The position numbers and the translations under genes are program-made. This document shows positions 1 to 64,000 of a stretch of 64,000 bases of DNA, piece by piece (positions within the stretch are counted from its first letter, which is position 1; every line of letters begins with the position of its first letter). The DNA is from Glaciecola amylolytica (GTDB lineage Bacteria; Bacteroidota; Bacteroidia; Flavobacteriales_D; Crocinitomicaceae), in assembly GCA_003856375.1 (NCBI GenBank), contig CP034120.1, forward strand, positions 2,604,001-2,668,000, in the 5' to 3' direction. The notes below the pieces were generated by a model, which was not told the origin of the DNA, did no database searches, and saw only the letters and a program-made list of their open reading frames with translations.

Positions 1-333
1 GCGTCCTCTGTTTCCCTGAAGCAAGCGCACAGATGCTCCGGAGTTTTTTGCTATTCCGCCGCCTTCATATTTATAAACGTGGCTGTCTTCATGGCAAATT
101 ACTTCTCCACCAGGCTTCACATGAATATTGATTGCAATCTGATTCGTTTGCGTTCCGCTTGCACAAAACAAAGCCGCTTCCTTTCCGAAAAGATTTGCCG
201 CAAACTCCTGCAATTCATTCACCGTCGGATCTTCGCCGTATACGTCATCTCCAACCGATGCATGGAACATCGCATCCAACATTTCTTTTGAAGGTTTGGT
301 TACCGTATCCGAACGAAAATCACTCTTGATCAT
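1..333 (-). CDS. ltaE: Low-specificity L-threonine aldolase, N-terminal part (cut by window edge)
   Basis: Reading the minus strand from the ATG at 331-333 gives 111 open codons that run off the left edge. The protein begins MIKSDFRSDTVTKPSKEML and continues with GDDVYGEDPTV, CASGTQTNQIA and HEDSHVYKYEGGG. These blocks are typical of the N-terminal half of low-specificity threonine aldolases, PLP enzymes that cleave L-threonine to glycine and acetaldehyde in the cytoplasm. The PLP-binding lysine would lie outside the window. No Shine-Dalgarno sequence precedes the start, which is usual in this phylum. The family call comes from recognition of these motifs only; the close relative phenylserine aldolase cannot be excluded. 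Confidence 0.85.
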   Translation of the reverse strand, partial: MIKSDFRSDTVTKPSKEMLDAMFHASVGDDVYGEDPTVNELQEFAANLFGKEAALFCASGTQTNQIAINIHVKPGGEVICHEDSHVYKYEGGGIAKNSGASVRLLQGNRGR

Positions 334-445
334 GAGAAATAAATTTTAGCTAAGTTAAAGAAAAGGTTTTGTCAGGAATTGAGGAGGGGAATAAAAGTTG
401 CTACGAATCCGATCTTCCCGGATTTTGAAGCTAAAATATATGCAC

Positions 446-480
446 AAAAAAACCATCTCTCCGCAGGTGCGAAAAGATGG
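446..480 (-). terminator. Intrinsic terminator after rpmH
   Basis: On the minus strand the arms CCATCT (475-480) and AGATGG (453-458) form a 6-bp stem followed by a run of seven T (446-452). It lies about 30 nt beyond the rpmH stop codon, so it most likely ends the rpmH transcript. Confidence 0.65.
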
Positions 481-512
481 CTTATATCTTAATGAGGAAC
501 GAATCCTAGCGA

Positions 513-671
513 CTAACGCTTGTGGAAACCTTCGTCAGAAACTGTCAATTTCTTACGGCCCTTACGACGACGCGCAGCTATTACTTTACGTCCGTTCTTA
601 GTTGCCATACGGCTACGGAATCCGTGCTTGTTTCTTCTCTTTCTTACAGACGGTTGAAACGTTCTTTTCAT
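513..671 (-). CDS. rpmH: 50S ribosomal protein L34
   Basis: This 52-residue, very basic protein starts [20 protein letters not shown] and contains [20 protein letters not shown], the signature of bacterial L34 of the large ribosomal subunit. E. coli L34 has 46 residues; the extra residues here are a short C-terminal tail ([11 protein letters not shown]), as is common in Bacteroidota. The ATG is at 669-671 and the TAG at 513-515. A promoter-like TATCTTTG box lies about 75 nt upstream and a hairpin terminator follows, so it is probably transcribed alone. It lies outside any dnaA-rnpA cluster in this window. Confidence 0.97.
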
Positions 672-747
672 GATCTATGCTTTATTCGAGTGTTCTTATT
701 GCTTTCTTAAATTCCTTGAAATGTCAGACATTTGTCAGAATGGGGTG

Positions 748-778
748 CAAAGATAGGTAGATTTTCTAATTTTTCAAG
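748..778 (-). promoter_or_regulatory. Predicted rpmH promoter (Bacteroidota type)
   Basis: On the minus strand CTTG (775-778), 19 nt, then TATCTTTG (748-755) fits the -33 TTTG / -7 TAnnTTTG promoter of Bacteroidota with one mismatch in the -33 box. Transcription would begin near 742, leaving a leader of about 70 nt before rpmH. Confidence 0.6.
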
Positions 779-806
779 TTTTAATCGAAAATATTCGAAA
801 AAAAAG

Positions 807-836
807 TTTGTTTAAGGTTCTCTCCTGTTACTTTTG
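807..836 (+). promoter_or_regulatory. Predicted promoter of the ABC exporter gene
   Basis: TTTG (807-810), 18 nt, then TACTTTTG (829-836) matches TTTG / TAnnTTTG. This decides the start of the next gene: the in-frame TTG at 808 lies inside the -33 box and could not be in the mRNA, so the ATG at 859 is preferred. Confidence 0.65.
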
Positions 837-858
837 CAGTACAAAAATAGGAATAAAG

Positions 859-2676
859 ATGCTGCGACCAAAACAAGCTAAGAAGGAAAAGATTCAACTA
901 ACTCGTGACAGCTATAAAAAAGCGCGCAAACTTTTTCACTACTTAAAGCCATATCGTTTCGAATACGGGATCGGATGGATATTTTTGGTTCTGTCTACAT
1001 CCGTAGGCTTAATCTTCCCTATTCTGCTTGGACAATTATTAGGATTAAGCACCGGTTCTCAAACAAGCATGGCAGAAGCCATCAAAGCGATTGATTTATC
1101 GAATATCACCACTGTTGCTGTTACGCTGTTTGCACTTTTCGGAGGACAGGCAATTTTCAGTTATTTCCGCGTAGTATTATTCACCAATGTGACTGAAAAA
1201 GCGCTGCGTGATTTGAGATACGATGTTTTCCAAAAAATGCTTCATCTTCCGATGGATTTCTTTAACAAGAATACCGTTGGAGAATTGACCAGCAGACTAT
1301 CTTCGGATATCACCCAGATTCAGGAAACTCTCAGAACGACTGTTGCAGAATTTTTCAGACAAATAGTCATGGTAATCGGAGGAATCGCTTATCTGACTTT
1401 TGTGTCCTGGAAACTTTCATTGATCATGCTTTCCACCGTACCGGTTATTATGATTGTTGCGGTTCTTTTCGGGCGTTTCATCAAGCGTTTGTCCAAAGAA
1501 GCACAAGATCAGACAGCAACATCCAATGCCATCGCAGAAGAATCATTAACTGGAATCGGAAACATTAAAGCCTTTACGAACGAAAACTACCTGATCAAAC
1601 GCTTCAAATCTTCCATTGAAGAAATTCGCCGTTTAAATATCAAAAGTGGAATCTGGAGAGGTTTATTCATCTCTTTTATGGTGTTCTGCATGTTCGGATC
1701 AATTGTTTTTATCGTTTGGCAAGGATTGTTAATGACTCAGGGAACACATCCTGAATTGAGCGGCGGAGATTTGTATTCCTTCTTAATGGTAACGCTTTTG
1801 ATGGCTGCCAGTATCGGTTCTTTACCGGATTTTTATTCCGGGATCCAAAAGACAATCGGCGGAACGGAAAAGTTAATGGATATCATCAATGAGAACAGTG
1901 AAAGTGACTTGTTTAAAGGAACAAACACACCTGAAATCGATGGTTCTATTCGTTTCGAGAATGTTCACTTCTCTTATCCACAGCGTTCTGAAATTGAAGT
2001 TTTAAAGGGAATTTCCTTTGAACTGAACAGAAATGAAACATTGGCTTTAGTAGGAACTTCAGGAGGTGGAAAAACAACAATTTCATCTTTGGTTCTGAAC
2101 TATTACAAAGTAAACAAAGGAGCTATTTATTTCGGCAACACCAATGCCGATACGATCGACATTAAATACCTGAGAAAGCATATTGCCATCGTTCCTCAGG
2201 ATGTATTACTTTTTGCAGGAAGCATTTTAGAAAATATCGCTTTCGGAAACCCGGATGCAAGTGAAGAAGCAATTCTCAGTGCAGCAAAACAAGCCAATGC
2301 GTTTGACTTCATCATGAGTTTCCCTGACGGATTTAAAACGCAGGTCGGAGATCGCGGAATTCAGCTTTCGGGCGGTCAGAAACAACGGATTGCCATTGCC
2401 AGAGCCATCTTGAAAAACCCAACTATTTTAATTCTGGATGAAGCTACTTCTGCCTTGGATTCAGAGTCAGAAAGAGTCGTTCAGGATGCTTTGGAAAAGT
2501 TGATGCAGGGCAGAACCTGTATTGTTATTGCTCACCGCTTAAGTACTATTCGCAATGCAGATAAAATTCTGGTTCTTCAGAACGGAAATATCGTTGAAAG
2601 CGGAAATCATTCGGATCTGATGGCAACAAGCGGTGTTTATTCTGATTTGGTGAAAATCCAGGTGAATTTAGGATAG
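859..2676 (+). CDS. ABC transporter, fused permease/ATPase (MsbA-like exporter)
   Basis: A 605-residue half-transporter. The N-terminal half (about residues 30-330) holds the transmembrane helices of an exporter domain; the C-terminal half is the nucleotide-binding domain with Walker A GTSGGGKTT, signature LSGGQKQR, Walker B ILILDEATSALD and H-loop AHRLSTI. The length and order fit MsbA/LmrA-type homodimeric exporters of the inner membrane, which flip lipid A or expel drugs. Substrate cannot be told from sequence; a lipid flippase role is likely because such a gene is normally single and conserved in this group. The Walker A has Gly-Gly where many relatives have Gly-Ser/Cys. The start at 859 was chosen over the TTG at 808 because of the promoter boxes at 807-836. 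Confidence 0.9.
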   Translation: MLRPKQAKKEKIQLTRDSYKKARKLFHYLKPYRFEYGIGWIFLVLSTSVGLIFPILLGQLLGLSTGSQTSMAEAIKAIDLSNITTVAVTLFALFGGQAIFSYFRVVLFTNVTEKALRDLRYDVFQKMLHLPMDFFNKNTVGELTSRLSSDITQIQETLRTTVAEFFRQIVMVIGGIAYLTFVSWKLSLIMLSTVPVIMIVAVLFGRFIKRLSKEAQDQTATSNAIAEESLTGIGNIKAFTNENYLIKRFKSSIEEIRRLNIKSGIWRGLFISFMVFCMFGSIVFIVWQGLLMTQGTHPELSGGDLYSFLMVTLLMAASIGSLPDFYSGIQKTIGGTEKLMDIINENSESDLFKGTNTPEIDGSIRFENVHFSYPQRSEIEVLKGISFELNRNETLALVGTSGGGKTTISSLVLNYYKVNKGAIYFGNTNADTIDIKYLRKHIAIVPQDVLLFAGSILENIAFGNPDASEEAILSAAKQANAFDFIMSFPDGFKTQVGDRGIQLSGGQKQRIAIARAILKNPTILILDEATSALDSESERVVQDALEKLMQGRTCIVIAHRLSTIRNADKILVLQNGNIVESGNHSDLMATSGVYSDLVKIQVNLG

Positions 2677-2753
2677 AACACGTTGATTTTCAGCTCCGTC
2701 CCAATATTGGGAAATGGGGAAATTCCAAAATCGGAAAATTAGGGATATTGGAT

Positions 2754-3275
2754 TTATCTCCGGTAAACATCCCGTGCAAACTTTGCTCCTGCCAGCACAC
2801 GGTTTTTATCTTCCGTTAAAGTCATTTGATTGAATTCGGTTAGCAAATAAGCATTTTCTCCCAGCCAGATTCCTTTTGCTTCGAACCACAAATAATTCTG
2901 ATTCGTCGTCAGGTCTTCGTAATTGTAATCCCACACACCTGTTCTTTGATAAGAGGCCGAATCCATATAGATAACAAGTCTTTCCCCTTCTTGATTTTGT
3001 ACAATGACATAAGGATTAAAAAGCAGATGGTGCTTCTTTACCAGCGCAAATAATTGCAATTCCTGATCCGTTTTTTTCGTTGACTTCGCTTTCTTGTAAT
3101 TTCGTTCGTAAACAGCAATCGCTCTTTCTGCTAATGTATCATTCACTCCATAAGCACTGTAGTTATTGATAAAAGGAAAATCAATTTCTCCTTTCAATTC
3201 GCATGATTCCTGTCCATGAGAATAACAAAAGTGAAAAAGACAGAGTATTAAAATGAAAATTCTCACGGTTGACAC
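2754..3275 (-). CDS. Secreted protein of unknown function
   Basis: A 173-residue protein with an apparent signal peptide (VRIFILILCLFHFCYSHGQ) and no domain I recognise. The mature part is mixed in charge, with an ESCEL segment just after the predicted cleavage site and aromatic-rich strands near the C terminus. The start is not ATG: the candidates are GTG at 3273-3275 and GTG at 3264-3266, which encode the first and fourth residues. It is divergent from the large T9SS cargo gene at 3478 and convergent with the ABC exporter. Probably a periplasmic or surface protein; function not assigned. Confidence 0.6.
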   Translation of the reverse strand: MSTVRIFILILCLFHFCYSHGQESCELKGEIDFPFINNYSAYGVNDTLAERAIAVYERNYKKAKSTKKTDQELQLFALVKKHHLLFNPYVIVQNQEGERLVIYMDSASYQRTGVWDYNYEDLTTNQNYLWFEAKGIWLGENAYLLTEFNQMTLTEDKNRVLAGAKFARDVYRR

Positions 3276-3384
3276 TTGTTAACTGTTAAACGACCTGTTT
3301 AAACTTAAACAATTCACCAACATTAAATACAACTTAATAATCATTTGGTAACATGGTTTACTCAAAGAATTGACTATTTCGCCA

Positions 3385-3392
3385 TATCTTTG
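3385..3392 (+). promoter_or_regulatory. Predicted -7 box (TATCTTTG) of the SprB-repeat gene
   Basis: TATCTTTG fits TAnnTTTG. No clean TTTG was seen at the expected -33 distance. It would give a leader of about 80 nt before the ATG at 3478. Confidence 0.45.
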
Positions 3393-3477
3393 CCGTGAAA
3401 AATTGAATTTGTCCTCCTTGAAGCACCAAAAAGGCTGCTGAAACCAAGTTCAATTAAGAGTTTATTTTCATTCAAAA

Positions 3478-5778
3478 ATGCGTTTATTCGGCGTACTTGT
3501 TAGTTTTTTCATCGGTTTCTCATTCCACTCCTATTCACAAACGTTGATCATCAACGAAGTTTCTCAGGGAACAGGATCTGCAGAATATGTAGAGTTGCTG
3601 GTAATTGGAACACCAACTTGTCAAACACCAATTCCATGTATGGATTTGAGAGGTGTTGTTTTGGATGATAATAACGGATATTTTGCATCAGGAAGCGGAA
3701 CGGGAATTGCTCCGGGAGCTCTTCGTTTTGCAAACAATGCATTTTGGAGTTGTATTCCACAAGGAACGATGATTGTTGTTTACAATGACTCCGAACGCAA
3801 TGCAGCCATTCCACCGGATGATATCAGCATGACTGACGGAAACTGCCGCTTAATTATTCCTGTTAACTCTAATTTACTGGAAGGACAAAGCACCAGCCCA
3901 ACAAATTCAATCAGTACTTATCCTGCAAGCGGAAGCTGGACGGCAGGTGCGGGAAACTGGTCACAGGTCGGTATGGCAAACTCAGGAGATTCATTTCAAA
4001 TCAGAGCAAATATAAACGCAGCAACTCCTTCTCATTCGGTAAGCTACGGAGGAAACAGCAACAATACCATCATTTATTTTTCAGGAGCAGCCGGAGGAAA
4101 AGTGTTCTCAATGACGAACAATACCAACAACAACCCGGCAACTCAGACAAACTGGACATCGGGAAATGTTGGAGCAAACGAAACACCGGGAGCTGCTAAC
4201 AATACTGCCAACAGTGCCTGGATCGCTTCCATGAATCCGCAATGCGGAGTTTCAACCGGAGGACTTCAAGTTACTGCATCTGCAACTCCAACAGGTTGCG
4301 GCCCTACTTGCAGTGGAACAGCAAACGCAACAGTTACCGGAGGAACTGCTCCTTATACTTATTCCTGGTCGAACGGTGCTGCAACGGCAAACATCACAAC
4401 CTTGTGTGCAGGAACTTATACTGTAACCGTAACAGATGCCGGAGGTTGTTCGATGACTGCTCAGGCAACCGTCACAAATAACGCAAGTACACTTTCTGTT
4501 CAGGCAAGTGCAACGAATGAAACATGTCAGACTGCATGTAACGGTACTGCTTCATCTACTGTTACCGGAGGAACTGCTCCATTCACTTATTCCTGGTCAA
4601 ACGGTGCTGCAACTGCAAATATCACCGCTTTGTGTCCTGCAACTTATACAGTTCAGGTAACAGATCAGGCCGGATGTACAGGAAGTGCTCAGGCAATTGT
4701 TGCTCCGGGAGGAAATAACCTGAATGTTCAGATCACTGTTGCAAACGAGACTTGTCTTGGAAATTGCGATGGTACACTAACTGCAGCGGCTTCAGGAGGT
4801 TCAACTCCTTATTCCTACTTGTGGAATGACAATTCTACTTTGGCAAATATCATCAACCAATGTCCGGGAACGTATTCCGTGACTGTAACGGATCAAAACG
4901 GATGCTCCGGAAATGCTTCGGGAACGATTCTAGCCGGAACAACGATTCAGGATGCTACAATTCAAACAACAGGACCATTTTCAACAACTGACGCTCCGAT
5001 TCAATTCGCAGCAGCAAGTAATGGTGGAACGTGGACTGCAGACTGCGGAACGTGTATTTCTGCTTCCGGGCTTTTCAATCCGCAAACAGCAGGTGCAGGA
5101 ACTTACCAGATTTGTTATTCCATAGGAGCGGGAGCTTGCGCATCTCAGGATTGCCAAACGATCGTCGTAACCGGATGTACTCCTCAAACAACAAGCGAAT
5201 CACACAGCATTTGTCCCGGATCAAGTTATACTTTCAACGGGCAGACATTTACCGATGCCGGTTCTTATCCATTCCAGTTTACAGGACAAAATGGCTGCGA
5301 CAGCACACATACGCTGATTCTTTCGGTTCATACTGTAGATCCACAAACTGAAAACATTACTCGTTGTCAGGGAGATTCAATAGAACTTCAGGGAACATGG
5401 TATTATCAGTCTGACAATGTTGTCTGGAACATTGTGGATGTAAATGGTTGTCCGACAACTCACACTGCGCATGTGGTATTTGAAGATTGCAGTATCGAAG
5501 ATTACGCTGTATACATTCCAAATATCTTCACTCCGAACAATGACAACATAAATGATTTCTTCTCTATCAGCATTATGGGCGGATATCTGGAAGAAGGATT
5601 TATCGTAAACCGCTGGGGGAATATCATCAAAGAATTCTATCTGGACGATCTGATCTGGGATGGAAAAACCAAGGAGGGATTAATGGTTCCGGACGGCGTT
5701 TATACCTATGTGTTTGTGGTGAATAATACTTTGGGGATTAAAACGAAGTATCACGGGTTTGTGACGGTAGTCAGATAA
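3478..5778 (+). CDS. T9SS cargo: lamin-tail domain, SprB repeats, gliding-type (type B) C-terminal domain
   Basis: A 766-residue exported protein. Residues 1-20 are a signal peptide ending SYSQ. A lamin-tail-like domain follows (LIINEVSQGTGSAEYVELL). About three SprB-type repeats lie between residues 255 and 490, each with 'TGGTAPYTYSWSNG', 'CPGTYSVTVTDQNGC'-like blocks. Residues about 675-766 (YIPNIFTPNNDNINDFFSI ... VNRWG ... WDGKT ... VPDGVYTYV) form the type B sorting domain found on SprB-like adhesins and gliding proteins. It should cross the outer membrane by the type IX system and be held at the surface. The nucleotide repeats encoding the second and first SprB modules are very similar, pointing to recent duplication. 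Exact ligand unknown. Confidence 0.88.
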   Translation: MRLFGVLVSFFIGFSFHSYSQTLIINEVSQGTGSAEYVELLVIGTPTCQTPIPCMDLRGVVLDDNNGYFASGSGTGIAPGALRFANNAFWSCIPQGTMIVVYNDSERNAAIPPDDISMTDGNCRLIIPVNSNLLEGQSTSPTNSISTYPASGSWTAGAGNWSQVGMANSGDSFQIRANINAATPSHSVSYGGNSNNTIIYFSGAAGGKVFSMTNNTNNNPATQTNWTSGNVGANETPGAANNTANSAWIASMNPQCGVSTGGLQVTASATPTGCGPTCSGTANATVTGGTAPYTYSWSNGAATANITTLCAGTYTVTVTDAGGCSMTAQATVTNNASTLSVQASATNETCQTACNGTASSTVTGGTAPFTYSWSNGAATANITALCPATYTVQVTDQAGCTGSAQAIVAPGGNNLNVQITVANETCLGNCDGTLTAAASGGSTPYSYLWNDNSTLANIINQCPGTYSVTVTDQNGCSGNASGTILAGTTIQDATIQTTGPFSTTDAPIQFAAASNGGTWTADCGTCISASGLFNPQTAGAGTYQICYSIGAGACASQDCQTIVVTGCTPQTTSESHSICPGSSYTFNGQTFTDAGSYPFQFTGQNGCDSTHTLILSVHTVDPQTENITRCQGDSIELQGTWYYQSDNVVWNIVDVNGCPTTHTAHVVFEDCSIEDYAVYIPNIFTPNNDNINDFFSISIMGGYLEEGFIVNRWGNIIKEFYLDDLIWDGKTKEGLMVPDGVYTYVFVVNNTLGIKTKYHGFVTVVR

Positions 5779-5804
5779 TTTAGCTTTTAGCTCATTTGAA
5801 ATAT

Positions 5805-5832
5805 CGGACGTAATTCCGCAATATTACGTCCG
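5805..5832. repeat. Palindromic repeat, copy 1
   Basis: A perfect 10-bp inverted repeat, CGGACGTAAT (5805-5814) and ATTACGTCCG (5823-5832), with an 8-nt loop. No T-run follows, so it is not a standard terminator. Its core reappears 177 bp away (5988-6008). Confidence 0.75.
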
Positions 5833-5985
5833 GGTTATACAAACTCAGAAGTCTCATTTCGGATAAAACCGTGCAATAAAAATCCGAAAGAGTATTAAGA
5901 AAAAGCCTAAAAAAGGGGGATTGAAATTAATCTCCAGACTAATTCAAGCAATTCATTTGAACAATTTTCACATGTTTGGCTAGTA

Positions 5986-6008
5986 GGTAATTCCGCAATA
6001 TTACGTCC
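5986..6008. repeat. Palindromic repeat, copy 2 (left arm degenerate)
   Basis: Bases 5988-6008 are identical to 5811-5831. The left arm is shortened to GGTAAT while the right arm ATTACGTCC is intact, so only a weaker hairpin can form. Both copies sit in the convergent gap between the SprB-repeat gene and the phosphodiester glycosidase gene. Confidence 0.75.
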
Positions 6009-6041
6009 AACTCCAAATAAAAAATTCGAAATCTGTCGGTA

Positions 6042-6920
6042 TTATTTCTTTACCCGAATTCCAATCACATTCGGCAAAGTCCAATAAGATTCATTGGTGT
6101 CTTTTGCATACGTTCCTGAAACATAGCTGCCAACTTTCTGCATGCAAAAATCACCGATATGCACATACAAACTGGTTTCGGGCCCTCCTTCCATATAAAT
6201 GGCATTGTGCAACGGTGTCGGGAATTGCTTCATAAACCCGATCATTTGGTTGTGAGTATAAGGAGAACGGCAAAAAATAATGATCAGATTGTTCTCATTA
6301 TCGTGCGCACAAACCAACATACTGCAGGATTGAATTCGTTTTTTCCAATTCATCGGATTTCCGGAGCAATCCAGCATCCGCAATCCTTGGGCAAAACTGG
6401 TGTATTTATTTTCAATCTGAGCGTATGGCGTACATTCCATGTCATAAACAACAGCATCCATTACATTCAGTGAATCAACCGGATTCAGGGCAAACATGAC
6501 GTTCCAACCTTCTTTGTAGGCAAATTGATTGTGGTGCGATCCATTTTTCAGAAGACCTCTGCTCATAAGCGGTTTTCCCAGATCGTACATTCCGGCATTG
6601 AACACAATATTCAGATTCATGGTATCTGCCCAGGTTTTCACAGATCTTGAAACACTGTCCATGGCAGAAGCCGTAAACAAGTCAAATTCGGCCTGTTTCG
6701 GGTCAATTTTCAAAATGGTCAACCGGGAATCTCCGATAACGGATTTTAAAGGTGCATCCGTTTCACAAAACGACACTCCTTTACCGATTTGCCGCCAATT
6801 GACCACCAAATCCATTGTATCCTTTGGTCTTTTGTAAAGCGTATCCGTTCCATCCTGAGCGAATGAAGAGAAACTTCCGATAAACAATAAAACAAGAACA
6901 GCCCCTTTAAGCTTCTTCAT
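6042..6920 (-). CDS. Secreted phosphodiester glycosidase family protein (NAGPA/DUF2233-like)
   Basis: A 292-residue protein with a signal peptide (MKKLKGAVLVLLFIGSFSSFAQ). The blocks FDLFTASAMDS, IVFNAGMYD, KPLMSRGLLKNG, and NAIYMEGGPETSLYV match the phosphodiester glycosidase fold (NAGPA C-terminal-like, also called DUF2233), where the conserved NAGmyd and eGGpe-type loops build the active site. Members hydrolyse phosphodiester-linked sugars or act on envelope glycans; the substrate here is unknown. The ATG at 6918-6920 was chosen because it begins the signal peptide; a longer reading frame to 7085 only covers the upstream gene. It overlaps that gene by 14 bp, so the two are probably co-translated. 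Confidence 0.8.
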   Translation of the reverse strand: MKKLKGAVLVLLFIGSFSSFAQDGTDTLYKRPKDTMDLVVNWRQIGKGVSFCETDAPLKSVIGDSRLTILKIDPKQAEFDLFTASAMDSVSRSVKTWADTMNLNIVFNAGMYDLGKPLMSRGLLKNGSHHNQFAYKEGWNVMFALNPVDSLNVMDAVVYDMECTPYAQIENKYTSFAQGLRMLDCSGNPMNWKKRIQSCSMLVCAHDNENNLIIIFCRSPYTHNQMIGFMKQFPTPLHNAIYMEGGPETSLYVHIGDFCMQKVGSYVSGTYAKDTNESYWTLPNVIGIRVKK

Positions 6921-8034
6921 TCCAATCAAACTTCTTTTTTTCAAACGGGAACAGATCAAAAAGCTCGCCGGAATAATAGAATTGATAAGCAATTGCTCCG
7001 AAAGAATAAGGTTTTTCATCAATTTTAATCGTCGATCCACCAACTCTCGGATTGGCTTTTGGTTTGGATTGAGGATATCCGACATTGAACAAAGTCGCCA
7101 GAATTTCGGGCCGCTTGTCGATAGGGAAACCTGCCCGCTCCCACTGCACTTTCATTTGTTTTAAGAAAACAGCTGCATACATGTAGGAATAATAGTGATT
7201 GTGAAAATCTGTCAGGCGGTCAATTCGTTCTTTGTTAACCGTAGCCGTGTCCTGTCCTTTGAAATTCAACAAATGTTCGTATTCGGAGCCCAAATAATAG
7301 ATACTGTTCGGGTTTTTCAAATGACTTTCGATGTTTTTTGCAGTGTGCTCCTTAATTCCGGTTACACCAAATGAAAACTGGGATTCTACGGAAAGTACTT
7401 TCAGCGGACCGATCCATTTCTTGTATGCTTCACGGGAAGAATTAAACAAGCGGATTTGTTCACCGACTAAACAGGAAACGATCAAGCGCGCTTCTACTCC
7501 GGTTTGATCAGCAACCGAATCAATAAGTTTCTTGTCTTTTGCAACGGCCTCCTTGAAGGTTTTCCATTCTGCAATATTCATCCAGTCAAAAGCACTCAAA
7601 GTAGTTACTTCCTTCGCTTGCTTGGAATTGAATTGGATTTTCGAAACTGCTTTTTGGTACGCTTTATTATCCTTCAACTGCAAGTCTACCGCATCCAGCA
7701 TACGCAAAACTTCATAGCTGTCTGCCCCTTCCTGAAGCACCGAAAGAATGTATTGTGCATTTTGAGGATAATACTCGTTCAAAACAATGATTCGTTCCAT
7801 CGCTTCGTAGCGTTTTTGAACCATTGTAACACTATCAACTTTGAAATCCTGATTGTATTTGTCCTGCATTTCCTGGAAGTAGCGATTGTTCGCATCCACC
7901 ATTCCGGATTCCTTTGTCAAACCGAACTGGATTGCCGTATAACTGGCAATTAAAAAGAACCCTGCAATTGCAAAAGCATAGAGTAAGGTATAATATGGGA
8001 TTTTAAACCATTTGTTTTTAAATAGTTTCTTCAC
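6907..8034 (-). CDS. Membrane-anchored protein of unknown function, possibly lysozyme-like
   Basis: About 375 residues: a basic N terminus (KKLFKNKWFK), one transmembrane helix (YTLLYAFAIAGFFLIASYTA), then a helical periplasmic domain. Its second half contains QTGVEARLIVSCLVGEQIR, FSFGVTGIKEHTAKNIE and PEILATLFNVG, spacing that resembles lysozyme-like or DUF1402-type domains, but I cannot name the catalytic residue with certainty. The start was set at GTG 8032-8034 because a TATTTTTG promoter box lies at 8052-8059; the ATG at 8074-8076 would be upstream of that box. The overlap with the glycosidase gene suggests a shared envelope or peptidoglycan function. Confidence 0.65.
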   Translation of the reverse strand: MKKLFKNKWFKIPYYTLLYAFAIAGFFLIASYTAIQFGLTKESGMVDANNRYFQEMQDKYNQDFKVDSVTMVQKRYEAMERIIVLNEYYPQNAQYILSVLQEGADSYEVLRMLDAVDLQLKDNKAYQKAVSKIQFNSKQAKEVTTLSAFDWMNIAEWKTFKEAVAKDKKLIDSVADQTGVEARLIVSCLVGEQIRLFNSSREAYKKWIGPLKVLSVESQFSFGVTGIKEHTAKNIESHLKNPNSIYYLGSEYEHLLNFKGQDTATVNKERIDRLTDFHNHYYSYMYAAVFLKQMKVQWERAGFPIDKRPEILATLFNVGYPQSKPKANPRVGGSTIKIDEKPYSFGAIAYQFYYSGELFDLFPFEKKKFDWNEEA

Positions 8035-8051
8035 TGAAAATTTATTTTTTG

Positions 8052-8059
8052 CAAAAATA
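8052..8059 (-). promoter_or_regulatory. Predicted -7 box (TATTTTTG)
   Basis: Fits TAnnTTTG on the minus strand, 17 nt before the GTG at 8034. No TTTG was seen at -33. It argues against the upstream ATG at 8076. Confidence 0.4.
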
Positions 8060-8128
8060 GGTGCAAATGTCGACATTCCGACAACAAGTAAGTAGTTAAT
8101 TTTGAGGATCAGAGCAATCGGAAAGCAA

Positions 8129-8680
8129 TTACGGCTTTAATCGGACAAAATGACAATACTCAGGCATATGAAACGGTTGAATTCCATAGCCCGAAGTACT
8201 TGGATAAGATGAATGCAGCCAAAGCACTTTGTTTTCAACATCGATGTGATCCACGATTCCGCAATGTCCCCAGGAATTCGGATACCAAAACTGGACAAAA
8301 TCGCCGGCCAATACCTCATCTCTGTTCGTAATTTCAATTCCTTTTCCATTAGAAGTCAAGGCATAAACAACTCCTTTCGGATAGGGTGAGCCGTTTTCGA
8401 TTTGATAGTAAACTTCTTTGATACTTGCACGTGGCTGATCGATCCGAATGTTGATTGTATCTTCCTGAGTGAGCGGCATAAAATGTCCCAATATTCCAAT
8501 AACAAATTCGGTACAAACAGCGCTTTCATAACTTGGAGAAATCACTCTTCCATACTTTATCGCCGTATCCAATACCTGCTGATTCAGTTGAGGCAAAACG
8601 AATAACGAATCCTTGTTCAATTGTGCCTTTCCTGAAAAAGAAATCAAACACAGCAGTAAAAGAAATTTTCCTTTCATCAT
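8129..8680 (-). CDS. Secreted NlpC/P60- or CHAP-like cysteine peptidase candidate
   Basis: A 183-residue protein with signal peptide MMKGKFLLLLCLISFSGKAQ. The order of SYESAVCTEFVIGIL (a Cys at the start of a helix), DFVQFWYPNSWGHCGIVDHID (a His on a strand) and a later VLWLHSSYPS segment resembles the Cys-His arrangement of papain-like NlpC/P60 and CHAP amidases that cut peptidoglycan peptides. This is a structural-pattern argument, not a motif match, so the activity is tentative. It lies just upstream of the membrane protein and glycosidase pair on the same strand, and divergent from the DUF1456 gene. Confidence 0.6.
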   Translation of the reverse strand: MMKGKFLLLLCLISFSGKAQLNKDSLFVLPQLNQQVLDTAIKYGRVISPSYESAVCTEFVIGILGHFMPLTQEDTINIRIDQPRASIKEVYYQIENGSPYPKGVVYALTSNGKGIEITNRDEVLAGDFVQFWYPNSWGHCGIVDHIDVENKVLWLHSSYPSTSGYGIQPFHMPEYCHFVRLKP

Positions 8681-8733
8681 TCGGGTGAATTAGCTTGCTA
8701 TTAATCAGGAAAACAAGATACGCTAAATAATGG

Positions 8734-8741
8734 TAAATTTG
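8734..8741 (+). promoter_or_regulatory. Predicted -7 box (TAAATTTG), four nt before the start codon
   Basis: TAAATTTG ends at 8741 and the ATG begins at 8746. As transcription in this phylum starts about 5-7 nt after the box, the mRNA would have almost no leader. Confidence 0.5.
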
Positions 8742-8745
8742 CTCC

Positions 8746-9210
8746 ATGGATAACAATTACATCTTTTACAAGCTTCGAAAAATCTACGAATGGGACGAGG
8801 AAAAAATCGGACTGCTTTTCAAATCTGTTGAGCACATCGTTTCACCATTAGATATTTTTGCATGGATGAAACAAGAACAATATGAAGGATTTAAGGCTAT
8901 GCCTGATAAGGATTTGGCTGCACTTCTAAACGGATTCATCGTAGATCAAAGAGGGCTGAAAGATGGAAAAATTCCGGAAGCAGAAGATAAACTGACCAAT
9001 AACATCATTTTCAGAAAATTGCGGATTGCATTGAATTTCAAAGACGATGACATTATTGAAACACTCAAAAAAGCAGATATCCGAATCGGAAAACCTGAAT
9101 TAAATGCTTTTTTCAGAGACCCGAAACATGCACATTACCGCGTTTGCGGAGATCAGTTTCTGCGTAATTTCCTGAGAGGTTTACAATTGGAGAGCTATAA
9201 AAAGAAATAG
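8746..9210 (+). CDS. DUF1456 family protein (YehS-like)
   Basis: A 154-residue cytoplasmic protein made of two related helical halves, each starting with a segment like NNYIFYKLRKIYEWDEEKI and NNIIFRKLRIALNFKDDDI, followed by the conserved 'LNAFFRDP.H.hYr.CGDQ.LRNFL.GL' block. This is the DUF1456/YehS family, whose biochemical role is not known. The full family length is present. A TAnnTTTG box sits only 4 nt upstream of the ATG, so it may be a leaderless message. The DUF559 cassette starts about 40 bp downstream. Confidence 0.9.
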   Translation: MDNNYIFYKLRKIYEWDEEKIGLLFKSVEHIVSPLDIFAWMKQEQYEGFKAMPDKDLAALLNGFIVDQRGLKDGKIPEAEDKLTNNIIFRKLRIALNFKDDDIIETLKKADIRIGKPELNAFFRDPKHAHYRVCGDQFLRNFLRGLQLESYKKK

Positions 9211-9250
9211 GAATCACACCGACTATTTAAACAAGAAAGTAGATTGAATT

Positions 9251-9281
9251 TCTCCCCTTGAGGGGAGACCAAGAGGGGTGG
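9251..9281 (+). repeat. G-rich palindromic repeat, copy A (upstream of DUF559 gene)
   Basis: TCTCCCCT-TG-AGGGGAGA is an 8-bp perfect hairpin (9251-9268), followed by the tail CCAAGAGGGGTGG (9269-9281). The same hairpin-plus-tail plan recurs at 9698-9774, 11654-11691, 25171-25433 and, truncated, near 40141. Confidence 0.8.
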
Positions 9282-9294
9282 TAAATACGACTTG

Positions 9295-9302
9295 TATCTT
9301 TG
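9295..9302 (+). promoter_or_regulatory. Predicted -7 box (TATCTTTG) of the DUF559 gene
   Basis: TATCTTTG fits TAnnTTTG 23 nt before the ATG at 9326. It lies directly downstream of repeat copy A, so the gene seems to carry its own promoter inside the repeat-bounded segment. Confidence 0.55.
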
Positions 9303-9325
9303 AAGATCTTTCCGTAACTTAAGGT

Positions 9326-9739
9326 ATGAAGTTATACCATCACAACTACTACAATCCCAGGCTTAAAGAATATGCCCGGGAATTAAGGACAGAGACTGTT
9401 TCGAAAGCTGAAAAATACATTTGGAAGGGATTACTATCACGAAAACAAACCGGTGAGCGTTTTTTACGTCAAAGATCCATCTATAATTTTATCGTCGACT
9501 TTTTTGCTCCTGAAATCGGGTTAATCGTTGAAATTGATGGCAATTCACATATCAATAAAGGAGATTACGATCGTTATCGTGAGGACAAACTCACTTCTCT
9601 TGGATATACGTTAATCAGATTTTCGGAAGGAGATGTAATCAACAATTTAGATGTTGTCTCAGAACAAATCAGACATGTGATTCATGCTTTAAAATCGGCC
9701 ACCCTCCTAGATCCTCCCTCAAGGGAGGAAGTGGATTGA
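9326..9739 (+). CDS. DUF559 (Vsr-like PD-(D/E)XK) endonuclease-domain protein
   Basis: A 137-residue protein. SKAEKYIWKGLLSRKQTGERF, FLRQRSIYNFIVDFFAPEI and LIVEIDGNSH are the three core blocks of DUF559, a family related to the very-short-patch repair endonuclease Vsr and the PD-(D/E)XK nucleases; the Asp of IVDFF and the Glu/Asp of VEIDG are the expected metal ligands. The final residues (LLDPPSREEVD) are encoded by an inverted copy of the G-rich repeat. Repeats lie on both sides and a promoter box is internal. No methyltransferase is adjacent, so it is not an obvious Vsr/Dcm pair. Biological role unknown; domain assignment is firm. Confidence 0.85.
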   Translation: MKLYHHNYYNPRLKEYARELRTETVSKAEKYIWKGLLSRKQTGERFLRQRSIYNFIVDFFAPEIGLIVEIDGNSHINKGDYDRYREDKLTSLGYTLIRFSEGDVINNLDVVSEQIRHVIHALKSATLLDPPSREEVD

Positions 9740-9774
9740 GTCTCCCTCCTTGAGGAGGGATTAAGGGAGGTGGC
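9698..9774. repeat. REPIN-like pair: two G-rich palindromic repeats in inverted orientation (copies B1 and B2)
   Basis: B1 (9699-9730, minus orientation) and B2 (9741-9773, plus orientation) face outward. Their ends match as GCCACCCTCC and GGGAGGTGGC. Inside each is a smaller hairpin: CCTCCCTCAAGGGAGG in B1 and CCCTCCTTGAGGAGGG in B2. B1 overlaps the last codons and B2 follows the stop of the DUF559 gene; thiF ends 5 bp further on, on the other strand. This nested inverted-pair layout is what defines REPINs in other phyla. Confidence 0.75.
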
Positions 9775-9778
9775 AAAA

Positions 9779-10489
9779 TCAATACTTCAACTCCGTCTGC
9801 TTCATTGAAAGCAAATCGAAAATCCGGTAAACGTTTGTCGTAACCTGAAGTCCCAAAATACACTTCAAGGTCTCATTGACCATTAAAGTCCCGATAACTC
9901 CGGGAACAACACCCAAAACGCCGTTATCCGAGCAATTGGGTACATCTTCCGCATTGGGTGGTTCGGGGAAAATATCGCGGAGATTCTTACTTCCTTCGTA
10001 ATTGAAAACGGCTATCTGCCCCTGAAATCCTAAAATACTTCCGTAAACCAAGGGTAGACCGAGTTTCACACATGCATCATTCACCGAATAGCGCGTCAGA
10101 AAATTATCGCAGCCGTCTACCACCAGATCAAACTGAGACAAGATCGATTCTGCATTTTCGTCCGTTAAAGCACAGTCAAACAATTCGATTTTAGTATCCG
10201 GATTTTGCGCCAGAGCACGTTCTTTTGCTACTTCGGCTTTCTTTCTGCCAACATCGGCAGGAGTAAACAAAATTTGTCGGTGCAGGTTGGAATGCTCAAT
10301 AACATCAAAGTCAATGATTCCGATCGTACCAACCCCGCTGCTTGCCATGTATTGAATGATCGGACAGCCCAAACCTCCGGCACCAATTACGGCAACACGC
10401 GCATTTTTCAGCTTTACTTGTCCCAATAAACCGATTTCATCGAGAATGGTTTGTTTGGAATAGCGTTTTGCTTCGTTCTCACTAAACAT
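9779..10489 (-). CDS. thiF: ThiF/MoeB/HesA family adenylyltransferase (ThiS-activating)
   Basis: A 236-residue E1-like enzyme. The Rossmann ATP-binding motif VIGAGGLGCP is at residues 34-43, followed by IDFDVIEHSNLHRQILF, the catalytic-domain Asp segment VVDGCDNFLTRYSVND, and the NCSDNGVLGVVPGVIG block. It would adenylate the C-terminal Gly-Gly of ThiS so that sulfur can be loaded. I see no paired CxxC zinc motifs, unlike E. coli ThiF, so zinc binding may be lost. MoeB has the same fold; position directly after thiH supports thiF. The gene has a 33-bp gap to thiH and ends beside the G-rich repeat pair. Confidence 0.88.
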   Translation of the reverse strand: MFSENEAKRYSKQTILDEIGLLGQVKLKNARVAVIGAGGLGCPIIQYMASSGVGTIGIIDFDVIEHSNLHRQILFTPADVGRKKAEVAKERALAQNPDTKIELFDCALTDENAESILSQFDLVVDGCDNFLTRYSVNDACVKLGLPLVYGSILGFQGQIAVFNYEGSKNLRDIFPEPPNAEDVPNCSDNGVLGVVPGVIGTLMVNETLKCILGLQVTTNVYRIFDLLSMKQTELKY

Positions 10490-10522
10490 TTATGCTTGTT
10501 TATTTATTGAAAAAATTCCACT

Positions 10523-11653
10523 CTAATCCTCTCCCAAGGAAGCTAAATGATAACTGCGGTCCCAATCTTTCCAAACGGCTTCATACCCGCTCTGTTTGAT
10601 CAATGCAGCGATTTCTTCTACCGAACGGTCGTCTGAAATTTCAAATTGCTCCAGCGATTCCGGTTCTACGACATATCCTCCCGGATTGGTTTTCGACCCG
10701 GCACTCATGGTTGTAACTCCCAAAGGAATAATATGATTTCTGAAGTGTTCCGATTCACGGGTTGAAACCGATAATTCCACATCTTCATTCATCAAACGGT
10801 AAGCACAAATCAATTGAACCAATTCCCGGTCGCCTACAATCACATTCGGTTCGATGATTCCTTCTGCGGGTCTCATTCGCGGAAATGAAATGGAATATTT
10901 CGTCTGCCAATACGTCTTTTGCAGATAATCCAGATGCATTGCGCAAAAGAATGAATCCGTGCGCCAGTCTTCCAAACCGAGCAAAACACCCAAACCTATT
11001 TTGTGAATTCCGGCTTCGCCACAGCGATCCGGAGTATCCAAACGGTATTGAAAATTCGATTTTTTCCCCTTAGGGTGATACGCTTTGTACACATCCTGAT
11101 GGTATGTTTCCTGATACACCAAAACGGAATAAACCCCGGCTTCGTGCAATTCTTTGTATTCTTCCGTATCCAAAGGTTGAACCTCCATGGAAATATTCGC
11201 AAAATCAGTACGCATCAATTCCAACGCGTGTTTGAAATACGACATGTGCACGGTGTGATTTGCTTCTCCCGTCACTAACAAAATATGGTTGAACCCACGT
11301 TCTTTCAAAAAATCTACCTCCTGACGGATTTCATCATCGCTCAATGTTTTGCGTTTGATCTTATTATCGAAGCTAAAACCGCAATAGGTGCAAATATTGT
11401 TGCATTCATTACTCAGATACATCGGTGTATAGAGCTGAATGGTTTTTCCGAAACGTTTTTGAGTCAATTGGTGGCTGATCTGTGCCATTTGTTCCAGATA
11501 AGGCTCTGCAGCCGGAGAAATCAAAGCTTTGAAATCTTCCAGATCTCTTTTTTCTTTGGATAAAGCACGCTCCACATCTTTTGCCGTTTTGGCATAGATG
11601 GACGATTTTACATCATCCCAATTGGTATTTTGAAAAAGTGTTGTAAAGTTCAT
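10523..11653 (-). CDS. thiH: 2-iminoacetate synthase ThiH (radical SAM)
   Basis: A 376-residue radical SAM enzyme with the cluster motif CNNICTYC (C84, C88, C91). It cleaves L-tyrosine to dehydroglycine (2-iminoacetate), the nitrogen source for the thiazole ring, in place of the glycine oxidase ThiO used by some bacteria. The family blocks TLSDDEIRQEVDFLKERGF, LLVTGEANH and RMRPAEGI are present and the length is normal. It follows thiG on the same strand; the 44-nt gap between them is almost wholly a G-rich repeat whose GGGGGGAGGATAAA end lies right before the ATG and could act as a strong ribosome binding site. Confidence 0.96.
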   Translation of the reverse strand: MNFTTLFQNTNWDDVKSSIYAKTAKDVERALSKEKRDLEDFKALISPAAEPYLEQMAQISHQLTQKRFGKTIQLYTPMYLSNECNNICTYCGFSFDNKIKRKTLSDDEIRQEVDFLKERGFNHILLVTGEANHTVHMSYFKHALELMRTDFANISMEVQPLDTEEYKELHEAGVYSVLVYQETYHQDVYKAYHPKGKKSNFQYRLDTPDRCGEAGIHKIGLGVLLGLEDWRTDSFFCAMHLDYLQKTYWQTKYSISFPRMRPAEGIIEPNVIVGDRELVQLICAYRLMNEDVELSVSTRESEHFRNHIIPLGVTTMSAGSKTNPGGYVVEPESLEQFEISDDRSVEEIAALIKQSGYEAVWKDWDRSYHLASLGED

Positions 11654-11691
11654 TTTATCCTCCCCCCTTTATCCCCCTCCAAAGGGGGAAA
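11654..11691 (-). repeat. G-rich palindromic repeat, copy C, filling the thiG-thiH gap
   Basis: On the minus strand the order is TTCCCCCTTTGGAGGGGGA (hairpin) then TAAAGGGGGGAGG, the same plan as the copies at 9251 and 9741. It runs into the ATG of thiH, placing GGAGG 6 nt before the start. Confidence 0.75.
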
Positions 11692-11697
11692 CAAATC

Positions 11698-12462
11698 TCA
11701 TAAATTCAAAAATCCTGTCAACGGACTGGAAGCACTTGCCGATCTCGACACCGCACCCAATCCGGATTCGTATGCCATTCTTCCCGCTTCTACAGCCATT
11801 TTAAAGGCCAATGCCATTTCCTTTGGGTTTTGAGCAACTGCAATCGCCGTATTTACCAAAACTGCATCAGCTCCCAATTCCATCGCATATGCTGCATGAG
11901 AAGGTGCGCCGATTCCTGCATCCACGATTACGGGAACTTTACTTTGTTCGATAATAATCTCCAGAAAATCCACCGTTTTCAATCCTTTATTCGTTCCGAT
12001 TGGTGCTCCCAAAGGCATTACAGCCGCTGTTCCCACATCTTCCAAACGCTTGCATAATACCGGATCTGCATGAATGTAAGGTAAAATCACAAAGCCTAGC
12101 TTTGCAAGCTCTTCCGTTGCTTTCAGCGTCTCGATCGGGTCTGGAAGTAAATATTTCGGATCCGGATGAATTTCAAGTTTCAACCAATTGGTCTCCATTG
12201 CATCCCGTGCCAACTGCGCTGCAAAAACTGCTTCCTTCGCATTTCTTGCTCCGGATGTATTCGGCAGCAACCCGATATGTACGTGATTCAAATGGGCAAG
12301 TAAATCATCTGTTTCTGTTTCCAGATCCACTCGTTTCAAAGCCACTGTTACCAATTCGGAACCCGAAGCCAAAACGGCTTCTTCCATTTGTTTTGAAGAA
12401 CCGAATTTTCCTGTTCCCAAAAACAAACGCGATTTAAATTCTTTATCTGCTATTTTCAACAT
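11698..12462 (-). CDS. thiG: Thiazole synthase ThiG
   Basis: A 254-residue TIM-barrel enzyme that builds the thiazole phosphate from deoxyxylulose 5-phosphate, ThiS thiocarboxylate and 2-iminoacetate. It starts [20 protein letters not shown]; the Schiff-base lysine is K95 in NWLKLEI; phosphate-binding segments [14 protein letters not shown] and [11 protein letters not shown] are seen. Length is standard. It begins the thiG-thiH-thiF group. About 490 bp of divergent intergenic DNA precede it and no TPP riboswitch is visible there, so this half of the locus must be expressed from an unrecognised promoter. Confidence 0.96.
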
Positions 12463-12955
12463 TATCTTGTCTTTTTCCTCTCCTCAACACAAGTCGGAAA
12501 AGGAATTTAAATACTCCAACGAACTAAAAAATGATTAGCTGTACGCACACCCGGAATTTCAGAATCCGTGCTTCGCTTTCTTTCTTTTGAAATCAGCGTT
12601 TGACATTTGCACAGCCTTTCAGTTCTTCCCCTCTGATTTCAGGTTTCAGAACACGATTTTTGGTAAAGTTAAGGCTTAAAATGTTATAGTCCAATCCCCG
12701 TGAAAACATCTTTTTAAAGATTTGTGCAAAAAACTGATCCTGCGGTAGAGAAGATCATTTTTAAGTGTTTCATTTTTGTATTGATCCTGATTCCTATTCC
12801 ACAATAGTCAACCACGGATCGGAACCACAAATACCATTAGCCTATGACAAAATCAATGTAAAGAATCGAACGCGGCCTGTTCTGCGAACCGCTGGAATGG
12901 ATAAACTATTCGAAAAAAAACAGAACAATTTTAATTTCACTAAAACCCTATCATT
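12463..12955. other. Divergent intergenic region between thiG and the Cys-rich T9SS gene
   Basis: About 490 bp without a gene. I searched it on both strands for the TPP aptamer words (CTGAGA, ACCCTTTGAACCTGA) and found none. No perfect TAnnTTTG box was seen. One 9-bp inverted repeat with a 36-nt loop (TGAAATCAG at 12588-12596 and CTGATTTCA at 12633-12641) is present. Promoters for both flanking genes must lie here. Confidence 0.5.
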
Positions 12956-15250
12956 ATGAAAAAATTTATGCAATTGGCCGTTTTACTCTTCCTGGGTACA
13001 ATTGGCCAGCTAAATGCTCAAAACATCAGTACAGGCATCGATGATGCCGGCGGTGCGTTAACGGCCGGAGCAACAGATCCGAACTGGCGGATTATTGCCA
13101 GTCCTATTGGGGCTGTAGATGCGAAACACACTCCGAACATTCCAGGAACCTGGGAATCAACACCTGTTGCAGGCAGTAATGCCGGTTGGATCAATGCAGC
13201 CGGAACACCATGCAGCGGTATTAACAAACCGGGGAATTACACATTCGAACGCTCATTCACTATCAGCAGTTCTGTCGCAAGTTTTATCGCTTCTTTACAA
13301 GTAGCATACGACGACAATTTAATTTCATTAGCCCTTATAGATCCTGCCGGTACAAATATTCCGCTTACGGCAACACCAACGTCACCGTATATGCTGAGTA
13401 TGCCGGTAACTTATAGCAATGGTGCACCAATGGCCGGGACCTGGCGAATTCGGGCAGTTGTCGAAATCTTAAGTGATCAGGCTCTTTGCGGTGGATTTTT
13501 GCTGTCCGGAGAAATTACAACAAGTTGTGATCCTCTTCCTTGCACCTGTGATCTGCTGAATCCATCGTTTAGTGTTTTGGTAGACAAATGCCACGGAACT
13601 TTCACCTCTACAACTGACATTCCTCCATGTATGAAAGAACATGGTGCGGAAAGTTACGAATGGACTGTTGCAGGAGTATACGCAGGCTCCAGCTCTACCC
13701 TCAATTACACGTTTCCGTCAAACGGAGGTTATGCTGTTTGTTTGAAAATAACCACAATACTTCCTGACGGCAAGAAATGTACAAAAGAAATTTGTCAGGA
13801 AGTCGCAGTAACAAACTGCAATGGTTGCAGTTGTGATGATCTTCAACCAATCATCAATTACAATGTGGATAAATGCAGCTCTATCCTGAACGGAAGCTCT
13901 ATTTTACCTTCATGTATGAGCGGTGCTTCCGTTTCCTACAACTGGCTTGTCAACGGTACTTACGTCGGTTCAGGCACTCCATTTATTTATCCTTTCCCGG
14001 GCAATGGCATTTATAATCTTTGTTTGAATGCAACCGTTATTCTTGCCGACGGAACGAAGTGTACTCAGGACACGTGTGTGGAAGTGATTGTGAACAATTG
14101 CGATGAATGCAAATGCAATCAAATGCAGCCTGCTTTCACTTATACCGTAAATAATTGCATTGGAAGCTTTACAAATACAACTGTTTCACCTGATTGCATT
14201 CAGCGTACTATCAAATGGTTTGTTGACAGCGTATTGGTGGGTACAGGAAACACCTTCAATTACACCTTTCCGGGCAGCGGAACGTACACCGTTTGTATGA
14301 AAGTTGCCGGAGTATTGCCGGGAGGAGTTCCTTGCAAAAAATACATCTGCAAAGAAATCACCGTTGATTGCGGTCCTTGCAACTGCTATGACCTGAATCC
14401 TAATTTCAGCATCGCAATGGATAAGTGTAACGGAACATTCATCAGTACCAGTCAGGTTCCATCCTGTTTGGGGAATGTAACTTATGAATGGTCGGTAGAT
14501 GGCGCTCCTGCAGGAACCGGAACGACTCTGAATTATGCATTTTCAGCTTTCGGCGGACACAATGTTTGTCTGAAAATAACCGGAATAATGCCTGACGGAA
14601 CGTCTTGTGTCAGAGAAACATGTTATACGGTTTCTCCGAATGAACTATGCCCTGATCCTTGTAACTGTAACAATATTCAGCCTGTTTTCAGTATCAATAA
14701 TTTGATCTGCAACGCTACTTTCGACGGATCTGCATCCAGTGCACCTGCATGTCTTCAAAATCTGACTTACAAATGGTATGTCGGAGTTACGGGAAGCGGT
14801 ATACTTTCACCGGTTGGAACGGGAACGACACTCAGCTTCAGTTTCCCGGGAAGCGGAACATATACGGTTTGTCTGATGATTTCAGGATATCTTCCGGATG
14901 GAACGTATTGTGAGAAAATGGAATGTAAGGACGTCACTGCCGTTTGCGTCACATTTGAACCCGGCGGACCAATACACCACCGGACTTTTGATGGAAATCC
15001 GATCAATTTGTATCCGAATCCGGCAAGTGATGCTTTAACCATTGAAATGACGCTCAAAGAAACCGCAGAAGTGCAGATTATTATGCGTTCGGCAGATGGT
15101 AAAGAATTAGTAACGGAGAAAAGAAAAGGGGAAGCTGGTTCGCAGCGTTTTCAACTTCAAATCCCGGAATCTGTTTCAAACAGCATGGTCTTTGTGGAGA
15201 TCATTACCGGAAATGAAACATTCACCCGCATGGTGACTATTTCAAAATAA
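12956..15250 (+). CDS. T9SS cargo with five tandem Cys-rich (PKD-like) modules, type A C-terminal domain
   Basis: A 764-residue secreted protein. Residues 1-21 are a signal peptide ending LNAQ. Residues about 25-190 form an N-terminal domain with a proprotein-convertase-like 'GTWRIRA' strand. Five modules of 90-95 residues start at C196, C291, C385, C475 and C569, each beginning CxCxxxxPxF and carrying W-V-G, GTYTVC-like and LPDGxxC blocks; each has about eight cysteines. Residues about 685-764 (LYPNPASDALTIEM) are a type A T9SS sorting domain. The gene lies on the opposite strand inside the thiamine locus. Role unknown; surface binding or adhesion is a guess. Confidence 0.85.
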   Translation: MKKFMQLAVLLFLGTIGQLNAQNISTGIDDAGGALTAGATDPNWRIIASPIGAVDAKHTPNIPGTWESTPVAGSNAGWINAAGTPCSGINKPGNYTFERSFTISSSVASFIASLQVAYDDNLISLALIDPAGTNIPLTATPTSPYMLSMPVTYSNGAPMAGTWRIRAVVEILSDQALCGGFLLSGEITTSCDPLPCTCDLLNPSFSVLVDKCHGTFTSTTDIPPCMKEHGAESYEWTVAGVYAGSSSTLNYTFPSNGGYAVCLKITTILPDGKKCTKEICQEVAVTNCNGCSCDDLQPIINYNVDKCSSILNGSSILPSCMSGASVSYNWLVNGTYVGSGTPFIYPFPGNGIYNLCLNATVILADGTKCTQDTCVEVIVNNCDECKCNQMQPAFTYTVNNCIGSFTNTTVSPDCIQRTIKWFVDSVLVGTGNTFNYTFPGSGTYTVCMKVAGVLPGGVPCKKYICKEITVDCGPCNCYDLNPNFSIAMDKCNGTFISTSQVPSCLGNVTYEWSVDGAPAGTGTTLNYAFSAFGGHNVCLKITGIMPDGTSCVRETCYTVSPNELCPDPCNCNNIQPVFSINNLICNATFDGSASSAPACLQNLTYKWYVGVTGSGILSPVGTGTTLSFSFPGSGTYTVCLMISGYLPDGTYCEKMECKDVTAVCVTFEPGGPIHHRTFDGNPINLYPNPASDALTIEMTLKETAEVQIIMRSADGKELVTEKRKGEAGSQRFQLQIPESVSNSMVFVEIITGNETFTRMVTISK

Positions 15251-15270
15251 TAGGTCAGTTGACTTTGTTC

Positions 15271-15303
15271 AAAAGCCCGTCTCAGCAATTGAGGCGGGCT
15301 TTT
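15271..15303. terminator. Strong bidirectional terminator
   Basis: AAAAGCCCGTCTCA (15271-15284) pairs with TGAGGCGGGCTTTT (15290-15303) with one T-G pair and a 5-nt loop. A-rich and T-rich ends let it work in both directions, ending the Cys-rich T9SS gene on the plus strand and thiE on the minus strand. It separates the two halves of the thiamine locus. Confidence 0.88.
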
Positions 15304-15346
15304 GTATTATTTCCGGATTCGTATCCGTTTTATTTCAAATCGGGGA

Positions 15347-15970
15347 TTAGCCCAGTTTCTTTTCCATTTCTCTTACCGTGTGTGCTTTTTCTGCGGATTT
15401 GGAAACAATTCCCGAAACTGCAACTCCATAAACACCTGTATGTTTCAAATCTTCGAGATCGCTTAGTTCAATTCCTCCGATTGCATAAATGGGAATGGAT
15501 ACTTGTCGACCTGTCAATTCCGAAACAATCTGCTTGTATCCTTCCAATCCGAGAATCGGGCTCAATTTCTCTTTTGTGGTCGTGAAACGAAACGGGCCCA
15601 AACCAACATAATCGCATTTTTCTTCGATTCGCTGTAAGACATCATCCAAGGTATTTGCCGTTCCACCGATGATTTTTGTCGGGCCCAGGATTTTTCGCGC
15701 TTCGGCAACGGAAGTATCCGTTAATCCGAGATGAACTCCATCTGCGTCAATTTCTTTTGCAATTTCCACCCAATCATTGATCAGTAATTTCGCTTCGTGA
15801 AACTGACTCCAAACTTTGGCTTTTTTTGCCAGTTGGGTGATTTCTTCTTTTGTTCCGTTTTTAAAACGAACCTGAATCAGTTTACATCCTGCTTCCAAAG
15901 CTTCCAGAATGTCTTTTTCCTGCTCTTCCGGAGTTGAACCCTGTGATATGTAATGAATTCTATTCAGCAT
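15347..15970 (-). CDS. thiE: Thiamine-phosphate synthase ThiE
   Basis: A 207-residue TIM-barrel enzyme that joins HMP pyrophosphate with thiazole phosphate. Diagnostic segments are KLIQVRFKNGT, LLINDWVEIAKEIDADGVHLG, IIGGTANT, CDYVGLGPFRFTTTKEKLSPILG and YAIGGIE. The usual 'H.GQ.D' appears here as GVHLGLTD, with Leu in the Gln position. It overlaps thiD by 11 bp and is the last gene before the bidirectional terminator. A second, shorter relative lies two genes upstream; this one keeps the TTTK pyrophosphate-site motif and is the better ThiE. Confidence 0.92.
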   Translation of the reverse strand: MLNRIHYISQGSTPEEQEKDILEALEAGCKLIQVRFKNGTKEEITQLAKKAKVWSQFHEAKLLINDWVEIAKEIDADGVHLGLTDTSVAEARKILGPTKIIGGTANTLDDVLQRIEEKCDYVGLGPFRFTTTKEKLSPILGLEGYKQIVSELTGRQVSIPIYAIGGIELSDLEDLKHTGVYGVAVSGIVSKSAEKAHTVREMEKKLG

Positions 15971-16718
15971 GATACGCTAATAAATGGGGATTGCTTGCTA
16001 ATCTTTTTTCGATGTAATGTTTTGCTTTCTGGCAAGCGTCGAGCATGTTTTCACCTAAAGCCATATTCGAAGCAATTGCCGCTGAAAGAATGCATCCTGA
16101 ACCATGTTTCGGGAGACACTTTTCGGGATCTGTCTTCGGAGGAATTTCTCTTGGAATTCCACCTTCGAACAAGAGATCTACTCCCAAACGAACAGAACTA
16201 TGACCGCCTTTCAGCAACACCTGCGTGAATTGTGCCAATTGAAATGCTGCTTCAATCTCATCTTCCGTTTGTGTAATCCGCTTGACTTCATTTTCGTTTG
16301 GCGTAATCAAACTCACCAGTTTCAACACCTCACGAAATGATTCCGGATTCCAGCTGGCATGCAGTTCAAAACCGGATGAAGCCGATAAAACCGGATCCCA
16401 AACGATTGGAACAAGCGGAAAGGATGCTTTCACCAATGCTAAAACCGCGGATAAAGTATCGAGGTTCTCAATGATTCCGATTTTAACTGCTGAAATCTGA
16501 TAGTTTTTCAAGATTGGAATTAACTGATTCAGAATAAGATCCTTCTCAAACCAATCCACCGAAATAAAATCGGTTTCGGTTTGATTCGTATTTGAAGTTA
16601 AAACTGCCATCCCCAAACAATGATGCTGCTCAAACGTTTTCACGTCGGCCAGCACTCCTGCTCCACCCGTCGGGTCGAAACCGGCTATGCTTAAGACTAT
16701 AGGACGATTGTAACTCAT
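15960..16718 (-). CDS. thiD: Hydroxymethylpyrimidine / phosphomethylpyrimidine kinase ThiD
   Basis: A 252-residue ribokinase-fold kinase that phosphorylates HMP and HMP-P for thiamine synthesis. It begins with the substrate-binding block LSIAGFDPTGGAGVLADVK and has PIVWDPVLSASSG, LITPNENEV and, near the C terminus, KHGSGCILSAAIAS, the anion-hole and catalytic Cys/Gly loop of ThiD. The start overlaps the end of the TenI-like gene by 4 bp (ATGA type) and its end overlaps thiE by 11 bp, so translation is probably coupled. Confidence 0.93.
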   Translation of the reverse strand: MSYNRPIVLSIAGFDPTGGAGVLADVKTFEQHHCLGMAVLTSNTNQTETDFISVDWFEKDLILNQLIPILKNYQISAVKIGIIENLDTLSAVLALVKASFPLVPIVWDPVLSASSGFELHASWNPESFREVLKLVSLITPNENEVKRITQTEDEIEAAFQLAQFTQVLLKGGHSSVRLGVDLLFEGGIPREIPPKTDPEKCLPKHGSGCILSAAIASNMALGENMLDACQKAKHYIEKRLASNPHLLAYHAE

Positions 16719-17295
16719 AATTCTGACTTTACTTCTTTCATGGAATCAACCGGATTTTCTGACTTCCAGATTGCTCCCAGCAAAGCCACTCCGTCAAATC
16801 CCAATTGAATTGCTTCTGCCGTATTTTCGGACTGAATTCCTCCCAAACCAATCAGTTTTGTCGCTCGTTCTTTCTTTTTTGAAAAATCGAATGATTTTGC
16901 CTCATAGCCGGGTTTCGAAATGCTGTCAAAAACAGGACTCAGAAATGCATAGGAAAAATGTTCGGGCAACTCGTTGTATTCTTCCATGCTGTGCACCGAA
17001 GTCGAATAAACCGTTTCCGGATTGATTTCCGTCCAGTTGGTTTCTTCCCATGTTTTCCGGTCTCGTTCCGAATAATGAACACGTTTCAATCCCAAACTCA
17101 AACCCAGATCATGATGATGATTCAACACTAATCTTTCGCGATATTCCGGATCGACAGCTTCAATAAATGCTTTCAGCTCCTCCTCACCGGCTTCATATTT
17201 CCGAATGTGAAACAAATCCAATCCCGCGCGAAACAACTCATTTACAATCGTTGTTTCGCCGGGTTTAAAATCGCTATCGGAAATGACGATGAGCA

Positions 17296-17296
<1 letters not shown>
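16715..17296 (-). CDS. TenI-like / ThiE-family protein (probable thiazole tautomerase)
   Basis: A 193-residue ThiE superfamily protein. It has GLDLFHIRK, VLNHHHDLGLSLGLKRVHYSE, TVYSTSVHSMEEYNEL, YAFLSPVFDSISKPGY and LIGLGGIQSENTAEA. It lacks the TTTK pyrophosphate motif of ThiE, and the SVHS segment matches TenI, the thiazole tautomerase that aromatises the ThiG product. TenI is therefore the better reading, though databases often label such genes 'thiamine phosphate synthase'. It overlaps thiC by one base and thiD by four, inside one operon. Confidence 0.78.
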
Positions 17297-19197
<1,901 letters not shown>

Positions 19198-19209
19198 ATT
19201 GTAATCGCT

Positions 19210-19563
19210 TTAATTTGTATTTAATGTTCTTTTAAATGCTCCTATTTTCTTTTGAATAATTGTAAGTTGATCGATGTTGTTTTCTGTTGATACGTCATAA
19301 ATCTCGCCTACCAATATTAATTGTGTCTCCAATTCGTAAGATGAAGACGCAATATCTAAAAATCGAACAAACTCTTTCTCTGAAGTTCTTCCGGAACCTT
19401 CAGCAATATTTGAAGGTATCGAAACAGCACATCTATTCATTTGAGAAACCAGGCCAAATTTTTCATCCGAATTCATTGATGATGTCAATAAGTAAATTGA
19501 CTTAACAAAAGTCATTGACTCTTTCCAAATTTGCAATTCTCTAAAATTATGCGTCTTGACCAT
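19210..19563 (-). CDS. Four-helix-bundle protein (S23 / intervening-sequence protein family)
   Basis: A 117-residue helical protein. FRELQIWKESMTFVKSIYLLT, SQMNRCAVSIPSNIAEG, and EFVRFLDIASSSYELETQLILV are the hallmark segments of the four-helix-bundle 'S23' family, first found inside 23S rRNA intervening sequences and related to the accessory protein Avd of diversity-generating retroelements. No reverse transcriptase or 23S gene is nearby. It is inserted, in the same orientation, between thiS and thiC and is flanked by imperfect inverted repeats, which suggests a mobile or once-mobile cassette. Function unknown; RNA or nucleic-acid binding is a family-based guess. Confidence 0.9.
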   Translation of the reverse strand: MVKTHNFRELQIWKESMTFVKSIYLLTSSMNSDEKFGLVSQMNRCAVSIPSNIAEGSGRTSEKEFVRFLDIASSSYELETQLILVGEIYDVSTENNIDQLTIIQKKIGAFKRTLNTN

Positions 19564-19585
19564 GACTTAAACTTCTTAAATATTT

Positions 19586-19627
19586 ACAGTCTTGAAATCC
19601 TGATATCTTAACATCCTGAAGTCCCTG
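19586..19627. repeat. Inverted repeat flanking the four-helix-bundle gene, right arm
   Basis: Contains CAGTCTTGAAATCCTGAT and ATCCTGAAGTCCCTG, the reverse complement of words in the left arm at 19157-19197. It ends next to the thiS stop codon. Confidence 0.6.
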
Positions 19628-19831
19628 TTACCCTCCTTGCGTCGCTTTAATAATTAACACATCATCCTGTTCGGTCAAATAAACTTCTTCCCAAATGGTT
19701 TTGGGTTTCACTTCGCCGTTAATGGCAACAGCAATTCCGTTTTGCTTCTCACCAACCTGCTGAAAAACAAAATTTGAAAGAGCCATCCGGTCTTCCACTT
19801 CGAGTATTTGATTGTTAAAAGATATCGTCAT
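19628..19831 (-). CDS. thiS: Sulfur carrier protein ThiS
   Basis: A 67-residue ubiquitin-like protein, MTISFNNQILEVED ... VAINGEVKPK ... QDDVLIIKATQGG. The C-terminal Gly-Gly is adenylated by ThiF and converted to the thiocarboxylate that donates sulfur to ThiG. The ATG at 19829-19831 gives the normal family length; the frame stays open to an ATG at 19882, but that 17-residue extension has no ThiS homology. Start codon 19829-19831 is inside an 8-bp hairpin downstream of the TPP riboswitch. Confidence 0.93.
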   Translation of the reverse strand: MTISFNNQILEVEDRMALSNFVFQQVGEKQNGIAVAINGEVKPKTIWEEVYLTEQDDVLIIKATQGG

Positions 19832-19864
19832 TCCAATTTGTAATATACGTACTTTAGGAATGAC
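19827..19864 (-). promoter_or_regulatory. Hairpin that hides the thiS start codon
   Basis: In the mRNA GTCATTCC (19857-19864) can pair with GGAATGAC (19827-19834), which includes the thiS ATG. The loop is 22 nt. Its place between the TPP aptamer and thiS fits an expression platform that blocks translation. Confidence 0.5.
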
Positions 19865-19887
19865 TACAAAGACTGTATTCATTTACT

Positions 19888-20010
19888 TTTCCCTCCGTCG
19901 GTACTAACCGAATTCCGATGATGAATACCGGAATGCTGATTGCTTCAATATCAGCGTCAGGTTCAAAGGGTATTTCTCAGACAGTAGTTACACCGTCACC
20001 CCTAAAGCTC
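19888..20010 (-). ncRNA. TPP (Thi-box) riboswitch
   Basis: On the minus strand the conserved aptamer words appear in order: TTAGGGGTG, CTGAGAAATACCCTTTGAA followed by CCTGA, then TTAGTACCGACGGAGGGAA. This is the thiamine pyrophosphate aptamer (RF00059 type). Between P3 and P4 there are two variable hairpins, GCTGAT/ATCAGC and TTCCG/CGGAA. It sits 56 nt before thiS and should shut down thiS-thiC-tenI-thiD-thiE when thiamine pyrophosphate is plentiful. Confidence 0.95.
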
Positions 20011-20013
20011 GGG

Positions 20014-20021
20014 TAAAGATA
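20014..20021 (-). promoter_or_regulatory. Predicted -7 box (TATCTTTA) of the thiS operon
   Basis: One mismatch from TAnnTTTG. It places the transcription start near 20008, exactly where the TPP aptamer begins. Confidence 0.45.
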
Positions 20022-20073
20022 CAAGAGTTAAATGAGAAAAGTTAAAATGAAAAGTTAATTTTTGAAGTCCAGC

Positions 20074-20553
20074 TTACATCGTCATGTCAATGTTTTGGGA
20101 TTTAGAGCGAATCATTCGGGTTACCCCGTTGTATTCAAATTCGCAAATGACGTCTACCTGAATCTCCGGCCCCCAAACCGGTCCTCCACTTGCTGTTCCG
20201 ATTACAATATGTCCCAAACCATAATCCTGCTCTGCGAGAACACTATTCCAATGTTCATTTCCATTGAAAACATACACTCGTTTGAGAGTAATATTCTCAT
20301 GAAGATCCAGATTCTGGGAATTTTTCAATTCCACTACACAATAAAGTAAACTACCATTCTCCGAAGATCCGGGTCCCGGCATGAAATCTCTCCACAAGGA
20401 AGCATCAAGTGTCAGCAAATTAGTTCCGATCGCAATACTTTCAGGGCTATTCTTTACGGCTTCCAGAAAATCTGTATTTGGTGCATCGCCTTCTTTCTTA
20501 CAGGATAGAAGTCCGACGATAGAAAGTGAAAGGATTAAGATCAGTTTATTCAT
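20074..20553 (-). CDS. Lipoprotein of unknown function
   Basis: A 159-residue protein with a lipoprotein signal peptide (MNKLILILSLSIVGLLSC, Cys18 in the lipobox LLSC, then KKEGD). The mature domain is beta-rich with strands such as LLYCVVELKNSQNL, RVYVFNGNEHWNS and QVDVICEFEYNGVTRMI. I recognise no family. It stands alone on the minus strand between the riboswitch and the TPR gene. Likely attached to a membrane facing the periplasm or outside. Confidence 0.7.
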   Translation of the reverse strand: MNKLILILSLSIVGLLSCKKEGDAPNTDFLEAVKNSPESIAIGTNLLTLDASLWRDFMPGPGSSENGSLLYCVVELKNSQNLDLHENITLKRVYVFNGNEHWNSVLAEQDYGLGHIVIGTASGGPVWGPEIQVDVICEFEYNGVTRMIRSKSQNIDMTM

Positions 20554-20667
20554 GGTTACTTTGTTTTATAGAACAGACGAGAAAAAGCGAAAGATGTTGC
20601 CTTACAAGCAATCCTTTTATTTTCAACGGATTAGAATGCACGTTTTTTTGTCACTCATCCTGAAAAA

Positions 20668-22445
20668 TCACTTACATTCTTTCAGAAAATTCAATTCCAC
20701 CGGATAGCCCGCCTGATTGGCTTTCAAAAAATCGGTGCAGGCATTTTTGCCCAACTGCCGGTTAACAAACCCGCGTAAATACAAAGCAAAGGCATCTTCC
20801 CGATTGATCTGTAAGGCTTTTTCCGCATGCAGTAAAGCCCGGTTGAAATACTCCGACCCTTTCGGCATTTTGGGTGGCAGATTCCAATGCAATTCCCCAA
20901 ATCTTTCAGTTCCCTCATTTGCAACTCACTTCTGGAAAGTGGCGTGTTTTTAGCCTGAGCAATCAAAGACAATGCAATGTAATCTTCACAGCCCGACCAG
21001 TCGGGTGAACGCCTAGCCGCTTCTGTAAAGGCTTTTTCAGCTTCAGAAAACCGGCCTTTATCCAACAGTAAAACTCCTTGCATAAAGTGTGAGTCTCCGG
21101 AAGCAAACTCGGGCAAATCAGGAGTTTGTAAAATCGAATAATCAACACATTTCAGAGCAGAATCCGGATTTCCCAGATTGAAGTAGCAAAAGGCAAGTGA
21201 AAGATAGGTAGCCGATTCAAATCCTTTTCGAAACAATTCCATCGAATCGCGGGAAACTCCCGTTGAATACTTCGGGTTCTTCAACATTTCGCCTGCAACC
21301 TGATCGATGTTTTTAAGACTTCTCAGATAATTATCTACTGCTTTTCGACTTTCCTTCAAGTGCAACTGAGCATTTGCTTTGAAAGAATAAGTCATGTATT
21401 CTCCGGGAAATTTTTCGATTCCCTGATCATACCAGGAAATTGCTTTTTGATATTCTCCGCTGTTGAAAGCTGCAATTCCTCTTTGGTAATAATAGCTCGA
21501 CGTGGAAGAATCACACACATTCTTTTGACGGGCTACGGTAAAAGAATAAAAGTCCGGATCATTGATTTTCTGTTCTTCAATCAGGCGGATTGACTCAGTG
21601 ATCGAAGTACAAAAATCGTCCATCTTCTCCAATTGATAATACGCTTCCGACAAGTAATAATGCGCCATATAATTTTGCGGAGTCAAACGAATAACCTTTT
21701 CAAATTCCTTCATCGCAGCGTCGACATTTCCTATCGAGGAATAAACCGCTCCGCGGGTCATAATCGATTTCACATCCAGAGAATCGATCGCCAGTGCCTG
21801 ATTGATTGAAGCCAGAGCCGATTCGAAATTGCGGTCGTAAGTATATACTTCAGACAGTTTATTATAAATCAGCAGATTTTCCGGATCAACTTTCTGTGCT
21901 TTCAACAAATCGTTTTTCGCAGTGAAATAGTTTTCTTTTTTCAGATAATAATCTGCCCGTTCAAGGTAATAAACAGCATTATCCGGTTCAACTGAAATGG
22001 CCTTCGACAAATCATTCAAACCACTGATTTCATTTCCCTGATGCATCTTGAGTTTTCCGCGCAGTAAATACAAGGACCCTTCTTTCGGGTTGATCCCGAT
22101 TCCTTTTTCAAGCGCCCGGTAAGCTCCGTCGAAATCATTTTCATTCGCCATGGCTTGTGAAATGTAGAAATAACACTTGGCACATTCCGGGTTCACTTCC
22201 AATGCTTTGTTGTAAAAGGTTTTGGTTTCTTTGAAATTCCCCAATTGTAGATTCAAAGCCCCAAGAGACCTTAAAACAAATTCGTTCTTCGGGAATTTTT
22301 TAAGTTCCGACTCAAAATAGACAATTCCTTCTTTTTGCTTGTCGTACTTCGAAACCGAATCGAATACCTGGTTATAGATGGTCTCATTTTGTGCAAATGC
22401 GTTCAATCCCAGAACCATTAAAAGTATAATCAGCAGTATTCTCAT
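20668..22445 (-). CDS. Secreted TPR-repeat protein with an apparent one-base frameshift near its 3' end
   Basis: A signal peptide (MRILLIILLMVLGLNAFAQ) is followed by many 34-residue TPR units (for example AKCYFYISQAMANENDFDGAYRALEKGIGINP is one). In the primary frame the last 55 or so residues, after LQMRELKDLG, turn into Cys/Lys-rich nonsense ending at 20724. The correct continuation (LHWNLPPKMPKGSEYFNRA ... KNACTDFLKANQ ... LNFLKECK) is in the neighbouring frame, ending at 20668. Adding one G to the GGGG run at 20895-20898 restores a full protein of about 592 residues. The frameshift may be a sequencing error, a real mutation or programmed slippage. ATG 22443-22445 begins the signal peptide. 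Function: protein-protein scaffold. Confidence 0.82.
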
Positions 22446-22455
22446 CGAAGTAAAG

Positions 22456-23133
22456 TTACACACTCTGAGGAACTTTCCGACTCCTCAAAAGCGAAAAAGT
22501 CACATACAACATGGTCAGAAACAAACCCATGAAAATTGTTACTCCCCAGGTTCTCGGGTGATCCATCGGGTTAATAATCCGATCTCCGACGTCTGTCATT
22601 AATTTTCCGGGTTGATTCAGCAAATCCCAACTGTTCCAACGCAAATATCTTCCGATATAGATTCCGAAACTGCTGACAAACAACAACAAAACTGAAATCA
22701 TCGAAATGACTTTTGAGGACAAAAACTGTTTCATCAGTTCTTCCAGATTCCACAAACTCAAAAATCCATAAAGCAATCCTGTCCAGGCAAAGGATAAGAT
22801 CAAAACGAGGTCAAACCAAATCGGCATGGATGAATGATGGCTTAAATGAAATAAATCTGTCAGAATGTAAGATGCATTCGGAAAGAACAAGAGCCAAAAT
22901 CCGAGCATTCCGAAAACAACCACGCGTTTTTTCTGCAGTTTGGGACTCATGGTCAGAATGAGTGTGAAGAACCATGGAATAAAGGCCAGAAACAGATTCC
23001 AGTTCAGGAACAAAAAGTGTCTGGTTCCGGAAAGTTCTACTCTCAACAGAGAAAGTGCGAAACAAAAAACGGATAAAATCCCCATAAAAAGGGAAATTTG
23101 AAGTTGATTGGTTTTGATTAATTGTTTGTACAT
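22456..23133 (-). CDS. DUF1361 family integral membrane protein
   Basis: A 225-residue protein with about seven transmembrane helices. The segment WLLFFPNASYILTDLFHLS is the signature of DUF1361, a membrane family of unknown function found in Bacteroidota and Firmicutes. Its start overlaps the end of the diacylglycerol kinase gene by 16 bp, and the TPR gene begins 10 bp after its stop, so the three genes are likely one operon. Inner membrane location is inferred from hydrophobicity. Confidence 0.85.
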   Translation of the reverse strand: MYKQLIKTNQLQISLFMGILSVFCFALSLLRVELSGTRHFLFLNWNLFLAFIPWFFTLILTMSPKLQKKRVVVFGMLGFWLLFFPNASYILTDLFHLSHHSSMPIWFDLVLILSFAWTGLLYGFLSLWNLEELMKQFLSSKVISMISVLLLFVSSFGIYIGRYLRWNSWDLLNQPGKLMTDVGDRIINPMDHPRTWGVTIFMGLFLTMLYVTFSLLRSRKVPQSV

Positions 23134-23507
23134 ACGGATATGAATTTAGGGGCAAAAATGATGATTCCCGTTATTAACGCAGAAAGAGCACTAATTAGTA
23201 CTGCCGCTGCTGCCAAATCTTTCACTTTTTTAATCTGAGGGTGTTTTTCGGGCTGAACGTAATCGCACAAAGCTTCTAAAGCCGTATTGAAAGCTTCGCA
23301 CAGAAATACCAAGCCTATTACCACAACTAAAAAAATCCATTCATTCGGAGAGATTTTGAAGACAAAGCCCAAGGTAATTGCTACCAATGCTGAAATCAAA
23401 TGAATCCGGGCATTGTGTTCTTCAATGAAAAGCGTTTTCAAGCCTGCAAAGGCATATCTGAAGCTTTTGATCCGGTCTGTGATTGAAAAAGAATTTCCTT
23501 TTGACAT
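23118..23507 (-). CDS. dgkA: Diacylglycerol / undecaprenol kinase (DgkA family)
   Basis: A 129-residue small membrane kinase. It starts MSKGNSFSITDRIKSFRYAF, has the nucleotide/Mg segment EEHNARIHL and the family motif EAFNTALEALCDYV, plus three hydrophobic helices. DgkA-type enzymes phosphorylate diacylglycerol or undecaprenol at the inner membrane to recycle lipid carriers for wall and envelope synthesis; Bacteroidota members of this type are often undecaprenol kinases. The ATG at 23505-23507 was preferred because the 19 residues upstream of it lack homology. Confidence 0.9.
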   Translation of the reverse strand: MSKGNSFSITDRIKSFRYAFAGLKTLFIEEHNARIHLISALVAITLGFVFKISPNEWIFLVVVIGLVFLCEAFNTALEALCDYVQPEKHPQIKKVKDLAAAAVLISALSALITGIIIFAPKFISVCTNN

Positions 23508-23598
23508 CTGTGACTTTTTTGATTTTTTGGTGTTAACGATAAAAAAGCGGTAATCGTTTACCAATTTACATTTTTAACACTCACCAAAAATCATCCTT

Positions 23599-24567
23599 AT
23601 GAAAACAATCTTACTTTCCTTTTTTGCTCTGAGTTTTACTCACTTATTCGGGCAGCTCGACAACCGGAATTACAACGATGCAAGAAACTCTTCCATCAAC
23701 GGTTACGAGATCAATATCACCGGAGACGCGCACAACATGACGATTTCAACGGAAGTCATTTACAATGCTGTTCCGGATGGATATCAGCTGACCTACACGA
23801 CTTCATTCATTGCTAATTCTGTGGAGAGAACGGAAGAATTATTGAGTAACAAGTCAGACTCTTTGGTGAAAGCCGTGGCCGAAATCGGTTTAACGAGGAA
23901 AGAAGTTGTTTTCGATGTCATTGCCCTCGATCCTATTTTTGATTTCCAGCGGACAGACTCCATTGCTCCTATCGGATATAAAGTCACGGAGAACATTGTT
24001 TTTAATGTGGCGGATTTTTCGCGCATTCCACGCTTGGCTGAAATTTGTCTGAAACACGGCATTTATGATCTGATCAACGTGCAGGCCTATTTGAATGATT
24101 CAAAACCCATTTATGCGGAAATGAATGACAAATTGGTTGAATTGGTGAATCAAAAAAAGAAACTATGTAAGGATCTTGGAGCAAATATTGACAATGCGAA
24201 GGTGAAAATTGCCCGGCATTCCGACACTTACTATCCTTCAGAGCGTTACTTGAAATCCATCATCCAAAACCCGAGCTTTTACAAACATCATCTTTCGCAA
24301 AACTCTACACTTTCCCTCAATCGGGCGGTAGATGTAGACAATTACTTCGATTACAACCTCAAACAAGTGGATTTTGTGTTCAACCCCAATAATACCCAGC
24401 CTGTGATCCAATTCTATTACAAACTGATTACAGAATATGTGGCTCCGAATACTGAAGAAGAAATCCGGAAAAAGGTGGAAGAAGAATTAAAAGCGAAGGA
24501 AAAATCAAAGACCAAAGCCATTTATACCATTGACGAAAACGGAAATTTGAATAAGGTAGAACTGTGA
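23599..24567 (+). CDS. Secreted SIMPL (DUF541)-like protein, tentative
   Basis: A 322-residue protein with a signal peptide (MKTILLSFFALSFTHLFGQ). The segment DSLVKAVAEIGLTRKEVVFDVIALDPIFD, a stretch where adjacent subunits count off paired argument positions, followed by ENIVFNVADFSRIPRLAEICLKHGI and then YAEMNDKLVELVNQKKKLCKDLGA resembles SIMPL-domain proteins (periplasmic, role often linked to stress or oligomeric rings). The C terminus is a charged helix (EEEIRKKVEEELKAKEKSKTK split by short breaks). The match is by pattern only. It is divergent from dgkA. Confidence 0.55.
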   Translation: MKTILLSFFALSFTHLFGQLDNRNYNDARNSSINGYEINITGDAHNMTISTEVIYNAVPDGYQLTYTTSFIANSVERTEELLSNKSDSLVKAVAEIGLTRKEVVFDVIALDPIFDFQRTDSIAPIGYKVTENIVFNVADFSRIPRLAEICLKHGIYDLINVQAYLNDSKPIYAEMNDKLVELVNQKKKLCKDLGANIDNAKVKIARHSDTYYPSERYLKSIIQNPSFYKHHLSQNSTLSLNRAVDVDNYFDYNLKQVDFVFNPNNTQPVIQFYYKLITEYVAPNTEEEIRKKVEEELKAKEKSKTKAIYTIDENGNLNKVEL

Positions 24568-24691
24568 TAAAAAGCCACTTGATGAATGATCTGACTTCAG
24601 AACATGGTTTTTGTGAATTTAAAAAGCGTTATAAAGTTGATTATCAACCTGACTTTCACTAACTTAATACTTACTTATAAATTTTTGCGCC

Positions 24692-25111
24692 ATGAAAGCA
24701 GTTGTTAGAATGAATAAATGGGCAAACGCTCATACATCAATTGGTTTGGATGTGCTTCGCATTGGTTTAGGGATTTTCTTGTTTTGGAAAGGGATACAGT
24801 TTGCCGGTCAAACAAAAGAACTGTCTCATTTGATTTCTGCAGATCCCGATGCAATTACGCTGATTTTAGCACATTATATCGCCATGTCTCATTTTGCAGG
24901 CGGTATTCTGGTTGTGGTGGGTTTGCTCACCCGACTTTCTCTCGCATTTCAATATCCGATCTTGATTGGGGCCGTGATCATTAATTTTACCGGAACGATG
25001 GACGCATTCGCTTTGATACAAGCTATTGCAGCTCTTCTTGCGGCATCATTCTTTTTGATCGTCGGATCCGGAAAACATTCCGTTGATTATACGCTGAAAA
25101 TGAATGTTTAA
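24692..25111 (+). CDS. DoxX-like membrane protein
   Basis: A 139-residue protein with four transmembrane helices. The start (SIGLDVLRIGLGIFLFWKG) and the middle (AMSHFAGGILVVVGLLTRL) match the DoxX family (DoxX/SURF4-like). DoxX proteins are linked to thiosulfate/quinone oxidoreductase or redox stress, but most are uncharacterised. It is transcribed alone, with no obvious promoter box. Repeats begin about 60 bp after its stop. Confidence 0.8.
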   Translation: MKAVVRMNKWANAHTSIGLDVLRIGLGIFLFWKGIQFAGQTKELSHLISADPDAITLILAHYIAMSHFAGGILVVVGLLTRLSLAFQYPILIGAVIINFTGTMDAFALIQAIAALLAASFFLIVGSGKHSVDYTLKMNV

Positions 25112-25170
25112 GTGGAGTATACACGATTTGAAATGAGGAAATTTTAAGATGATAGGAGTATAATATTACA

Positions 25171-25433
25171 ATCCTCCCCCTTAATCCCCCTCCAAAGGGG
25201 GAGATTTTTAATCCTCTTTCAAAAAGAGAATGTTATCATCTTGTCTTAAATATTCGAAGCAAACTTTAATCTTTAAAGGGAAATCTTTGCTTTCCCTATC
25301 CAAAGGGGGAGATTTTTAATCCTCTTTCAAAAAGAGAATGCTATCATCTTGTCCTAAATATTCGAAACAAACTTTAATCTTTAAAAGGGAAATCTTTGCT
25401 TTCCTCTTTGGAGAACGGGATTAAGGGGAGGAT
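25171..25433. repeat. MITE-like element: outward G-rich repeats enclosing two tandem 108-bp units (copies D1 and D2)
   Basis: The ends are ATCCTCCCCCTTAATCCC (25171-25188) and GGGATTAAGGGGAGGAT (25417-25433), inverted copies differing by one C. Between them two direct repeats of 108 bp (25192-25299 and 25300-25407, about 95 percent identical) follow each other, each starting CCAAAGGGGGAGATTTTTAA. There is no reading frame of note and no clear target-site duplication. The hairpin and tail belong to the same family as the copies at 9251, 9698 and 11654. Confidence 0.75.
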
Positions 25434-25594
25434 AAATTTCAAATCATGAATTCCTTCTAAAGTAATTTATACCATTGAAGGGAAGAGAATGAAAATCAAT
25501 TACAATAGGAATCATTGAACAAAAGAATAAAATTTACTACACCGTTATAGTTTTTACCTTATTATTGTGAAGAATAAAACAAACAATACTGTTT

Positions 25595-28500
25595 ATGAAG
25601 CTAAAAATAACCTTCGCTTTTTTGTTAGCGGTATGTCCCGCTTTTTCACAGTTGTATCAAGTTCCGGTTTATGCCGTAACTTCCTTGCAGCCAGCCCAAC
25701 CCGGAGCGGAAGCTTCTCAGGCTATTGACAATGACGATGCTACGATATACCATTCCAAATGGGGTCAAAACGGAATTCCGGACGAGTTGAAATTCTATTT
25801 TTCGTCTCAGGTAAGCAGTGTAAAACGAATTATTTATACTCCGCGTCAATCCGGAACAAATGGAATCTGGACAAGCGTCAATGTTTATTACAGTACACAA
25901 AGTAATCCAAACACTTTTACTTTAATCAACGGAAATTTATCATGGGCACTGGACAATCAAGCCAAACAAATTGATTTTGCCACTGCAATTCCAAATCCAT
26001 ACATCATCAAGTTTGAAGTCAATGCAGGAGGAGGAAATCTCTCAAGCTGCGCTGAAATGCGGTTTTACTCTGAAAATCAGCCGACAATAAACGATGGTGT
26101 CGATTGCACCATTTCAACATCCGGCCTGACACTTAACGGAGCAAACGATGTAGAGGTGGCAATCCAAAGTACTGGCACAACTGCATCCTCTTTTCAATCT
26201 GGAGAAAATATCGACCAATCTTTTGATAATGACCAGAATACACTGTATCATTCATCCTATAACAATACCGTTTTTCCTGTTCTTTTGAATTATCGCTTTA
26301 ACGGCACTACGCCTATTAATTTCTTAAAGTACATTCCCCGCTCAGATGGCGGCAGCAACGGAAACTTCGGAAATGTAACAATCAGCTACAACACCACAGG
26401 AAACAGTACCTTTCAAACCATTACAACTTTCGACTTTGGTCAAAACGGAACACCGACTACTGTTCAGTTTCCTACGCAAATAACACCTCTGAACATTCGA
26501 ATCAGCGTAGCAGATGGTTATGGAGATTTTGCCAGTTGTGCAGAAATGGAATTTTATACTTCGGGGCCTTCCGGTTCTTCCACTCCCTACATGAATATAT
26601 TTACCAGCAATTTATACTCTCAATTATTGCCCAATATAACACAAGCACATATTGACACGATATCATCCACCTTCCATAAAAATCTGGCGCAGTGTATTTT
26701 TGACGGAACATATACCAATCAATACCGTGTTCAGGCATACGAGGTTTACAGACCTGTTGGAGCTGTCAGCAACGAATTAAAAATCGGTACTTACGACAAC
26801 TTTGAAAATGCTACGGGAATTGTCTTTACAGACAACGAAAAAATAGCTCTGTTTGCAACAAGTATTCCCTCGTCTGCGCCAGTCCAGTTAGTAGTGAAGG
26901 ATTTTCAAACCGGATTTGGTTCTTCTGCCGTTTCATATTTTGAATTACACAACGGATTAAACGTTTTTCAATTGACAAACGGAGGAATGGCATACATTTC
27001 TTACTTCAATAATAACGAGCAATTGAACGATATCAACGTGAATATTGTTTCGGGGAAAGTGAATGGTTACTTTGACAGAGAAACATCGTCCGGCACCGAC
27101 TGGGCAGATCTTTTAACAAGTACTTCTTATCCGTATATCGATGTTCGTGGTAAATACGCCCATTTGGTTTACGACAAAGAAGCTTTGAGAAGCGGTTCAC
27201 CTTTTAACCCGCTTCCTTTGATCTGTAAATACGATACCATTGTACAGCATGAGCGTATGATGATGGGCTTGTTCAAATACAATCGTTCTCCAAAAAACCG
27301 TCAGCTGACATACTGTGAACACGGTGGTGGATATTATGCCGGCGGACTTGGTGTTCATCTGGACATCGATTGGGGAGTTTCTGCACTAACAGATCCAAAT
27401 CAAATCAGTATTTGGGGAATTGCTCATGAGTACGGGCATATTAATCAGATTCGTCCGGCTTTGAATTGGATCGGAACAACGGAAGTAACCAACAATATTT
27501 ACTCCATTTGGGTTGACTATCATATGGACAATGAAAATGATCCGTACACACGTTTGGAAGATGAAGATGTGACGCCTGCAACCGGTATTCCGTCTATTAC
27601 CGGCGGACGGGTTAACGGAGCTATTTACAACACTTATATCAACCAACGCGCGCTGCAGGACAGCAATGATTACGATGTTTTCAAAGTACTGGTTCCGTTC
27701 TGGCAATTGAACATCTACTATTCTCTTGCAGGAGCATCGAGAAATGCCCCAATTCTTTCTTTAGACAATCCGGCTGGTTCACCGGGAATTGATTATGCAC
27801 ATTGGTTCGGAAAGGTTGCTGAAGTAGCAAGAACAACCAGTTCCAGCGGATTGACAAACGGAGAATTGCTTTTGAATTTTGTAAAAAACAGCTGTGATGC
27901 CGTAGAGGAAAACCTAATTCCATTTTTCCAACGTACCGGATTCTTAAAACCAATTGATATTCCTATCGACGATTATGGTGTGGAGCAATTGACGGTTACT
28001 CAGGCACAAATTGATGATGTCATTACATATGTCCAGGGCAAGAACTACCAGGAACCGGTTTCGCCGGTAATTCATTACGCTTCAGCTCATAGTGTCAGTA
28101 TGTTTAAAAACCAGGCGCCTTTAAGTGGAATAACCGGGGTTGGTGCCACATTAAACGGAAATTATCTGACAGTTCAGCATAGTGACTGGCACAATGCAGT
28201 CGCTTACGAAACGTACGATACAAATAACGAATTAATCTATGTCTCCATGTCAGGTTCCGGTGATCCTTCCAACTTGCAGACAAAGGTTTACTATCCGGCT
28301 AATGCACTGGCAGTATTCGCAGTGGGTTACGATGGACATAAGATTTTAGTGTATCCTGCAAGCATTCTTTCAGTCAATGAAAGCGCTGTTCATTCGGAAT
28401 TAGTAATCTATCCGAATCCTGTTGGCGAAAATGCTTCGATTCAATTAACTATTGGTGATAACTCCGGTAATTATACTTCTGATATTGTTGGATTGGATGG

Positions 28501-28648
28501 TCGTTCCGTATTAAAATCGAATGGAAAGATTGAAACCATTGAAGAAACCATTAATCGAAATCTGGTTCATTTTCAATCCGGAACCTATATCTTGTTTTTA
28601 GAACAAACAAATGGTTCCCGCTATCAGGCAAAATTTGTAAAGAAATAG
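25595..28648 (+). CDS. Secreted M60-like (enhancin) metallopeptidase with two F5/8-type C domains, T9SS type A
   Basis: A 1017-residue protein. Signal peptide MKLKITFAFLLAVCPAFSQ; two discoidin-like F5/8C domains at about residues 30-165 (SQAIDNDDATIYHSKW) and 185-325 (QSFDNDQNTLYHSSY); an M60-type catalytic region at about 330-790 with the zinc motif HEYGH (H611-H615) and a third ligand E630 in GTTEV, giving HExxH-14-E spacing; and a C-terminal sorting domain (LVIYPNPVGENASI). M60 enzymes cut glycoproteins such as mucins at O-glycan sites; the F5/8C domains would bind glycans. Likely released or surface-held by T9SS. It is unusually large for a single-domain M60 relative. Confidence 0.9.
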   Translation: MKLKITFAFLLAVCPAFSQLYQVPVYAVTSLQPAQPGAEASQAIDNDDATIYHSKWGQNGIPDELKFYFSSQVSSVKRIIYTPRQSGTNGIWTSVNVYYSTQSNPNTFTLINGNLSWALDNQAKQIDFATAIPNPYIIKFEVNAGGGNLSSCAEMRFYSENQPTINDGVDCTISTSGLTLNGANDVEVAIQSTGTTASSFQSGENIDQSFDNDQNTLYHSSYNNTVFPVLLNYRFNGTTPINFLKYIPRSDGGSNGNFGNVTISYNTTGNSTFQTITTFDFGQNGTPTTVQFPTQITPLNIRISVADGYGDFASCAEMEFYTSGPSGSSTPYMNIFTSNLYSQLLPNITQAHIDTISSTFHKNLAQCIFDGTYTNQYRVQAYEVYRPVGAVSNELKIGTYDNFENATGIVFTDNEKIALFATSIPSSAPVQLVVKDFQTGFGSSAVSYFELHNGLNVFQLTNGGMAYISYFNNNEQLNDINVNIVSGKVNGYFDRETSSGTDWADLLTSTSYPYIDVRGKYAHLVYDKEALRSGSPFNPLPLICKYDTIVQHERMMMGLFKYNRSPKNRQLTYCEHGGGYYAGGLGVHLDIDWGVSALTDPNQISIWGIAHEYGHINQIRPALNWIGTTEVTNNIYSIWVDYHMDNENDPYTRLEDEDVTPATGIPSITGGRVNGAIYNTYINQRALQDSNDYDVFKVLVPFWQLNIYYSLAGASRNAPILSLDNPAGSPGIDYAHWFGKVAEVARTTSSSGLTNGELLLNFVKNSCDAVEENLIPFFQRTGFLKPIDIPIDDYGVEQLTVTQAQIDDVITYVQGKNYQEPVSPVIHYASAHSVSMFKNQAPLSGITGVGATLNGNYLTVQHSDWHNAVAYETYDTNNELIYVSMSGSGDPSNLQTKVYYPANALAVFAVGYDGHKILVYPASILSVNESAVHSELVIYPNPVGENASIQLTIGDNSGNYTSDIVGLDGRSVLKSNGKIETIEETINRNLVHFQSGTYILFLEQTNGSRYQAKFVKK

Positions 28649-28651
28649 GTG

Positions 28652-28770
28652 TGTACGATAATATAGGTGATTTTTAATGGCCCGCCGATAACGCAGACTC
28701 ACCAAAGGTGAGCGCAGATTATGAACTTATTTAATATCTGCGTAATCCGCACCATCTGCGGGAAAAATAA
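28652..28770 (+). repeat. Dispersed 120-bp repeat, copy 1
   Basis: About 90 percent identical to the reverse complement of 55560-55681. It contains the hairpin CTCACC-AAA-GGTGAG and the longer inverted pair GCAGAT ... ATCTGC. It begins right after the stop codon of the M60 gene. No coding potential. Confidence 0.82.
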
Positions 28771-28815
28771 AGTCTTGTATCCTATTTTGAAGGAAATATC
28801 ACATAAAAAGAGAAC

Positions 28816-28847
28816 AAAAAAAGACCGCTATTTCTAGCGGTCTTTTT
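28816..28847. terminator. Bidirectional terminator between the M60 gene and pnp
   Basis: AAAAAGACCGCTA (28818-28830) and TAGCGGTCTTTTT (28835-28847) form a perfect 13-bp stem with a TTTC loop. The A and T runs make it work for both convergent genes. Confidence 0.9.
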
Positions 28848-28865
28848 ACTTTATGCTGTTTCGAA

Positions 28866-31025
28866 TTATGCTTTCGGAGCTTCCGTTGCAGCTTCTGCAG
28901 CCGGTTTCTCTGGTCTTGGCAATAATACTCTACGAGACAATTTCCATTTTTTCGTTTTCGGATCTTTCCCGACAACTTTAAACTTCAATACGTCTCCTTC
29001 TTTAACTACGTCTTCCATTTTCGCTACTTTCTCCCAAGAGAATTCAGAAATATGGATCAGTCCGTCAGTTCCCGGAAGAATTTCCACGAATACACCGAAG
29101 TCTTTAATCGCTTTCACTTTTCCTTCGTATTCCCCACCTTCGTCTACTGTTGGAGGGAATGCAATCATTCTTACACGTGAATTTGCAGCGTTCATATCTT
29201 CTGCGTTATTCGACATGATTTGTACACGTCCTTCACCAGTTTCCAATTCTTCAATTGTAATGGTTGTGTTCGTGTCTTTTTGAATTCCCTGAATGATTTT
29301 TCCTCCAGGTCCGATGATTGCTCCGATCATATCATTCGGCACATTGAATGCTTCGATACGTGGAGTTTGCGGTTTGAAGTCCGGATTCGGAGCTGCAATT
29401 GTTTCGATGATCTTGTTTAAGATATGTAAACGTCCTGCACGCGCCTGATCCAAAGCCTGAATCAATACTTCGTACGGTAAACCGTCTACTTTGATATCCA
29501 TCTGACAAGCCGTGATTCCTTTAGAAGTTCCAGTTACTTTAAAGTCCATATCTCCCAGGTGATCTTCATCTCCTAAGATATCAGACAATACAGCAAATTT
29601 ACCTTCGTCAGCAACCAATCCCATTGCGATACCGGAAACCGGTGCTTTGATTTGAACACCACCGTCCATCAATGCCAATGTACCTGCACAAACTGTTGCC
29701 ATAGAAGACGAACCGTTTGATTCAAGGATATCAGACACCAAACGAATCGTGTAAGCGTTATCTTCAGGAAGAACCGGCTTCAATGCACGTAGTGCAAGGT
29801 TTCCGTGTCCGATCTCACGACGGGAAGTTCCACGTAATGGTTTCGCTTCACCAGTTGAGAATGGAGGGAAGTTATAATGCAACAAGAATTTTTCTGTTCC
29901 GTGGAAAGTAACTCCGTCGATCAATTGCTCATCCATTTTACCACCAAGGGTCAATGTTGTCAATGATTGAGTTTCCCCACGTGTAAATACAGATGATCCG
30001 TGAACCATTGGTAAGTAATCTACCTCAGCCCAAATCGGACGAATCTCATCAAATTTACGACCGTCAAGGCGTTTTTGCTCGTTCAACATCACCCAACGAA
30101 CTGCTTTCTTTTTCACTTCAGAGAAGTAAGTAGAAATAAAACCGCTTACTTCAGCCAACTCTTCTTCAGAGAATGCTGCTTTTACTTCGGTTTTAATTGC
30201 GTCGAACAATTCTGTACGTTTTGCTTTATTAGCAAGACCTTGGCGAGCAACTTCTTTACATTTATCCATTGCCAATTCGTACACTTTCGCCTTCACATCC
30301 TCGTTATGAGTTTCGTGAGAGTAAACGCGTTTCGGATTCGCAGTTGGGATCAATGCTCCAAGATCTAACTGGAACTGACATTGCTCTTTAATTGCAGCAT
30401 GTGCAATTTTAATCGCTTCAACCATTTCCAATTCGGAGATTTCCTTGAATTCTCCTTCGATCATATTGACATCTTTCATCGTACCGGCAACCATCATATC
30501 GATATCTGCCGATTTCATTTCTTCCATCGTAGGGTTTACGATCCACTCACCGTTTACACGACCAACACGTACTTCAGACATTGGCCCGTTGAATGGAATA
30601 TCAGAAACTGCAATTGCTGCAGAAGCTGCCAAACCACATAATGCATCCGGGTTGTTTACACCATCGTAAGACAACAATTGAATCATCAACTGAACTTCAG
30701 CGTGGTAATCATCCGGGAATAATGGACGCAATGCGCGATCCACTAAACGCATAATTAAGATTTCTGCCTCAGACGGACGTGCTTCTCTGCGGAAAAATCC
30801 TCCCGGAAAACGACCTGCTGCTGCATATTTTTCACGGTAATCTACCGTTAAAGGAAGGAAATCTACTCCTTCTTTTGCCTCTGGTGCCGCAACTACTGTT
30901 GCCAATAACACCGTGTTGCCCATTTGTAACACTACTGACCCGTCGGCTTGTTTAGCCAATTTTCCGGTCTCGATGGAAATTTCTTTCCCGCCAGTAACGA
31001 TGGACTTTTTGATTCCTATATTCAT
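28866..31025 (-). CDS. pnp: Polyribonucleotide nucleotidyltransferase (PNPase)
   Basis: A 719-residue enzyme with two RNase PH domains (residues about 10-230 and 330-550), a KH domain ([19 protein letters not shown]) and a C-terminal S1 domain ([20 protein letters not shown]). It degrades mRNA from the 3' end with phosphate and works in RNA quality control. [19 protein letters not shown] and [16 protein letters not shown] are family signatures. The gene follows rpsO, the classic order. The 210-bp gap from rpsO contains two hairpins and two palindromes and could be the site of autoregulation. ATG at 31023-31025. Confidence 0.97.
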
Positions 31026-31048
31026 ATTTATACTTTACATTTTAATGT

Positions 31049-31074
31049 ACGGACGCAATGCATTGCGTTCCGTG
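31049..31074. repeat. Palindromic repeat around CGCAATGCATTGCG, copy 1
   Basis: ACGGACGCAATGCATTGCGT is followed by TCCGTG, giving a palindrome of about 25 bp with one mismatched pair. Its core recurs 60 bp away at 31113. It sits in the pnp leader, about 25 bp before the ATG. Confidence 0.7.
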
Positions 31075-31112
31075 TTTTCTCGTGTTTCTCTAAACACCTC
31101 TTTAAAAAATCT

Positions 31113-31134
31113 GTTACGCAATGCATCGCGTAAC
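31113..31134. repeat. Palindromic repeat around CGCAATGCATCGCG, copy 2
   Basis: GTTACGCAATGCATCGCGTA, then AC, forms a 22-bp palindrome with one mismatched pair. It shares the core CGCAATGCAT with the copy at 31049 but has different outer arms. Confidence 0.7.
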
Positions 31135-31137
31135 AAC

Positions 31138-31178
31138 AAAAAAGGGGACAGCGGAATAATCCGACAAGCCCCCCTTTT
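31138..31178 (-). terminator. Intrinsic terminator after rpsO
   Basis: On the minus strand AAAAGGGG (31171-31178) pairs with CCCCTTTT (31140-31147), with an inner CGGA/TCCG hairpin, and a run of six T follows (31138-31143). It should limit read-through from rpsO into pnp. Confidence 0.7.
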
Positions 31179-31187
31179 AATATTTTG

Positions 31188-31225
31188 TCACGATAGGGGT
31201 GAAAGATTTTTCACCCCTATCGTGA
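31188..31225. other. 17-bp perfect hairpin between rpsO and pnp
   Basis: TCACGATAGGGGTGAAA (31188-31204) pairs perfectly with TTTCACCCCTATCGTGA (31209-31225), with a 4-nt loop. It is just 9 bp past the rpsO stop. There is no T-run directly after it. A long perfect duplex like this could be an RNase III site, as in the E. coli pnp leader, or an mRNA 3'-end stabiliser. Confidence 0.75.
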
Positions 31226-31234
31226 AATTTCGAA

Positions 31235-31507
31235 TTAACGACGTAAACCTAATTCTTTAATCAACGCACGGTATTTCTCGATATCCTTTTTCTTAAGGTA
31301 ATCTAACATACTACGACGCTTACCAACCAACAACTGCAAAGATCTTTGTGTTCCGTAATCTTTACGGTTCTTTTTCAAATGCTCAGTTAAGTGAGCAATA
31401 CGGTAAGTAAACAATGCTACCTGACCTTCTGTTGAACCTGTGTTTGTTGCTGAACCTCCGTGTTTTGCGAAGATCTCTTCTTTTTTCTCTGAACTTAAAT
31501 ATGACAT
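31235..31507 (-). CDS. rpsO: 30S ribosomal protein S15
   Basis: A 90-residue protein, MSYLSSEKKEEIFAKHGG, with ALFTYRIAHLTEHLKKN, DYGTQRSLQLLVGKRRSMLDYL and YRALIKELGLR. It matches S15, which binds 16S rRNA in the platform of the small subunit. Length is standard (89 in E. coli). It is upstream of pnp, as in many bacteria. A TATCTTTG box lies 55 nt before the ATG and a hairpin plus terminator follow the stop. Confidence 0.97.
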   Translation of the reverse strand: MSYLSSEKKEEIFAKHGGSATNTGSTEGQVALFTYRIAHLTEHLKKNRKDYGTQRSLQLLVGKRRSMLDYLKKKDIEKYRALIKELGLRR

Positions 31508-31562
31508 GCCAATATTACTTGAATAATTTTTATGTACAATCCCAACTTTTGGAATTACGGTG

Positions 31563-31570
31563 CAAAGATA
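31563..31570 (-). promoter_or_regulatory. Predicted -7 box (TATCTTTG) of rpsO
   Basis: Fits TAnnTTTG on the minus strand. Transcription would start near 31556, giving a leader of about 50 nt before rpsO. No clear TTTG is seen at -33. Confidence 0.55.
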
Positions 31571-31644
31571 GGAACTTATTCCGAATTCCGGGTGCCTAAT
31601 TGCGAATTAATTGCTTAAGCGTCTAAAAAAGTAATTCGTAAAGC

Positions 31645-32565
31645 TTACAATCCTCCGTCGGAGACATACATACCGTCCTTGAAGATGCGTACTTTCAGCA
31701 AGACACCGTCACGGTCGTAGACAAAGACTTTTCCATCCTTCAACTGGCCGTTTCTGAACAAGCCGTCAATCCAGATTTCATCGGATTCCGTATAAAGCTT
31801 GTTGAATCCGTTGGGTTGGAATATCACTCCTTTGGCAACACGGGGTGCGTGCACAAAAGGAGCATTCATCATTGGATTGCGGGAATGTGAAACCGGACTG
31901 GAATCCTGAATACGTTCAATCTGGCTAACTACATTTTGAATTTCGGGATTTTCCACGCTCACATTACGAGGTGTTCTGACACTCAAATAAGTGGAGTATA
32001 ACTGAGGATAATTCTGAGATAACCACGCAAAATTAACATGTGCATTCTGCGACTGGTTTTGGTGCATCGACTCTTCTACCCAAAATTGATAAGCATATGG
32101 AACGTTAAAAACGCGTTTTGCAAAGAATACCTGCCCCGCTACCATTTCACGATTGTGAAAGAACATTCTGCAGTCGAACAAACCGTTGTGAGCTTCCAGA
32201 ATCTGAGATGGTGTGATTTTTCTTGGAACTGTACTTGCCTGAATCAATTCTCCTTTCTTATCAAAGCGGAAATAAGCTCCTCCCGGTCTGTTATCCAGAT
32301 ATTCTCCGATCAAGCGCGGTGTTTTTCCGTCAGGGTAATAACAAATCCATGCTCCGAATTTGCGTCCTTTGATGTATCTTCCTTCTTTTCTTTTTGAATC
32401 ACTGTCAAGCGTCGTAGCATCATTTCCTTCATCAACCACCCAATATCCGGTTCTTTTCCCCTGGGTATCAAGTTGGTTCAACGTATCCGCTTCGCGCACT
32501 TTTGCAGACCACCCGAAATTGGATAACAAAAGTAAAAAAGTGAGTATGCTTATTATTTTATTCAA
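31645..32565 (-). CDS. Secreted protein with MORN/YwqK-like repeats
   Basis: A 306-residue protein with signal peptide NKIISILTFLLLLSNFGWS. The N-terminal third carries the 'G.. G.W..YY.dGk....GeY..n...G.' pattern of MORN/YwqK repeats (KRTGYWVVDEG, RKFGAWICYYPDGKTPRLIGEY, and a last unit near the C terminus, FRNGQLKDGKVFVYDRDG). The middle is unassigned. MORN-like repeats in Bacteroidota are often surface or membrane-associated. The start is a TTG (32563-32565); I see no in-frame ATG near the signal peptide. Function not known. Confidence 0.7.
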   Translation of the reverse strand: MNKIISILTFLLLLSNFGWSAKVREADTLNQLDTQGKRTGYWVVDEGNDATTLDSDSKRKEGRYIKGRKFGAWICYYPDGKTPRLIGEYLDNRPGGAYFRFDKKGELIQASTVPRKITPSQILEAHNGLFDCRMFFHNREMVAGQVFFAKRVFNVPYAYQFWVEESMHQNQSQNAHVNFAWLSQNYPQLYSTYLSVRTPRNVSVENPEIQNVVSQIERIQDSSPVSHSRNPMMNAPFVHAPRVAKGVIFQPNGFNKLYTESDEIWIDGLFRNGQLKDGKVFVYDRDGVLLKVRIFKDGMYVSDGGL

Positions 32566-32771
32566 GGTAATGTATGTATTAGTTCTTCAATAGTTTTCAG
32601 TGAAACGAATATAATCTTTTAGCCCATACAGCACCGTATCCAATGAAAATATTTTCCTAACAAATGAATATTCATACTATTTCAACGAATAATTATTTCC
32701 GGATAAATTATTCGTTAAAATATCGATTTAGTTTTGATAAAAATAAACGGGAAGGCGCGTTACAGATGCAA

Positions 32772-33314
32772 TTACAACTGAATTGAAATGATTTTTGAGG
32801 GTTTTACTGCCAGAAAATCAAAGGTTGTATTTTGATCATTTAGGATCAGCGCGGGTGCTTCAATTTTTTCGTGATTTTTTTCCAACATCCCTTGATAAAG
32901 ATAGATTGCGGTTTCGGTCACTGGAAGAAAATCATTCGTTTCGAGGTTCTTTACAGAAACTTTAGGGGCATATTCAGGTTTGAAAATGAGGTTAAAATCA
33001 ATCAATTTCCCTTTTCCTCTTGTTTTCCAGTTCCCGCTGAATCGGGCAAGTTCGAATTCATTCACCCTTTGATTTATCAAACCGTTTTCGGTTTCATGTT
33101 CCATTTCCAAACTACCTTTCAAAGGAATCAAAATGCGTTCGTAACCTTCAAACATGGAAAACTCCGACTCTTCGATTTCTACAATTGCAGAACTGATTCT
33201 CCAATCGAAGTTTCGCTCACCGAGACTTGCATCTTCGGGTGAGATATACAATTGAGTGGTCTTCCCTCCTGCCCAGGTTGAAACCGAAAAATGAGTTGTA
33301 GTCAGTATTTTCAT
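32772..33314 (-). CDS. HutD/Ves family protein
   Basis: A 180-residue cupin-like protein. It begins KILTTTHFSVSTWAGGKTTQL and has FDWRISSAIVEIEESEFSMF and ERILIPLKGSLEME, the conserved strands of HutD (Ves) proteins. HutD is found with histidine-use genes in some Proteobacteria, but there are no hut genes here, so the role is open. It begins just after the accD terminator and is transcribed in the same direction, likely from a promoter I do not see. Confidence 0.82.
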   Translation of the reverse strand: MKILTTTHFSVSTWAGGKTTQLYISPEDASLGERNFDWRISSAIVEIEESEFSMFEGYERILIPLKGSLEMEHETENGLINQRVNEFELARFSGNWKTRGKGKLIDFNLIFKPEYAPKVSVKNLETNDFLPVTETAIYLYQGMLEKNHEKIEAPALILNDQNTTFDFLAVKPSKIISIQL

Positions 33315-33316
33315 AG

Positions 33317-33350
33317 CAAAAAAAATCCCCCTAAGCCGAGCCAGGGGGAT
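33317..33350 (-). terminator. Intrinsic terminator after accD
   Basis: On the minus strand ATCCCCCT (33343-33350) pairs with AGGGGGAT (33325-33332), with a 10-nt loop, then a run of T (33317-33324). It ends the fbaA-accD transcript 15 bp past the accD stop. Confidence 0.88.
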
Positions 33351-33365
33351 ACTATTTCTATTGAA

Positions 33366-34211
33366 TTATGATCTGAACAATTTCAATGAATGACCCAAGG
33401 TTTCTTTCAACTCGGTTCTATTCACAATATAATCCAGGAATCCGTGTTCCAAAACAAATTCGGAAGTCTGGAATCCATCCGGTAAATCTCTACCGATTGT
33501 TTCTTTTACGACACGAGGTCCTGCAAATCCGATCAAAGCTTCCGGTTCTGCGATATTGATATCACCCAACATCGCGAAAGATGCTGTTACACCACCGGTT
33601 GTTGGATCCGTCAAATAAGAAACGTACGGCAATTTATGACTCGACAATTGTCCCAGTTTTCCGGAAACCTTTGCCATCTGCATTAAGGAGAATCCTGCTT
33701 CCATCATACGCGCACCTCCGGATTTGGAGATAATCATGAAAGGAGCTTTCAATTCGATTGCTTTATCAATTGCACGGGCAATCTTTTCTCCCATTACAGA
33801 TCCCATGGATCCACCAACGAAACTAAAATCCATTGCCGCAACAACAAACGGGAAACCATGTAAATCTCCGTATGCCGTTCTGATCGCGTCTTTCAATCCT
33901 GTAGCTTTCTGTGTTGCCTTGATTCGATCCGTGTATTTCTTCGTATCCACAAAATCCAAAGGATCTCCCGAAGTTACCTTCTCATTAATTTCGACATATT
34001 TTCCTTCGTCAAACAACAAGTAAAAATACTGCTCGGAACCGATTCTTTCATGGTTCGAACAACGATCACAAACCCAGGCATTTCTTTCCAGATCCTGTGC
34101 TGTAAACACCGTTTTACATCTGGAGCATTTACTCCAAAGTCCTTCCGGCGTTTCTTTTTTATCTTTTGTTGAGGTAGTAATACCTTCTTTGGAACGTTTA
34201 AACCAACTCAT
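33366..34211 (-). CDS. accD: Acetyl-CoA carboxylase carboxyltransferase, beta subunit
   Basis: A 281-residue protein that, with AccA, moves the carboxyl group from biotin to acetyl-CoA to make malonyl-CoA for fatty acid synthesis. The N-terminal zinc ribbon has C29, C32, C48 and C51. The carboxyltransferase core has FVVAAMDFSFVGGSMGSVMGEK, ISKSGGARMMEAGFSLMQM, TDPTTGGVTASFAMLGD and EALIGFAGPRV. Start and length are standard. Nine bp separate it from the fbaA stop, so the two form an operon. Confidence 0.97.
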   Translation of the reverse strand: MSWFKRSKEGITTSTKDKKETPEGLWSKCSRCKTVFTAQDLERNAWVCDRCSNHERIGSEQYFYLLFDEGKYVEINEKVTSGDPLDFVDTKKYTDRIKATQKATGLKDAIRTAYGDLHGFPFVVAAMDFSFVGGSMGSVMGEKIARAIDKAIELKAPFMIISKSGGARMMEAGFSLMQMAKVSGKLGQLSSHKLPYVSYLTDPTTGGVTASFAMLGDINIAEPEALIGFAGPRVVKETIGRDLPDGFQTSEFVLEHGFLDYIVNRTELKETLGHSLKLFRS

Positions 34212-34220
34212 ATCACTAGC

Positions 34221-35303
34221 TTATTTAGTCAATGTATTTACGTTATTCAAATCTTCAAATGATTGCTCCAGGCGTTTCACAAACGTCAACTCACCTTCAC
34301 GCAGCCATTTTCTCGGATCGTAATATTTCTTGTTCGGAACATCGTCACCTTCCGGATTTCCGATTTGTGTTCTCAGGTAATCAATTTTTGAATCTACATA
34401 ATCGCGGACTCCTTCCGTGAATGCAAACTGAAGATCCGTATCAATGTTCATTTTAATCACTCCGTAACCAATTGCTTCACGGATTTCTTCAACCGTAGAA
34501 CCGGAACCTCCGTGGAATACGAAATCAACCGGATTGTGTCCTGTACTGAATTTCTCCTGAACAAAGTTCTGAGAGTTCAACAAGATCTTCGGTGTCAATT
34601 TCACATTTCCGGGCTTGTAGACTCCGTGTACATTTCCGAATGCCGCCGCAATCGTAAATCGCGGACTCACTTTCATCAATTCTTCGTAAGCAAATGCCAC
34701 TTCTTCCGGCTGTGTATACAATTTAGAAGAATCCACGTCGCTGTTATCCACTCCGTCTTCTTCTCCACCTGTAATCCCTAATTCAATTTCCAAAGTCATC
34801 CCGATTTTACTCATACGAGCCAGGTATTCTTTGCAAATCTCAATATTTTCTTCAATCGGTTCTTCCGACAAGTCGAGCATGTGAGAAGAATACAACGGTT
34901 TTCCTGTTTCTTTAAAGAACTGCTCACCTGCATCCAACAATCCGTCTACCCAAGGCAGTAAATTTTTCGCGCAGTGGTCCGTATGCAAAATAACCGTTAC
35001 TCCATAAGCTTCTGCTAAGGCATGAACATGTTTCGCACCGGAAATTCCTCCTAAAATAGCAGCTTTTTCATCTTTGTTCGAAAGGCCTTTACCTGCAAAG
35101 AAATGTGCTCCTCCGTTTGAGAACTGAATGATCACGGGAGCATTCAATTTCGCTGCAGTTTCCATCACTGCATTTACTGTTGAAGTACTGGTAACATTCA
35201 CTGCTGGAAGCGCAAATCCTTTTTCTTTTGCAAAGCGAAAAATCTCCTGAACCTCATCTCCTGAGGCAACTCCGGGTTTAATAGAATAAGCCATTTTAGT
35301 CAT
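34221..35303 (-). CDS. fbaA: Class II fructose-bisphosphate aldolase
   Basis: A 360-residue zinc aldolase of glycolysis and gluconeogenesis. It has the zinc-binding HTDHCAKN, catalytic-region DLSEEPIEENI, LEIELGITGGEEDGVDN, AFGNVHGVYKPGNVKL and HGGSGST with NIDTDLQ. The ATG at 35301-35303 was preferred over the longer frame to 35336, whose extra 11 residues lack homology. A TACTTTTA box (one mismatch from TAnnTTTG) lies about 10 nt upstream of the ATG. accD follows in the same operon, a pairing conserved in this group. Confidence 0.96.
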   Translation of the reverse strand: MTKMAYSIKPGVASGDEVQEIFRFAKEKGFALPAVNVTSTSTVNAVMETAAKLNAPVIIQFSNGGAHFFAGKGLSNKDEKAAILGGISGAKHVHALAEAYGVTVILHTDHCAKNLLPWVDGLLDAGEQFFKETGKPLYSSHMLDLSEEPIEENIEICKEYLARMSKIGMTLEIELGITGGEEDGVDNSDVDSSKLYTQPEEVAFAYEELMKVSPRFTIAAAFGNVHGVYKPGNVKLTPKILLNSQNFVQEKFSTGHNPVDFVFHGGSGSTVEEIREAIGYGVIKMNIDTDLQFAFTEGVRDYVDSKIDYLRTQIGNPEGDDVPNKKYYDPRKWLREGELTFVKRLEQSFEDLNNVNTLTK

Positions 35304-35373
35304 TATTTGGGGTGTAAAAGTAATGAAAAGCGCCAAATAATGATGCTCAAAGTATAAAAATCAACTCAAGTCA

Positions 35374-38238
35374 CTAGAATGGGACACCAATTCCAAAATG
35401 CAGATACATCCGATACAGGTTTTTAGGAATAAAATCCCGGTATTTTGGCCCGTAAACGGCTTCTGCTTTGGTATGAAATTCTGTTTTCGGAGTAAAGATC
35501 CAACGTTCGCCCGCAGGAAGAGAAGGAATATGAATCGGAAGTCCCAAATCCAAACGGAACAAAAAGTATGTAAAATCAAAACGGAGACCATATCCGACTG
35601 AAACACCCAGTTCTTTTAAAAATCCTGCAGAAATCTGTCCTCCGGGACGGTTCACATCCGCTTTTCTTGTCCAGATATTTCCTGCATCAGAGAAAACAGC
35701 ATGATTCAGAATTCCTCCTGCTCCGAAACGGTATTCCACAGATGCATTGAAACGGATATCTCCGATTTGAGTGATCACAAAATTCGGATCCAAAAGTCCC
35801 TGATACGAACCCGGACCAAGAGTTCTTGCCACCCATCCGCGGTTGTCGTTAGATCCTCCGGCAAAGAAAGAGTAATCGTATGGCAGGGAAGTTGGCGAGT
35901 TTTTCATCGGGAATCCGACACCGGCCATGGTTCTGAATGCAAGCGTACTGTGTTTTCCGGTTTTGTAATAAATGACAACCTTGTTATCGAGAACGGAAAA
36001 CTGAGCGTATGGAATTCCCAAAAACAGTTTGTGCCCCGCCGTATCATACTGAGGTTTGATCGACGTAATTGCATTTAAGATATTTCCTGCAATGGAAAAA
36101 CTTCCTGAGTAAACAAAACGCAATTTAGGATACTTCCGCTTTGTTTTTTTGTCATTATCAAAATCGTATGTCACACGGAAATCTTCCCAGATAAACTGGT
36201 CCCGGTAAGCATTTTTCAAGAATAAGTCGTTTAGTTTATTCAACTTTTCCGTGAATTCAGGTTGTGGTTTCAACGAAACAAACTTGATCACCGAAGCTGC
36301 CGGTAAACCAAAAGAAACGGATTGCGTTTTCCCGTCTCCGACCAAAAATTTGTAGATGTAGTTAAACTGCAATACACTTCTGGAAAAATCGGGTCTTCGC
36401 TGGAAGTTGTAAGCACTTGAAAGTTCTGTTCGGGGTCTTTGTCTTTTCCCTAAAATGGTAATCCCAAAAGGAAACAATCCCGGAATATCCAGTTTGACCG
36501 ATGGTCCGATTTCAAGGGTGTTAAAGCTTCGTTCCTGCGTTTTCACTTTTTCTCCGTTGGCATCTTTGGAAAATACGCTCGGGTTGGATTCAAAACCACC
36601 GGAAATCGAGAACACAAAGTTTGTTCCTGTCCGGAAAATGTTCTTATTGGTATAATTCAGGGAAGCACTCAATCCCAGAAAACCGTTCGAGTTCTTTGCC
36701 CGTGGCTCAAAACTGAAACTTTGTTTGGTTGCCGGTGCCAGATAATAATGCACTTTAACAAGTCCGCTTCCCGGATAGGTTTCTACAATTTCGGGTTTGA
36801 TAACCGAAAACAAGCCCAACTGAACCAATCTCTCGAAAGAACGTTCCAGGTAATACTCTTTGTAATAGTTGTCGTTTTCCAAATAATTCTGAGCCTCAAT
36901 CAACGCCGGACTCACGAACAATTTGGTATTGTAATAAAAGGTGGCAACTCTGTGCGGATCGAAATCAATACTGTCCTTGTATTTTCCAAGTAAATTCTTA
37001 TCCACCCGGCTTTTTAAAGTCACTTTATGTCCCACAGCCTGGGATTGTTTATAATCCTCAACCGGTTTCCGGATCTTTTTATAAACCGTATCATCTAAGG
37101 TAATAATGAAACCGTTTTCTTTCAAATCCAATCCTTGTTTGGTCACATCGGATTTAAAGTCTCCTTTGTAGTAACTGGTATCCGAAAAATGAAAAAACAC
37201 GCTGTCTACCCGCGTAGAAACATGCGGAATATAGGTCACACTTTTCGGATTGTTTTTATCCTGTACAACGCGGTCTCCCAACACAACTGTCAATGACATT
37301 TTCAGGTTTGACTGAGGAGAATTTGAAACCCGGCTCGTATCGGCCTTGTAGGTGACATTCGTTTCAACAAAACCAAAATAAGTCTGATCCCTGAAATAGC
37401 TTGCAAGTTCTCCCCGGTAAGCACTGAATTTATCAGCGTCAAAAGGAAGATTGATCGGCTTTTTGTCTATAATACTTGCTTTGAAATCCGAATTCAGACC
37501 TTGCTTATCCACCTGTTTTTGGATGAACAACTTAAAATCATGTTCGACAGATGGATTCGCACAAATGAGTTTTACCGTATCGATGTAATAGCGGATGCCG
37601 GTTACGATATGGTAGTTTGCAATAACCTTTCGTTTCAGTTTGTGTTTATTGAATCTGCGGTGGACGGTATCGAACTGGCTGCTTACCTGTGAATAGAAAT
37701 ATCCCTTTGAGTGCATATAGGCATGAATCTGATCCTGGGAACGAATCCTCGCTCCGGTATCTGCAATCACAGGTGCTTCACCGAATTTATACTTGATTAA
37801 TTGTCTGAGTGTGGAATTCGGATCGAGCGTATCGCGTAATCTGACCTTCTTGTAAATGTAATCCGGTTCTCCTTTTCGGATGGCGCGCTGCCTCCGGCGT
37901 TCATTGATGCGGATTTCGCGCTTGGCTTTTTTCTTGTTTTTCGCATTCAGGCGATTCAATTTTTTGATTCTCCCCTTCTCTGTTTTGAGACTGTCGATTG
38001 AATTATACAATTTCAGACGAAGCGGAATGCCGATTACCTTCAGATTGGGCTTTTGTTTCAAGACATCTTCTACTTCCGAAGTATTGATCTTATCGCCCTG
38101 AACCGTGATTTTGTTCTTAACCAAAAGATGTTTGCCGGGAGGAACCAATTTGGTCGATGAACAACTTTGAACAGCGAATACAACCGCAATAATTACGAAT
38201 GCATGAATGAATTTAAATTGCTCAAAGCGGTTCACCAT
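35374..38238 (-). CDS. tamL: BamA/TamA-family outer membrane lipoprotein (TamL-like)
   Basis: A 954-residue outer-membrane protein. It starts MVNRFEQFKFIHAF and has a lipobox (VQSC, then SSTKLVPPGKHLLVKNKITVQG), so the N terminus is lipidated, as in TamL of Bacteroidota. Several POTRA-like segments follow, then a basic stretch (KKAKREIRINERRRQRAIRKG) near residue 100, and a C-terminal beta-barrel (residues about 530-954) with GGSNDNRGW, FNASVEYRFG, and final GIGVPF. TamL works with TamB in envelope assembly and lipid transport. Start M at 38236-38238 was preferred over 38259. Divergent from a SpoU methyltransferase gene, the usual partner. Confidence 0.88.
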   Translation of the reverse strand: MVNRFEQFKFIHAFVIIAVVFAVQSCSSTKLVPPGKHLLVKNKITVQGDKINTSEVEDVLKQKPNLKVIGIPLRLKLYNSIDSLKTEKGRIKKLNRLNAKNKKKAKREIRINERRRQRAIRKGEPDYIYKKVRLRDTLDPNSTLRQLIKYKFGEAPVIADTGARIRSQDQIHAYMHSKGYFYSQVSSQFDTVHRRFNKHKLKRKVIANYHIVTGIRYYIDTVKLICANPSVEHDFKLFIQKQVDKQGLNSDFKASIIDKKPINLPFDADKFSAYRGELASYFRDQTYFGFVETNVTYKADTSRVSNSPQSNLKMSLTVVLGDRVVQDKNNPKSVTYIPHVSTRVDSVFFHFSDTSYYKGDFKSDVTKQGLDLKENGFIITLDDTVYKKIRKPVEDYKQSQAVGHKVTLKSRVDKNLLGKYKDSIDFDPHRVATFYYNTKLFVSPALIEAQNYLENDNYYKEYYLERSFERLVQLGLFSVIKPEIVETYPGSGLVKVHYYLAPATKQSFSFEPRAKNSNGFLGLSASLNYTNKNIFRTGTNFVFSISGGFESNPSVFSKDANGEKVKTQERSFNTLEIGPSVKLDIPGLFPFGITILGKRQRPRTELSSAYNFQRRPDFSRSVLQFNYIYKFLVGDGKTQSVSFGLPAASVIKFVSLKPQPEFTEKLNKLNDLFLKNAYRDQFIWEDFRVTYDFDNDKKTKRKYPKLRFVYSGSFSIAGNILNAITSIKPQYDTAGHKLFLGIPYAQFSVLDNKVVIYYKTGKHSTLAFRTMAGVGFPMKNSPTSLPYDYSFFAGGSNDNRGWVARTLGPGSYQGLLDPNFVITQIGDIRFNASVEYRFGAGGILNHAVFSDAGNIWTRKADVNRPGGQISAGFLKELGVSVGYGLRFDFTYFLFRLDLGLPIHIPSLPAGERWIFTPKTEFHTKAEAVYGPKYRDFIPKNLYRMYLHFGIGVPF

Positions 38239-38292
38239 AAGACAAAAATAAGAAACCAAAACAAAAATTCATTTTAAACGAAGTGAATTTGG

Positions 38293-38300
38293 TAAGTTTG
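38293..38300 (+). promoter_or_regulatory. Predicted -7 box (TAAGTTTG)
   Basis: TAnnTTTG match 10 nt before the GTG at 38311, so the message would have a leader of only a few bases. Confidence 0.5.
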
Positions 38301-38310
38301 ACAAAAAAAA

Positions 38311-39039
38311 GTGGAAGCTCTTTCTAAAGCTAAACAAAAATGGATCCGGTCTTTGCAGCAAAAAAAGAACCGGGATCTGGAATCGCTTTTCGTGGTAGAA
38401 GGCGAAAAATCGGTACTTGAAGGAATTCTTGCGCTCTCATCACATTTAGAAATACTGGTTACACTTGACTCTTTTGCTTCACAAATTCCAAGCCAGTTTT
38501 ATTCCAGGACATTCACCGTTACAACTAAAGAATTAGAACAAATTTCAGATTTGAAAACTCCAAACAAATGTTTGGCTGTTTTCAGACGACCTGAAACCTC
38601 TTTACTTCCGAATGAATTGAGTATTGCTTTGGACGGAATTCAGGATCCGGGAAACATGGGAACGATTCTTCGCCTGGCAGATTGGTTCGGAGTGAAACAA
38701 TTAATCTGTTCCAAAGACACGGTTGATTGCTACAATTCGAAAGTGATTCAATCTTCCATGGGAGCTATTTACCGCATTCCGGTTCATTACGTTGATCTGG
38801 CAGAGTTTTTGACTAATTCTCCACAGCAAAAATTCGGAGCCATGCTGAACGGAAAGAATTACAAAGAAGTCAACTATCCCAAAGATGCGATTCTGATTAT
38901 GGGAAATGAAGGAAAAGGTGTCAGACCGGAAATCGAAGCACTCTTTGATGTTCCTGTAACCATTCCGCGATTCGGAGAAGCAGAGTCGTTGAATGTAGCC
39001 ACAGCAACAGCCATTTTGCTGGCTGAAATTGTTGGTTAG
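38311..39039 (+). CDS. TrmH/SpoU-family RNA 2'-O-methyltransferase
   Basis: A 242-residue SPOUT methyltransferase. Motif 1 is IALDGIQDPGNMGTILRLADWFG, split here by the fold; motif 2 LIMGNEGKGVRPEIE; motif 3 IPRFGEAESLNVATATAILLAE. The N-terminal domain (SLQQKKNRDLESLFVVEGEKSV) is the L30e-like RNA-binding part. It methylates a ribose in rRNA or tRNA; the target is not predictable. The start is GTG, just 10 nt from a promoter box, so translation is near leaderless. Divergent from tamL. Confidence 0.92.
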   Translation: MEALSKAKQKWIRSLQQKKNRDLESLFVVEGEKSVLEGILALSSHLEILVTLDSFASQIPSQFYSRTFTVTTKELEQISDLKTPNKCLAVFRRPETSLLPNELSIALDGIQDPGNMGTILRLADWFGVKQLICSKDTVDCYNSKVIQSSMGAIYRIPVHYVDLAEFLTNSPQQKFGAMLNGKNYKEVNYPKDAILIMGNEGKGVRPEIEALFDVPVTIPRFGEAESLNVATATAILLAEIVG

Positions 39040-39120
39040 TACAGACAAATCAATCGATCTTTTGTTTTATAACAAAAACGAATACTTTTAACATACATTC
39101 AAGCACTTAACAAATCCACA

Positions 39121-40086
39121 ATGAAACTCTTTGGTCTGATTCTTTTCATCTGTCTTTCACAAACTGCATTTTCTCAATTTGATGAATTGATGGGGAAAGA
39201 CACCAGCAAATACGCTTCATACCGTTTATCGATCCGGATTGCGAATAACCGCATCAACACAGATCCGAACAATGCGGAAGCATACATTCAGCGCGGATAT
39301 TATTTGAATTTACTGGGCGATTACGATGGAGCTCTTCGGGATATTGACAAGTATTTGTCTTTGCGTCCTGCTGAAGCCGCGGTGTATAAGTCCCGGGCCA
39401 AAGTCAATTACGAAAAGGGAGATTTGAATCAGGCAATTAAAGATGTCTCGAAAGCATTGGAGCTAGATCCTGAATTTGATGACGCCAGACAAGATCGTGC
39501 AACACTTTACTACAAAACCGGAAATTTTGAAGCTTGCAAACCCGATTTGCTTCATTTATTGAACAAGAACCCGAACGACTTGTCATTGATTCTGTATCTG
39601 GGCTACTGCGAAACAAAAGAGAAGAACTTTACCAAAGCCATTTCTTACTTCCGGACGATTCTTTCGAAGGATTCTCTTTACAAAGAAGCTCACAACAATT
39701 TAGGCTTTTGCTATTTCAGCCTGGGAGATAATATCAAAGCACTGGAAGCAATCAACAAAGCGATTCAAATTGACCCACGATATCCGGAAGCGTACGATAA
39801 GCGTGCTCAGGTCAACATGTCGGCCGGTGACTACAAAGGCGCATTGGAAGATCTGAACAAAGCCCTTTCAATCAATCCGTTTTTGAGTACTTCGCTGAAC
39901 AACCGCGCTTTGGTTCTGATCGAAATGAAACGCTACAATGACGCTTTGGGAGATGCCAATCTGCTTTTGCAATTAGTAGAACCAACACCTGAAATTCTGG
40001 AAATCAGAGCGAAAATCTACAAGGAATTGGGTGAAATCAAATTGATGGAAGAAGATTTGAAATTTGCCGAGGAATTGAGAAAATAA
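39121..40086 (+). CDS. Secreted TPR-repeat protein
   Basis: A 321-residue protein. A signal peptide (MKLFGLILFICLSQTAFSQ) precedes about seven TPR units of 34 residues (AYIQRGYYLNLLGDYDGALR, AVYKSRAKVNYEKGDLNQAI, AHNNLGFCYFSLGDNIKAL and others) that fill the protein. TPRs form alpha-solenoids for protein binding; here in the periplasm. It follows the methyltransferase gene by 80 bp on the same strand and may be cotranscribed or use a TACTTTTA-like box at about 39081-39088. Partner unknown. Confidence 0.88.
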   Translation: MKLFGLILFICLSQTAFSQFDELMGKDTSKYASYRLSIRIANNRINTDPNNAEAYIQRGYYLNLLGDYDGALRDIDKYLSLRPAEAAVYKSRAKVNYEKGDLNQAIKDVSKALELDPEFDDARQDRATLYYKTGNFEACKPDLLHLLNKNPNDLSLILYLGYCETKEKNFTKAISYFRTILSKDSLYKEAHNNLGFCYFSLGDNIKALEAINKAIQIDPRYPEAYDKRAQVNMSAGDYKGALEDLNKALSINPFLSTSLNNRALVLIEMKRYNDALGDANLLLQLVEPTPEILEIRAKIYKELGEIKLMEEDLKFAEELRK

Positions 40087-40130
40087 TTTCGAATGCCGAA
40101 TTCCACTCACGTACTGCAAATTTCATCAAA

Positions 40131-41717
40131 TTAGTGGATCTGGTCTCTCCCTTTGGAGGGGAATTTAAAATCATAATACGATTTCACAGCATCCACACAT
40201 TTCATTCCGTCTATTGCAGCTGAAATGATTCCTCCTGCATAGCCTGCGCCTTCTCCGCAAGGAAACAAACCTTTCGTATTCACACTCATGCAAGTTTCTG
40301 CGTCTCTTGGAACTGAAACCGGGCTCGATGTTCTGGATTCCGGTGCGTGCAAAACGGCATCATTGGTTAAAAACCCGCGCATTTTCCGGTCGAAATCTAC
40401 AAAAGCCTGTCGGAGTCTTTTTGCAATAAAATCCGGTAAAATCGTATTCAAATCCACCGACACAATTCCCGGTTGATAGGATGTTCGCGGAAAATCTTTC
40501 GATTTTTTGCCTTCTACAAAATCTTTCAATCGCTGAGCAGGAACAGCTTGTGTACTTCCGGCTGCTTTCCAGCACGTTTGTTCTACGGCTTGCTGAAACT
40601 CCAGACTTACAAGCGGATTCTTCGGTGAGTAATTCGGTAATTCAGCAGGTTCAACACTTACCACAATCCCCGAATTGGAAGTCGGGTTATTGCGTTTGGA
40701 AGGAGACCAGCCATTCGTTACCACTTCTCCGTTTTCCGTTGCGCAAGGAGCAATAATTCCTCCCGGACACATACAAAACGAATACACTCCTTTATCTGCA
40801 ACCTGTGTTACCAGTGAATAAGACGCCGGAGGAAGAAATTCATCGTTATGCCTTCCGTGATATTGAATTTCATCGATCAGAGCTTGTGTGTGTTCCACCC
40901 GAACTCCTAAAGCAAAGGCTTTTGCCTGAATGGTCACTTTTTTGTCGTGCAGCAAATAAAAAATATCTCTGGCAGAATGACCCGTTGCCAAAACCAATGC
41001 TTTGCAGGAAATCCGTTCTTGCTGATTGATTTCAATTTCCTGAACGACTCCGTTTTCGATCTTCAGATCGGTTAGTTTTGCTTCGAAAAGAACTTCTCCG
41101 CCGTATTCACGGATCAAGTCGCGCATGGCAACAATGATTTGCGGCAGTTTGTTGGTTCCGATATGCGGATGAGCATCCACGATAATGTCTTCATGTGCTC
41201 CGAAATGAACAAACCATTTCAGGGCTTTCATCACATCTCCCCGCTTTTTGGAACGGGTATACAATTTTCCGTCTGAATAAGTTCCTGCACCTCCTTCTCC
41301 GAAACAGTAATTCGATTCGGAATTCACAATGTGTTCTTTATTCAGCTGTGCCAAATCGCGTCTTCTGGAACGCACGTCTTTTCCTCTTTCGAAAATAACG
41401 GGTTTCATTCCCAGTTCCAAAGCCCGCAAACCTGCATAAAGTCCGGCCGGTCCTGCTCCAACAATGTGAACGATCGGAGAATCTGCCTGTACTTTTTTCG
41501 GATGAAAATCTGCATCGAATTCCGGAATTTTCCCATCCGGAAACACTTCAAAACTGGCGTTGATTTTGATATCCCGTTTTCGCGCATCAATGGAGCGTTT
41601 GTGCCATTTGAAAGCGAACGGAGCATCTTTTTTCAGCTTTAATTCATTACAAATAGCCGAACGGATGAACGACTCATCTTTTGCTTCTTCGGGAGAAAAT
41701 TGAAATTGTACCTGCAT
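40131..41717 (-). CDS. FAD-dependent dehydrogenase (COG2509 type)
   Basis: A 528-residue flavoprotein. The N-terminal 90 residues are a small ferredoxin-like domain (FEVFPDGKIPEF); the FAD-binding motif HIVGAGPAGLYAGLRALELGM follows in two blocks, then SNYCFGEGGAGTYSDGKLYTRS and, near the C terminus, LFPCGEGAGYAGGIISAAIDGMKCVD. This is the 'NAD(P)/FAD-dependent dehydrogenase' family with unknown substrate. The last residues (KFPSKGRDQIH) are encoded by a copy of the G-rich repeat at 40141-40163, so the C-terminal tail may be a late acquisition. It starts one base after the porT stop, so it is translationally linked. Confidence 0.85.
   Translation of the reverse strand: MQVQFQFSPEEAKDESFIRSAICNELKLKKDAPFAFKWHKRSIDARKRDIKINASFEVFPDGKIPEFDADFHPKKVQADSPIVHIVGAGPAGLYAGLRALELGMKPVIFERGKDVRSRRRDLAQLNKEHIVNSESNYCFGEGGAGTYSDGKLYTRSKKRGDVMKALKWFVHFGAHEDIIVDAHPHIGTNKLPQIIVAMRDLIREYGGEVLFEAKLTDLKIENGVVQEIEINQQERISCKALVLATGHSARDIFYLLHDKKVTIQAKAFALGVRVEHTQALIDEIQYHGRHNDEFLPPASYSLVTQVADKGVYSFCMCPGGIIAPCATENGEVVTNGWSPSKRNNPTSNSGIVVSVEPAELPNYSPKNPLVSLEFQQAVEQTCWKAAGSTQAVPAQRLKDFVEGKKSKDFPRTSYQPGIVSVDLNTILPDFIAKRLRQAFVDFDRKMRGFLTNDAVLHAPESRTSSPVSVPRDAETCMSVNTKGLFPCGEGAGYAGGIISAAIDGMKCVDAVKSYYDFKFPSKGRDQIH
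40141..40163 (-). repeat. G-rich palindromic repeat, copy E, within the end of the FAD dehydrogenase gene
   Basis: On the minus strand TTCCCCTCCAAAGGGAGAGA continues with CC, the same hairpin as at 9251 but with no G-rich tail. It encodes part of the C terminus of the FAD dehydrogenase. Confidence 0.6.
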
Positions 41718-42440
41718 TTAGCCTTCAAAGATAAGCGAAAACCAGAGTACTTTGTTGTATAAACGATCGATTGGCTGTGATACCGGTGTATTATCCTGAA
41801 TAAAAGAGCTTCTGAAACTTTGGGAAAACTTCACCTCAAATCCGAATTTAAAGAAGGGAGCAAACCACTCCAATCCTCCTCCAACCTGCCCCTGAAAATC
41901 GTGCGCTTTGATTTTGATGAAAGGATCGATGAAGTTTTGAGAAGCCTCTTCCTGCGACTGTAAATCGTAAGAATATTGTCCGCCTACCAAAACATAAGCT
42001 GCAAAATTATTGATTCTCAATGTTCTGAACTGAAGCATCAAGGGGAAATCGAGGTTGGTAGAATTTACGCGTTCTTCCAGCATCAAATCGGTGGTTTTTG
42101 ACGGATCAGGATTGGCGTAATAATACTGAACTGCCCGTTCCTGGAAAGACAAGGTCGGGATAAAACGCAGACGAACAACCGGATGTCCCAACTTCAAAGT
42201 GGTAACGATTCCTACCTGTCCGCCGGGTTGGCGCTTGGTTTCCAACGATTTCAATCCGTAACTGGAGTAAGCGTCATTTACCGGAATGGCTTTGAAGTTT
42301 GACATATTCGCTCCAAGCATAAATCCGAAGTGAATCCAACGCTCGTCGAAACGCTTATAATTTTTCGTTTTTTCAGGCTGTGCAAAAAGCATCGTAGAAA
42401 GGAATACCCCCACAACTGTTATGCTCCAATTTTTACTCAT
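41718..42440 (-). CDS. porT: PorT-like T9SS outer membrane protein
   Basis: A 240-residue predicted outer-membrane beta-barrel. After a signal peptide (SKNWSITVVGVFLSTMLFAQ) it has IHFGFMLGANMSNF, a conserved first strand, and later NSTNLDFPLMLQFRTLR, FAAYVLVGGQYSYDL and a final KVLWFSLIFEG. PorT (SprT in Flavobacterium johnsoniae) is needed for the type IX secretion system. The ubiE/menG-porT order is conserved in Bacteroidota and supports the call. ATG 42438-42440 begins the signal peptide. It is followed without a gap by the FAD dehydrogenase. Confidence 0.82.
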   Translation of the reverse strand: MSKNWSITVVGVFLSTMLFAQPEKTKNYKRFDERWIHFGFMLGANMSNFKAIPVNDAYSSYGLKSLETKRQPGGQVGIVTTLKLGHPVVRLRFIPTLSFQERAVQYYYANPDPSKTTDLMLEERVNSTNLDFPLMLQFRTLRINNFAAYVLVGGQYSYDLQSQEEASQNFIDPFIKIKAHDFQGQVGGGLEWFAPFFKFGFEVKFSQSFRSSFIQDNTPVSQPIDRLYNKVLWFSLIFEG

Positions 42441-42586
42441 ACCTTTCAAACGCACTCTAATTTGTTTTATTATATCAGGTTCCATGAGTCCAAAAGTTTA
42501 AAGGGTTCAGGCAATTGAACTTTTGAACTCTTTTATTTAAACAACAGACTTTATTAACCGTTTAATATTTTGTCTTTCCTTATTCT

Positions 42587-42628
42587 ATCGAAAGCAGTGC
42601 TTTAACCATCGAAAGCAGTGCTTTCTCT
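42587..42628. repeat. Two tandem 21-bp units with palindrome GAAAGCAGTGCTTTC
   Basis: ATCGAAAGCAGTGCTTT occurs at 42587 and again at 42608; the core GAAAGCA-G-TGCTTTC is a palindrome. They lie between menG and porT and overlap the menG stop codon. Confidence 0.75.
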
Positions 42629-43359
42629 TATTTTACACCCGAATAAATCGTTGCAATTCCTCCCGATACCAAACGAGCCGCAACGCGCTGATAACCGAGT
42701 TTTGTCAAAATTTCCGTAAAATCTTTTCCTTCCGGAAATGCTGCAACCGATTCCGGTAAGTAAGCATATGCTTTGTCATCCTTCGAAATACGCTTCCCGA
42801 AAAACGGAATAATGTATTTGGAATGGAACGCATAATATTGTTTAACAGGGAATTTCTTCGGTTTCGAAAACTCCAGAATGATCAATTTACCTCCCGGACG
42901 AACAACACGCAGCATTTCTCCAAGACCTTTTTCCAGGTTTTCGTAATTGCGCACGCCAAAACCAACGGTCAAGGCATCGAAATAATTGTCTTCAAAAGGA
43001 AGGTTTTCCGAATCACCCAATTGCATGGAAATGATGTGATCGAAGCCCTTTTTCTTCATTTTTTCGCGTCCCACTTCCAGCATTCCTTCCGAAATGTCCA
43101 TCCCGATAATTTCTGTCGGTTTCAGACGAAGCAGACCAATTGCAAAATCTCCTGTTCCGGTTGCCAGATCCAAAATACGTTTCGGTTCAATCTCCTTCAA
43201 CATATTTACGGCCTTTCTTCTCCAGATACGGTCAATTCCAACGGATAAAAAATGATTCAGAAAATCATAGCGCTTAGAGATCTTATTGAACATCTCCGCC
43301 ACTTCTTCTTTCTTCGATTTATCGTCCGATCCGTATGGTTTTACTACTTTTTTCTCCAT
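42628..43359 (-). CDS. menG: Demethylmenaquinone methyltransferase (UbiE/MenG)
   Basis: A 243-residue SAM methyltransferase for the last step of menaquinone synthesis. It has [22 protein letters not shown] motif [45 protein letters not shown] with [14 protein letters not shown], all diagnostic for UbiE/MenG. Flavobacteria use menaquinone, so menG is apt. ATG 43357-43359 starts the homologous region ([13 protein letters not shown]); the upstream 29 residues read through an A/T-rich spacer and are not included. Lies between the heptose kinase gene and porT. Confidence 0.95.
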
Positions 43360-43419
43360 CCTGTTTAATTGAAAATGGAAAATGGACAATTGAAAAGTCA
43401 AACTGTGTTTGTTCTTACC

Positions 43420-43434
43420 GAAAGCCTTGCTTTC
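43420..43434. repeat. Related palindrome GAAAGCCTTGCTTTC upstream of menG
   Basis: Same stem as the two units at 42587-42628 with a changed loop (CTT for AGT-like). It is flanked by inverted A/T-rich words (AATTGAAAATGG and CTCAATTTTCAATT). Confidence 0.55.
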
Positions 43435-43469
43435 TCTCCTTTTCAATTCTCAATTTTCAATTTTACTTT

Positions 43470-44459
43470 TTAGTCAAATTGTTTTCCTTCACACTCTTGT
43501 ATCAACTGATCCGGTTCGATACTTACCACTCCGCTTTTTTCACAAACCAAACCTCCTGCAAGATTGGAAAGTTCGGCAATACTCTCAATGGATAATTCTG
43601 CTGTCAAACACAAAGTTGCAACAGAAATCACCGTATCGCCTGCTCCGCTCACGTCCGCAATGTTGCGAATATGCGCCGGAGTATGATATTTTTTAGTTTT
43701 GTCCTTAATATAAACACCGTGTTCGGAAAGCGTTACGAAAGTAATCTCGTTTCCAAGCTTTTCTTCCAGTAAATGTACTGCCTGATCGAACAACTCCTTT
43801 TTCTGGAAACTGCAATCGATTCCAACACCTTCTTTTAATTCTTTCAGATTCGGTTTGAACAAAGTCACTCCTTTGTAAGCAAGGAAATTGTCTTTTTTCG
43901 GGTCAACCGTAGTCGGAATTCCATGTTCTTTCGACAACTTGATAATTCCTTCGATCACGTTCGGAGTCAACAATCCTTTGTTGTAATCTTCGAAAATAAT
44001 GGCGTCGATTTGCTCCGTTTCCAAGACCTTTTTAACCGAATTCAGGAACAATTGCTCTTCTTCCTGATTCAAGGCATGCGTATCTTCAGCATCAATGCGA
44101 AGCAATTGCTGGTTGTTTCCGATCACGCGGGTTTTCACCGTCGTCACACGATTGGTACTTTCCACAATTCCTGCGCAAGACATCTTTTGTTCGCTCAGTA
44201 ATTCCTGAAGAATCTTTCCTTGTTTATCTGCCCCGACAAGCGCACATAAAATCGGAGTTGCCCCCAAAGACTGCAGGTTTAAAGCCACATTTGCCGCTCC
44301 GCCCAAACGCTGCTCCTGACTTTCCAAACTAACGATCGGAACCGGAGCTTCGGGACTCACACGGTGAACTTTTCCCAACATATATGCATCAATCATCACA
44401 TCACCAATCACTAAAATGCGTTTGGTTTTGAAAGATGCGAGTATTTCGTGTATTGTCAT
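43470..44459 (-). CDS. D-glycero-beta-D-manno-heptose-7-phosphate kinase (RfaE1/HldE kinase domain)
   Basis: A 329-residue PfkB-family kinase. ILVIGDVMIDAYMLGKVHRVSPEAPVP in two blocks, RLGGAANVALNLQSLG, NNQQLLRIDAED and DVSGAGDTVISV are the RfaE1 signatures. It phosphorylates heptose-7-phosphate at C1 for lipopolysaccharide inner-core or related heptose synthesis. There is no adenylyltransferase domain, so a separate RfaE2 is needed. It lies directly after the aminotransferase gene (no gap) and 110 bp before menG. Confidence 0.92.
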   Translation of the reverse strand: MTIHEILASFKTKRILVIGDVMIDAYMLGKVHRVSPEAPVPIVSLESQEQRLGGAANVALNLQSLGATPILCALVGADKQGKILQELLSEQKMSCAGIVESTNRVTTVKTRVIGNNQQLLRIDAEDTHALNQEEEQLFLNSVKKVLETEQIDAIIFEDYNKGLLTPNVIEGIIKLSKEHGIPTTVDPKKDNFLAYKGVTLFKPNLKELKEGVGIDCSFQKKELFDQAVHLLEEKLGNEITFVTLSEHGVYIKDKTKKYHTPAHIRNIADVSGAGDTVISVATLCLTAELSIESIAELSNLAGGLVCEKSGVVSIEPDQLIQECEGKQFD

Positions 44460-45650
44460 TTAATTCAATTCTGCTAATGCGTTTGCAACGCGTTTCATTG
44501 CCTCCGTTAAGGTTTCTTCAGATGCTGCATAGGAAATTCGCATACAATTTGCATCACCGAATGCTTCACCTGAAACCAGCGCAACTCCTTTATCCAGCAA
44601 GTACATGCACAGATCTTCCGCCGAACCGATTGTTGCATCTCCGTGTTTTTTTCCGAAGAAACTGGAAATATCCGGGAATACATAAAACGCTCCTCCGGGC
44701 TTATTGGATTTCACTCCAGGCATTTTGTTCAAAGCATCCAAAACCAAAGCGCGTCTGTTTTCAAAAGCTTTCACCATGTCTTTCAAAACCGCAGGATCTG
44801 CATTCACAGCTGCAATAGTTGCTCTTTGGGCAATGGAACAAGTTCCGGAAGTAAACTGCCCCTGAATTTTATTACAAGCGTCTGCAATTTCTTTCGGTGC
44901 GCCGATATATCCAACACGCCATCCGGTCATTGCCCAGGCTTTTGAAACTCCGTTTACGGTCACAATTTGTTCTCTGACATCTTCGAATTGAGCCATTGAA
45001 TGATTGTGTCCCACAAAATTGATGTGTTCGTAGATTTCGTCAGACATCACAACAAGCTGCGGATTTTCTTTCACCACATCTGCCAAAGCACGCAATTCTT
45101 CTTTCGAATAAACCGTTCCGGTAGGATTGCATGGTGACGAGAACATCATCATTTTACTTTTCGGTGTCAGAGCCTTTCTGAATTGTTCGGGAGTGAATTT
45201 GAAATCACTTTCAATCGTTGTTTGAACAACTACCGGAATACCACCGGCCACTTTCACGATTTCCGCATAAGAAACCCAATACGGAGCAGGAATAATCACC
45301 TCATCTCCGGGATTGATTGCAGCCATCACCAAATTGGCAATGGATTGTTTTGCCCCTGTTGAAACAACAATATTTTCTCTCTTATATGGAATTCCGTTGT
45401 CGCGGTTGAATTTATTGGCAATTGCATCTCTCAGATCATCGTATCCCGGTACCGGTGTGTAAGTCGTAAAATTCTGCTCCATTGCTTCCGCAGCAGCTTC
45501 TTTGATGAAATCCGGCGTATGAAAATCCGGTTCACCTAAACTTAACGAAATGATGTCTTTTCCCTGAGCACGAAGTTCTCTACTTTTACGAGACATGGCC
45601 AAGGTTGCCGACTCTTCCATTTCCAATACACGATTTGATAATTGAATCAT
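44460..45650 (-). CDS. aspC: Class I PLP aminotransferase (aspartate aminotransferase)
   Basis: A 396-residue aminotransferase. The PLP lysine is K237 in GVSKAWAMTGWRVGY; other blocks are SLSLGEPDFHTPDFIKEAA, SSPCNPTGTVYSKEEL and VMSDEIYEHI. The closest group is aspartate aminotransferase of the Thermus/Bacillus type (Ib), which makes aspartate from oxaloacetate and glutamate; aromatic or prephenate activity is possible. It is the first gene of the run aspC-heptose kinase-menG-porT-FAD dehydrogenase. Confidence 0.9.
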   Translation of the reverse strand: MIQLSNRVLEMEESATLAMSRKSRELRAQGKDIISLSLGEPDFHTPDFIKEAAAEAMEQNFTTYTPVPGYDDLRDAIANKFNRDNGIPYKRENIVVSTGAKQSIANLVMAAINPGDEVIIPAPYWVSYAEIVKVAGGIPVVVQTTIESDFKFTPEQFRKALTPKSKMMMFSSPCNPTGTVYSKEELRALADVVKENPQLVVMSDEIYEHINFVGHNHSMAQFEDVREQIVTVNGVSKAWAMTGWRVGYIGAPKEIADACNKIQGQFTSGTCSIAQRATIAAVNADPAVLKDMVKAFENRRALVLDALNKMPGVKSNKPGGAFYVFPDISSFFGKKHGDATIGSAEDLCMYLLDKGVALVSGEAFGDANCMRISYAASEETLTEAMKRVANALAELN

Positions 45651-46068
45651 AAAATTGCTTCATTAATTGTGTTCCAAATTTAGGGATTATTCAGAACAAC
45701 AACGCAACATTTCGGGAATTTCCCGGCAAACAGCACAAAGCCCATTTATTTAATGATCTTACTTTTTGGCATCGCCCCAAAAAGTAAGCAAAAAAGTCTA
45801 GGTCTGTACTCGAAAGCTGGAAAACTACGTGCCCTTCCGCGAAAGCATTCGAAACTCACCTCCTTCGTCGGTTCAAACAATGAATGCTTTTTTCGCTCCA
45901 CTCACTCATTTTCGAGCACTTTCAGCGTAATGACCTTTCTTAGTCCCCCATTCGGCATATTCACTTTCCCTTTCAATATGAAAAAGTGATTGATCTCTGA
46001 TAATTAGGAAACTTGTAACATTTCGGGAATACTTCGCTTTACAAAGCTGAACTTTTATCCGCATTTTT
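45651..46068. other. Intergenic region with a perfect inverted repeat and dispersed-repeat character
   Basis: About 420 bp with no credible gene. CTTACTTTTTGG (45758-45769) and CCAAAAAGTAAG (45777-45788) form a perfect 12-bp inverted repeat. The rest (to about 45985) has word use unlike the neighbours and an open frame on the plus strand that lacks any resemblance to a protein. I suspect the debris of a dispersed repeat that is common in Bacteroidota genomes. Confidence 0.6.
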
Positions 46069-46944
46069 TCATCCAACGACCAACTTATAGCCTACTCCAC
46101 GGATATTTATGATTCTGACAGACGAATCTGCTTCGAGTTTTTTGCGCAGTTTGGAAATAAAAACATCCAGAGTTCTGCCGATATAATCGCCTTCATCACC
46201 CCACACCGTTTTTAAAATTGTATCCCGATCAACCAGACAGTTGACGGATGCGTGCAGCTGCGACAACAATTCAACTTCTTTTCCCGTCAGTTCAATTTCT
46301 CCGCTCGGGTGAATCAATTTCATCTGAACCGGATCAAACTGAAAACTTCCTATCGAAATCAGATCCTGTGAATTTCCGGCAGAAGTCTTTTTCTTTTTTC
46401 CTTTTAAAACAAACCATCCGACTCCCAACGATGCAGGAATCAATAAAGCGATAAAAGCAAATCTCCCTGTTTTATCCGGCTTGGAATATGCTTCCTGAAA
46501 CGGAACTTTGGATTCCAGAACGGTAAACAAAATTTCATAGCAATCTTTCGGGAGCACTCTCCCCTTGCAGGCAGCCGCATTCGGATTGTATGACGCAACA
46601 AACTTAGAGCTGTACACCAATTCTTTTGAACCACAGGTTTGCACTTCAACCAGGTAGCGGACAATGTCCGGCTCTTCTTTCATAAATGCATTGACAACCT
46701 CCGACAAGTCTTCCGGATCCAGCTGAAATTCGGATTCAAACCTCAAAACCAAATGATCGCCTTCTTTTTCGATGGGTAAAATCCGGGAAGTATGATTTCC
46801 CGAACGAAGCAAGAGTTCGTGCCCGATTTTCCGTAAGGTTGCTTTCAGAAGTCGTTCTTCCTTGTTATCCCGTGCATACAATGCGGAACTCGTTCCAAAC
46901 AATATGACGACTAAACAAAAAGCAGCAGTTATTTTCCCGATCAT
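46069..46944 (-). CDS. Membrane-anchored winged-helix transcription regulator with a periplasmic domain
   Basis: A 291-residue protein with an unusual order. Residues 1-24 are a signal peptide; about 25-160 form an exported domain with three cysteines (C104, C126, C135); 161-180 are a transmembrane helix; about 195-291 are an OmpR/PhoB-type winged helix (LTGKEVELLSQLHASVN, RDTILKTVWGDEG, YIGRTLDVFISKLRKKLE, INIRGVGYKLVV). No receiver domain is present. It should sense something outside the inner membrane and act on DNA, like ToxR/CadC but with the order of domains reversed. A TACCTTTG box ends 4 nt before the ATG, so it may be leaderless. Divergent from the propeller gene. Confidence 0.85.
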   Translation of the reverse strand: MIGKITAAFCLVVILFGTSSALYARDNKEERLLKATLRKIGHELLLRSGNHTSRILPIEKEGDHLVLRFESEFQLDPEDLSEVVNAFMKEEPDIVRYLVEVQTCGSKELVYSSKFVASYNPNAAACKGRVLPKDCYEILFTVLESKVPFQEAYSKPDKTGRFAFIALLIPASLGVGWFVLKGKKKKTSAGNSQDLISIGSFQFDPVQMKLIHPSGEIELTGKEVELLSQLHASVNCLVDRDTILKTVWGDEGDYIGRTLDVFISKLRKKLEADSSVRIINIRGVGYKLVVG

Positions 46945-46948
46945 TCTG

Positions 46949-46956
46949 CAAAGGTA
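46949..46956 (-). promoter_or_regulatory. Predicted -7 box (TACCTTTG), four nt before the start codon
   Basis: TACCTTTG then CAGA then ATG on the minus strand. The spacing to ATG is the same as for the DUF1456 gene at 8746. Confidence 0.5.
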
Positions 46957-47065
46957 TTGGATTCAACGTTCATTTAAACATCTTTTCGCTTGCGTTTACA
47001 CTAATTTACACTTCTTTAAAGAACTTAAAATCAAGCTCGTTTACATTTACTGAAACGTGAATATT

Positions 47066-48112
47066 ATGAAAACAATTCTTATCGGTATTGCGATCAGCCT
47101 GTTTCTTTACAGTGCTCAGACGCTACACATCAAAAAACAGAAACGGGCGGTTTTAACAACCATCGATCTGGATGATTCCGTGTTTTATGGCCCTCAGCTT
47201 CCTTGTTATTATTCCAATTCGGTGAGCGAATATGTGAGACGCATTTTTCAGGACAGCAAAGGAAATTTGTGGATGGGAACCAATACGGACGGCGTGGCCG
47301 TGTATGACGGAAAAAAACTTTCCTACATCAATATCTCTGAAGGTTTGGGTGGTTCTCAGGTAACCGGAATTTTGGAAGACAAACAAAAGAATATCTGGTT
47401 TTCGACCAGCAACGGTGTTACCAAATACAATCCTGACACAAAGATCTATCTGAATTTCGGCGAAAAAGAAGGTTTGAGTCATGTCAGTACCTGGAGCATT
47501 TTTCAGGACCGTAAGGGAACAATCTGGGTTGGAACTTACAACGGATTGTGCCGTTTCAACGGAAGTCAATTTGAAAAATTCGCTATTCCGGATGCGAAAG
47601 AAAGCTGGATTCGTTCAATTACCGAAGACCAGGGAGGAAATCTGTGGTTCGGAACGGCTGATCAAGGTGCTTTTAAATTTGACGGAACCTCTTTCCGGCA
47701 GTTTTCAAAAACAGAAGGGCTTTGTTCCAATGATCTGACCTGCATTCTGGAAGATTGGAAAGGAAACATCTGGTTTAGCTCGATGGACGGAGGCGTAAGC
47801 AAATACGACGGAAAATCCTTTACTCATTTCAATGCTGAAAATGGAATCGGAGACAACGAAGTCTGGACCATTTATGAAGACAAGAACGGAGCTGTTTGGT
47901 TTTCATCCGAAGGATTCGGGGTTTATCGTTATGTGGACGGAAAATTGCAGAATTTTGGAGAAAAACAAGGTTTTCACATGCGTGCAGTGCAGTCGGTTTA
48001 TCAGGACCGGTCGGGGAAATTCTGGTTTGGCGGCGGAAACGGTTTGTATCTCTACGATGGTGAACTATTTACACCGGTTACCAAAAACGGACCGTGGGAA
48101 GGAGGCTGCTGA
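47066..48112 (+). CDS. Secreted two-component-regulator-type beta-propeller protein
   Basis: A 348-residue protein with a short signal or anchor segment (MKTILIGIAISLFLYSAQT) and about seven propeller units of the Reg_prop type, each with 'IFQDSKGNLWMGTNTDGVAVYDG'-like blocks split over about 40-45 residues. In hybrid two-component sensors such propellers make the periplasmic sensor; here it stands alone. It lies divergent from the membrane-anchored winged-helix regulator with a gap of about 120 bp, so it may be a target or partner of it. ATG 47066-47068 was preferred to the GTG at 47057. It ends exactly where the next, convergent gene ends. Confidence 0.82.
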   Translation: MKTILIGIAISLFLYSAQTLHIKKQKRAVLTTIDLDDSVFYGPQLPCYYSNSVSEYVRRIFQDSKGNLWMGTNTDGVAVYDGKKLSYINISEGLGGSQVTGILEDKQKNIWFSTSNGVTKYNPDTKIYLNFGEKEGLSHVSTWSIFQDRKGTIWVGTYNGLCRFNGSQFEKFAIPDAKESWIRSITEDQGGNLWFGTADQGAFKFDGTSFRQFSKTEGLCSNDLTCILEDWKGNIWFSSMDGGVSKYDGKSFTHFNAENGIGDNEVWTIYEDKNGAVWFSSEGFGVYRYVDGKLQNFGEKQGFHMRAVQSVYQDRSGKFWFGGGNGLYLYDGELFTPVTKNGPWEGGC

Positions 48113-48997
48113 TCACTCCTGCTTATTGAATTTCCGGGGATTCTGTTGTCCTACTTTCAGGAAATAATGTCCGCTGGAAAGAGATTCCAGGCGAATGATC
48201 CCGTTGGTTTCAATGATTCCTTTGGAAACTTCCAATCCCTGCAAATTCAGAATCTGGTATGTTTGCCCCGGAAATGAAGCACTCAATTTCAAGTCCTCAC
48301 TGACGGGATTCGGATACAGCGTCCAATCTAAATTTGGTGTTCCGAATTCTGTCATGCCGAGCACGTAAGTCGGTTCGCACGAATCGATTGAATCCAGATT
48401 CACATAAAAAGCGGTGCTGTTTTTGAAAAAACAATTCAATTGTCCGGCATCGTTAAAATCAGGCTGACCGGCAGCTGCATTCACTAATGAAATCGAACCA
48501 ACCCCTTCAACCCAAACAGGGTGTGAATTATATGTCGTATTCCCCGGTGACGGAGACCAATAAAAATGTCGGTATGCGTTTCCGTCTTCCAGGGGTTTCA
48601 AGCGAATTGAATCTAACTTAAAATAGCCCGGAGACTCAATAAAAGGACTGATCGGATTAAACAATTCCATCGTGTCTCCTTCTTGTTTTTTGAAATCGTA
48701 CAGCAGGAATGATTTGATCTTATCGGGCAAAACCTGGCTTAAATACACTTCTCTGTTTGCGGTGTCTTCCCGCAGCAAAACCGTTCGTGAAGTATAATGA
48801 TAGCCATCCAGAACTTTATATGACAAACCACTTAAAAGCGTATCGCCATTTGTGTAGTAAACGGACGTATTACAGCCCGAAAAACAAGTGGTGAAATGCC
48901 ATTCGTTGAAGTCATCGAGAAGTGGTTTGTAGGACTGTGTATTTCCCCACAAACTGATCATGATTCCCGCGCATAAGCTCCAAAGTTGTTTTTTCAT
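48113..48997 (-). CDS. Secreted protein with T9SS type A sorting domain
   Basis: A 294-residue protein. The signal peptide is MKKQLWSLCAGIMISLWGNTQ. The central part (about 22-215) has paired cysteines in a 'CFSGCNTSVYYTNGD' block and no family I recognise. Residues about 222-294 (WTLYPNPVSEDLKLSASFPG ... YQILNLQGLEV ... LSSGHYFLKV) are a type A T9SS domain. The domain name suggests release or cell-surface display. It is convergent with the propeller gene with no bases between the two stop codons. Confidence 0.82.
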   Translation of the reverse strand: MKKQLWSLCAGIMISLWGNTQSYKPLLDDFNEWHFTTCFSGCNTSVYYTNGDTLLSGLSYKVLDGYHYTSRTVLLREDTANREVYLSQVLPDKIKSFLLYDFKKQEGDTMELFNPISPFIESPGYFKLDSIRLKPLEDGNAYRHFYWSPSPGNTTYNSHPVWVEGVGSISLVNAAAGQPDFNDAGQLNCFFKNSTAFYVNLDSIDSCEPTYVLGMTEFGTPNLDWTLYPNPVSEDLKLSASFPGQTYQILNLQGLEVSKGIIETNGIIRLESLSSGHYFLKVGQQNPRKFNKQE

Positions 48998-49069
48998 GGT
49001 TCGAAAATAGAATTCCCTGGATTCAATTACAATTAAAAATTAACCCGATTCTTGGATTACCTTTCCATA

Positions 49070-50641
49070 TCAATACTTCAATTTACCGATCACCCCGATC
49101 CTTCCTATGCTTTCCAAATCTCCAAAAAGCGAATCCAATACTTTCAATGGAACTCTGCCACTATAGGATATTTGCGTTACAATGTAAACATCATTTGCGC
49201 CGGCAAGAAACAGAAAAGAAAGAGTCTCATCACGATCATGATGAAACGGAAGCGGTTTCACTTGTTGGAATTTACCTTGAAAATCGTAGGTAGAAAGATA
49301 AGAGCATTCCCGCTTTTTCATACTATAGGTTCCTATTTGAGCACCACTGATTGAATAGTTCGTACTTCCATAAACGTAGAGTTTCTTATCCTTTATTTCC
49401 ATACTTTGAATTCGCTGAGATCCTTCACTGACAGACCACAAATTAGTTCCCTGATTTGAGAAAGAAGCAATGACCACCTTCTTTCGCTGAGTAGTATCTG
49501 TTTCAAACTGAAATGCCTGATTTTTATTTTCAGGTAATGCATAGCTTAAGAACACTTGATTGTTTGTCGCTGCCAGTTGATGAATCATGACTTTAGTTCC
49601 CGATTGTTTGAACCAATTTATTTTCCCTTGGGGAGAATACGCAATGAGATAGGATTCATAAAGCAGGGCCGTTTTATCCGTCTTCTTCAGATCTACTTTC
49701 AGAAGTTCTCCGGTAGACAATCGGACGGAGTCCTTAAATGCCCCAGTCAGGTAAAGAGTTCCGTCTTGCGACATACATGCACTCCGGGCATTCGAATAAC
49801 TCGAACAAGTGGCTTTCCCGGCACAGGAAATCACATCACTCCACAACAAATCTCCGCTTTTCTGAAATACCATCACACCATCTCCTCCTGCTTTGAACGT
49901 TTTTGTGGGATCTTCCGGATCTACAAAATCCTTGCTAACCGTCCCGTAAATAAAAAAGCCGTCAGTTGGCGTGATTTTAAATTCTTCAATATCCATTTCT
50001 AAAGCTTCCCCGGCAAAATGCGGGATTTCTTTCACAAACTTACCTTCAGCAGAAAGATAAAACACATGAAAACCTTCCGATAAGAAATAATCCGGATCAT
50101 CCTTGCCAGAAAAGTCATTTAAGATCCCATAATACTTCACCGTATCTGCATCTTCTTCAGACATGGCTTCCTCTTCTGCTTTGCGTTCCTCCTTGTATTC
50201 GTCTTCCTCGTACCTGTCTGATTTTATAGCCTGCACATCTTTTGCATCGTAAAAACCCTCTACATAAATCAAAACAAGTAACTGACCTTTACTATCGTGT
50301 GTAATTCCTCTGATGTGATTATACTCTTCATGGAAAGAGAAAACCCACGAAATAGCACCTTCGGAAGTGTAGCTGATCATGGTTCGTTTCATACTTGTGT
50401 AGAGAAGTTTTTTATTCTTCCCGGAATCAATGAGATTTGGACCAAAAGAAACAATTGATCCATCTGCATTCAATGAATTAAAATCACCGACAACAACTAG
50501 ATTCTGCTTTTGATCCATGGAAGCGTAATCGATTTCCATTTGAAGATTTACTCCTGTTGAAAGCCATTCCATGTATTGTGCGAAATTATCAGATGCTGCA
50601 ATAAGCATTATTACAAGTATTCGCATTTTGACAGATTTCAT
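49070..50641 (-). CDS. Large secreted protein, probable beta-propeller
   Basis: A 523-residue protein with a signal peptide around MRILVIMLIAASDNFAQ (ATG at 50639-50641 or six codons in). Repeated segments of the kind NLVVVGDFNSLNADG, GQLLVLIYVEGFYD, DGTLYLTGAFKDSV and KLYVYGSTNYSI look like the strands of a beta-propeller of the SBBP/'secreted WD-like' type. A highly acidic stretch (about residue 140-165) is inserted. No sorting domain is seen at the C terminus. Function unknown. Confidence 0.65.
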   Translation of the reverse strand: MKSVKMRILVIMLIAASDNFAQYMEWLSTGVNLQMEIDYASMDQKQNLVVVGDFNSLNADGSIVSFGPNLIDSGKNKKLLYTSMKRTMISYTSEGAISWVFSFHEEYNHIRGITHDSKGQLLVLIYVEGFYDAKDVQAIKSDRYEEDEYKEERKAEEEAMSEEDADTVKYYGILNDFSGKDDPDYFLSEGFHVFYLSAEGKFVKEIPHFAGEALEMDIEEFKITPTDGFFIYGTVSKDFVDPEDPTKTFKAGGDGVMVFQKSGDLLWSDVISCAGKATCSSYSNARSACMSQDGTLYLTGAFKDSVRLSTGELLKVDLKKTDKTALLYESYLIAYSPQGKINWFKQSGTKVMIHQLAATNNQVFLSYALPENKNQAFQFETDTTQRKKVVIASFSNQGTNLWSVSEGSQRIQSMEIKDKKLYVYGSTNYSISGAQIGTYSMKKRECSYLSTYDFQGKFQQVKPLPFHHDRDETLSFLFLAGANDVYIVTQISYSGRVPLKVLDSLFGDLESIGRIGVIGKLKY

Positions 50642-50669
50642 ATTTTTCGCATTATCTGGTAATCAATCG

Positions 50670-51422
50670 TTATTCTCTCACCTTCACAAAGATGTGTTTC
50701 GTGTTTTTATTCGTTGTTTCGCGAATATCGATATCAAACTCTTCGGTGCTTTTAATCAATGGAAGCAATTTCTGAAAACCGTAATTCCGGGGATCGAAAT
50801 CGCGCTTCTTTTTCTGCAGGAAGTTCCCCAATTCTCCGAGGAAAGTCCATCCTGTTTCATCTGCCAGATCGCTCACGCTTTCTTTGAGCAGGTTCACAAG
50901 CTTCATGTCTACCAGATTCATCGGTGTGGGTTCTTTCTTTTTCTGTTTCTTCTCTGCAGCTGAACGCGGTTGAGCCGGCTTTGGTTTCAAGATCTCGATG
51001 TATACAAACTTGTCGCAGGCTGTAATAAAGGGCAAGGGAGTTTTCTTCTCTCCGATTCCCATCACTTTCTTACCGGATTCCCTCAGGCGGGTTGCCAGAC
51101 GCGTAAAATCACTGTCGGATGAAACAATGCAAAAACCATCTACCTGCTGCGAATACAAAATATCCATCGCATCAATAATCAATGCGCTGTCGCTGGAATT
51201 TTTTCCGCTGGTATAACTGTATTGCTGAATCGGTGTGATTGCATTTTCAAGCAATACTCCTTTCCAACCGTTTGCATTTGGTTTGGTCCAATCTGCATAA
51301 ATCCGTTTGATGGTGGGAGTTCCGTTTTTGGCTACTTCTTCCAACATTTCTTTGATGCTGGAATATGGTACGTTATCGGCATCTATTAAAACTGCCAGTT
51401 TTTGTTCGTTCATATCATTCAT
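50670..51422 (-). CDS. NYN-domain nuclease with C-terminal LOTUS/OST-HTH domain
   Basis: A 250-residue cytoplasmic protein. Residues about 5-150 are a NYN (LabA/PIN-like) domain: AVLIDADNVPYSSI, SSDSALIIDAMDILYS, CIVSSDSDFTRLATRLRESG carry the acidic metal ligands of an RNase fold. After a Lys-rich linker (PRSAAEKKQKKKEPTP), residues about 170-250 form an OST-HTH/LOTUS winged helix (TGWTFLGELGNFLQKKK, GFQKLLPLIKS), which binds RNA. The pair is typical of bacterial MARF1/LabA relatives and suggests RNA decay or processing. Start is the ATG at 51420-51422 or 51411-51413. Confidence 0.88.
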   Translation of the reverse strand: MNDMNEQKLAVLIDADNVPYSSIKEMLEEVAKNGTPTIKRIYADWTKPNANGWKGVLLENAITPIQQYSYTSGKNSSDSALIIDAMDILYSQQVDGFCIVSSDSDFTRLATRLRESGKKVMGIGEKKTPLPFITACDKFVYIEILKPKPAQPRSAAEKKQKKKEPTPMNLVDMKLVNLLKESVSDLADETGWTFLGELGNFLQKKKRDFDPRNYGFQKLLPLIKSTEEFDIDIRETTNKNTKHIFVKVRE

Positions 51423-51578
51423 TTTAGCTTATTCCATCGTTGCTATCCATGATGAACAAGATTTAGTTTTTCTCTTGGTAACGAATCGAATATGTTACAA
51501 GGTAGGGATTTTTTGAAGAACATCAGAAAGAGAGAATCTGAAACTGCTTTCATCCAAAATGGTTTCTTTTGGCTTAAG

Positions 51579-53111
51579 CTATAGCTCAAAAGCTTTCTGA
51601 ATGTCTTCTTTACTTGCTTTTACTTTCGGATCCAGGGTTACTATTTTCAAAGCCGTTTTGGTATCCCGGCTTTCCAGAAAAACCTCGCCGTTTTCTACTC
51701 GAACAGCGATCAAACGAATGGGTTCGTCCAGAGGTATATTGGTAAATTGATAAGTAGTTCCAAAACTGGAGGGAGAAATCTGTGATTCAATATCCGTGAA
51801 AATCATAAATACCGTTGTCTTTTCGCTTGTTTTCACAATCATGTCGATCCTTTTTCTTTCTGGTGAAAAGCGGTCACAATTCACCCAGCCCATCCATTGA
51901 ACATTCAGGGTGTAAAATCCATTCTTTTCTTCCATGCTGAAATCATAGTCCGGATTCCATTCCAGATCGTTTTTGAGATAATAAGCTTTAATGTCCTTTT
52001 GTCTGGTCAGATTCTTTGCTTTAAAAACCACCGGATATGGTTCTCCCACCTTGATCTTCGACATTTTTAAAGCCGGAGCTCTCATCAATAAACGATACAA
52101 TTCATCCAATAAAACCTGCTCCACCAAAAGCGTTGATTTTACTTCGGATACTTTCCCCCTTTTATTGAATGTTATCTTAGCATCAACCTGGTAGCCATTG
52201 TTAAATCGATCTTTGAGTACCCCATCTTTCAAGTCTTGTTTTTCGAGCCAATCTCCAAGAGTGCCTTCACCGTTATTCAATTTGGCAGCAGACAAATCCA
52301 TTTTTGAATTTTCAGCAGGAACTTTTATCTCAATCAGATTTACCCGCGGAGCACCTTTTGATTGCACCATATTTAATCCATTGTTCAAACTAAACGGATC
52401 ATTCTGAACCTCCGTCCCTGTAAATTTGCTGTTTGAAGGCAAACTGCTCCATTCAATGATCCCATTTGCATTTTTAATACCTTTAAATTCCTCCATTCCG
52501 GCCAGATCTTCTTCTCCTTTCGGGAAATCTATTTTCAAGGAACGGTCTGTTTTTAATTGAAGCTTTGCATCTTCCTGTTTGGCATCCATAAAAACGGATC
52601 CTCCGGTTTCCAGAAGCTCTCCGTCAACTGTTCTGGTGCTCAGATTACGTGCAAACATTTCCAGAGGTGTATAGCATTCGATCAATGAAAAAGCAATTTC
52701 TCCTGTGACATTCTCCCCGAACTCATTGACAAACGAAGCGGCAGGAATGTGAATCCGTGTTCCCGCTTCTCCGATAATGATCGTATCCCGATCAGCAGAC
52801 ACCTGAAACAATTGTTCCTGAGACCGAAGAGCGGCCTTTAAACGTTCCAAGGTTGTTTTATCATCCGGAATTCCAAAAGCAGTTTTTTCCCGTGACACGA
52901 TTCCGGTTTTCGGAAAGTTGGTGGAGCTTATCCGTGTTTCCTTTTGATTTCTTGCAGATTCTGAAACGGCAGATAGACTCTTTTCCGTGCTCAGCACTTT
53001 TTCAGGCAGATTTTTCAAGGTCGTATTTTCCGGATTATTGCCGCAGGAACTCAAAACAACCATGCAAAGGGCAGTCATTCCGGAGAACACTAGTTTAATT
53101 CGTTGATTCAT
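51579..53111 (-). CDS. Lipoprotein of unknown function, paralog of the divergent gene at 53271
   Basis: A 510-residue protein. Signal peptide with a lipobox at MVVLSSC, then GNNPENTTLK. The body has IHIPAASFVNEFGENVTGEI, ECYTPLEMFARNLSTRT, LLETGGSVFMDA and LKIDFPKGEEDLAGMEEFKG. Each of these matches a block in the neighbour on the plus strand (LSTRT/LTTQT, LLETGGS/LLETGGM, AGMEEFKG/DGMQTFYG). A later conserved stretch is W-M-G-WVNCDRFSPERK, like INCDKFSERK in the neighbour. I do not know a named family. Divergent from its paralog by about 160 bp. Confidence 0.75.
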   Translation of the reverse strand: MNQRIKLVFSGMTALCMVVLSSCGNNPENTTLKNLPEKVLSTEKSLSAVSESARNQKETRISSTNFPKTGIVSREKTAFGIPDDKTTLERLKAALRSQEQLFQVSADRDTIIIGEAGTRIHIPAASFVNEFGENVTGEIAFSLIECYTPLEMFARNLSTRTVDGELLETGGSVFMDAKQEDAKLQLKTDRSLKIDFPKGEEDLAGMEEFKGIKNANGIIEWSSLPSNSKFTGTEVQNDPFSLNNGLNMVQSKGAPRVNLIEIKVPAENSKMDLSAAKLNNGEGTLGDWLEKQDLKDGVLKDRFNNGYQVDAKITFNKRGKVSEVKSTLLVEQVLLDELYRLLMRAPALKMSKIKVGEPYPVVFKAKNLTRQKDIKAYYLKNDLEWNPDYDFSMEEKNGFYTLNVQWMGWVNCDRFSPERKRIDMIVKTSEKTTVFMIFTDIESQISPSSFGTTYQFTNIPLDEPIRLIAVRVENGEVFLESRDTKTALKIVTLDPKVKASKEDIQKAFEL

Positions 53112-53270
53112 GATTTCTTTTCGGTTAGTGTCAATTTTGAATCAAGGTAAACCAAACCTTTAAAAATCACTTGATTGATAACAACTTTTAAGGTTTTCAA
53201 TGCTGTGAAATCGCTTTGGTTTTGTAACCAAAATGGATTTTGTGCATTAAGGCCACAAACTGAATCCAAC

Positions 53271-54767
53271 ATGCGAAACTGCTTACTTTTTGCTGCTCTG
53301 GCTTTATTTACCTTATTGTTTGGTCTCAATTCGTGTACATCTTCACCTGATGAAAAACACGTAAAGTCAACCATGCAGGCCAAACAACCGGTTTCTGAGC
53401 CCGAAATAACAGAAACCACTCCTGCCAAACCAAAAAGCTTCGCTCCCACAACGCGTCATCCGGAACCAGCCGGCTCATGGTCTTCCTTGCAGAATCTTCG
53501 TGCTTCTTTCACAAGCAACGCGGAAGAAACCAATACAGAAAAGCTTCAACGTTTTTTTGCGAGATACCTGCCAAAGGAAGAATTGTTTCAGATCGACCCG
53601 AAGGAACAAACGATACTGATGACCGAAAACGGTACAAAAATCGCTTTCTTGGATTCCGCTTTTTTGGACGATCAGGGAAACACGATCACCACTCCGATAA
53701 CGATTCATGTGAAAGTATACAATGATCCTTTGGCATTCCTGGCAGGAAATCTAACGACCCAAACAGCAGATAATCAATTATTGGAAACCGGTGGAATGAT
53801 TGATCTTCGGGCAACTCTTGATCAAAGTGATTTGCAAATCGACCCGGAAAAACCGGCCGTAATCTGTTTTCCTGTATCTGAGCCAAAACTCGACGGAATG
53901 CAGACATTTTATGGCTTTCAGACTCCAGAAGGTACAATCAGGTGGAACTTGGCAGATCCAAAGCCTGTGGCTCAGAAAAAATTTCACTTAAGAGTGTATC
54001 AATTTACGGGAGGTTTGAACGAAGCAAAAGTAGATTGGATCATCAAAGGCACTGATGAATCGCTGCTGGACTGGATTGAAAGTCAAAATATTGAAGGAAG
54101 CGAACTTGAATCTTTTCTTTCCAAACACGGTAACCAGATTCAAACAAAGATGGAAATTGACCGAAAAGGTAAAATCATTCTTACACGTGTCAATACCAAC
54201 GAAAACGGAACACTTATCTATGAACTTCAAAACCTGTTTGATAAAGCTCCGGAACTGGATATGGAAAGCATGACTGATTATTTTGACAAAACAGAATACT
54301 TCATCTCTTTTGTGGGACAATTTGCCCAATCCACTGATAAAATAGGCAGCCGGGTGATCCGTAAATACGGCAAATTCAAAGAAGAAATCATCCGTGAGTT
54401 CAGTTCAGCAGAATTAAGCGGCTACATTCTGGAAGTAAACCAATTGGGTCGCATCAACTGCGACAAATTCAGTGAAAGAAAAGAAATGGGAGACATTCTG
54501 GTCAAATCTGAAACACCTGAAAAAGCTGTAAAAGTTTTATTGGTATTTGAAAATTTCAGATCCCAGGCGGAAGGGAAACTGACTGCAAATGGATGGCAGT
54601 TTGACAATTTACCCGTCAACACCAACGCGCGTATTGTGGCATTTTCATTTAACGGAGAGCAGCCTTTAATGGCCAATCAAAAAGTAAAAATCCGAAAAGG
54701 AGAGTTCAGCATGCCCGAATTTCTGCCTTTCACCTATCAAGAATTGGAACTTGCATTAAAACCCTGA
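53271..54767 (+). CDS. Lipoprotein of unknown function, paralog of the gene at 51579
   Basis: A 498-residue protein. It starts MRNCLLFAALALFTLLFGLN then SC, a lipobox. The shared blocks with the minus-strand neighbour are NLTTQTADNQLLETGG, DGMQTFYG, INCDKFSERKEMGDILVK and the C-terminal LPVNTNARIVAFSFNGEQP against a PLDEPIRLIAVRVENGE equivalent. About one residue in three is shared by eye. The ATG at 53271-53273 was preferred to the frame from 53175 because it starts the signal peptide. The arrangement suggests inverted duplication of one ancestor. Exposed to periplasm or surface; function unknown. Confidence 0.75.
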   Translation: MRNCLLFAALALFTLLFGLNSCTSSPDEKHVKSTMQAKQPVSEPEITETTPAKPKSFAPTTRHPEPAGSWSSLQNLRASFTSNAEETNTEKLQRFFARYLPKEELFQIDPKEQTILMTENGTKIAFLDSAFLDDQGNTITTPITIHVKVYNDPLAFLAGNLTTQTADNQLLETGGMIDLRATLDQSDLQIDPEKPAVICFPVSEPKLDGMQTFYGFQTPEGTIRWNLADPKPVAQKKFHLRVYQFTGGLNEAKVDWIIKGTDESLLDWIESQNIEGSELESFLSKHGNQIQTKMEIDRKGKIILTRVNTNENGTLIYELQNLFDKAPELDMESMTDYFDKTEYFISFVGQFAQSTDKIGSRVIRKYGKFKEEIIREFSSAELSGYILEVNQLGRINCDKFSERKEMGDILVKSETPEKAVKVLLVFENFRSQAEGKLTANGWQFDNLPVNTNARIVAFSFNGEQPLMANQKVKIRKGEFSMPEFLPFTYQELELALKP

Positions 54768-54792
54768 CACATGTTTTTGAACAAATTCGGTT

Positions 54793-54800
54793 TATCTTTG
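54793..54800 (+). promoter_or_regulatory. Predicted -7 box (TATCTTTG) of the LRR gene
   Basis: Fits TAnnTTTG, 26 nt before the ATG. A TTTG (54776-54779) lies at only 13 nt, shorter than usual. Confidence 0.45.
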
Positions 54801-54826
54801 CCATTCTTAATCAAAGATCCTTTCCA

Positions 54827-55534
54827 ATGAAAAATGCTTTTATCCTCTTGCTTTGCTTTCTGTTTCTGAACTCCGGTTTTCATGCTCAAACGGATTCTGA
54901 AAATGAAAATATCAAACGAGATCTGAATGAAGCTTTCAAACAGCCGCTCGAAGTGGAAGAAATGATCCTAAGTGATCAGGAAACACTCGTTCTTCCCGAT
55001 TCAATGGATCGTTTCAAAAATATGACCTGGTTTGAAGCCCGGGATTGTGGTTTAAAAGAAATTCCCGCTTCATTGTGTAATCTGAATCAATTAATGATCC
55101 TTGCTTTGGTAGGAAATCAATTGACATCATTGCCTGAAAATTTCGGGAATCTGGAAAATCTGGGACTTCTGGATTTAACCGATAATCAATTAAAATCCCT
55201 GCCTGTATCTCTTTGTTCTTTGAAACAACTGACCCAATTGGCACTCGACAACAATCAATTCACTGAATTCCCCGTTTGTATTACCGGAATGAAAGAAATG
55301 ATGAGTCTTTCTCTTCAAGGCAACAAACTAACCAAAATTCCGGAAGAAATAGGCCAGCTTCAAAACCTCGGATTACTTTTTCTTATGGACAATCAAATCA
55401 CTACGCTTCCGGAATCCATTTCACGGCTGAAAGACTTGCAATTTCTGGATCTGAGAGGAAACCCGATTTCGGAACAGGAACAAAAAAGGATTCTGAAATT
55501 GGTACCGAAAGACTGTGAGGTTTTATTTCAGTGA
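54827..55534 (+). CDS. Secreted leucine-rich-repeat protein
   Basis: A 235-residue protein with signal peptide MKNAFILLLCFLFLNSGFHA. Residues about 75-220 hold six LRRs of 23 residues with the pattern L.nLe.LGLLDLtdNqLksLP (NLNQLMILALVGNQLTSLP, NLGLLDLTDNQLKSLPVSL, and so on). The repeats are of the 'bacterial/SDS22-like' plant-disease type. LRRs bind proteins; here outside the cytoplasm. The gene stands alone on the plus strand. Confidence 0.9.
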   Translation: MKNAFILLLCFLFLNSGFHAQTDSENENIKRDLNEAFKQPLEVEEMILSDQETLVLPDSMDRFKNMTWFEARDCGLKEIPASLCNLNQLMILALVGNQLTSLPENFGNLENLGLLDLTDNQLKSLPVSLCSLKQLTQLALDNNQFTEFPVCITGMKEMMSLSLQGNKLTKIPEEIGQLQNLGLLFLMDNQITTLPESISRLKDLQFLDLRGNPISEQEQKRILKLVPKDCEVLFQ

Positions 55535-55559
55535 CTTGTCCGAGAATTGTGTTGACACA

Positions 55560-55681
55560 TTATTTTTTCCAGCAGATGGCGCGGATTACGCAGATATTAA
55601 AGAAGTTCATAATCTGCGCTCACCCTTGGTGAGTCTGCTTTAACAGCGGGCCATTAAAAAAACCACCTATATTTTCGTACA
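55560..55681 (-). repeat. Dispersed 120-bp repeat, copy 2
   Basis: Inverted relative to copy 1 at 28652-28770 and about 90 percent identical over its whole length. The hairpin CTCACC-AAG-GGTGAG (minus strand) keeps its stem while the loop changes. It lies in the gap between the LRR and the phosphatase genes. Confidence 0.82.
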
Positions 55682-55751
55682 ATACCGGTTTTTAGTAATT
55701 CACGTTTTTCCAAAAGCTTGATGATCCTTCCTTTGAAACAGGAAATGGCAT

Positions 55752-57539
55752 TTAACCGATTCGGATTCCCAAAACCGTAATATCGTCGATTTGTTCGAAA
55801 TCAGCGCCGTTTCCATACTTCCAGCTTTCAATCGTTGAATCCAGGATTTTACCTTGTTCATTCATGGATTTATGGGCATTTTCGGCAAGCAGGGTTTTAA
55901 AATTCCGGCTCATAAATTTCTTCCCTTTTTCCCCTCCAAACTGGTCGGAATAACCATCTGTGAAAAGATAGAAAGTATCTCCGCGTTTTGCAATGATCTC
56001 GTGATTCGTGAATTCCTTCATATCCGGATAAATCGCAATCGGACGCTTATCGGGTTTCAATTCTTCCAGTTTGTTACTGTTTGATGGAACAACATATAAA
56101 GGATTATTTGCACCCGACCAATGACAATTGAGTGTTTTGTTATTGATCAGCAACAAGGAAATATCCATTCCGTCCATTTGTTCGCCCTGTATTCCTTTTT
56201 GCTGCAGTGAAGTGATCACTTTTTCCCGAAGTTCATTCAGAATAATATCCGCCCGCATGACTTCCTGCTGTTTCACAATTTCGTTCAGAAGACTGATGCA
56301 CAACATGCTTACAAATGCTCCGGGAACTCCATGACCGGTACAATCGGCAACGGCTACCAGTGTCCAATCTCCACGGCGATCAACGAAGAAAAAATCCCCG
56401 CTGACAATGTCTTTCGGTTTGTACATCACGAAAAAGTCGCCCGGAATCGTTCCGCGAATCGTTTGTTCATTCGGTAGAACAGCATTCTGAATCCGCAAAG
56501 CATAGCGAATACTGTCGGTCAATTCAAAGAGGATTTTTTCAATCTGATTTTTCTGTTCGCTCACAATCGCATGCTGCTCCGAAAGCTCCACAATCGATTT
56601 TTTGCGCTGCATAGAATTTCGATACAAAACATAAGCGATTCCGAGGATCAACAACAGAACTACAAATCCCATGATCAGGATTACGCGCTGCATTCCAAGT
56701 TCATGCAATTGCTCGTTGATTTGTCCTTTTTGTGCTGCAATGCGGCGTTTCTGATTCAACAATGTTTGTTCCTGATCTTCAATAGCCAACGATTGTTCTT
56801 CGAGTTTCTGAGCCTGTTCTTCCAAAACCGCACCTTGCTCATCCAACATTTTGATCTTTTCTTCCAGTGTCATTTTCTGGTAATTGATCCGGACATTTTG
56901 GGCTTTGATCGTTTGTTCCTTCACAGCCACTTTTTCGCGCTCTTTTTCCAGTTTTTCCGTCGATTCGGTCAGAAGTTCTTCCCACTGAATCGTTCCTTCC
57001 ATGTATTCTTCGAATTGATTCGTGGGTTTCAATCCTGCTTTCTGCATATTTTCCTGACTGATCGTGAAATCGTCTTTCTTCAGGCGGCCATTAAAGTTGA
57101 CCATGGTGTAATCTTCGTCCTTACACGAATTGGTAATCAGCAAGGTATAATTTCCGGAAATGGCTTTTGCGATCTTCTCGATCTTTTTATTGAATTTCTT
57201 ATCGACGCATAGAACCTGAGTCGGGCTGATCAGATCCGGATTTTTAAAGTGAATAACACTTACTTTTTTTCCTTTGAGCGTGATTCCTTCATACTTCTTT
57301 TTGACAATGCTGTAAAATGAAGTATCGCTGTCGAGTACACCGATCTGGAATGTCTGAAACGAAGACTGATTTTCCCAGGTCGTGTTCAACATGATGGTAT
57401 AAATACTTGTCGCAACTGATTCATCGGATCGTGAAAACTGTGCGGAAGTATTGATGGTAAAGGCAAAATACGCAACTAACAGGGCGCAAATACGTTTCAA
57501 TTGGTTTCCGAATGAGTCGGCAAAGAGTGTACTATTCAT
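55752..57539 (-). CDS. Membrane-bound PP2C/SpoIIE-type phosphatase with a YfiR-like sensor
   Basis: A 595-residue protein. Start ATG 57537-57539 begins the signal segment NQLKRICALLVAYFAFTIN with SAQ. Residues about 40-175 resemble YfiR/HmsC (DUF4154): SVATSIYTIMLNTTWENQ, GKKVSVIHFKN, SGNYTLLITNSCKDE, FTISQENMQKAGLKPT. A long coiled coil (about 185-280, Glu/Gln/Lys rich) and a transmembrane helix (about 284-306) follow, then a SpoIIE-type PP2C domain (about 340-595) with GDFFFVDRRGDWTLVAVADC, TGHGVPGAFVSML and a final FEQIDDITVLGIRI. It should dephosphorylate a partner, such as an anti-sigma antagonist, upon a periplasmic cue. A TACCTTTG box lies 55 nt upstream. Confidence 0.85.
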   Translation of the reverse strand: MNSTLFADSFGNQLKRICALLVAYFAFTINTSAQFSRSDESVATSIYTIMLNTTWENQSSFQTFQIGVLDSDTSFYSIVKKKYEGITLKGKKVSVIHFKNPDLISPTQVLCVDKKFNKKIEKIAKAISGNYTLLITNSCKDEDYTMVNFNGRLKKDDFTISQENMQKAGLKPTNQFEEYMEGTIQWEELLTESTEKLEKEREKVAVKEQTIKAQNVRINYQKMTLEEKIKMLDEQGAVLEEQAQKLEEQSLAIEDQEQTLLNQKRRIAAQKGQINEQLHELGMQRVILIMGFVVLLLILGIAYVLYRNSMQRKKSIVELSEQHAIVSEQKNQIEKILFELTDSIRYALRIQNAVLPNEQTIRGTIPGDFFVMYKPKDIVSGDFFFVDRRGDWTLVAVADCTGHGVPGAFVSMLCISLLNEIVKQQEVMRADIILNELREKVITSLQQKGIQGEQMDGMDISLLLINNKTLNCHWSGANNPLYVVPSNSNKLEELKPDKRPIAIYPDMKEFTNHEIIAKRGDTFYLFTDGYSDQFGGEKGKKFMSRNFKTLLAENAHKSMNEQGKILDSTIESWKYGNGADFEQIDDITVLGIRIG

Positions 57540-57593
57540 GTCGACGATCAAGATAATTTGTTCGAAATTGTTTGTTTCAGAGTTTAATTGCCG

Positions 57594-57601
57594 CAAAGGT
57601 A
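57594..57601 (-). promoter_or_regulatory. Predicted -7 box (TACCTTTG) of the phosphatase gene
   Basis: TAnnTTTG match; sets the transcription start near 57588 and rules out the in-frame start at 57629, which lies upstream. Confidence 0.5.
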
Positions 57602-57976
57602 GGAAAATCATGAAAGTATATCTGAACAAATCGTGATCTGATCATGAAGAATAAACAAGTGTCTGAGAACAAGTCTCCCGGAGTGCGATTATCTGCCAAT
57701 AAGCTCCGAATTTGCCTCCCGATTATGTGAATATTCGATCATTAAAATTCACACTTTACTCAAATATCAATGAAAAATATAGTTTGAGTACCTGAATTTC
57801 ACAATTACATTCCCCTATTCTCTTTCAACCAATGTTTCTAATCGATTTCGTGATCCGGTTTCCGGGAATTGGCTCTTTGCCCGGTTAAAACAACAGCTCG
57901 AAACGGGAAAAACACCCTTTTGGGGAAGCTTTGTTTTTCAGAGGTTTGTGGGAGAAACAATCCTAAAAGTTACGTT
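57602..57976. other. Intergenic region without a recognised gene
   Basis: About 375 bp between the phosphatase and the small gene at 57977. No perfect TAnnTTTG box on the plus strand, no strong hairpin and no repeat shared with other parts of the window were seen. Confidence 0.5.
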
Positions 57977-58279
57977 ATGAAAACAGTCTTAGTGAGCATC
58001 AAATTCGAGTATGAAGGAACCATTATGAACCACGCATTTCTCGTTGAAAATCAATTTATTCCAACCGTGAACAACAAAGTACAGAATCATCCAATTGAGT
58101 TAAATGGTGATCCGATCGAGTTATTAGCGCGATTTTCCGGCGCTAAAGGAACTGTATTAAAGAGTTTTGAACTGCAAATCAATGGTATTACAGGCTATAA
58201 GCTATCGGATATTGAATTCAAAACGAATGGATTGGAAATCAAGGTTCCGATCCCTTACTCCAATTTCAATTTAAAATAA
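57977..58279 (+). CDS. Small conserved-looking protein of unknown function
   Basis: A 100-residue protein, MKTVLVSIKFEYEGTIMNHA, with no signal peptide and an all-beta look (VENQFIPTVNN, SFELQINGITGYKLSDIEF). I recognise no family. It precedes, by 7 bp, a gene for a larger exported protein on the same strand, so they are likely one transcript. The ATG 57977-57979 was chosen; the frame is open upstream to 57869 but the extra residues are in a low-complexity region. Confidence 0.55.
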   Translation: MKTVLVSIKFEYEGTIMNHAFLVENQFIPTVNNKVQNHPIELNGDPIELLARFSGAKGTVLKSFELQINGITGYKLSDIEFKTNGLEIKVPIPYSNFNLK

Positions 58280-58286
58280 ATGAATT

Positions 58287-59303
58287 ATGAAAACAAAACT
58301 TCTAATACCGCTAATTATATTTTGTTCCTTATCGGGACTCTCTCAATCCATTTTGTCTACTACGGAAAGTAAAAGTGGTATTTTGGTGGGAGCTGATACG
58401 AACTATATCGGAATCGGTTACGAAAGTTCTTCAGACAAGTTCACACTCAATTGCAGATTGACAAAACAAAATAAACTGAAGAATAATCAACTTTTTCCGG
58501 ACTTCATAGGAATCAATTTCGGAGCTGCTGCAAACATTGAAAAAAATAAAAGCCAGTTTATTCAAGAAAAAAAATGGGGTGGAAAGATGGATTTTGAACT
58601 TACCTTCTTCAAAACATGGGATAAAACCATTGAAAAAAAATCCGGTCAAACTACAAATGGAATAACCCATAAGACTTATAAATTCAGACAAAACACATTT
58701 TATTTCAAATTAAGTGATGCCTTCCAACACATAAAAACGTTCGAAACAACCGTTTTGAATCCAGATACAACATTTGTAAACTTATACAACCCGCTTCAAA
58801 ACAATTTCACATTTTCAACTGGTTTTAACTGGTACCACAACAACGGATCAGATTGGTATTTTTCCTACGCTATCTCGGGAAATATCAGCTTTATCAATAA
58901 AAGTACCCGGTCTTTAAGCAAATCGAATCTTGTAACCTATAACGGTACTTTGATAAATTCTGCCGATTCGATCAAAATCAATCAATTTGGAGATCAGGAA
59001 AGTTATTTCCAAGGAAAAACAAAAAGTGAAATTTATCTCGTTCCCAGAGCCGATATCTTTGTGCGTTACAGTCTTGGTGTGAAAAAACCAATGCTGGGAG
59101 TATTGGTATCATACTCTCCATTAATCAGTTCATTAAAGGATATTAAAGTTAGGAACTGTTTGGCAATTGGCCCTACATTGGGACTTAGCAAATTTCCGAG
59201 TCAGGTTGTATTCGGATTAATGAATGAGTTCATCCAAAACTCAAGCGGGAAATTTAAGTATGCACTCACATTTAATGCTTCTTTCCCGATTATTTTCAAA
59301 TAA
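58287..59303 (+). CDS. Exported protein, probable outer-membrane beta-barrel
   Basis: A 338-residue protein with signal peptide MKTKLLIPLIIFCSLSGLSQ. It has many alternating hydrophobic strands with aromatic ends (DFELTFFKTWDKTI, FYFKLSDAFQHIKTFET, DWYFSYAISGNISFINK, FVRYSLGVKKPMLGVLVSY) and ends in ALTFNASFPIIFK, with a terminal Phe-Lys as seen in outer-membrane barrels. No named family. Follows the small gene at 57977 in the same operon. A hairpin 20 bp after the stop may end transcription. Confidence 0.65.
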   Translation: MKTKLLIPLIIFCSLSGLSQSILSTTESKSGILVGADTNYIGIGYESSSDKFTLNCRLTKQNKLKNNQLFPDFIGINFGAAANIEKNKSQFIQEKKWGGKMDFELTFFKTWDKTIEKKSGQTTNGITHKTYKFRQNTFYFKLSDAFQHIKTFETTVLNPDTTFVNLYNPLQNNFTFSTGFNWYHNNGSDWYFSYAISGNISFINKSTRSLSKSNLVTYNGTLINSADSIKINQFGDQESYFQGKTKSEIYLVPRADIFVRYSLGVKKPMLGVLVSYSPLISSLKDIKVRNCLAIGPTLGLSKFPSQVVFGLMNEFIQNSSGKFKYALTFNASFPIIFK

Positions 59304-59323
59304 AGCCTTTATTATTCTATTAT

Positions 59324-59358
59324 ACAGATCTGGCAAGAAGTAAAATGTTTTGCCAGAT
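59324..59358. terminator. Hairpin after the barrel gene
   Basis: AGATCTGGCAA (59324-59334) and TTGCCAGATCT (59348-59358) form a perfect 11-bp stem with a 13-nt loop. There is no good T-run, so it is a weak candidate for a terminator or an mRNA 3' end. Confidence 0.5.
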
Positions 59359-59422
59359 CTATTGCATTTCTACAAACTATTTGATAAACACTCAAAGTAA
59401 AAGTCGATATCCAAATCATCTT

Positions 59423-59788
59423 TCACTCCTCCCCATCCAGCAACTCGTTCAATTCCAGTATATACGCATTCCGATGGCGAACCATTCGGGTCAATCTCCA
59501 GATCAAGAGCAGCAAAATGGCACCAAACAACAGCAGATAAGCAATGATCAAGTGTGCTTGTTCGGCCACGTCCATATTAAATCTGGCAAGAGCTTCAAGA
59601 TCTTTGCCTAAAGGATCTTTTGGCGGACCGGAATTCGTTAACTTAAAAATACTCAAAGCAATTAAGCCTACCGCTCCAACTAAGGATACGAGCTGAATCA
59701 GTGCCATGGTCAGCGAATTTCGAATAACACTGGGTTGAAATTTGCGAATCCCTTTGATTCGCTCCAGAATCTGATTTGCGTTTGACAT
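59423..59788 (-). CDS. Small membrane protein of unknown function
   Basis: A 121-residue protein with two hydrophobic helices (LTMALIQLVSLVGAVGLIALSI and AHLIIAYLLLFGAILLLLIW split by a loop of about 40 residues) and a charged tail (NELLDGEE). No family recognised. The ATG at 59786-59788 was chosen because a TAAGTTTG promoter box (59818-59825) would put the transcript start near 59811, at or just upstream of an alternative GTG at 59807-59809. Confidence 0.6.
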   Translation of the reverse strand: MSNANQILERIKGIRKFQPSVIRNSLTMALIQLVSLVGAVGLIALSIFKLTNSGPPKDPLGKDLEALARFNMDVAEQAHLIIAYLLLFGAILLLLIWRLTRMVRHRNAYILELNELLDGEE

Positions 59789-59817
59789 GAATCGTGAATT
59801 AGTATTCACAATGATAC

Positions 59818-59825
59818 AAACTTAT
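59818..59825 (-). promoter_or_regulatory. Predicted -7 box (TAAGTTTG)
   Basis: TAnnTTTG match on the minus strand upstream of the small membrane protein gene, suggesting it is transcribed apart from the DUF4401 operon. Confidence 0.45.
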
Positions 59826-59851
59826 TTCCTATCAAAAAAAGGCAGATCCCA

Positions 59852-60364
59852 CTATCTCAACTCTTTCCGATCCTTATCCAGCAAACATTCAATGATTACA
59901 GCTCCGGATTTGTCAACGCGAAATTGAGCGTATTCGGCCCGGTTAAAATGTTCGGCTCTTCCCTCCTGGAATAAGTATTCGTTGGGAAGAATTTGGTAAT
60001 TGAAATAACGCTTTTCACAAGAGAGAACAAATTCTCCTTCACTGAGTGCTTCTTTGTTGTGCAGGCGCACAAAAACAGCCAGACTGTCATTCATTTGCAC
60101 GACTATTTTCGTCCGCTTTTTTTCATTGATCCGGTAAAACCGGAAATCGTCGAATGAATTACCGGTCGGGATTTCATCGTTTATATCGTAATTCAAGGTC
60201 ATGTAATCTCCCATCATAAACGAACGCGGATCGACAGGTTGCAGTTTGAGAACCAATACATTTCCGTTTTGAAGCAGTTCTTCCTTGCTTCTGAGCATCC
60301 AGGTGAATACCACCACAATGAGTAATAAATTACCTGCAAGCAAACTCCATTTCAACTTACTCAT
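59852..60364 (-). CDS. GDYXXLXY domain protein
   Basis: A 170-residue protein with an N-terminal membrane helix (WSLLAGNLLLIVVVFTWML) and the family motif GDYMTLNY near residue 53, which names the GDYXXLXY (PF14345-type) family. The rest is a periplasmic beta domain. Members are always next to DUF2157/DUF4401 membrane proteins, as here; the unit has no proven function. It overlaps the DUF4401 gene by 8 bp, so translation is probably coupled. Confidence 0.88.
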   Translation of the reverse strand: MSKLKWSLLAGNLLLIVVVFTWMLRSKEELLQNGNVLVLKLQPVDPRSFMMGDYMTLNYDINDEIPTGNSFDDFRFYRINEKKRTKIVVQMNDSLAVFVRLHNKEALSEGEFVLSCEKRYFNYQILPNEYLFQEGRAEHFNRAEYAQFRVDKSGAVIIECLLDKDRKELR

Positions 60365-61430
60365 GAGAAGATTTTTTAGCGTTTAACAAGAAGAACAAAC
60401 CGAGATACAAAACTCCCAATCCGATAAATACCAATGATTTCTGCATCAAAGTCCAATTCAATTCATAATAGAAATAAATCACGGAATAGATTAATCCCAA
60501 TGCGCCGGTAATAATTCCGAAAATGGATCTCGTAAACAGGAATGCTAAGAAAGCCAATAGGAAAAAGGCAATTTTCACACTGAAAAATCCCATTAGAAAA
60601 AGACTTAAAGGGATTAAAATTACCGTCCAAAGTGAAATTTGCTCCTGTTTCAAACGACGATACTGCCACACAAAGAGCAAAACCGCGAGAATCAGCAGTT
60701 CAGCATACATTCCTATTACGAGCCATTTAGTAGGATTCAGAGACTTGTGAGAATAAGACCAGGAATCAAACCCAAATACGAAATAAGTACATAAAGCAAG
60801 AAAAAATCCATGCTTGAGGTAATTTGCAAAGTGAGCCATTTTGGCGTAATGACTGACGATATACTCTTCGAAATAAACCAATAGAGCAAGCAAAAGAATA
60901 AAGACGATTGCAATTGCTTTGAAATTGTAAATGGGCATATCTCGTGATTCAAAAAGCCAGTTCAGAAGCCAGAAGGAAGCGATGATCCCCAAAATAGTGA
61001 GCAAATTTTTCCTCGAAATGGCTATCAGGGCAAATAAAACCAGCAGAACAACACCAACCACTTGTTTCTCAGTCAATGTATCAGAGGAAAACAAACCTAC
61101 GATCAATGAAACGGTTCCGACTAAAGCGATTCCGGTTGCGAGTGCATCAATCAACCGGTTGTGAACTGTCAGATGCAGCACGATCGCTCCGGCCAGAAAC
61201 AAAACAGCTATAAACAGGTAAAATGCAGTTCCCGGATCTCCAATCTGAAATACAGCGGCTCCAAACAAGCCCAAAGTCAGTAGTGTTCCGATAAATACGA
61301 CATATTCCAATGCACGGATTCCGAAATGTGCTCCGTAGTAATTGAGATCTTTCTCCACTTTCGGGGTTTCGATAAGAGCTTCAGGAAAAAACGCTTTCCA
61401 GTGCTCCGACTGTTTTTCATGCTTTTCCAT
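60357..61430 (-). CDS. DUF4401 family membrane protein
   Basis: A 357-residue protein with about ten transmembrane helices after a short N-terminal cytoplasmic part (WKAFFPEALIETPK). The sequence YYGAHFGIRALEYVVFIGTL and the position between DUF2157 and GDYXXLXY genes support DUF4401. Substrate or partner unknown. It overlaps the DUF2157 gene by 14 bp and the GDYXXLXY gene by 8 bp, the signs of a tight operon. Confidence 0.8.
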   Translation of the reverse strand: MEKHEKQSEHWKAFFPEALIETPKVEKDLNYYGAHFGIRALEYVVFIGTLLTLGLFGAAVFQIGDPGTAFYLFIAVLFLAGAIVLHLTVHNRLIDALATGIALVGTVSLIVGLFSSDTLTEKQVVGVVLLVLFALIAISRKNLLTILGIIASFWLLNWLFESRDMPIYNFKAIAIVFILLLALLVYFEEYIVSHYAKMAHFANYLKHGFFLALCTYFVFGFDSWSYSHKSLNPTKWLVIGMYAELLILAVLLFVWQYRRLKQEQISLWTVILIPLSLFLMGFFSVKIAFFLLAFLAFLFTRSIFGIITGALGLIYSVIYFYYELNWTLMQKSLVFIGLGVLYLGLFFLLNAKKSSHE

Positions 61431-62355
61431 TCTTCCAGTAGTTTCGTAAGTAAATCAATAAAAACACCGCTCCAACCAAAACAAGCAAGGTTGCGAATGC
61501 CGGAATCAATAAATTTTCGTGATAAGTCTTCAGCAATTTCGCATTCATGACCACAATCAGAGACAAGGCAATGTGAGCAATCGGAATCAACCACTTTTTG
61601 TAAAATGCCAGGCAAAACAAAGCCAGTTCACACAAAATGAAAACAGCAAATTCGATCCAATCAAAACGGGCTATGAATGAATCTCCGACAATGGTCGCAC
61701 TCGTCCTGGCTGTACTGAAAAAGATGGCCGGAGTGAGTAAAGTCAGTAAATACCAATACGGAAATGCTTTTCCCGGCTTCAATTCGTTCCAAACAACGGT
61801 AAGTGCCACCGCAATGTAGAGATAGACATAAACGGAGAAGTAATTGTCGAAATAATCAAAGAGTCCGACGCAGATCAACGCATGAAAAATAATCCACAAA
61901 GGCGTAAAATGCATCGTAACAACCCAAACGGCAATAAGCGCCAGCCACAATGCAATGTACTGGTAAGTAAATGCCCCGGTTTGATACACTTGTCCGAAAA
62001 CGGCGAAAAGTACTCCAACCAGAAGCGAACTTACCGTTAGAAGTAATTGTTTGGTCAGCAACGACGATTTCGGCAAAAATGCAGGAATGAGAAATCCGAG
62101 AAGGAAGACCCAAACGGTTGTAAATTTCCACGAAGCCGGCATATCGCGCCAATTGAAGGCAAAGAAAAATACCAATCCGAAACCAAGAAGTGAAATTCCT
62201 CCCACCAGCAGAATCCACTTTAAAAATTGCTGGTATTCTACCCGATGTATGGGAATTTGTTCGTTGTAGGCCTTTCGTATTTGTTCCGGACCCAGATCAC
62301 TGTGACTTGCCAATGCAGTAAGTTCGGTACGGGATAAGCGTTTTTCCTGTTCCAT
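61417..62355 (-). CDS. DUF2157 family membrane protein
   Basis: A 312-residue protein: an N-terminal helical part (RTELTALASHSDLGPEQIRKAY) that is typical of DUF2157, followed by about nine transmembrane helices (LKWILLVGGISLLGFGLVFFFAFNW is two parts). It begins the DUF2157-DUF4401-GDYXXLXY operon. The family is widely found but has no known activity; an envelope role is likely. The ATG is at 62353-62355. Confidence 0.85.
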   Translation of the reverse strand: MEQEKRLSRTELTALASHSDLGPEQIRKAYNEQIPIHRVEYQQFLKWILLVGGISLLGFGLVFFFAFNWRDMPASWKFTTVWVFLLGFLIPAFLPKSSLLTKQLLLTVSSLLVGVLFAVFGQVYQTGAFTYQYIALWLALIAVWVVTMHFTPLWIIFHALICVGLFDYFDNYFSVYVYLYIAVALTVVWNELKPGKAFPYWYLLTLLTPAIFFSTARTSATIVGDSFIARFDWIEFAVFILCELALFCLAFYKKWLIPIAHIALSLIVVMNAKLLKTYHENLLIPAFATLLVLVGAVFLLIYLRNYWKNGKA

Positions 62356-62521
62356 AGGTTGTTTTTAGTGTTTATCGCAAGGTAATAATAACCAAGTTTA
62401 TTCGTAAATAACTCAATCAGAATGAAAAAAAAGGTTAAAGCCCTTCATTCATTGAGTTTTTCAGAAAAGATAAACCCCAACCTTTGAACACCAAAAGCAA
62501 ATTGCTTTTTCAGCTCTCAAA

Positions 62522-63148
62522 TCAAGACACTTCGACTTTCCAGGTATTGTCCTGATTCAAAGTAACTGTCATTTCTTTGATTCCGGGAGGGAAATCGATT
62601 TTTTCAGTATTGGTTAATTCCTGCATATCCAATGTCTGTCCTTGTTCAAAATTTCCGAAAGCAACCCAATATTCCGGATTCGGAGTGAATACCAAATTCA
62701 TATTCGGTTGTGCCTGAACAACAAAAGTTCCAGCTCCTGACATGCCTATTCCCACAGAAGCCTGCTTCAATGGAATGGTATTATCCATTTTAACATATAA
62801 ACTTCCGGGCTGATCTCCACTCGTTTGATCCGCAAATTGATAACCGGAATTATACGTTAATGAGATCTGGTTTGATGTCTCTAAATTGGTGGGTACACAT
62901 TGCGAAGTTCCTGAACTAATTCCGGAAACCGGAGAATCATTTTCAAACCAAACGAAATCGTATTCTCCCGACCAGCTGAAAAAGCCCTGAACTCCCGGAT
63001 TGGCATATTTTGTAATCCAGGCCAAAGCGCTCACGTTTTCTACTTGCAAATCCGGAGTTTGCTGAAAAACCATAAAGGTTCCGGCATTCGCAGAATTGTT
63101 GACAAAATTAAGTTGGTATTGAACCCCGTTTGAAGAATTTTCACTCAT
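62522..63148 (-). CDS. RhiA-like protein
   Basis: A 208-residue protein without a signal peptide. The segments QLNFVNNSANAGTFMVFQQ, SALAWITKYANPG, YDFVWFEND, IPLKQASVGIGMSGAGTFVV and PEYWVAFGNFEQGQTLD recall RhiA, first described as a rhizosphere-expressed protein of Rhizobium leguminosarum and scattered in other soil and water bacteria. The biochemical role is unknown. It stands alone on the minus strand before the dehydrogenase gene. The call is from memory of the family pattern. Confidence 0.72.
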   Translation of the reverse strand: MSENSSNGVQYQLNFVNNSANAGTFMVFQQTPDLQVENVSALAWITKYANPGVQGFFSWSGEYDFVWFENDSPVSGISSGTSQCVPTNLETSNQISLTYNSGYQFADQTSGDQPGSLYVKMDNTIPLKQASVGIGMSGAGTFVVQAQPNMNLVFTPNPEYWVAFGNFEQGQTLDMQELTNTEKIDFPPGIKEMTVTLNQDNTWKVEVS

Positions 63149-63362
63149 ATGAATAATGTTAGCGGATTAAAAGTAAGTAAATATTCTCTCCGGATTTACC
63201 AATCACCGCATAACAAGGGGAAACCCTATCAAACGATCGGTGGTTTTCCATTTCTGTGAACATTGGAAATATCGGACCGCTTCAATTCACCCGTTGACAA
63301 CAACTTCTTCTCTCAACAACAAACTTTCACTATATTCGTACACGAAAAAAAGAACTCATTTC

Positions 63363-64000
63363 ATGAAAAACGTAGCAGTTATTGGAGCAGGAACAATGGG
63401 AAATGGAATTGCCCACACCTTCGCACAATTTGGATATAACGTATCGCTTATCGATGTAGCACAGGCTTCATTGGATAAAGGTTTGGCAACAATTACCAAA
63501 AATCTGGACCGTCAGGTTTCAAAAGAAGCGATTACTGAAGCTGATAAAGCAGAAACATTGGCAAATATCACCACTTTCACATCGATGGAAGAAGGTGTAA
63601 AAGGTGTTGAATTGGTTGTTGAAGCAGCTACTGAAAATGTAGATCTGAAATTGAATATCTTCAAGCAATTGGATGCTTTGACTCCTGAAAATGTGATTTT
63701 GGCTTCCAATACTTCATCTATTTCCATCACCAAGATTGCTTCGGTAACGAATCGTCCGGAAAAAGTGATCGGGATGCACTTCATGAACCCGGTTCCGGTC
63801 ATGAAACTGGTTGAAATTATCCGCGGATATTCCACAACGGATGAGGTAACAAACCTGATCATGGAAACTTCCAGGAAACTGAACAAGGTTCCGGTTGAAG
63901 TAAATGATTACCCGGGATTTGTGGCAAACAGAATTTTGATGCCGATGATCAACGAAGCAATTTATACATTGTATGAAGGTGTTGCAGGTGTTGAAGAAAT
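63363..64000 (+). CDS. 3-hydroxybutyryl-CoA dehydrogenase, N-terminal part (cut by window edge)
   Basis: 212 codons are open to the right edge. It starts MKNVAVIGAGTMGNGIAHTF, the GxGxxG NAD-binding motif of 3-hydroxyacyl-CoA dehydrogenases, then VVEAATENVDLKLNIFKQLD, LASNTSSISITKIAS, GMHFMNPVPVMKLVEII and VEVNDYPGFVANRILMPM. The catalytic His is in GMHFMNP. The single-domain form is typical of butyrate/acetoacetyl-CoA pathways or beta-oxidation. The C-terminal dimerisation domain lies outside the window. Confidence 0.95.
   Translation, partial: MKNVAVIGAGTMGNGIAHTFAQFGYNVSLIDVAQASLDKGLATITKNLDRQVSKEAITEADKAETLANITTFTSMEEGVKGVELVVEAATENVDLKLNIFKQLDALTPENVILASNTSSISITKIASVTNRPEKVIGMHFMNPVPVMKLVEIIRGYSTTDEVTNLIMETSRKLNKVPVEVNDYPGFVANRILMPMINEAIYTLYEGVAGVEE

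Follow-up and report, generated by a model that had tools for sequence, protein, structure and literature searches.

A gene for a small nuclease of the DUF559 family and a short DNA repeat, consisting of a hairpin and a tail that mirrors one of its arms, are associated in the genome of Glaciecola amylolytica, among its relatives in the Crocinitomicaceae and in other bacterial lineages. The association, pointed out in an earlier note on this DNA, is confirmed and is wider than first reported. By analogy, the best reading would be a nuclease-repeat mobile element that resembles the RAYT-REPIN system without being homologous to it; we lean towards viewing the unit as a mobile element, with the DUF559 nuclease as its enzyme and its own hairpin-plus-third-strand repeats as its ends. 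The RAYT-REPIN-like interpretation of the earlier note is supported, and we infer a role of the nuclease in moving or maintaining the repeats.

The unit occupies positions 9241-9780 of the window, by which we mean the whole 64-kb stretch of DNA that was analysed, and contains the only DUF559 gene of the genome (4.6 Mb, one contig). Three 35-bp repeats, designated A, B1 and B2, bracket the open reading frame (ORF) at 9326-9739. An exact degenerate pattern of the repeat gave 0 matches in the genome, and a covariance model built from 54 sequences, comprising repeats of the G. amylolytica genome and of its relatives, was used instead; because A, B1 and B2 are all among those 54 sequences, their model scores are high partly by construction. 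The features are as follows.

9248-9282, plus strand: repeat A (type III), with hairpin TCTCCCC-TTGA-GGGGAGA, spacer and mirror tail AGAGGGG; model match E 4.7e-9, triplex-motif match 9251-9279
9295-9302, plus strand: TAnnTTTG box (TATCTTTG), shortly upstream of the ATG; read in the sequence
9326-9739, plus strand: DUF559 nuclease ORF, 137 aa; residues 13-119 match Pfam PF04480 (E 1.2e-25)
9698-9732, minus strand: repeat B1 (type IV); model match E 5.7e-9, triplex-motif match 9701-9729
9740-9774, plus strand: repeat B2 (type II); model match E 5.6e-10, triplex-motif match 9743-9771
11658-11692, minus strand: single dispersed copy, flanked by ORFs 10523-11653 and 11698-12462; model match E 2.4e-8
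25171-25205, minus strand: dispersed copy that makes up the left end of a REPIN-like pair; model match E 7.1e-9, triplex-motif match 25175-25202
25206-25433, no strand assigned: two tandem copies of the REPIN spacer with degenerate right-hand repeats; read in the sequence, with similar spacers seen by eye at other copies

The earlier description of a 137-residue DUF559 gene wrapped in repeats A, B1 and B2 holds, given the PF04480 match and the three model matches, and the TAnnTTTG box placed inside the unit is present; we take it to be a putative -7 promoter element of the Bacteroidota type. B1 and B2 do form the inverted, REPIN-like pair that had been described (42 bp start to start), and B1 extends over the 3' end of the DUF559 ORF, whose last residues it encodes. 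Recurrence of the repeat at 11654, 25171-25433 and 40141 was borne out in part: the model recovers copies at 11658-11692, where the strict triplex detector found no match, and at 25171-25205, whereas 25304, 25400-25433 and 40141 gave no model match at E <= 0.05, the first two being degenerate half-copies from a repeat pair that was duplicated, the last a hairpin without a tail.

The four repeat subtypes have a common grammar, composed of a pyrimidine arm, a loop, a purine arm, a short spacer and a tail mirroring the purine arm. As judged from the sequence, this grammar is the hallmark of intrastrand triplexes of the purine motif, such as the E. coli TM/PIT elements, and the repeat possesses the purine-arm hairpin and the mirror third strand that characterize class II of this motif; by folding back on itself it could form a triple helix. 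The triplets of the purine motif are C-G*G and T-A*A or T-A*T. A detector that knows just 'hairpin plus mirror tail' returned 4 matches in the 64-kb window, namely the three repeats around the DUF559 gene and 25175-25202, and none in any of 5 shuffles of the window that preserved its dinucleotides. When the tail was not assumed, 180 of the 246 pyrimidine-armed hairpins found near DUF559 genes had a complete (8/8) mirror tail on one flank, and 0 had one on the opposite flank; when the tails were dealt among the hairpins, 300 shuffles averaged 25 and never exceeded 37. Hairpins of the same type lying farther from DUF559 are alike (mirror tail in 45/63), so the tail is a property of the repeat and not of the neighbourhood. 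For 32 distinct arms, a mirror described the tail better than a direct repeat in 22, worse in 6 and equally well in 4. The hairpin energy is unremarkable by itself (z -1.1 to -1.8), and it is the mirror tail, not that energy, which is the improbable feature of the repeat. For two type I copies, a single-strand folding program, which models no third strand, gives an alternative fold in which the 5' arm pairs with the tail.

A class II purine hairpin with a mirror third strand, in intergenic position, is likewise what Holder et al. (2015, PMC4666352) describe for the TM_ECO/PIT elements, of which the available portions of the paper count 23 in E. coli K-12, with five inverted pairs. According to the same portions, TM_ECO formed a single-strand triplex in vitro and a stable triplex was not seen in vivo. 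They differ from the present case in that no mobility gene or gene class is reported there, and relative to them both the DUF559 partner and the cross-lineage linkage are new.

The covariance model (E < 0.01) finds 54 repeat copies in the G. amylolytica genome. Ten pairs of neighbouring copies lie < 200 bp apart, and all are inverted (chance expectation 0.14); seven of the ten are spaced by 116-123 bp, and B1-B2 is one of the ten. Several of these close pairs have a common spacer that is recognizable by eye. Uniform inversion, regular spacing and the common spacer make the pairs REPIN-like. In RAYT-REPIN systems, too (see PMC3733652), short palindromic repeats occur singly or in inverted pairs as tens of dispersed copies, a small nuclease gene is flanked by repeats, and repeats can occur without the gene. 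Unlike those systems, the enzyme here has a PD-(D/E)XK/EDxHD fold (PF04480) and is not an HUH Y1 transposase; the repeat carries a mirror tail, and the GTAG tetranucleotide that forms the foot of RAYT-REPIN repeats is absent from its consensus; and the DUF559 gene is situated at varied sites, including in-frame positions inside other genes.

The linkage was quantified in two sets of loci by counting motifs, under a strict rule, within 400 bp of the DUF559 match. The family set consists of 81 DUF559 genes, the window's own included, hand-chosen from the matches; it contains pseudogenes and orthologues and leaves out loci L002-L005 (with DUF559 in or beside other genes), six superseded duplicates, most weak matches and some contig-edge fragments. 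The other-lineage set comprises 80 of 583 relatives, gathered by protein similarity to E. coli YcjD. The motif is found at 64/81 Crocinitomicaceae genes and at 70/80 genes of other lineages (mostly Pseudomonadota). The strict motif is absent at the remaining 17/81 and 10/80 genes, and a nested-loop variant, in which the spacer contains a nested hairpin, is present at 7 of the 17 and at 0 of the 10. The earlier note had reasoned that DUF559 genes of sister genomes should not regularly lack the repeat, which agrees with these counts, and had raised the question whether copies cluster next to DUF559 genes. They do: motif density within 400 bp is 2.65 per kb in the family and 2.68 per kb in the other lineages, versus 0.033 and 0.074 beyond 800 bp, a 36- to 80-fold difference. 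Both sides of the gene carry the motif in 54/80 other-lineage loci, and where both sides are occupied the nearest pair is oriented (+ -) in 30/39 family and 45/54 other-lineage loci.

Tallied by hand from the record titles, motif-positive loci of the other lineages amount to 50/59 in Pseudomonadota, 7/7 in Desulfobacterota-like bacteria, 2/3 in Cyanobacteriota, 2/2 in Chloroflexota, 1/1 each in Nitrospirota, Planctomycetota, Rokuibacteriota and Spirochaetota, and 5/5 among unplaced records. A DUF559 locus on a Deinococcus plasmid also has the motif; two of five other plasmid loci are without it under the strict rule. In E. coli K-12, a triplex motif lies 168 bp beyond the stop codon of ycjD and, by its predicted structure, belongs to the TM_ECO/PIT class. 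DUF559 gene cores that are 88-93% identical were found between different repeat subtypes, which suggests that the fold is recognized rather than the sequence, or that the repeats were exchanged later. Co-variation of protein and repeat is weak but significant (70 loci, Mantel r 0.15, reached in 0/2000 permutations and in 4/2000 after allowing for GC). Strict cognate specificity, with one gene for one repeat subtype, is not supported by these similar cores and this weak co-variation.

Within the family, 200 genomes were surveyed, repeats being counted among the matches listed (at most 34 per genome). DUF559 occurs in 79/200 genomes and at least one repeat in 123/200. The earlier note would have taken equal numbers of repeats in genomes without DUF559 as evidence against its proposal; the numbers are not equal, the median among the matches listed being 12 in the 79 genomes with the gene versus 0 in the 121 without it (p ~1e-15, uncorrected for relatedness). 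In the 13 genera containing genomes of both kinds, the median is higher with DUF559 in 11, equal (both 0) in 2 and lower in 0, and shuffling the labels within genera reached the observed value in 0/10000 trials. This comparison covers the 169/200 genomes with a visible genus and handles relatedness at the genus level only; the other 31 genomes have neither DUF559 nor a repeat and could only lower the medians of the DUF559-negative group. Of 64 genomes with a standalone DUF559 gene, picked by reading the match list, one is without any repeat. Conversely, one or more repeats persist in 51/121 DUF559-negative genomes, ten of which have 15 or more (G088, for example); the gene is therefore not needed for persistence of the repeats.

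Gene and repeats are jointly present or absent at two conserved loci. Beside a helicase gene (DEAD-box, by reading of the translation), five genomes have repeats, the DUF559 gene and repeats again, in that order. The helicase gene of genome G001 is 93.0% identical at the DNA level to that of G024, and neither a DUF559 gene nor the motif lies within 1.5 kb of it; this genome has no DUF559 match at all, yet 22 repeats. Since the unit is also found in genomes that are more distant (86.7%), its absence from G001 is probably a loss. In G066 and G054, the extra DNA at this locus begins with the tail sequence GTCACCTCCC; in these two and G024, the last tail (GGGAGGTGACC) is 16-36 bp from the point where homology with G001 resumes, and G001 retains GTCACC at the break, possibly a tail remnant. 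From these alignments, tails appear to be located at or near the ends of the unit, the junctions not being exact. With respect to the hallmarks of insertion sequences and MITEs, DUF559 units do have inverted flanks; the comparison at the helicase locus displays no clear target duplication and unclean junctions. A tree of the helicase gene was not used, as it was unresolved and some of its rows align badly. At the window's own locus, beside a ThiF-like gene, G000 and G059 carry the unit; in G030, G010, G104 and G129 the same two neighbours are found with neither a DUF559 gene nor the motif, and in the last three the sequence between the neighbours is different.

A strain-level empty site was sought in plasmids and none was found: all seven Azospirillum records spanning the region have the unit at 99-100%. 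In Sinorhizobium meliloti Ak57, the loss affects the 3' part of the DUF559 gene together with the downstream flank, not the whole unit. E. coli strains without ycjD have an efflux operon at that place (3 records examined), which is therefore no clean empty site.

DUF559 is also found inside or at the end of 14 long reading frames, of which 10 were scanned with Pfam. In nine of these, host domains were recognized on both sides of DUF559, the hosts being MetH (3), LeuRS (3), HsdR (2) and a UvrD-type helicase (1); in the tenth (HsdM), no recognized domain follows DUF559. Of 14 other MetH loci, 13 are uninterrupted and one is unreadable. The MetH insert of G002 contains a decayed hairpin only and no full motif. 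Rickettsia palindromic elements also insert in frame in protein genes; unlike them, the insert considered here carries a nuclease gene. The mirror tail, the E. coli ycjD case and the in-frame insertions lie beyond the scope of the earlier note.

In an alignment of 49 sequences of the DUF559 protein, E29, E69, D71 and H75 are invariant and D58 and D82 are present in at least 90%, a conserved E/D/D/H/D pattern that we take to be of the EDxHD type. The structure predicted for the window's protein (mean pLDDT 86.5) is placed nearest to 3hrl (Neisseria gonorrhoeae NGO0050, E 1.2e-6) and next to the homing endonuclease I-Bth0305I (E 6.9e-5); weaker predicted matches are to PvuRts1I-type enzymes (~1e-3) and to Vsr (0.02-0.04; 1cw0 and 1vsr). 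In the accessible parts of earlier publications, YcjD is assigned to the PD-(D/E)XK superfamily (PMC1189080) and a Thermosynechococcus DUF559 gene is termed an EDxHD homing type (PMC9403480). Viral contigs yielded 9 pattern matches and no relative of the window's DUF559 protein, to which phages gave 3 weak matches only. Searching titles, the beginnings of abstracts and text passages in the open-licence literature, we found no paper that links DUF559 with these repeats. The nearest concerns evolved Legionella pneumophila, in which, according to the available passages, three segments with a transposase and DUF559 are hotspots of mutation and recombination (PMC12308824).

In the mobile-element reading, the unit would operate as follows. 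When the region becomes single-stranded during replication or repair, each repeat would fold into a hairpin whose tail is laid back as a third strand; the Vsr-fold nuclease would recognize the folded repeat and nick near the tail, and repair of the nick would copy or move the gene between the repeats. Short pairs of inverted repeats that lack the gene would be copied or moved as well, in trans, giving rise to the dispersed REPIN-like copies. Under this scheme, the repeat, as a folded single strand, would be the substrate which the nuclease binds and cuts, and the nuclease would drive the spread of the repeats; it may read a fold rather than one sequence. In favour of this reading are the linkage in many lineages, the mirror rule, the conserved active-site residues, the higher repeat numbers within genera that go with DUF559, the joint presence or absence at two loci, the in-frame insertions, the weak co-variation of protein and repeat, the predicted similarity to I-Bth0305I, the SOS response for which a Caulobacter DUF559 protein is responsible when a methylase is missing (PMC12907096) and the Legionella hotspots. 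Counting against it are the repeats of DUF559-negative genomes, the similar cores between different subtypes, the genes without the strict motif, the probable loss and unclean junctions in G001, the MetH insert of G002, the alternative pairing in two type I copies, the stable triplex not seen in vivo for TM_ECO and the transposase that the Legionella hotspots also contain. DUF559 is a strong candidate partner for a repeat family without a known partner enzyme. More tentatively, and with confidence that falls short of even, we suggest a new class of mobile elements distributed over many phyla, in which a Vsr-fold nuclease, with no HUH transposase, uses as its signal a DNA hairpin that contains its own third strand, and which would be the maker of the intrastrand-triplex repeats of E. 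coli, Neisseria and other bacteria, for which no maker is known. Linking the two makes each of them testable, as the repeats suggest the substrate of the enzyme and the enzyme suggests the maker of the repeats. If true, this would be a second, unrelated way of running a REPIN-like system, one in which recognition depends on DNA in a non-B fold, and it could account for part of the genome plasticity reported around such motifs.

The main rival, which we regard as unlikely, is that DUF559 is a selfish homing nuclease and that the repeats, made by other means, serve it as landing sites, homology arms or habitat and are not its product. The closest named enzyme fold is predicted to be that of a homing endonuclease, I-Bth0305I, with which the protein shares the catalytic residue pattern and, in the likely reading, selfish spread; similar DUF559 cores between different repeat subtypes, the existence of repeat-bearing genomes without the gene and the near absence of standalone DUF559 genes from repeat-free genomes are also in its favour. 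The DUF559 gene differs from I-Bth0305I in being bracketed by repeats and in occurring at many sites. Homing moreover needs another maker of the repeats, for which Y1_Tnp is a poor fit, and the gene-free ThiF alleles are without the motif although a resident repeat would be expected there (three of the four have different intervening sequence). The helicase locus, with its probable loss in G001, says little on homing.

An improbable alternative is that the repeats are cis elements (a terminator, an autoregulatory operator or an mRNA stabilizer) spread by ordinary recombination, the nuclease having a cell function. The repeats often flank the gene on both sides and in several loci overlap its 3' end, and the fabI-ycjD-sapF stretch is held at >= 80% in 3362/5426 E. 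coli genomes, all of which would suit such elements; dozens of repeat copies away from DUF559, units in frame inside unrelated genes and the usually inverted orientation of the flanking copies do not, nor does the lack of promoter or terminator activity for such motifs in earlier work, as reported in the available portions of PMC4666352.

We consider it very improbable that DUF559 is a Vsr-like mismatch or methylation-linked nicker acting at repair-prone G-rich repeats, so that the linkage would mark repair hotspots and not mobility. The predicted fold is related to that of Vsr, to which the direct matches are weak, and the Caulobacter DUF559 protein VsrA is, in the accessible text of PMC12907096, tied to a cytosine methylase and responsible for an SOS response when a methylase is missing. 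Bracketing by repeats sets the DUF559 gene apart from Vsr and its very-short-patch repair, and the inverted flanks, the in-frame insertions and the co-variation with repeat type would be left unexplained.

Genes with Y1_Tnp, the domain of RAYTs, are present in 119/200 family genomes, and in an ordinary least-squares regression on repeat number the coefficient of Y1_Tnp is positive and weaker than that of DUF559 (t 3.2 and 10.2). A strong RAYT role was rejected on this weaker coefficient and on the presence of the motif at 0/13 Y1_Tnp loci, these being the single one of the genome itself and the family's 12 best-scoring, with 2.2-3.4 kb for each; with PF04480 as the partner, the idea of a non-HUH counterpart to RAYT-REPIN gains by the same result. 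That a RAYT/IS200-type Y1 transposase spreads the repeats, with DUF559 as a passenger, is disfavoured and extremely improbable, given that genomes with DUF559 and without Y1_Tnp still have repeats (16/16, median 7 among the matches listed), whereas those with Y1_Tnp and without DUF559 have a median of 1.

On two plasmids, the sequence surrounding the unit of DUF559 gene and flanking repeats is suggestive of insertion. In the Synechocystis B12 plasmid (locus L333, 1816-4340), the DUF559 gene is flanked by an ORF annotated as DUF1156 and by a DUF1156-like stretch, the latter showing 80% identity to a Planktothrix DUF1156 gene, and the arrangement reads as though the unit had split a DUF1156 gene. 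The repeat orientation in this plasmid is reversed, with - upstream and + downstream of DUF559. In the Deinococcus proteolyticus plasmid (L355, around 1400-1860), a 16-nt inverted repeat places one half on each side of the unit, as if the loop of a terminator-like hairpin had received the insertion. Here the repeat tails point outward, as they also do at the helicase locus of related genomes.

The E. coli fabI-sapF interval contains ycjD in one strain (L092) and an efflux operon at the same place in all three of the other strains compared (L093-L095); alignment between L092 and these strains ends ~40 bp ahead of the triplex motif. In Sinorhizobium meliloti Ak57, the 3' part of the DUF559 gene and the downstream flank are gone. 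The repeats near DUF559 in Sinorhizobium loci L337 and L338, which look RIME-like, appear by eye to have a hairpin and a mirror tail separated by a spacer that is itself a nested hairpin.

The genome holding the window has a sole Y1_Tnp gene (L290, C1 about 3183071), which adjoins a gene reading like a class I tRNA synthetase; no triplex motif was found near this Y1_Tnp gene.

Some repeats carry an extra small palindromic insert (AAAGCACTGCTTT-like stems) in the loop or arm (L063, L087/L010, L088 and L240), and such repeats look as though they had served as targets of other small elements. At 25171-25433 of the window, the spacer and right half of a REPIN-like pair are duplicated in tandem. 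Downstream of the DUF559 gene in a Neisseria gonorrhoeae record (L354, 2041-2735) lies an array of triplex-type repeats, comprising three periods of 281 bp.
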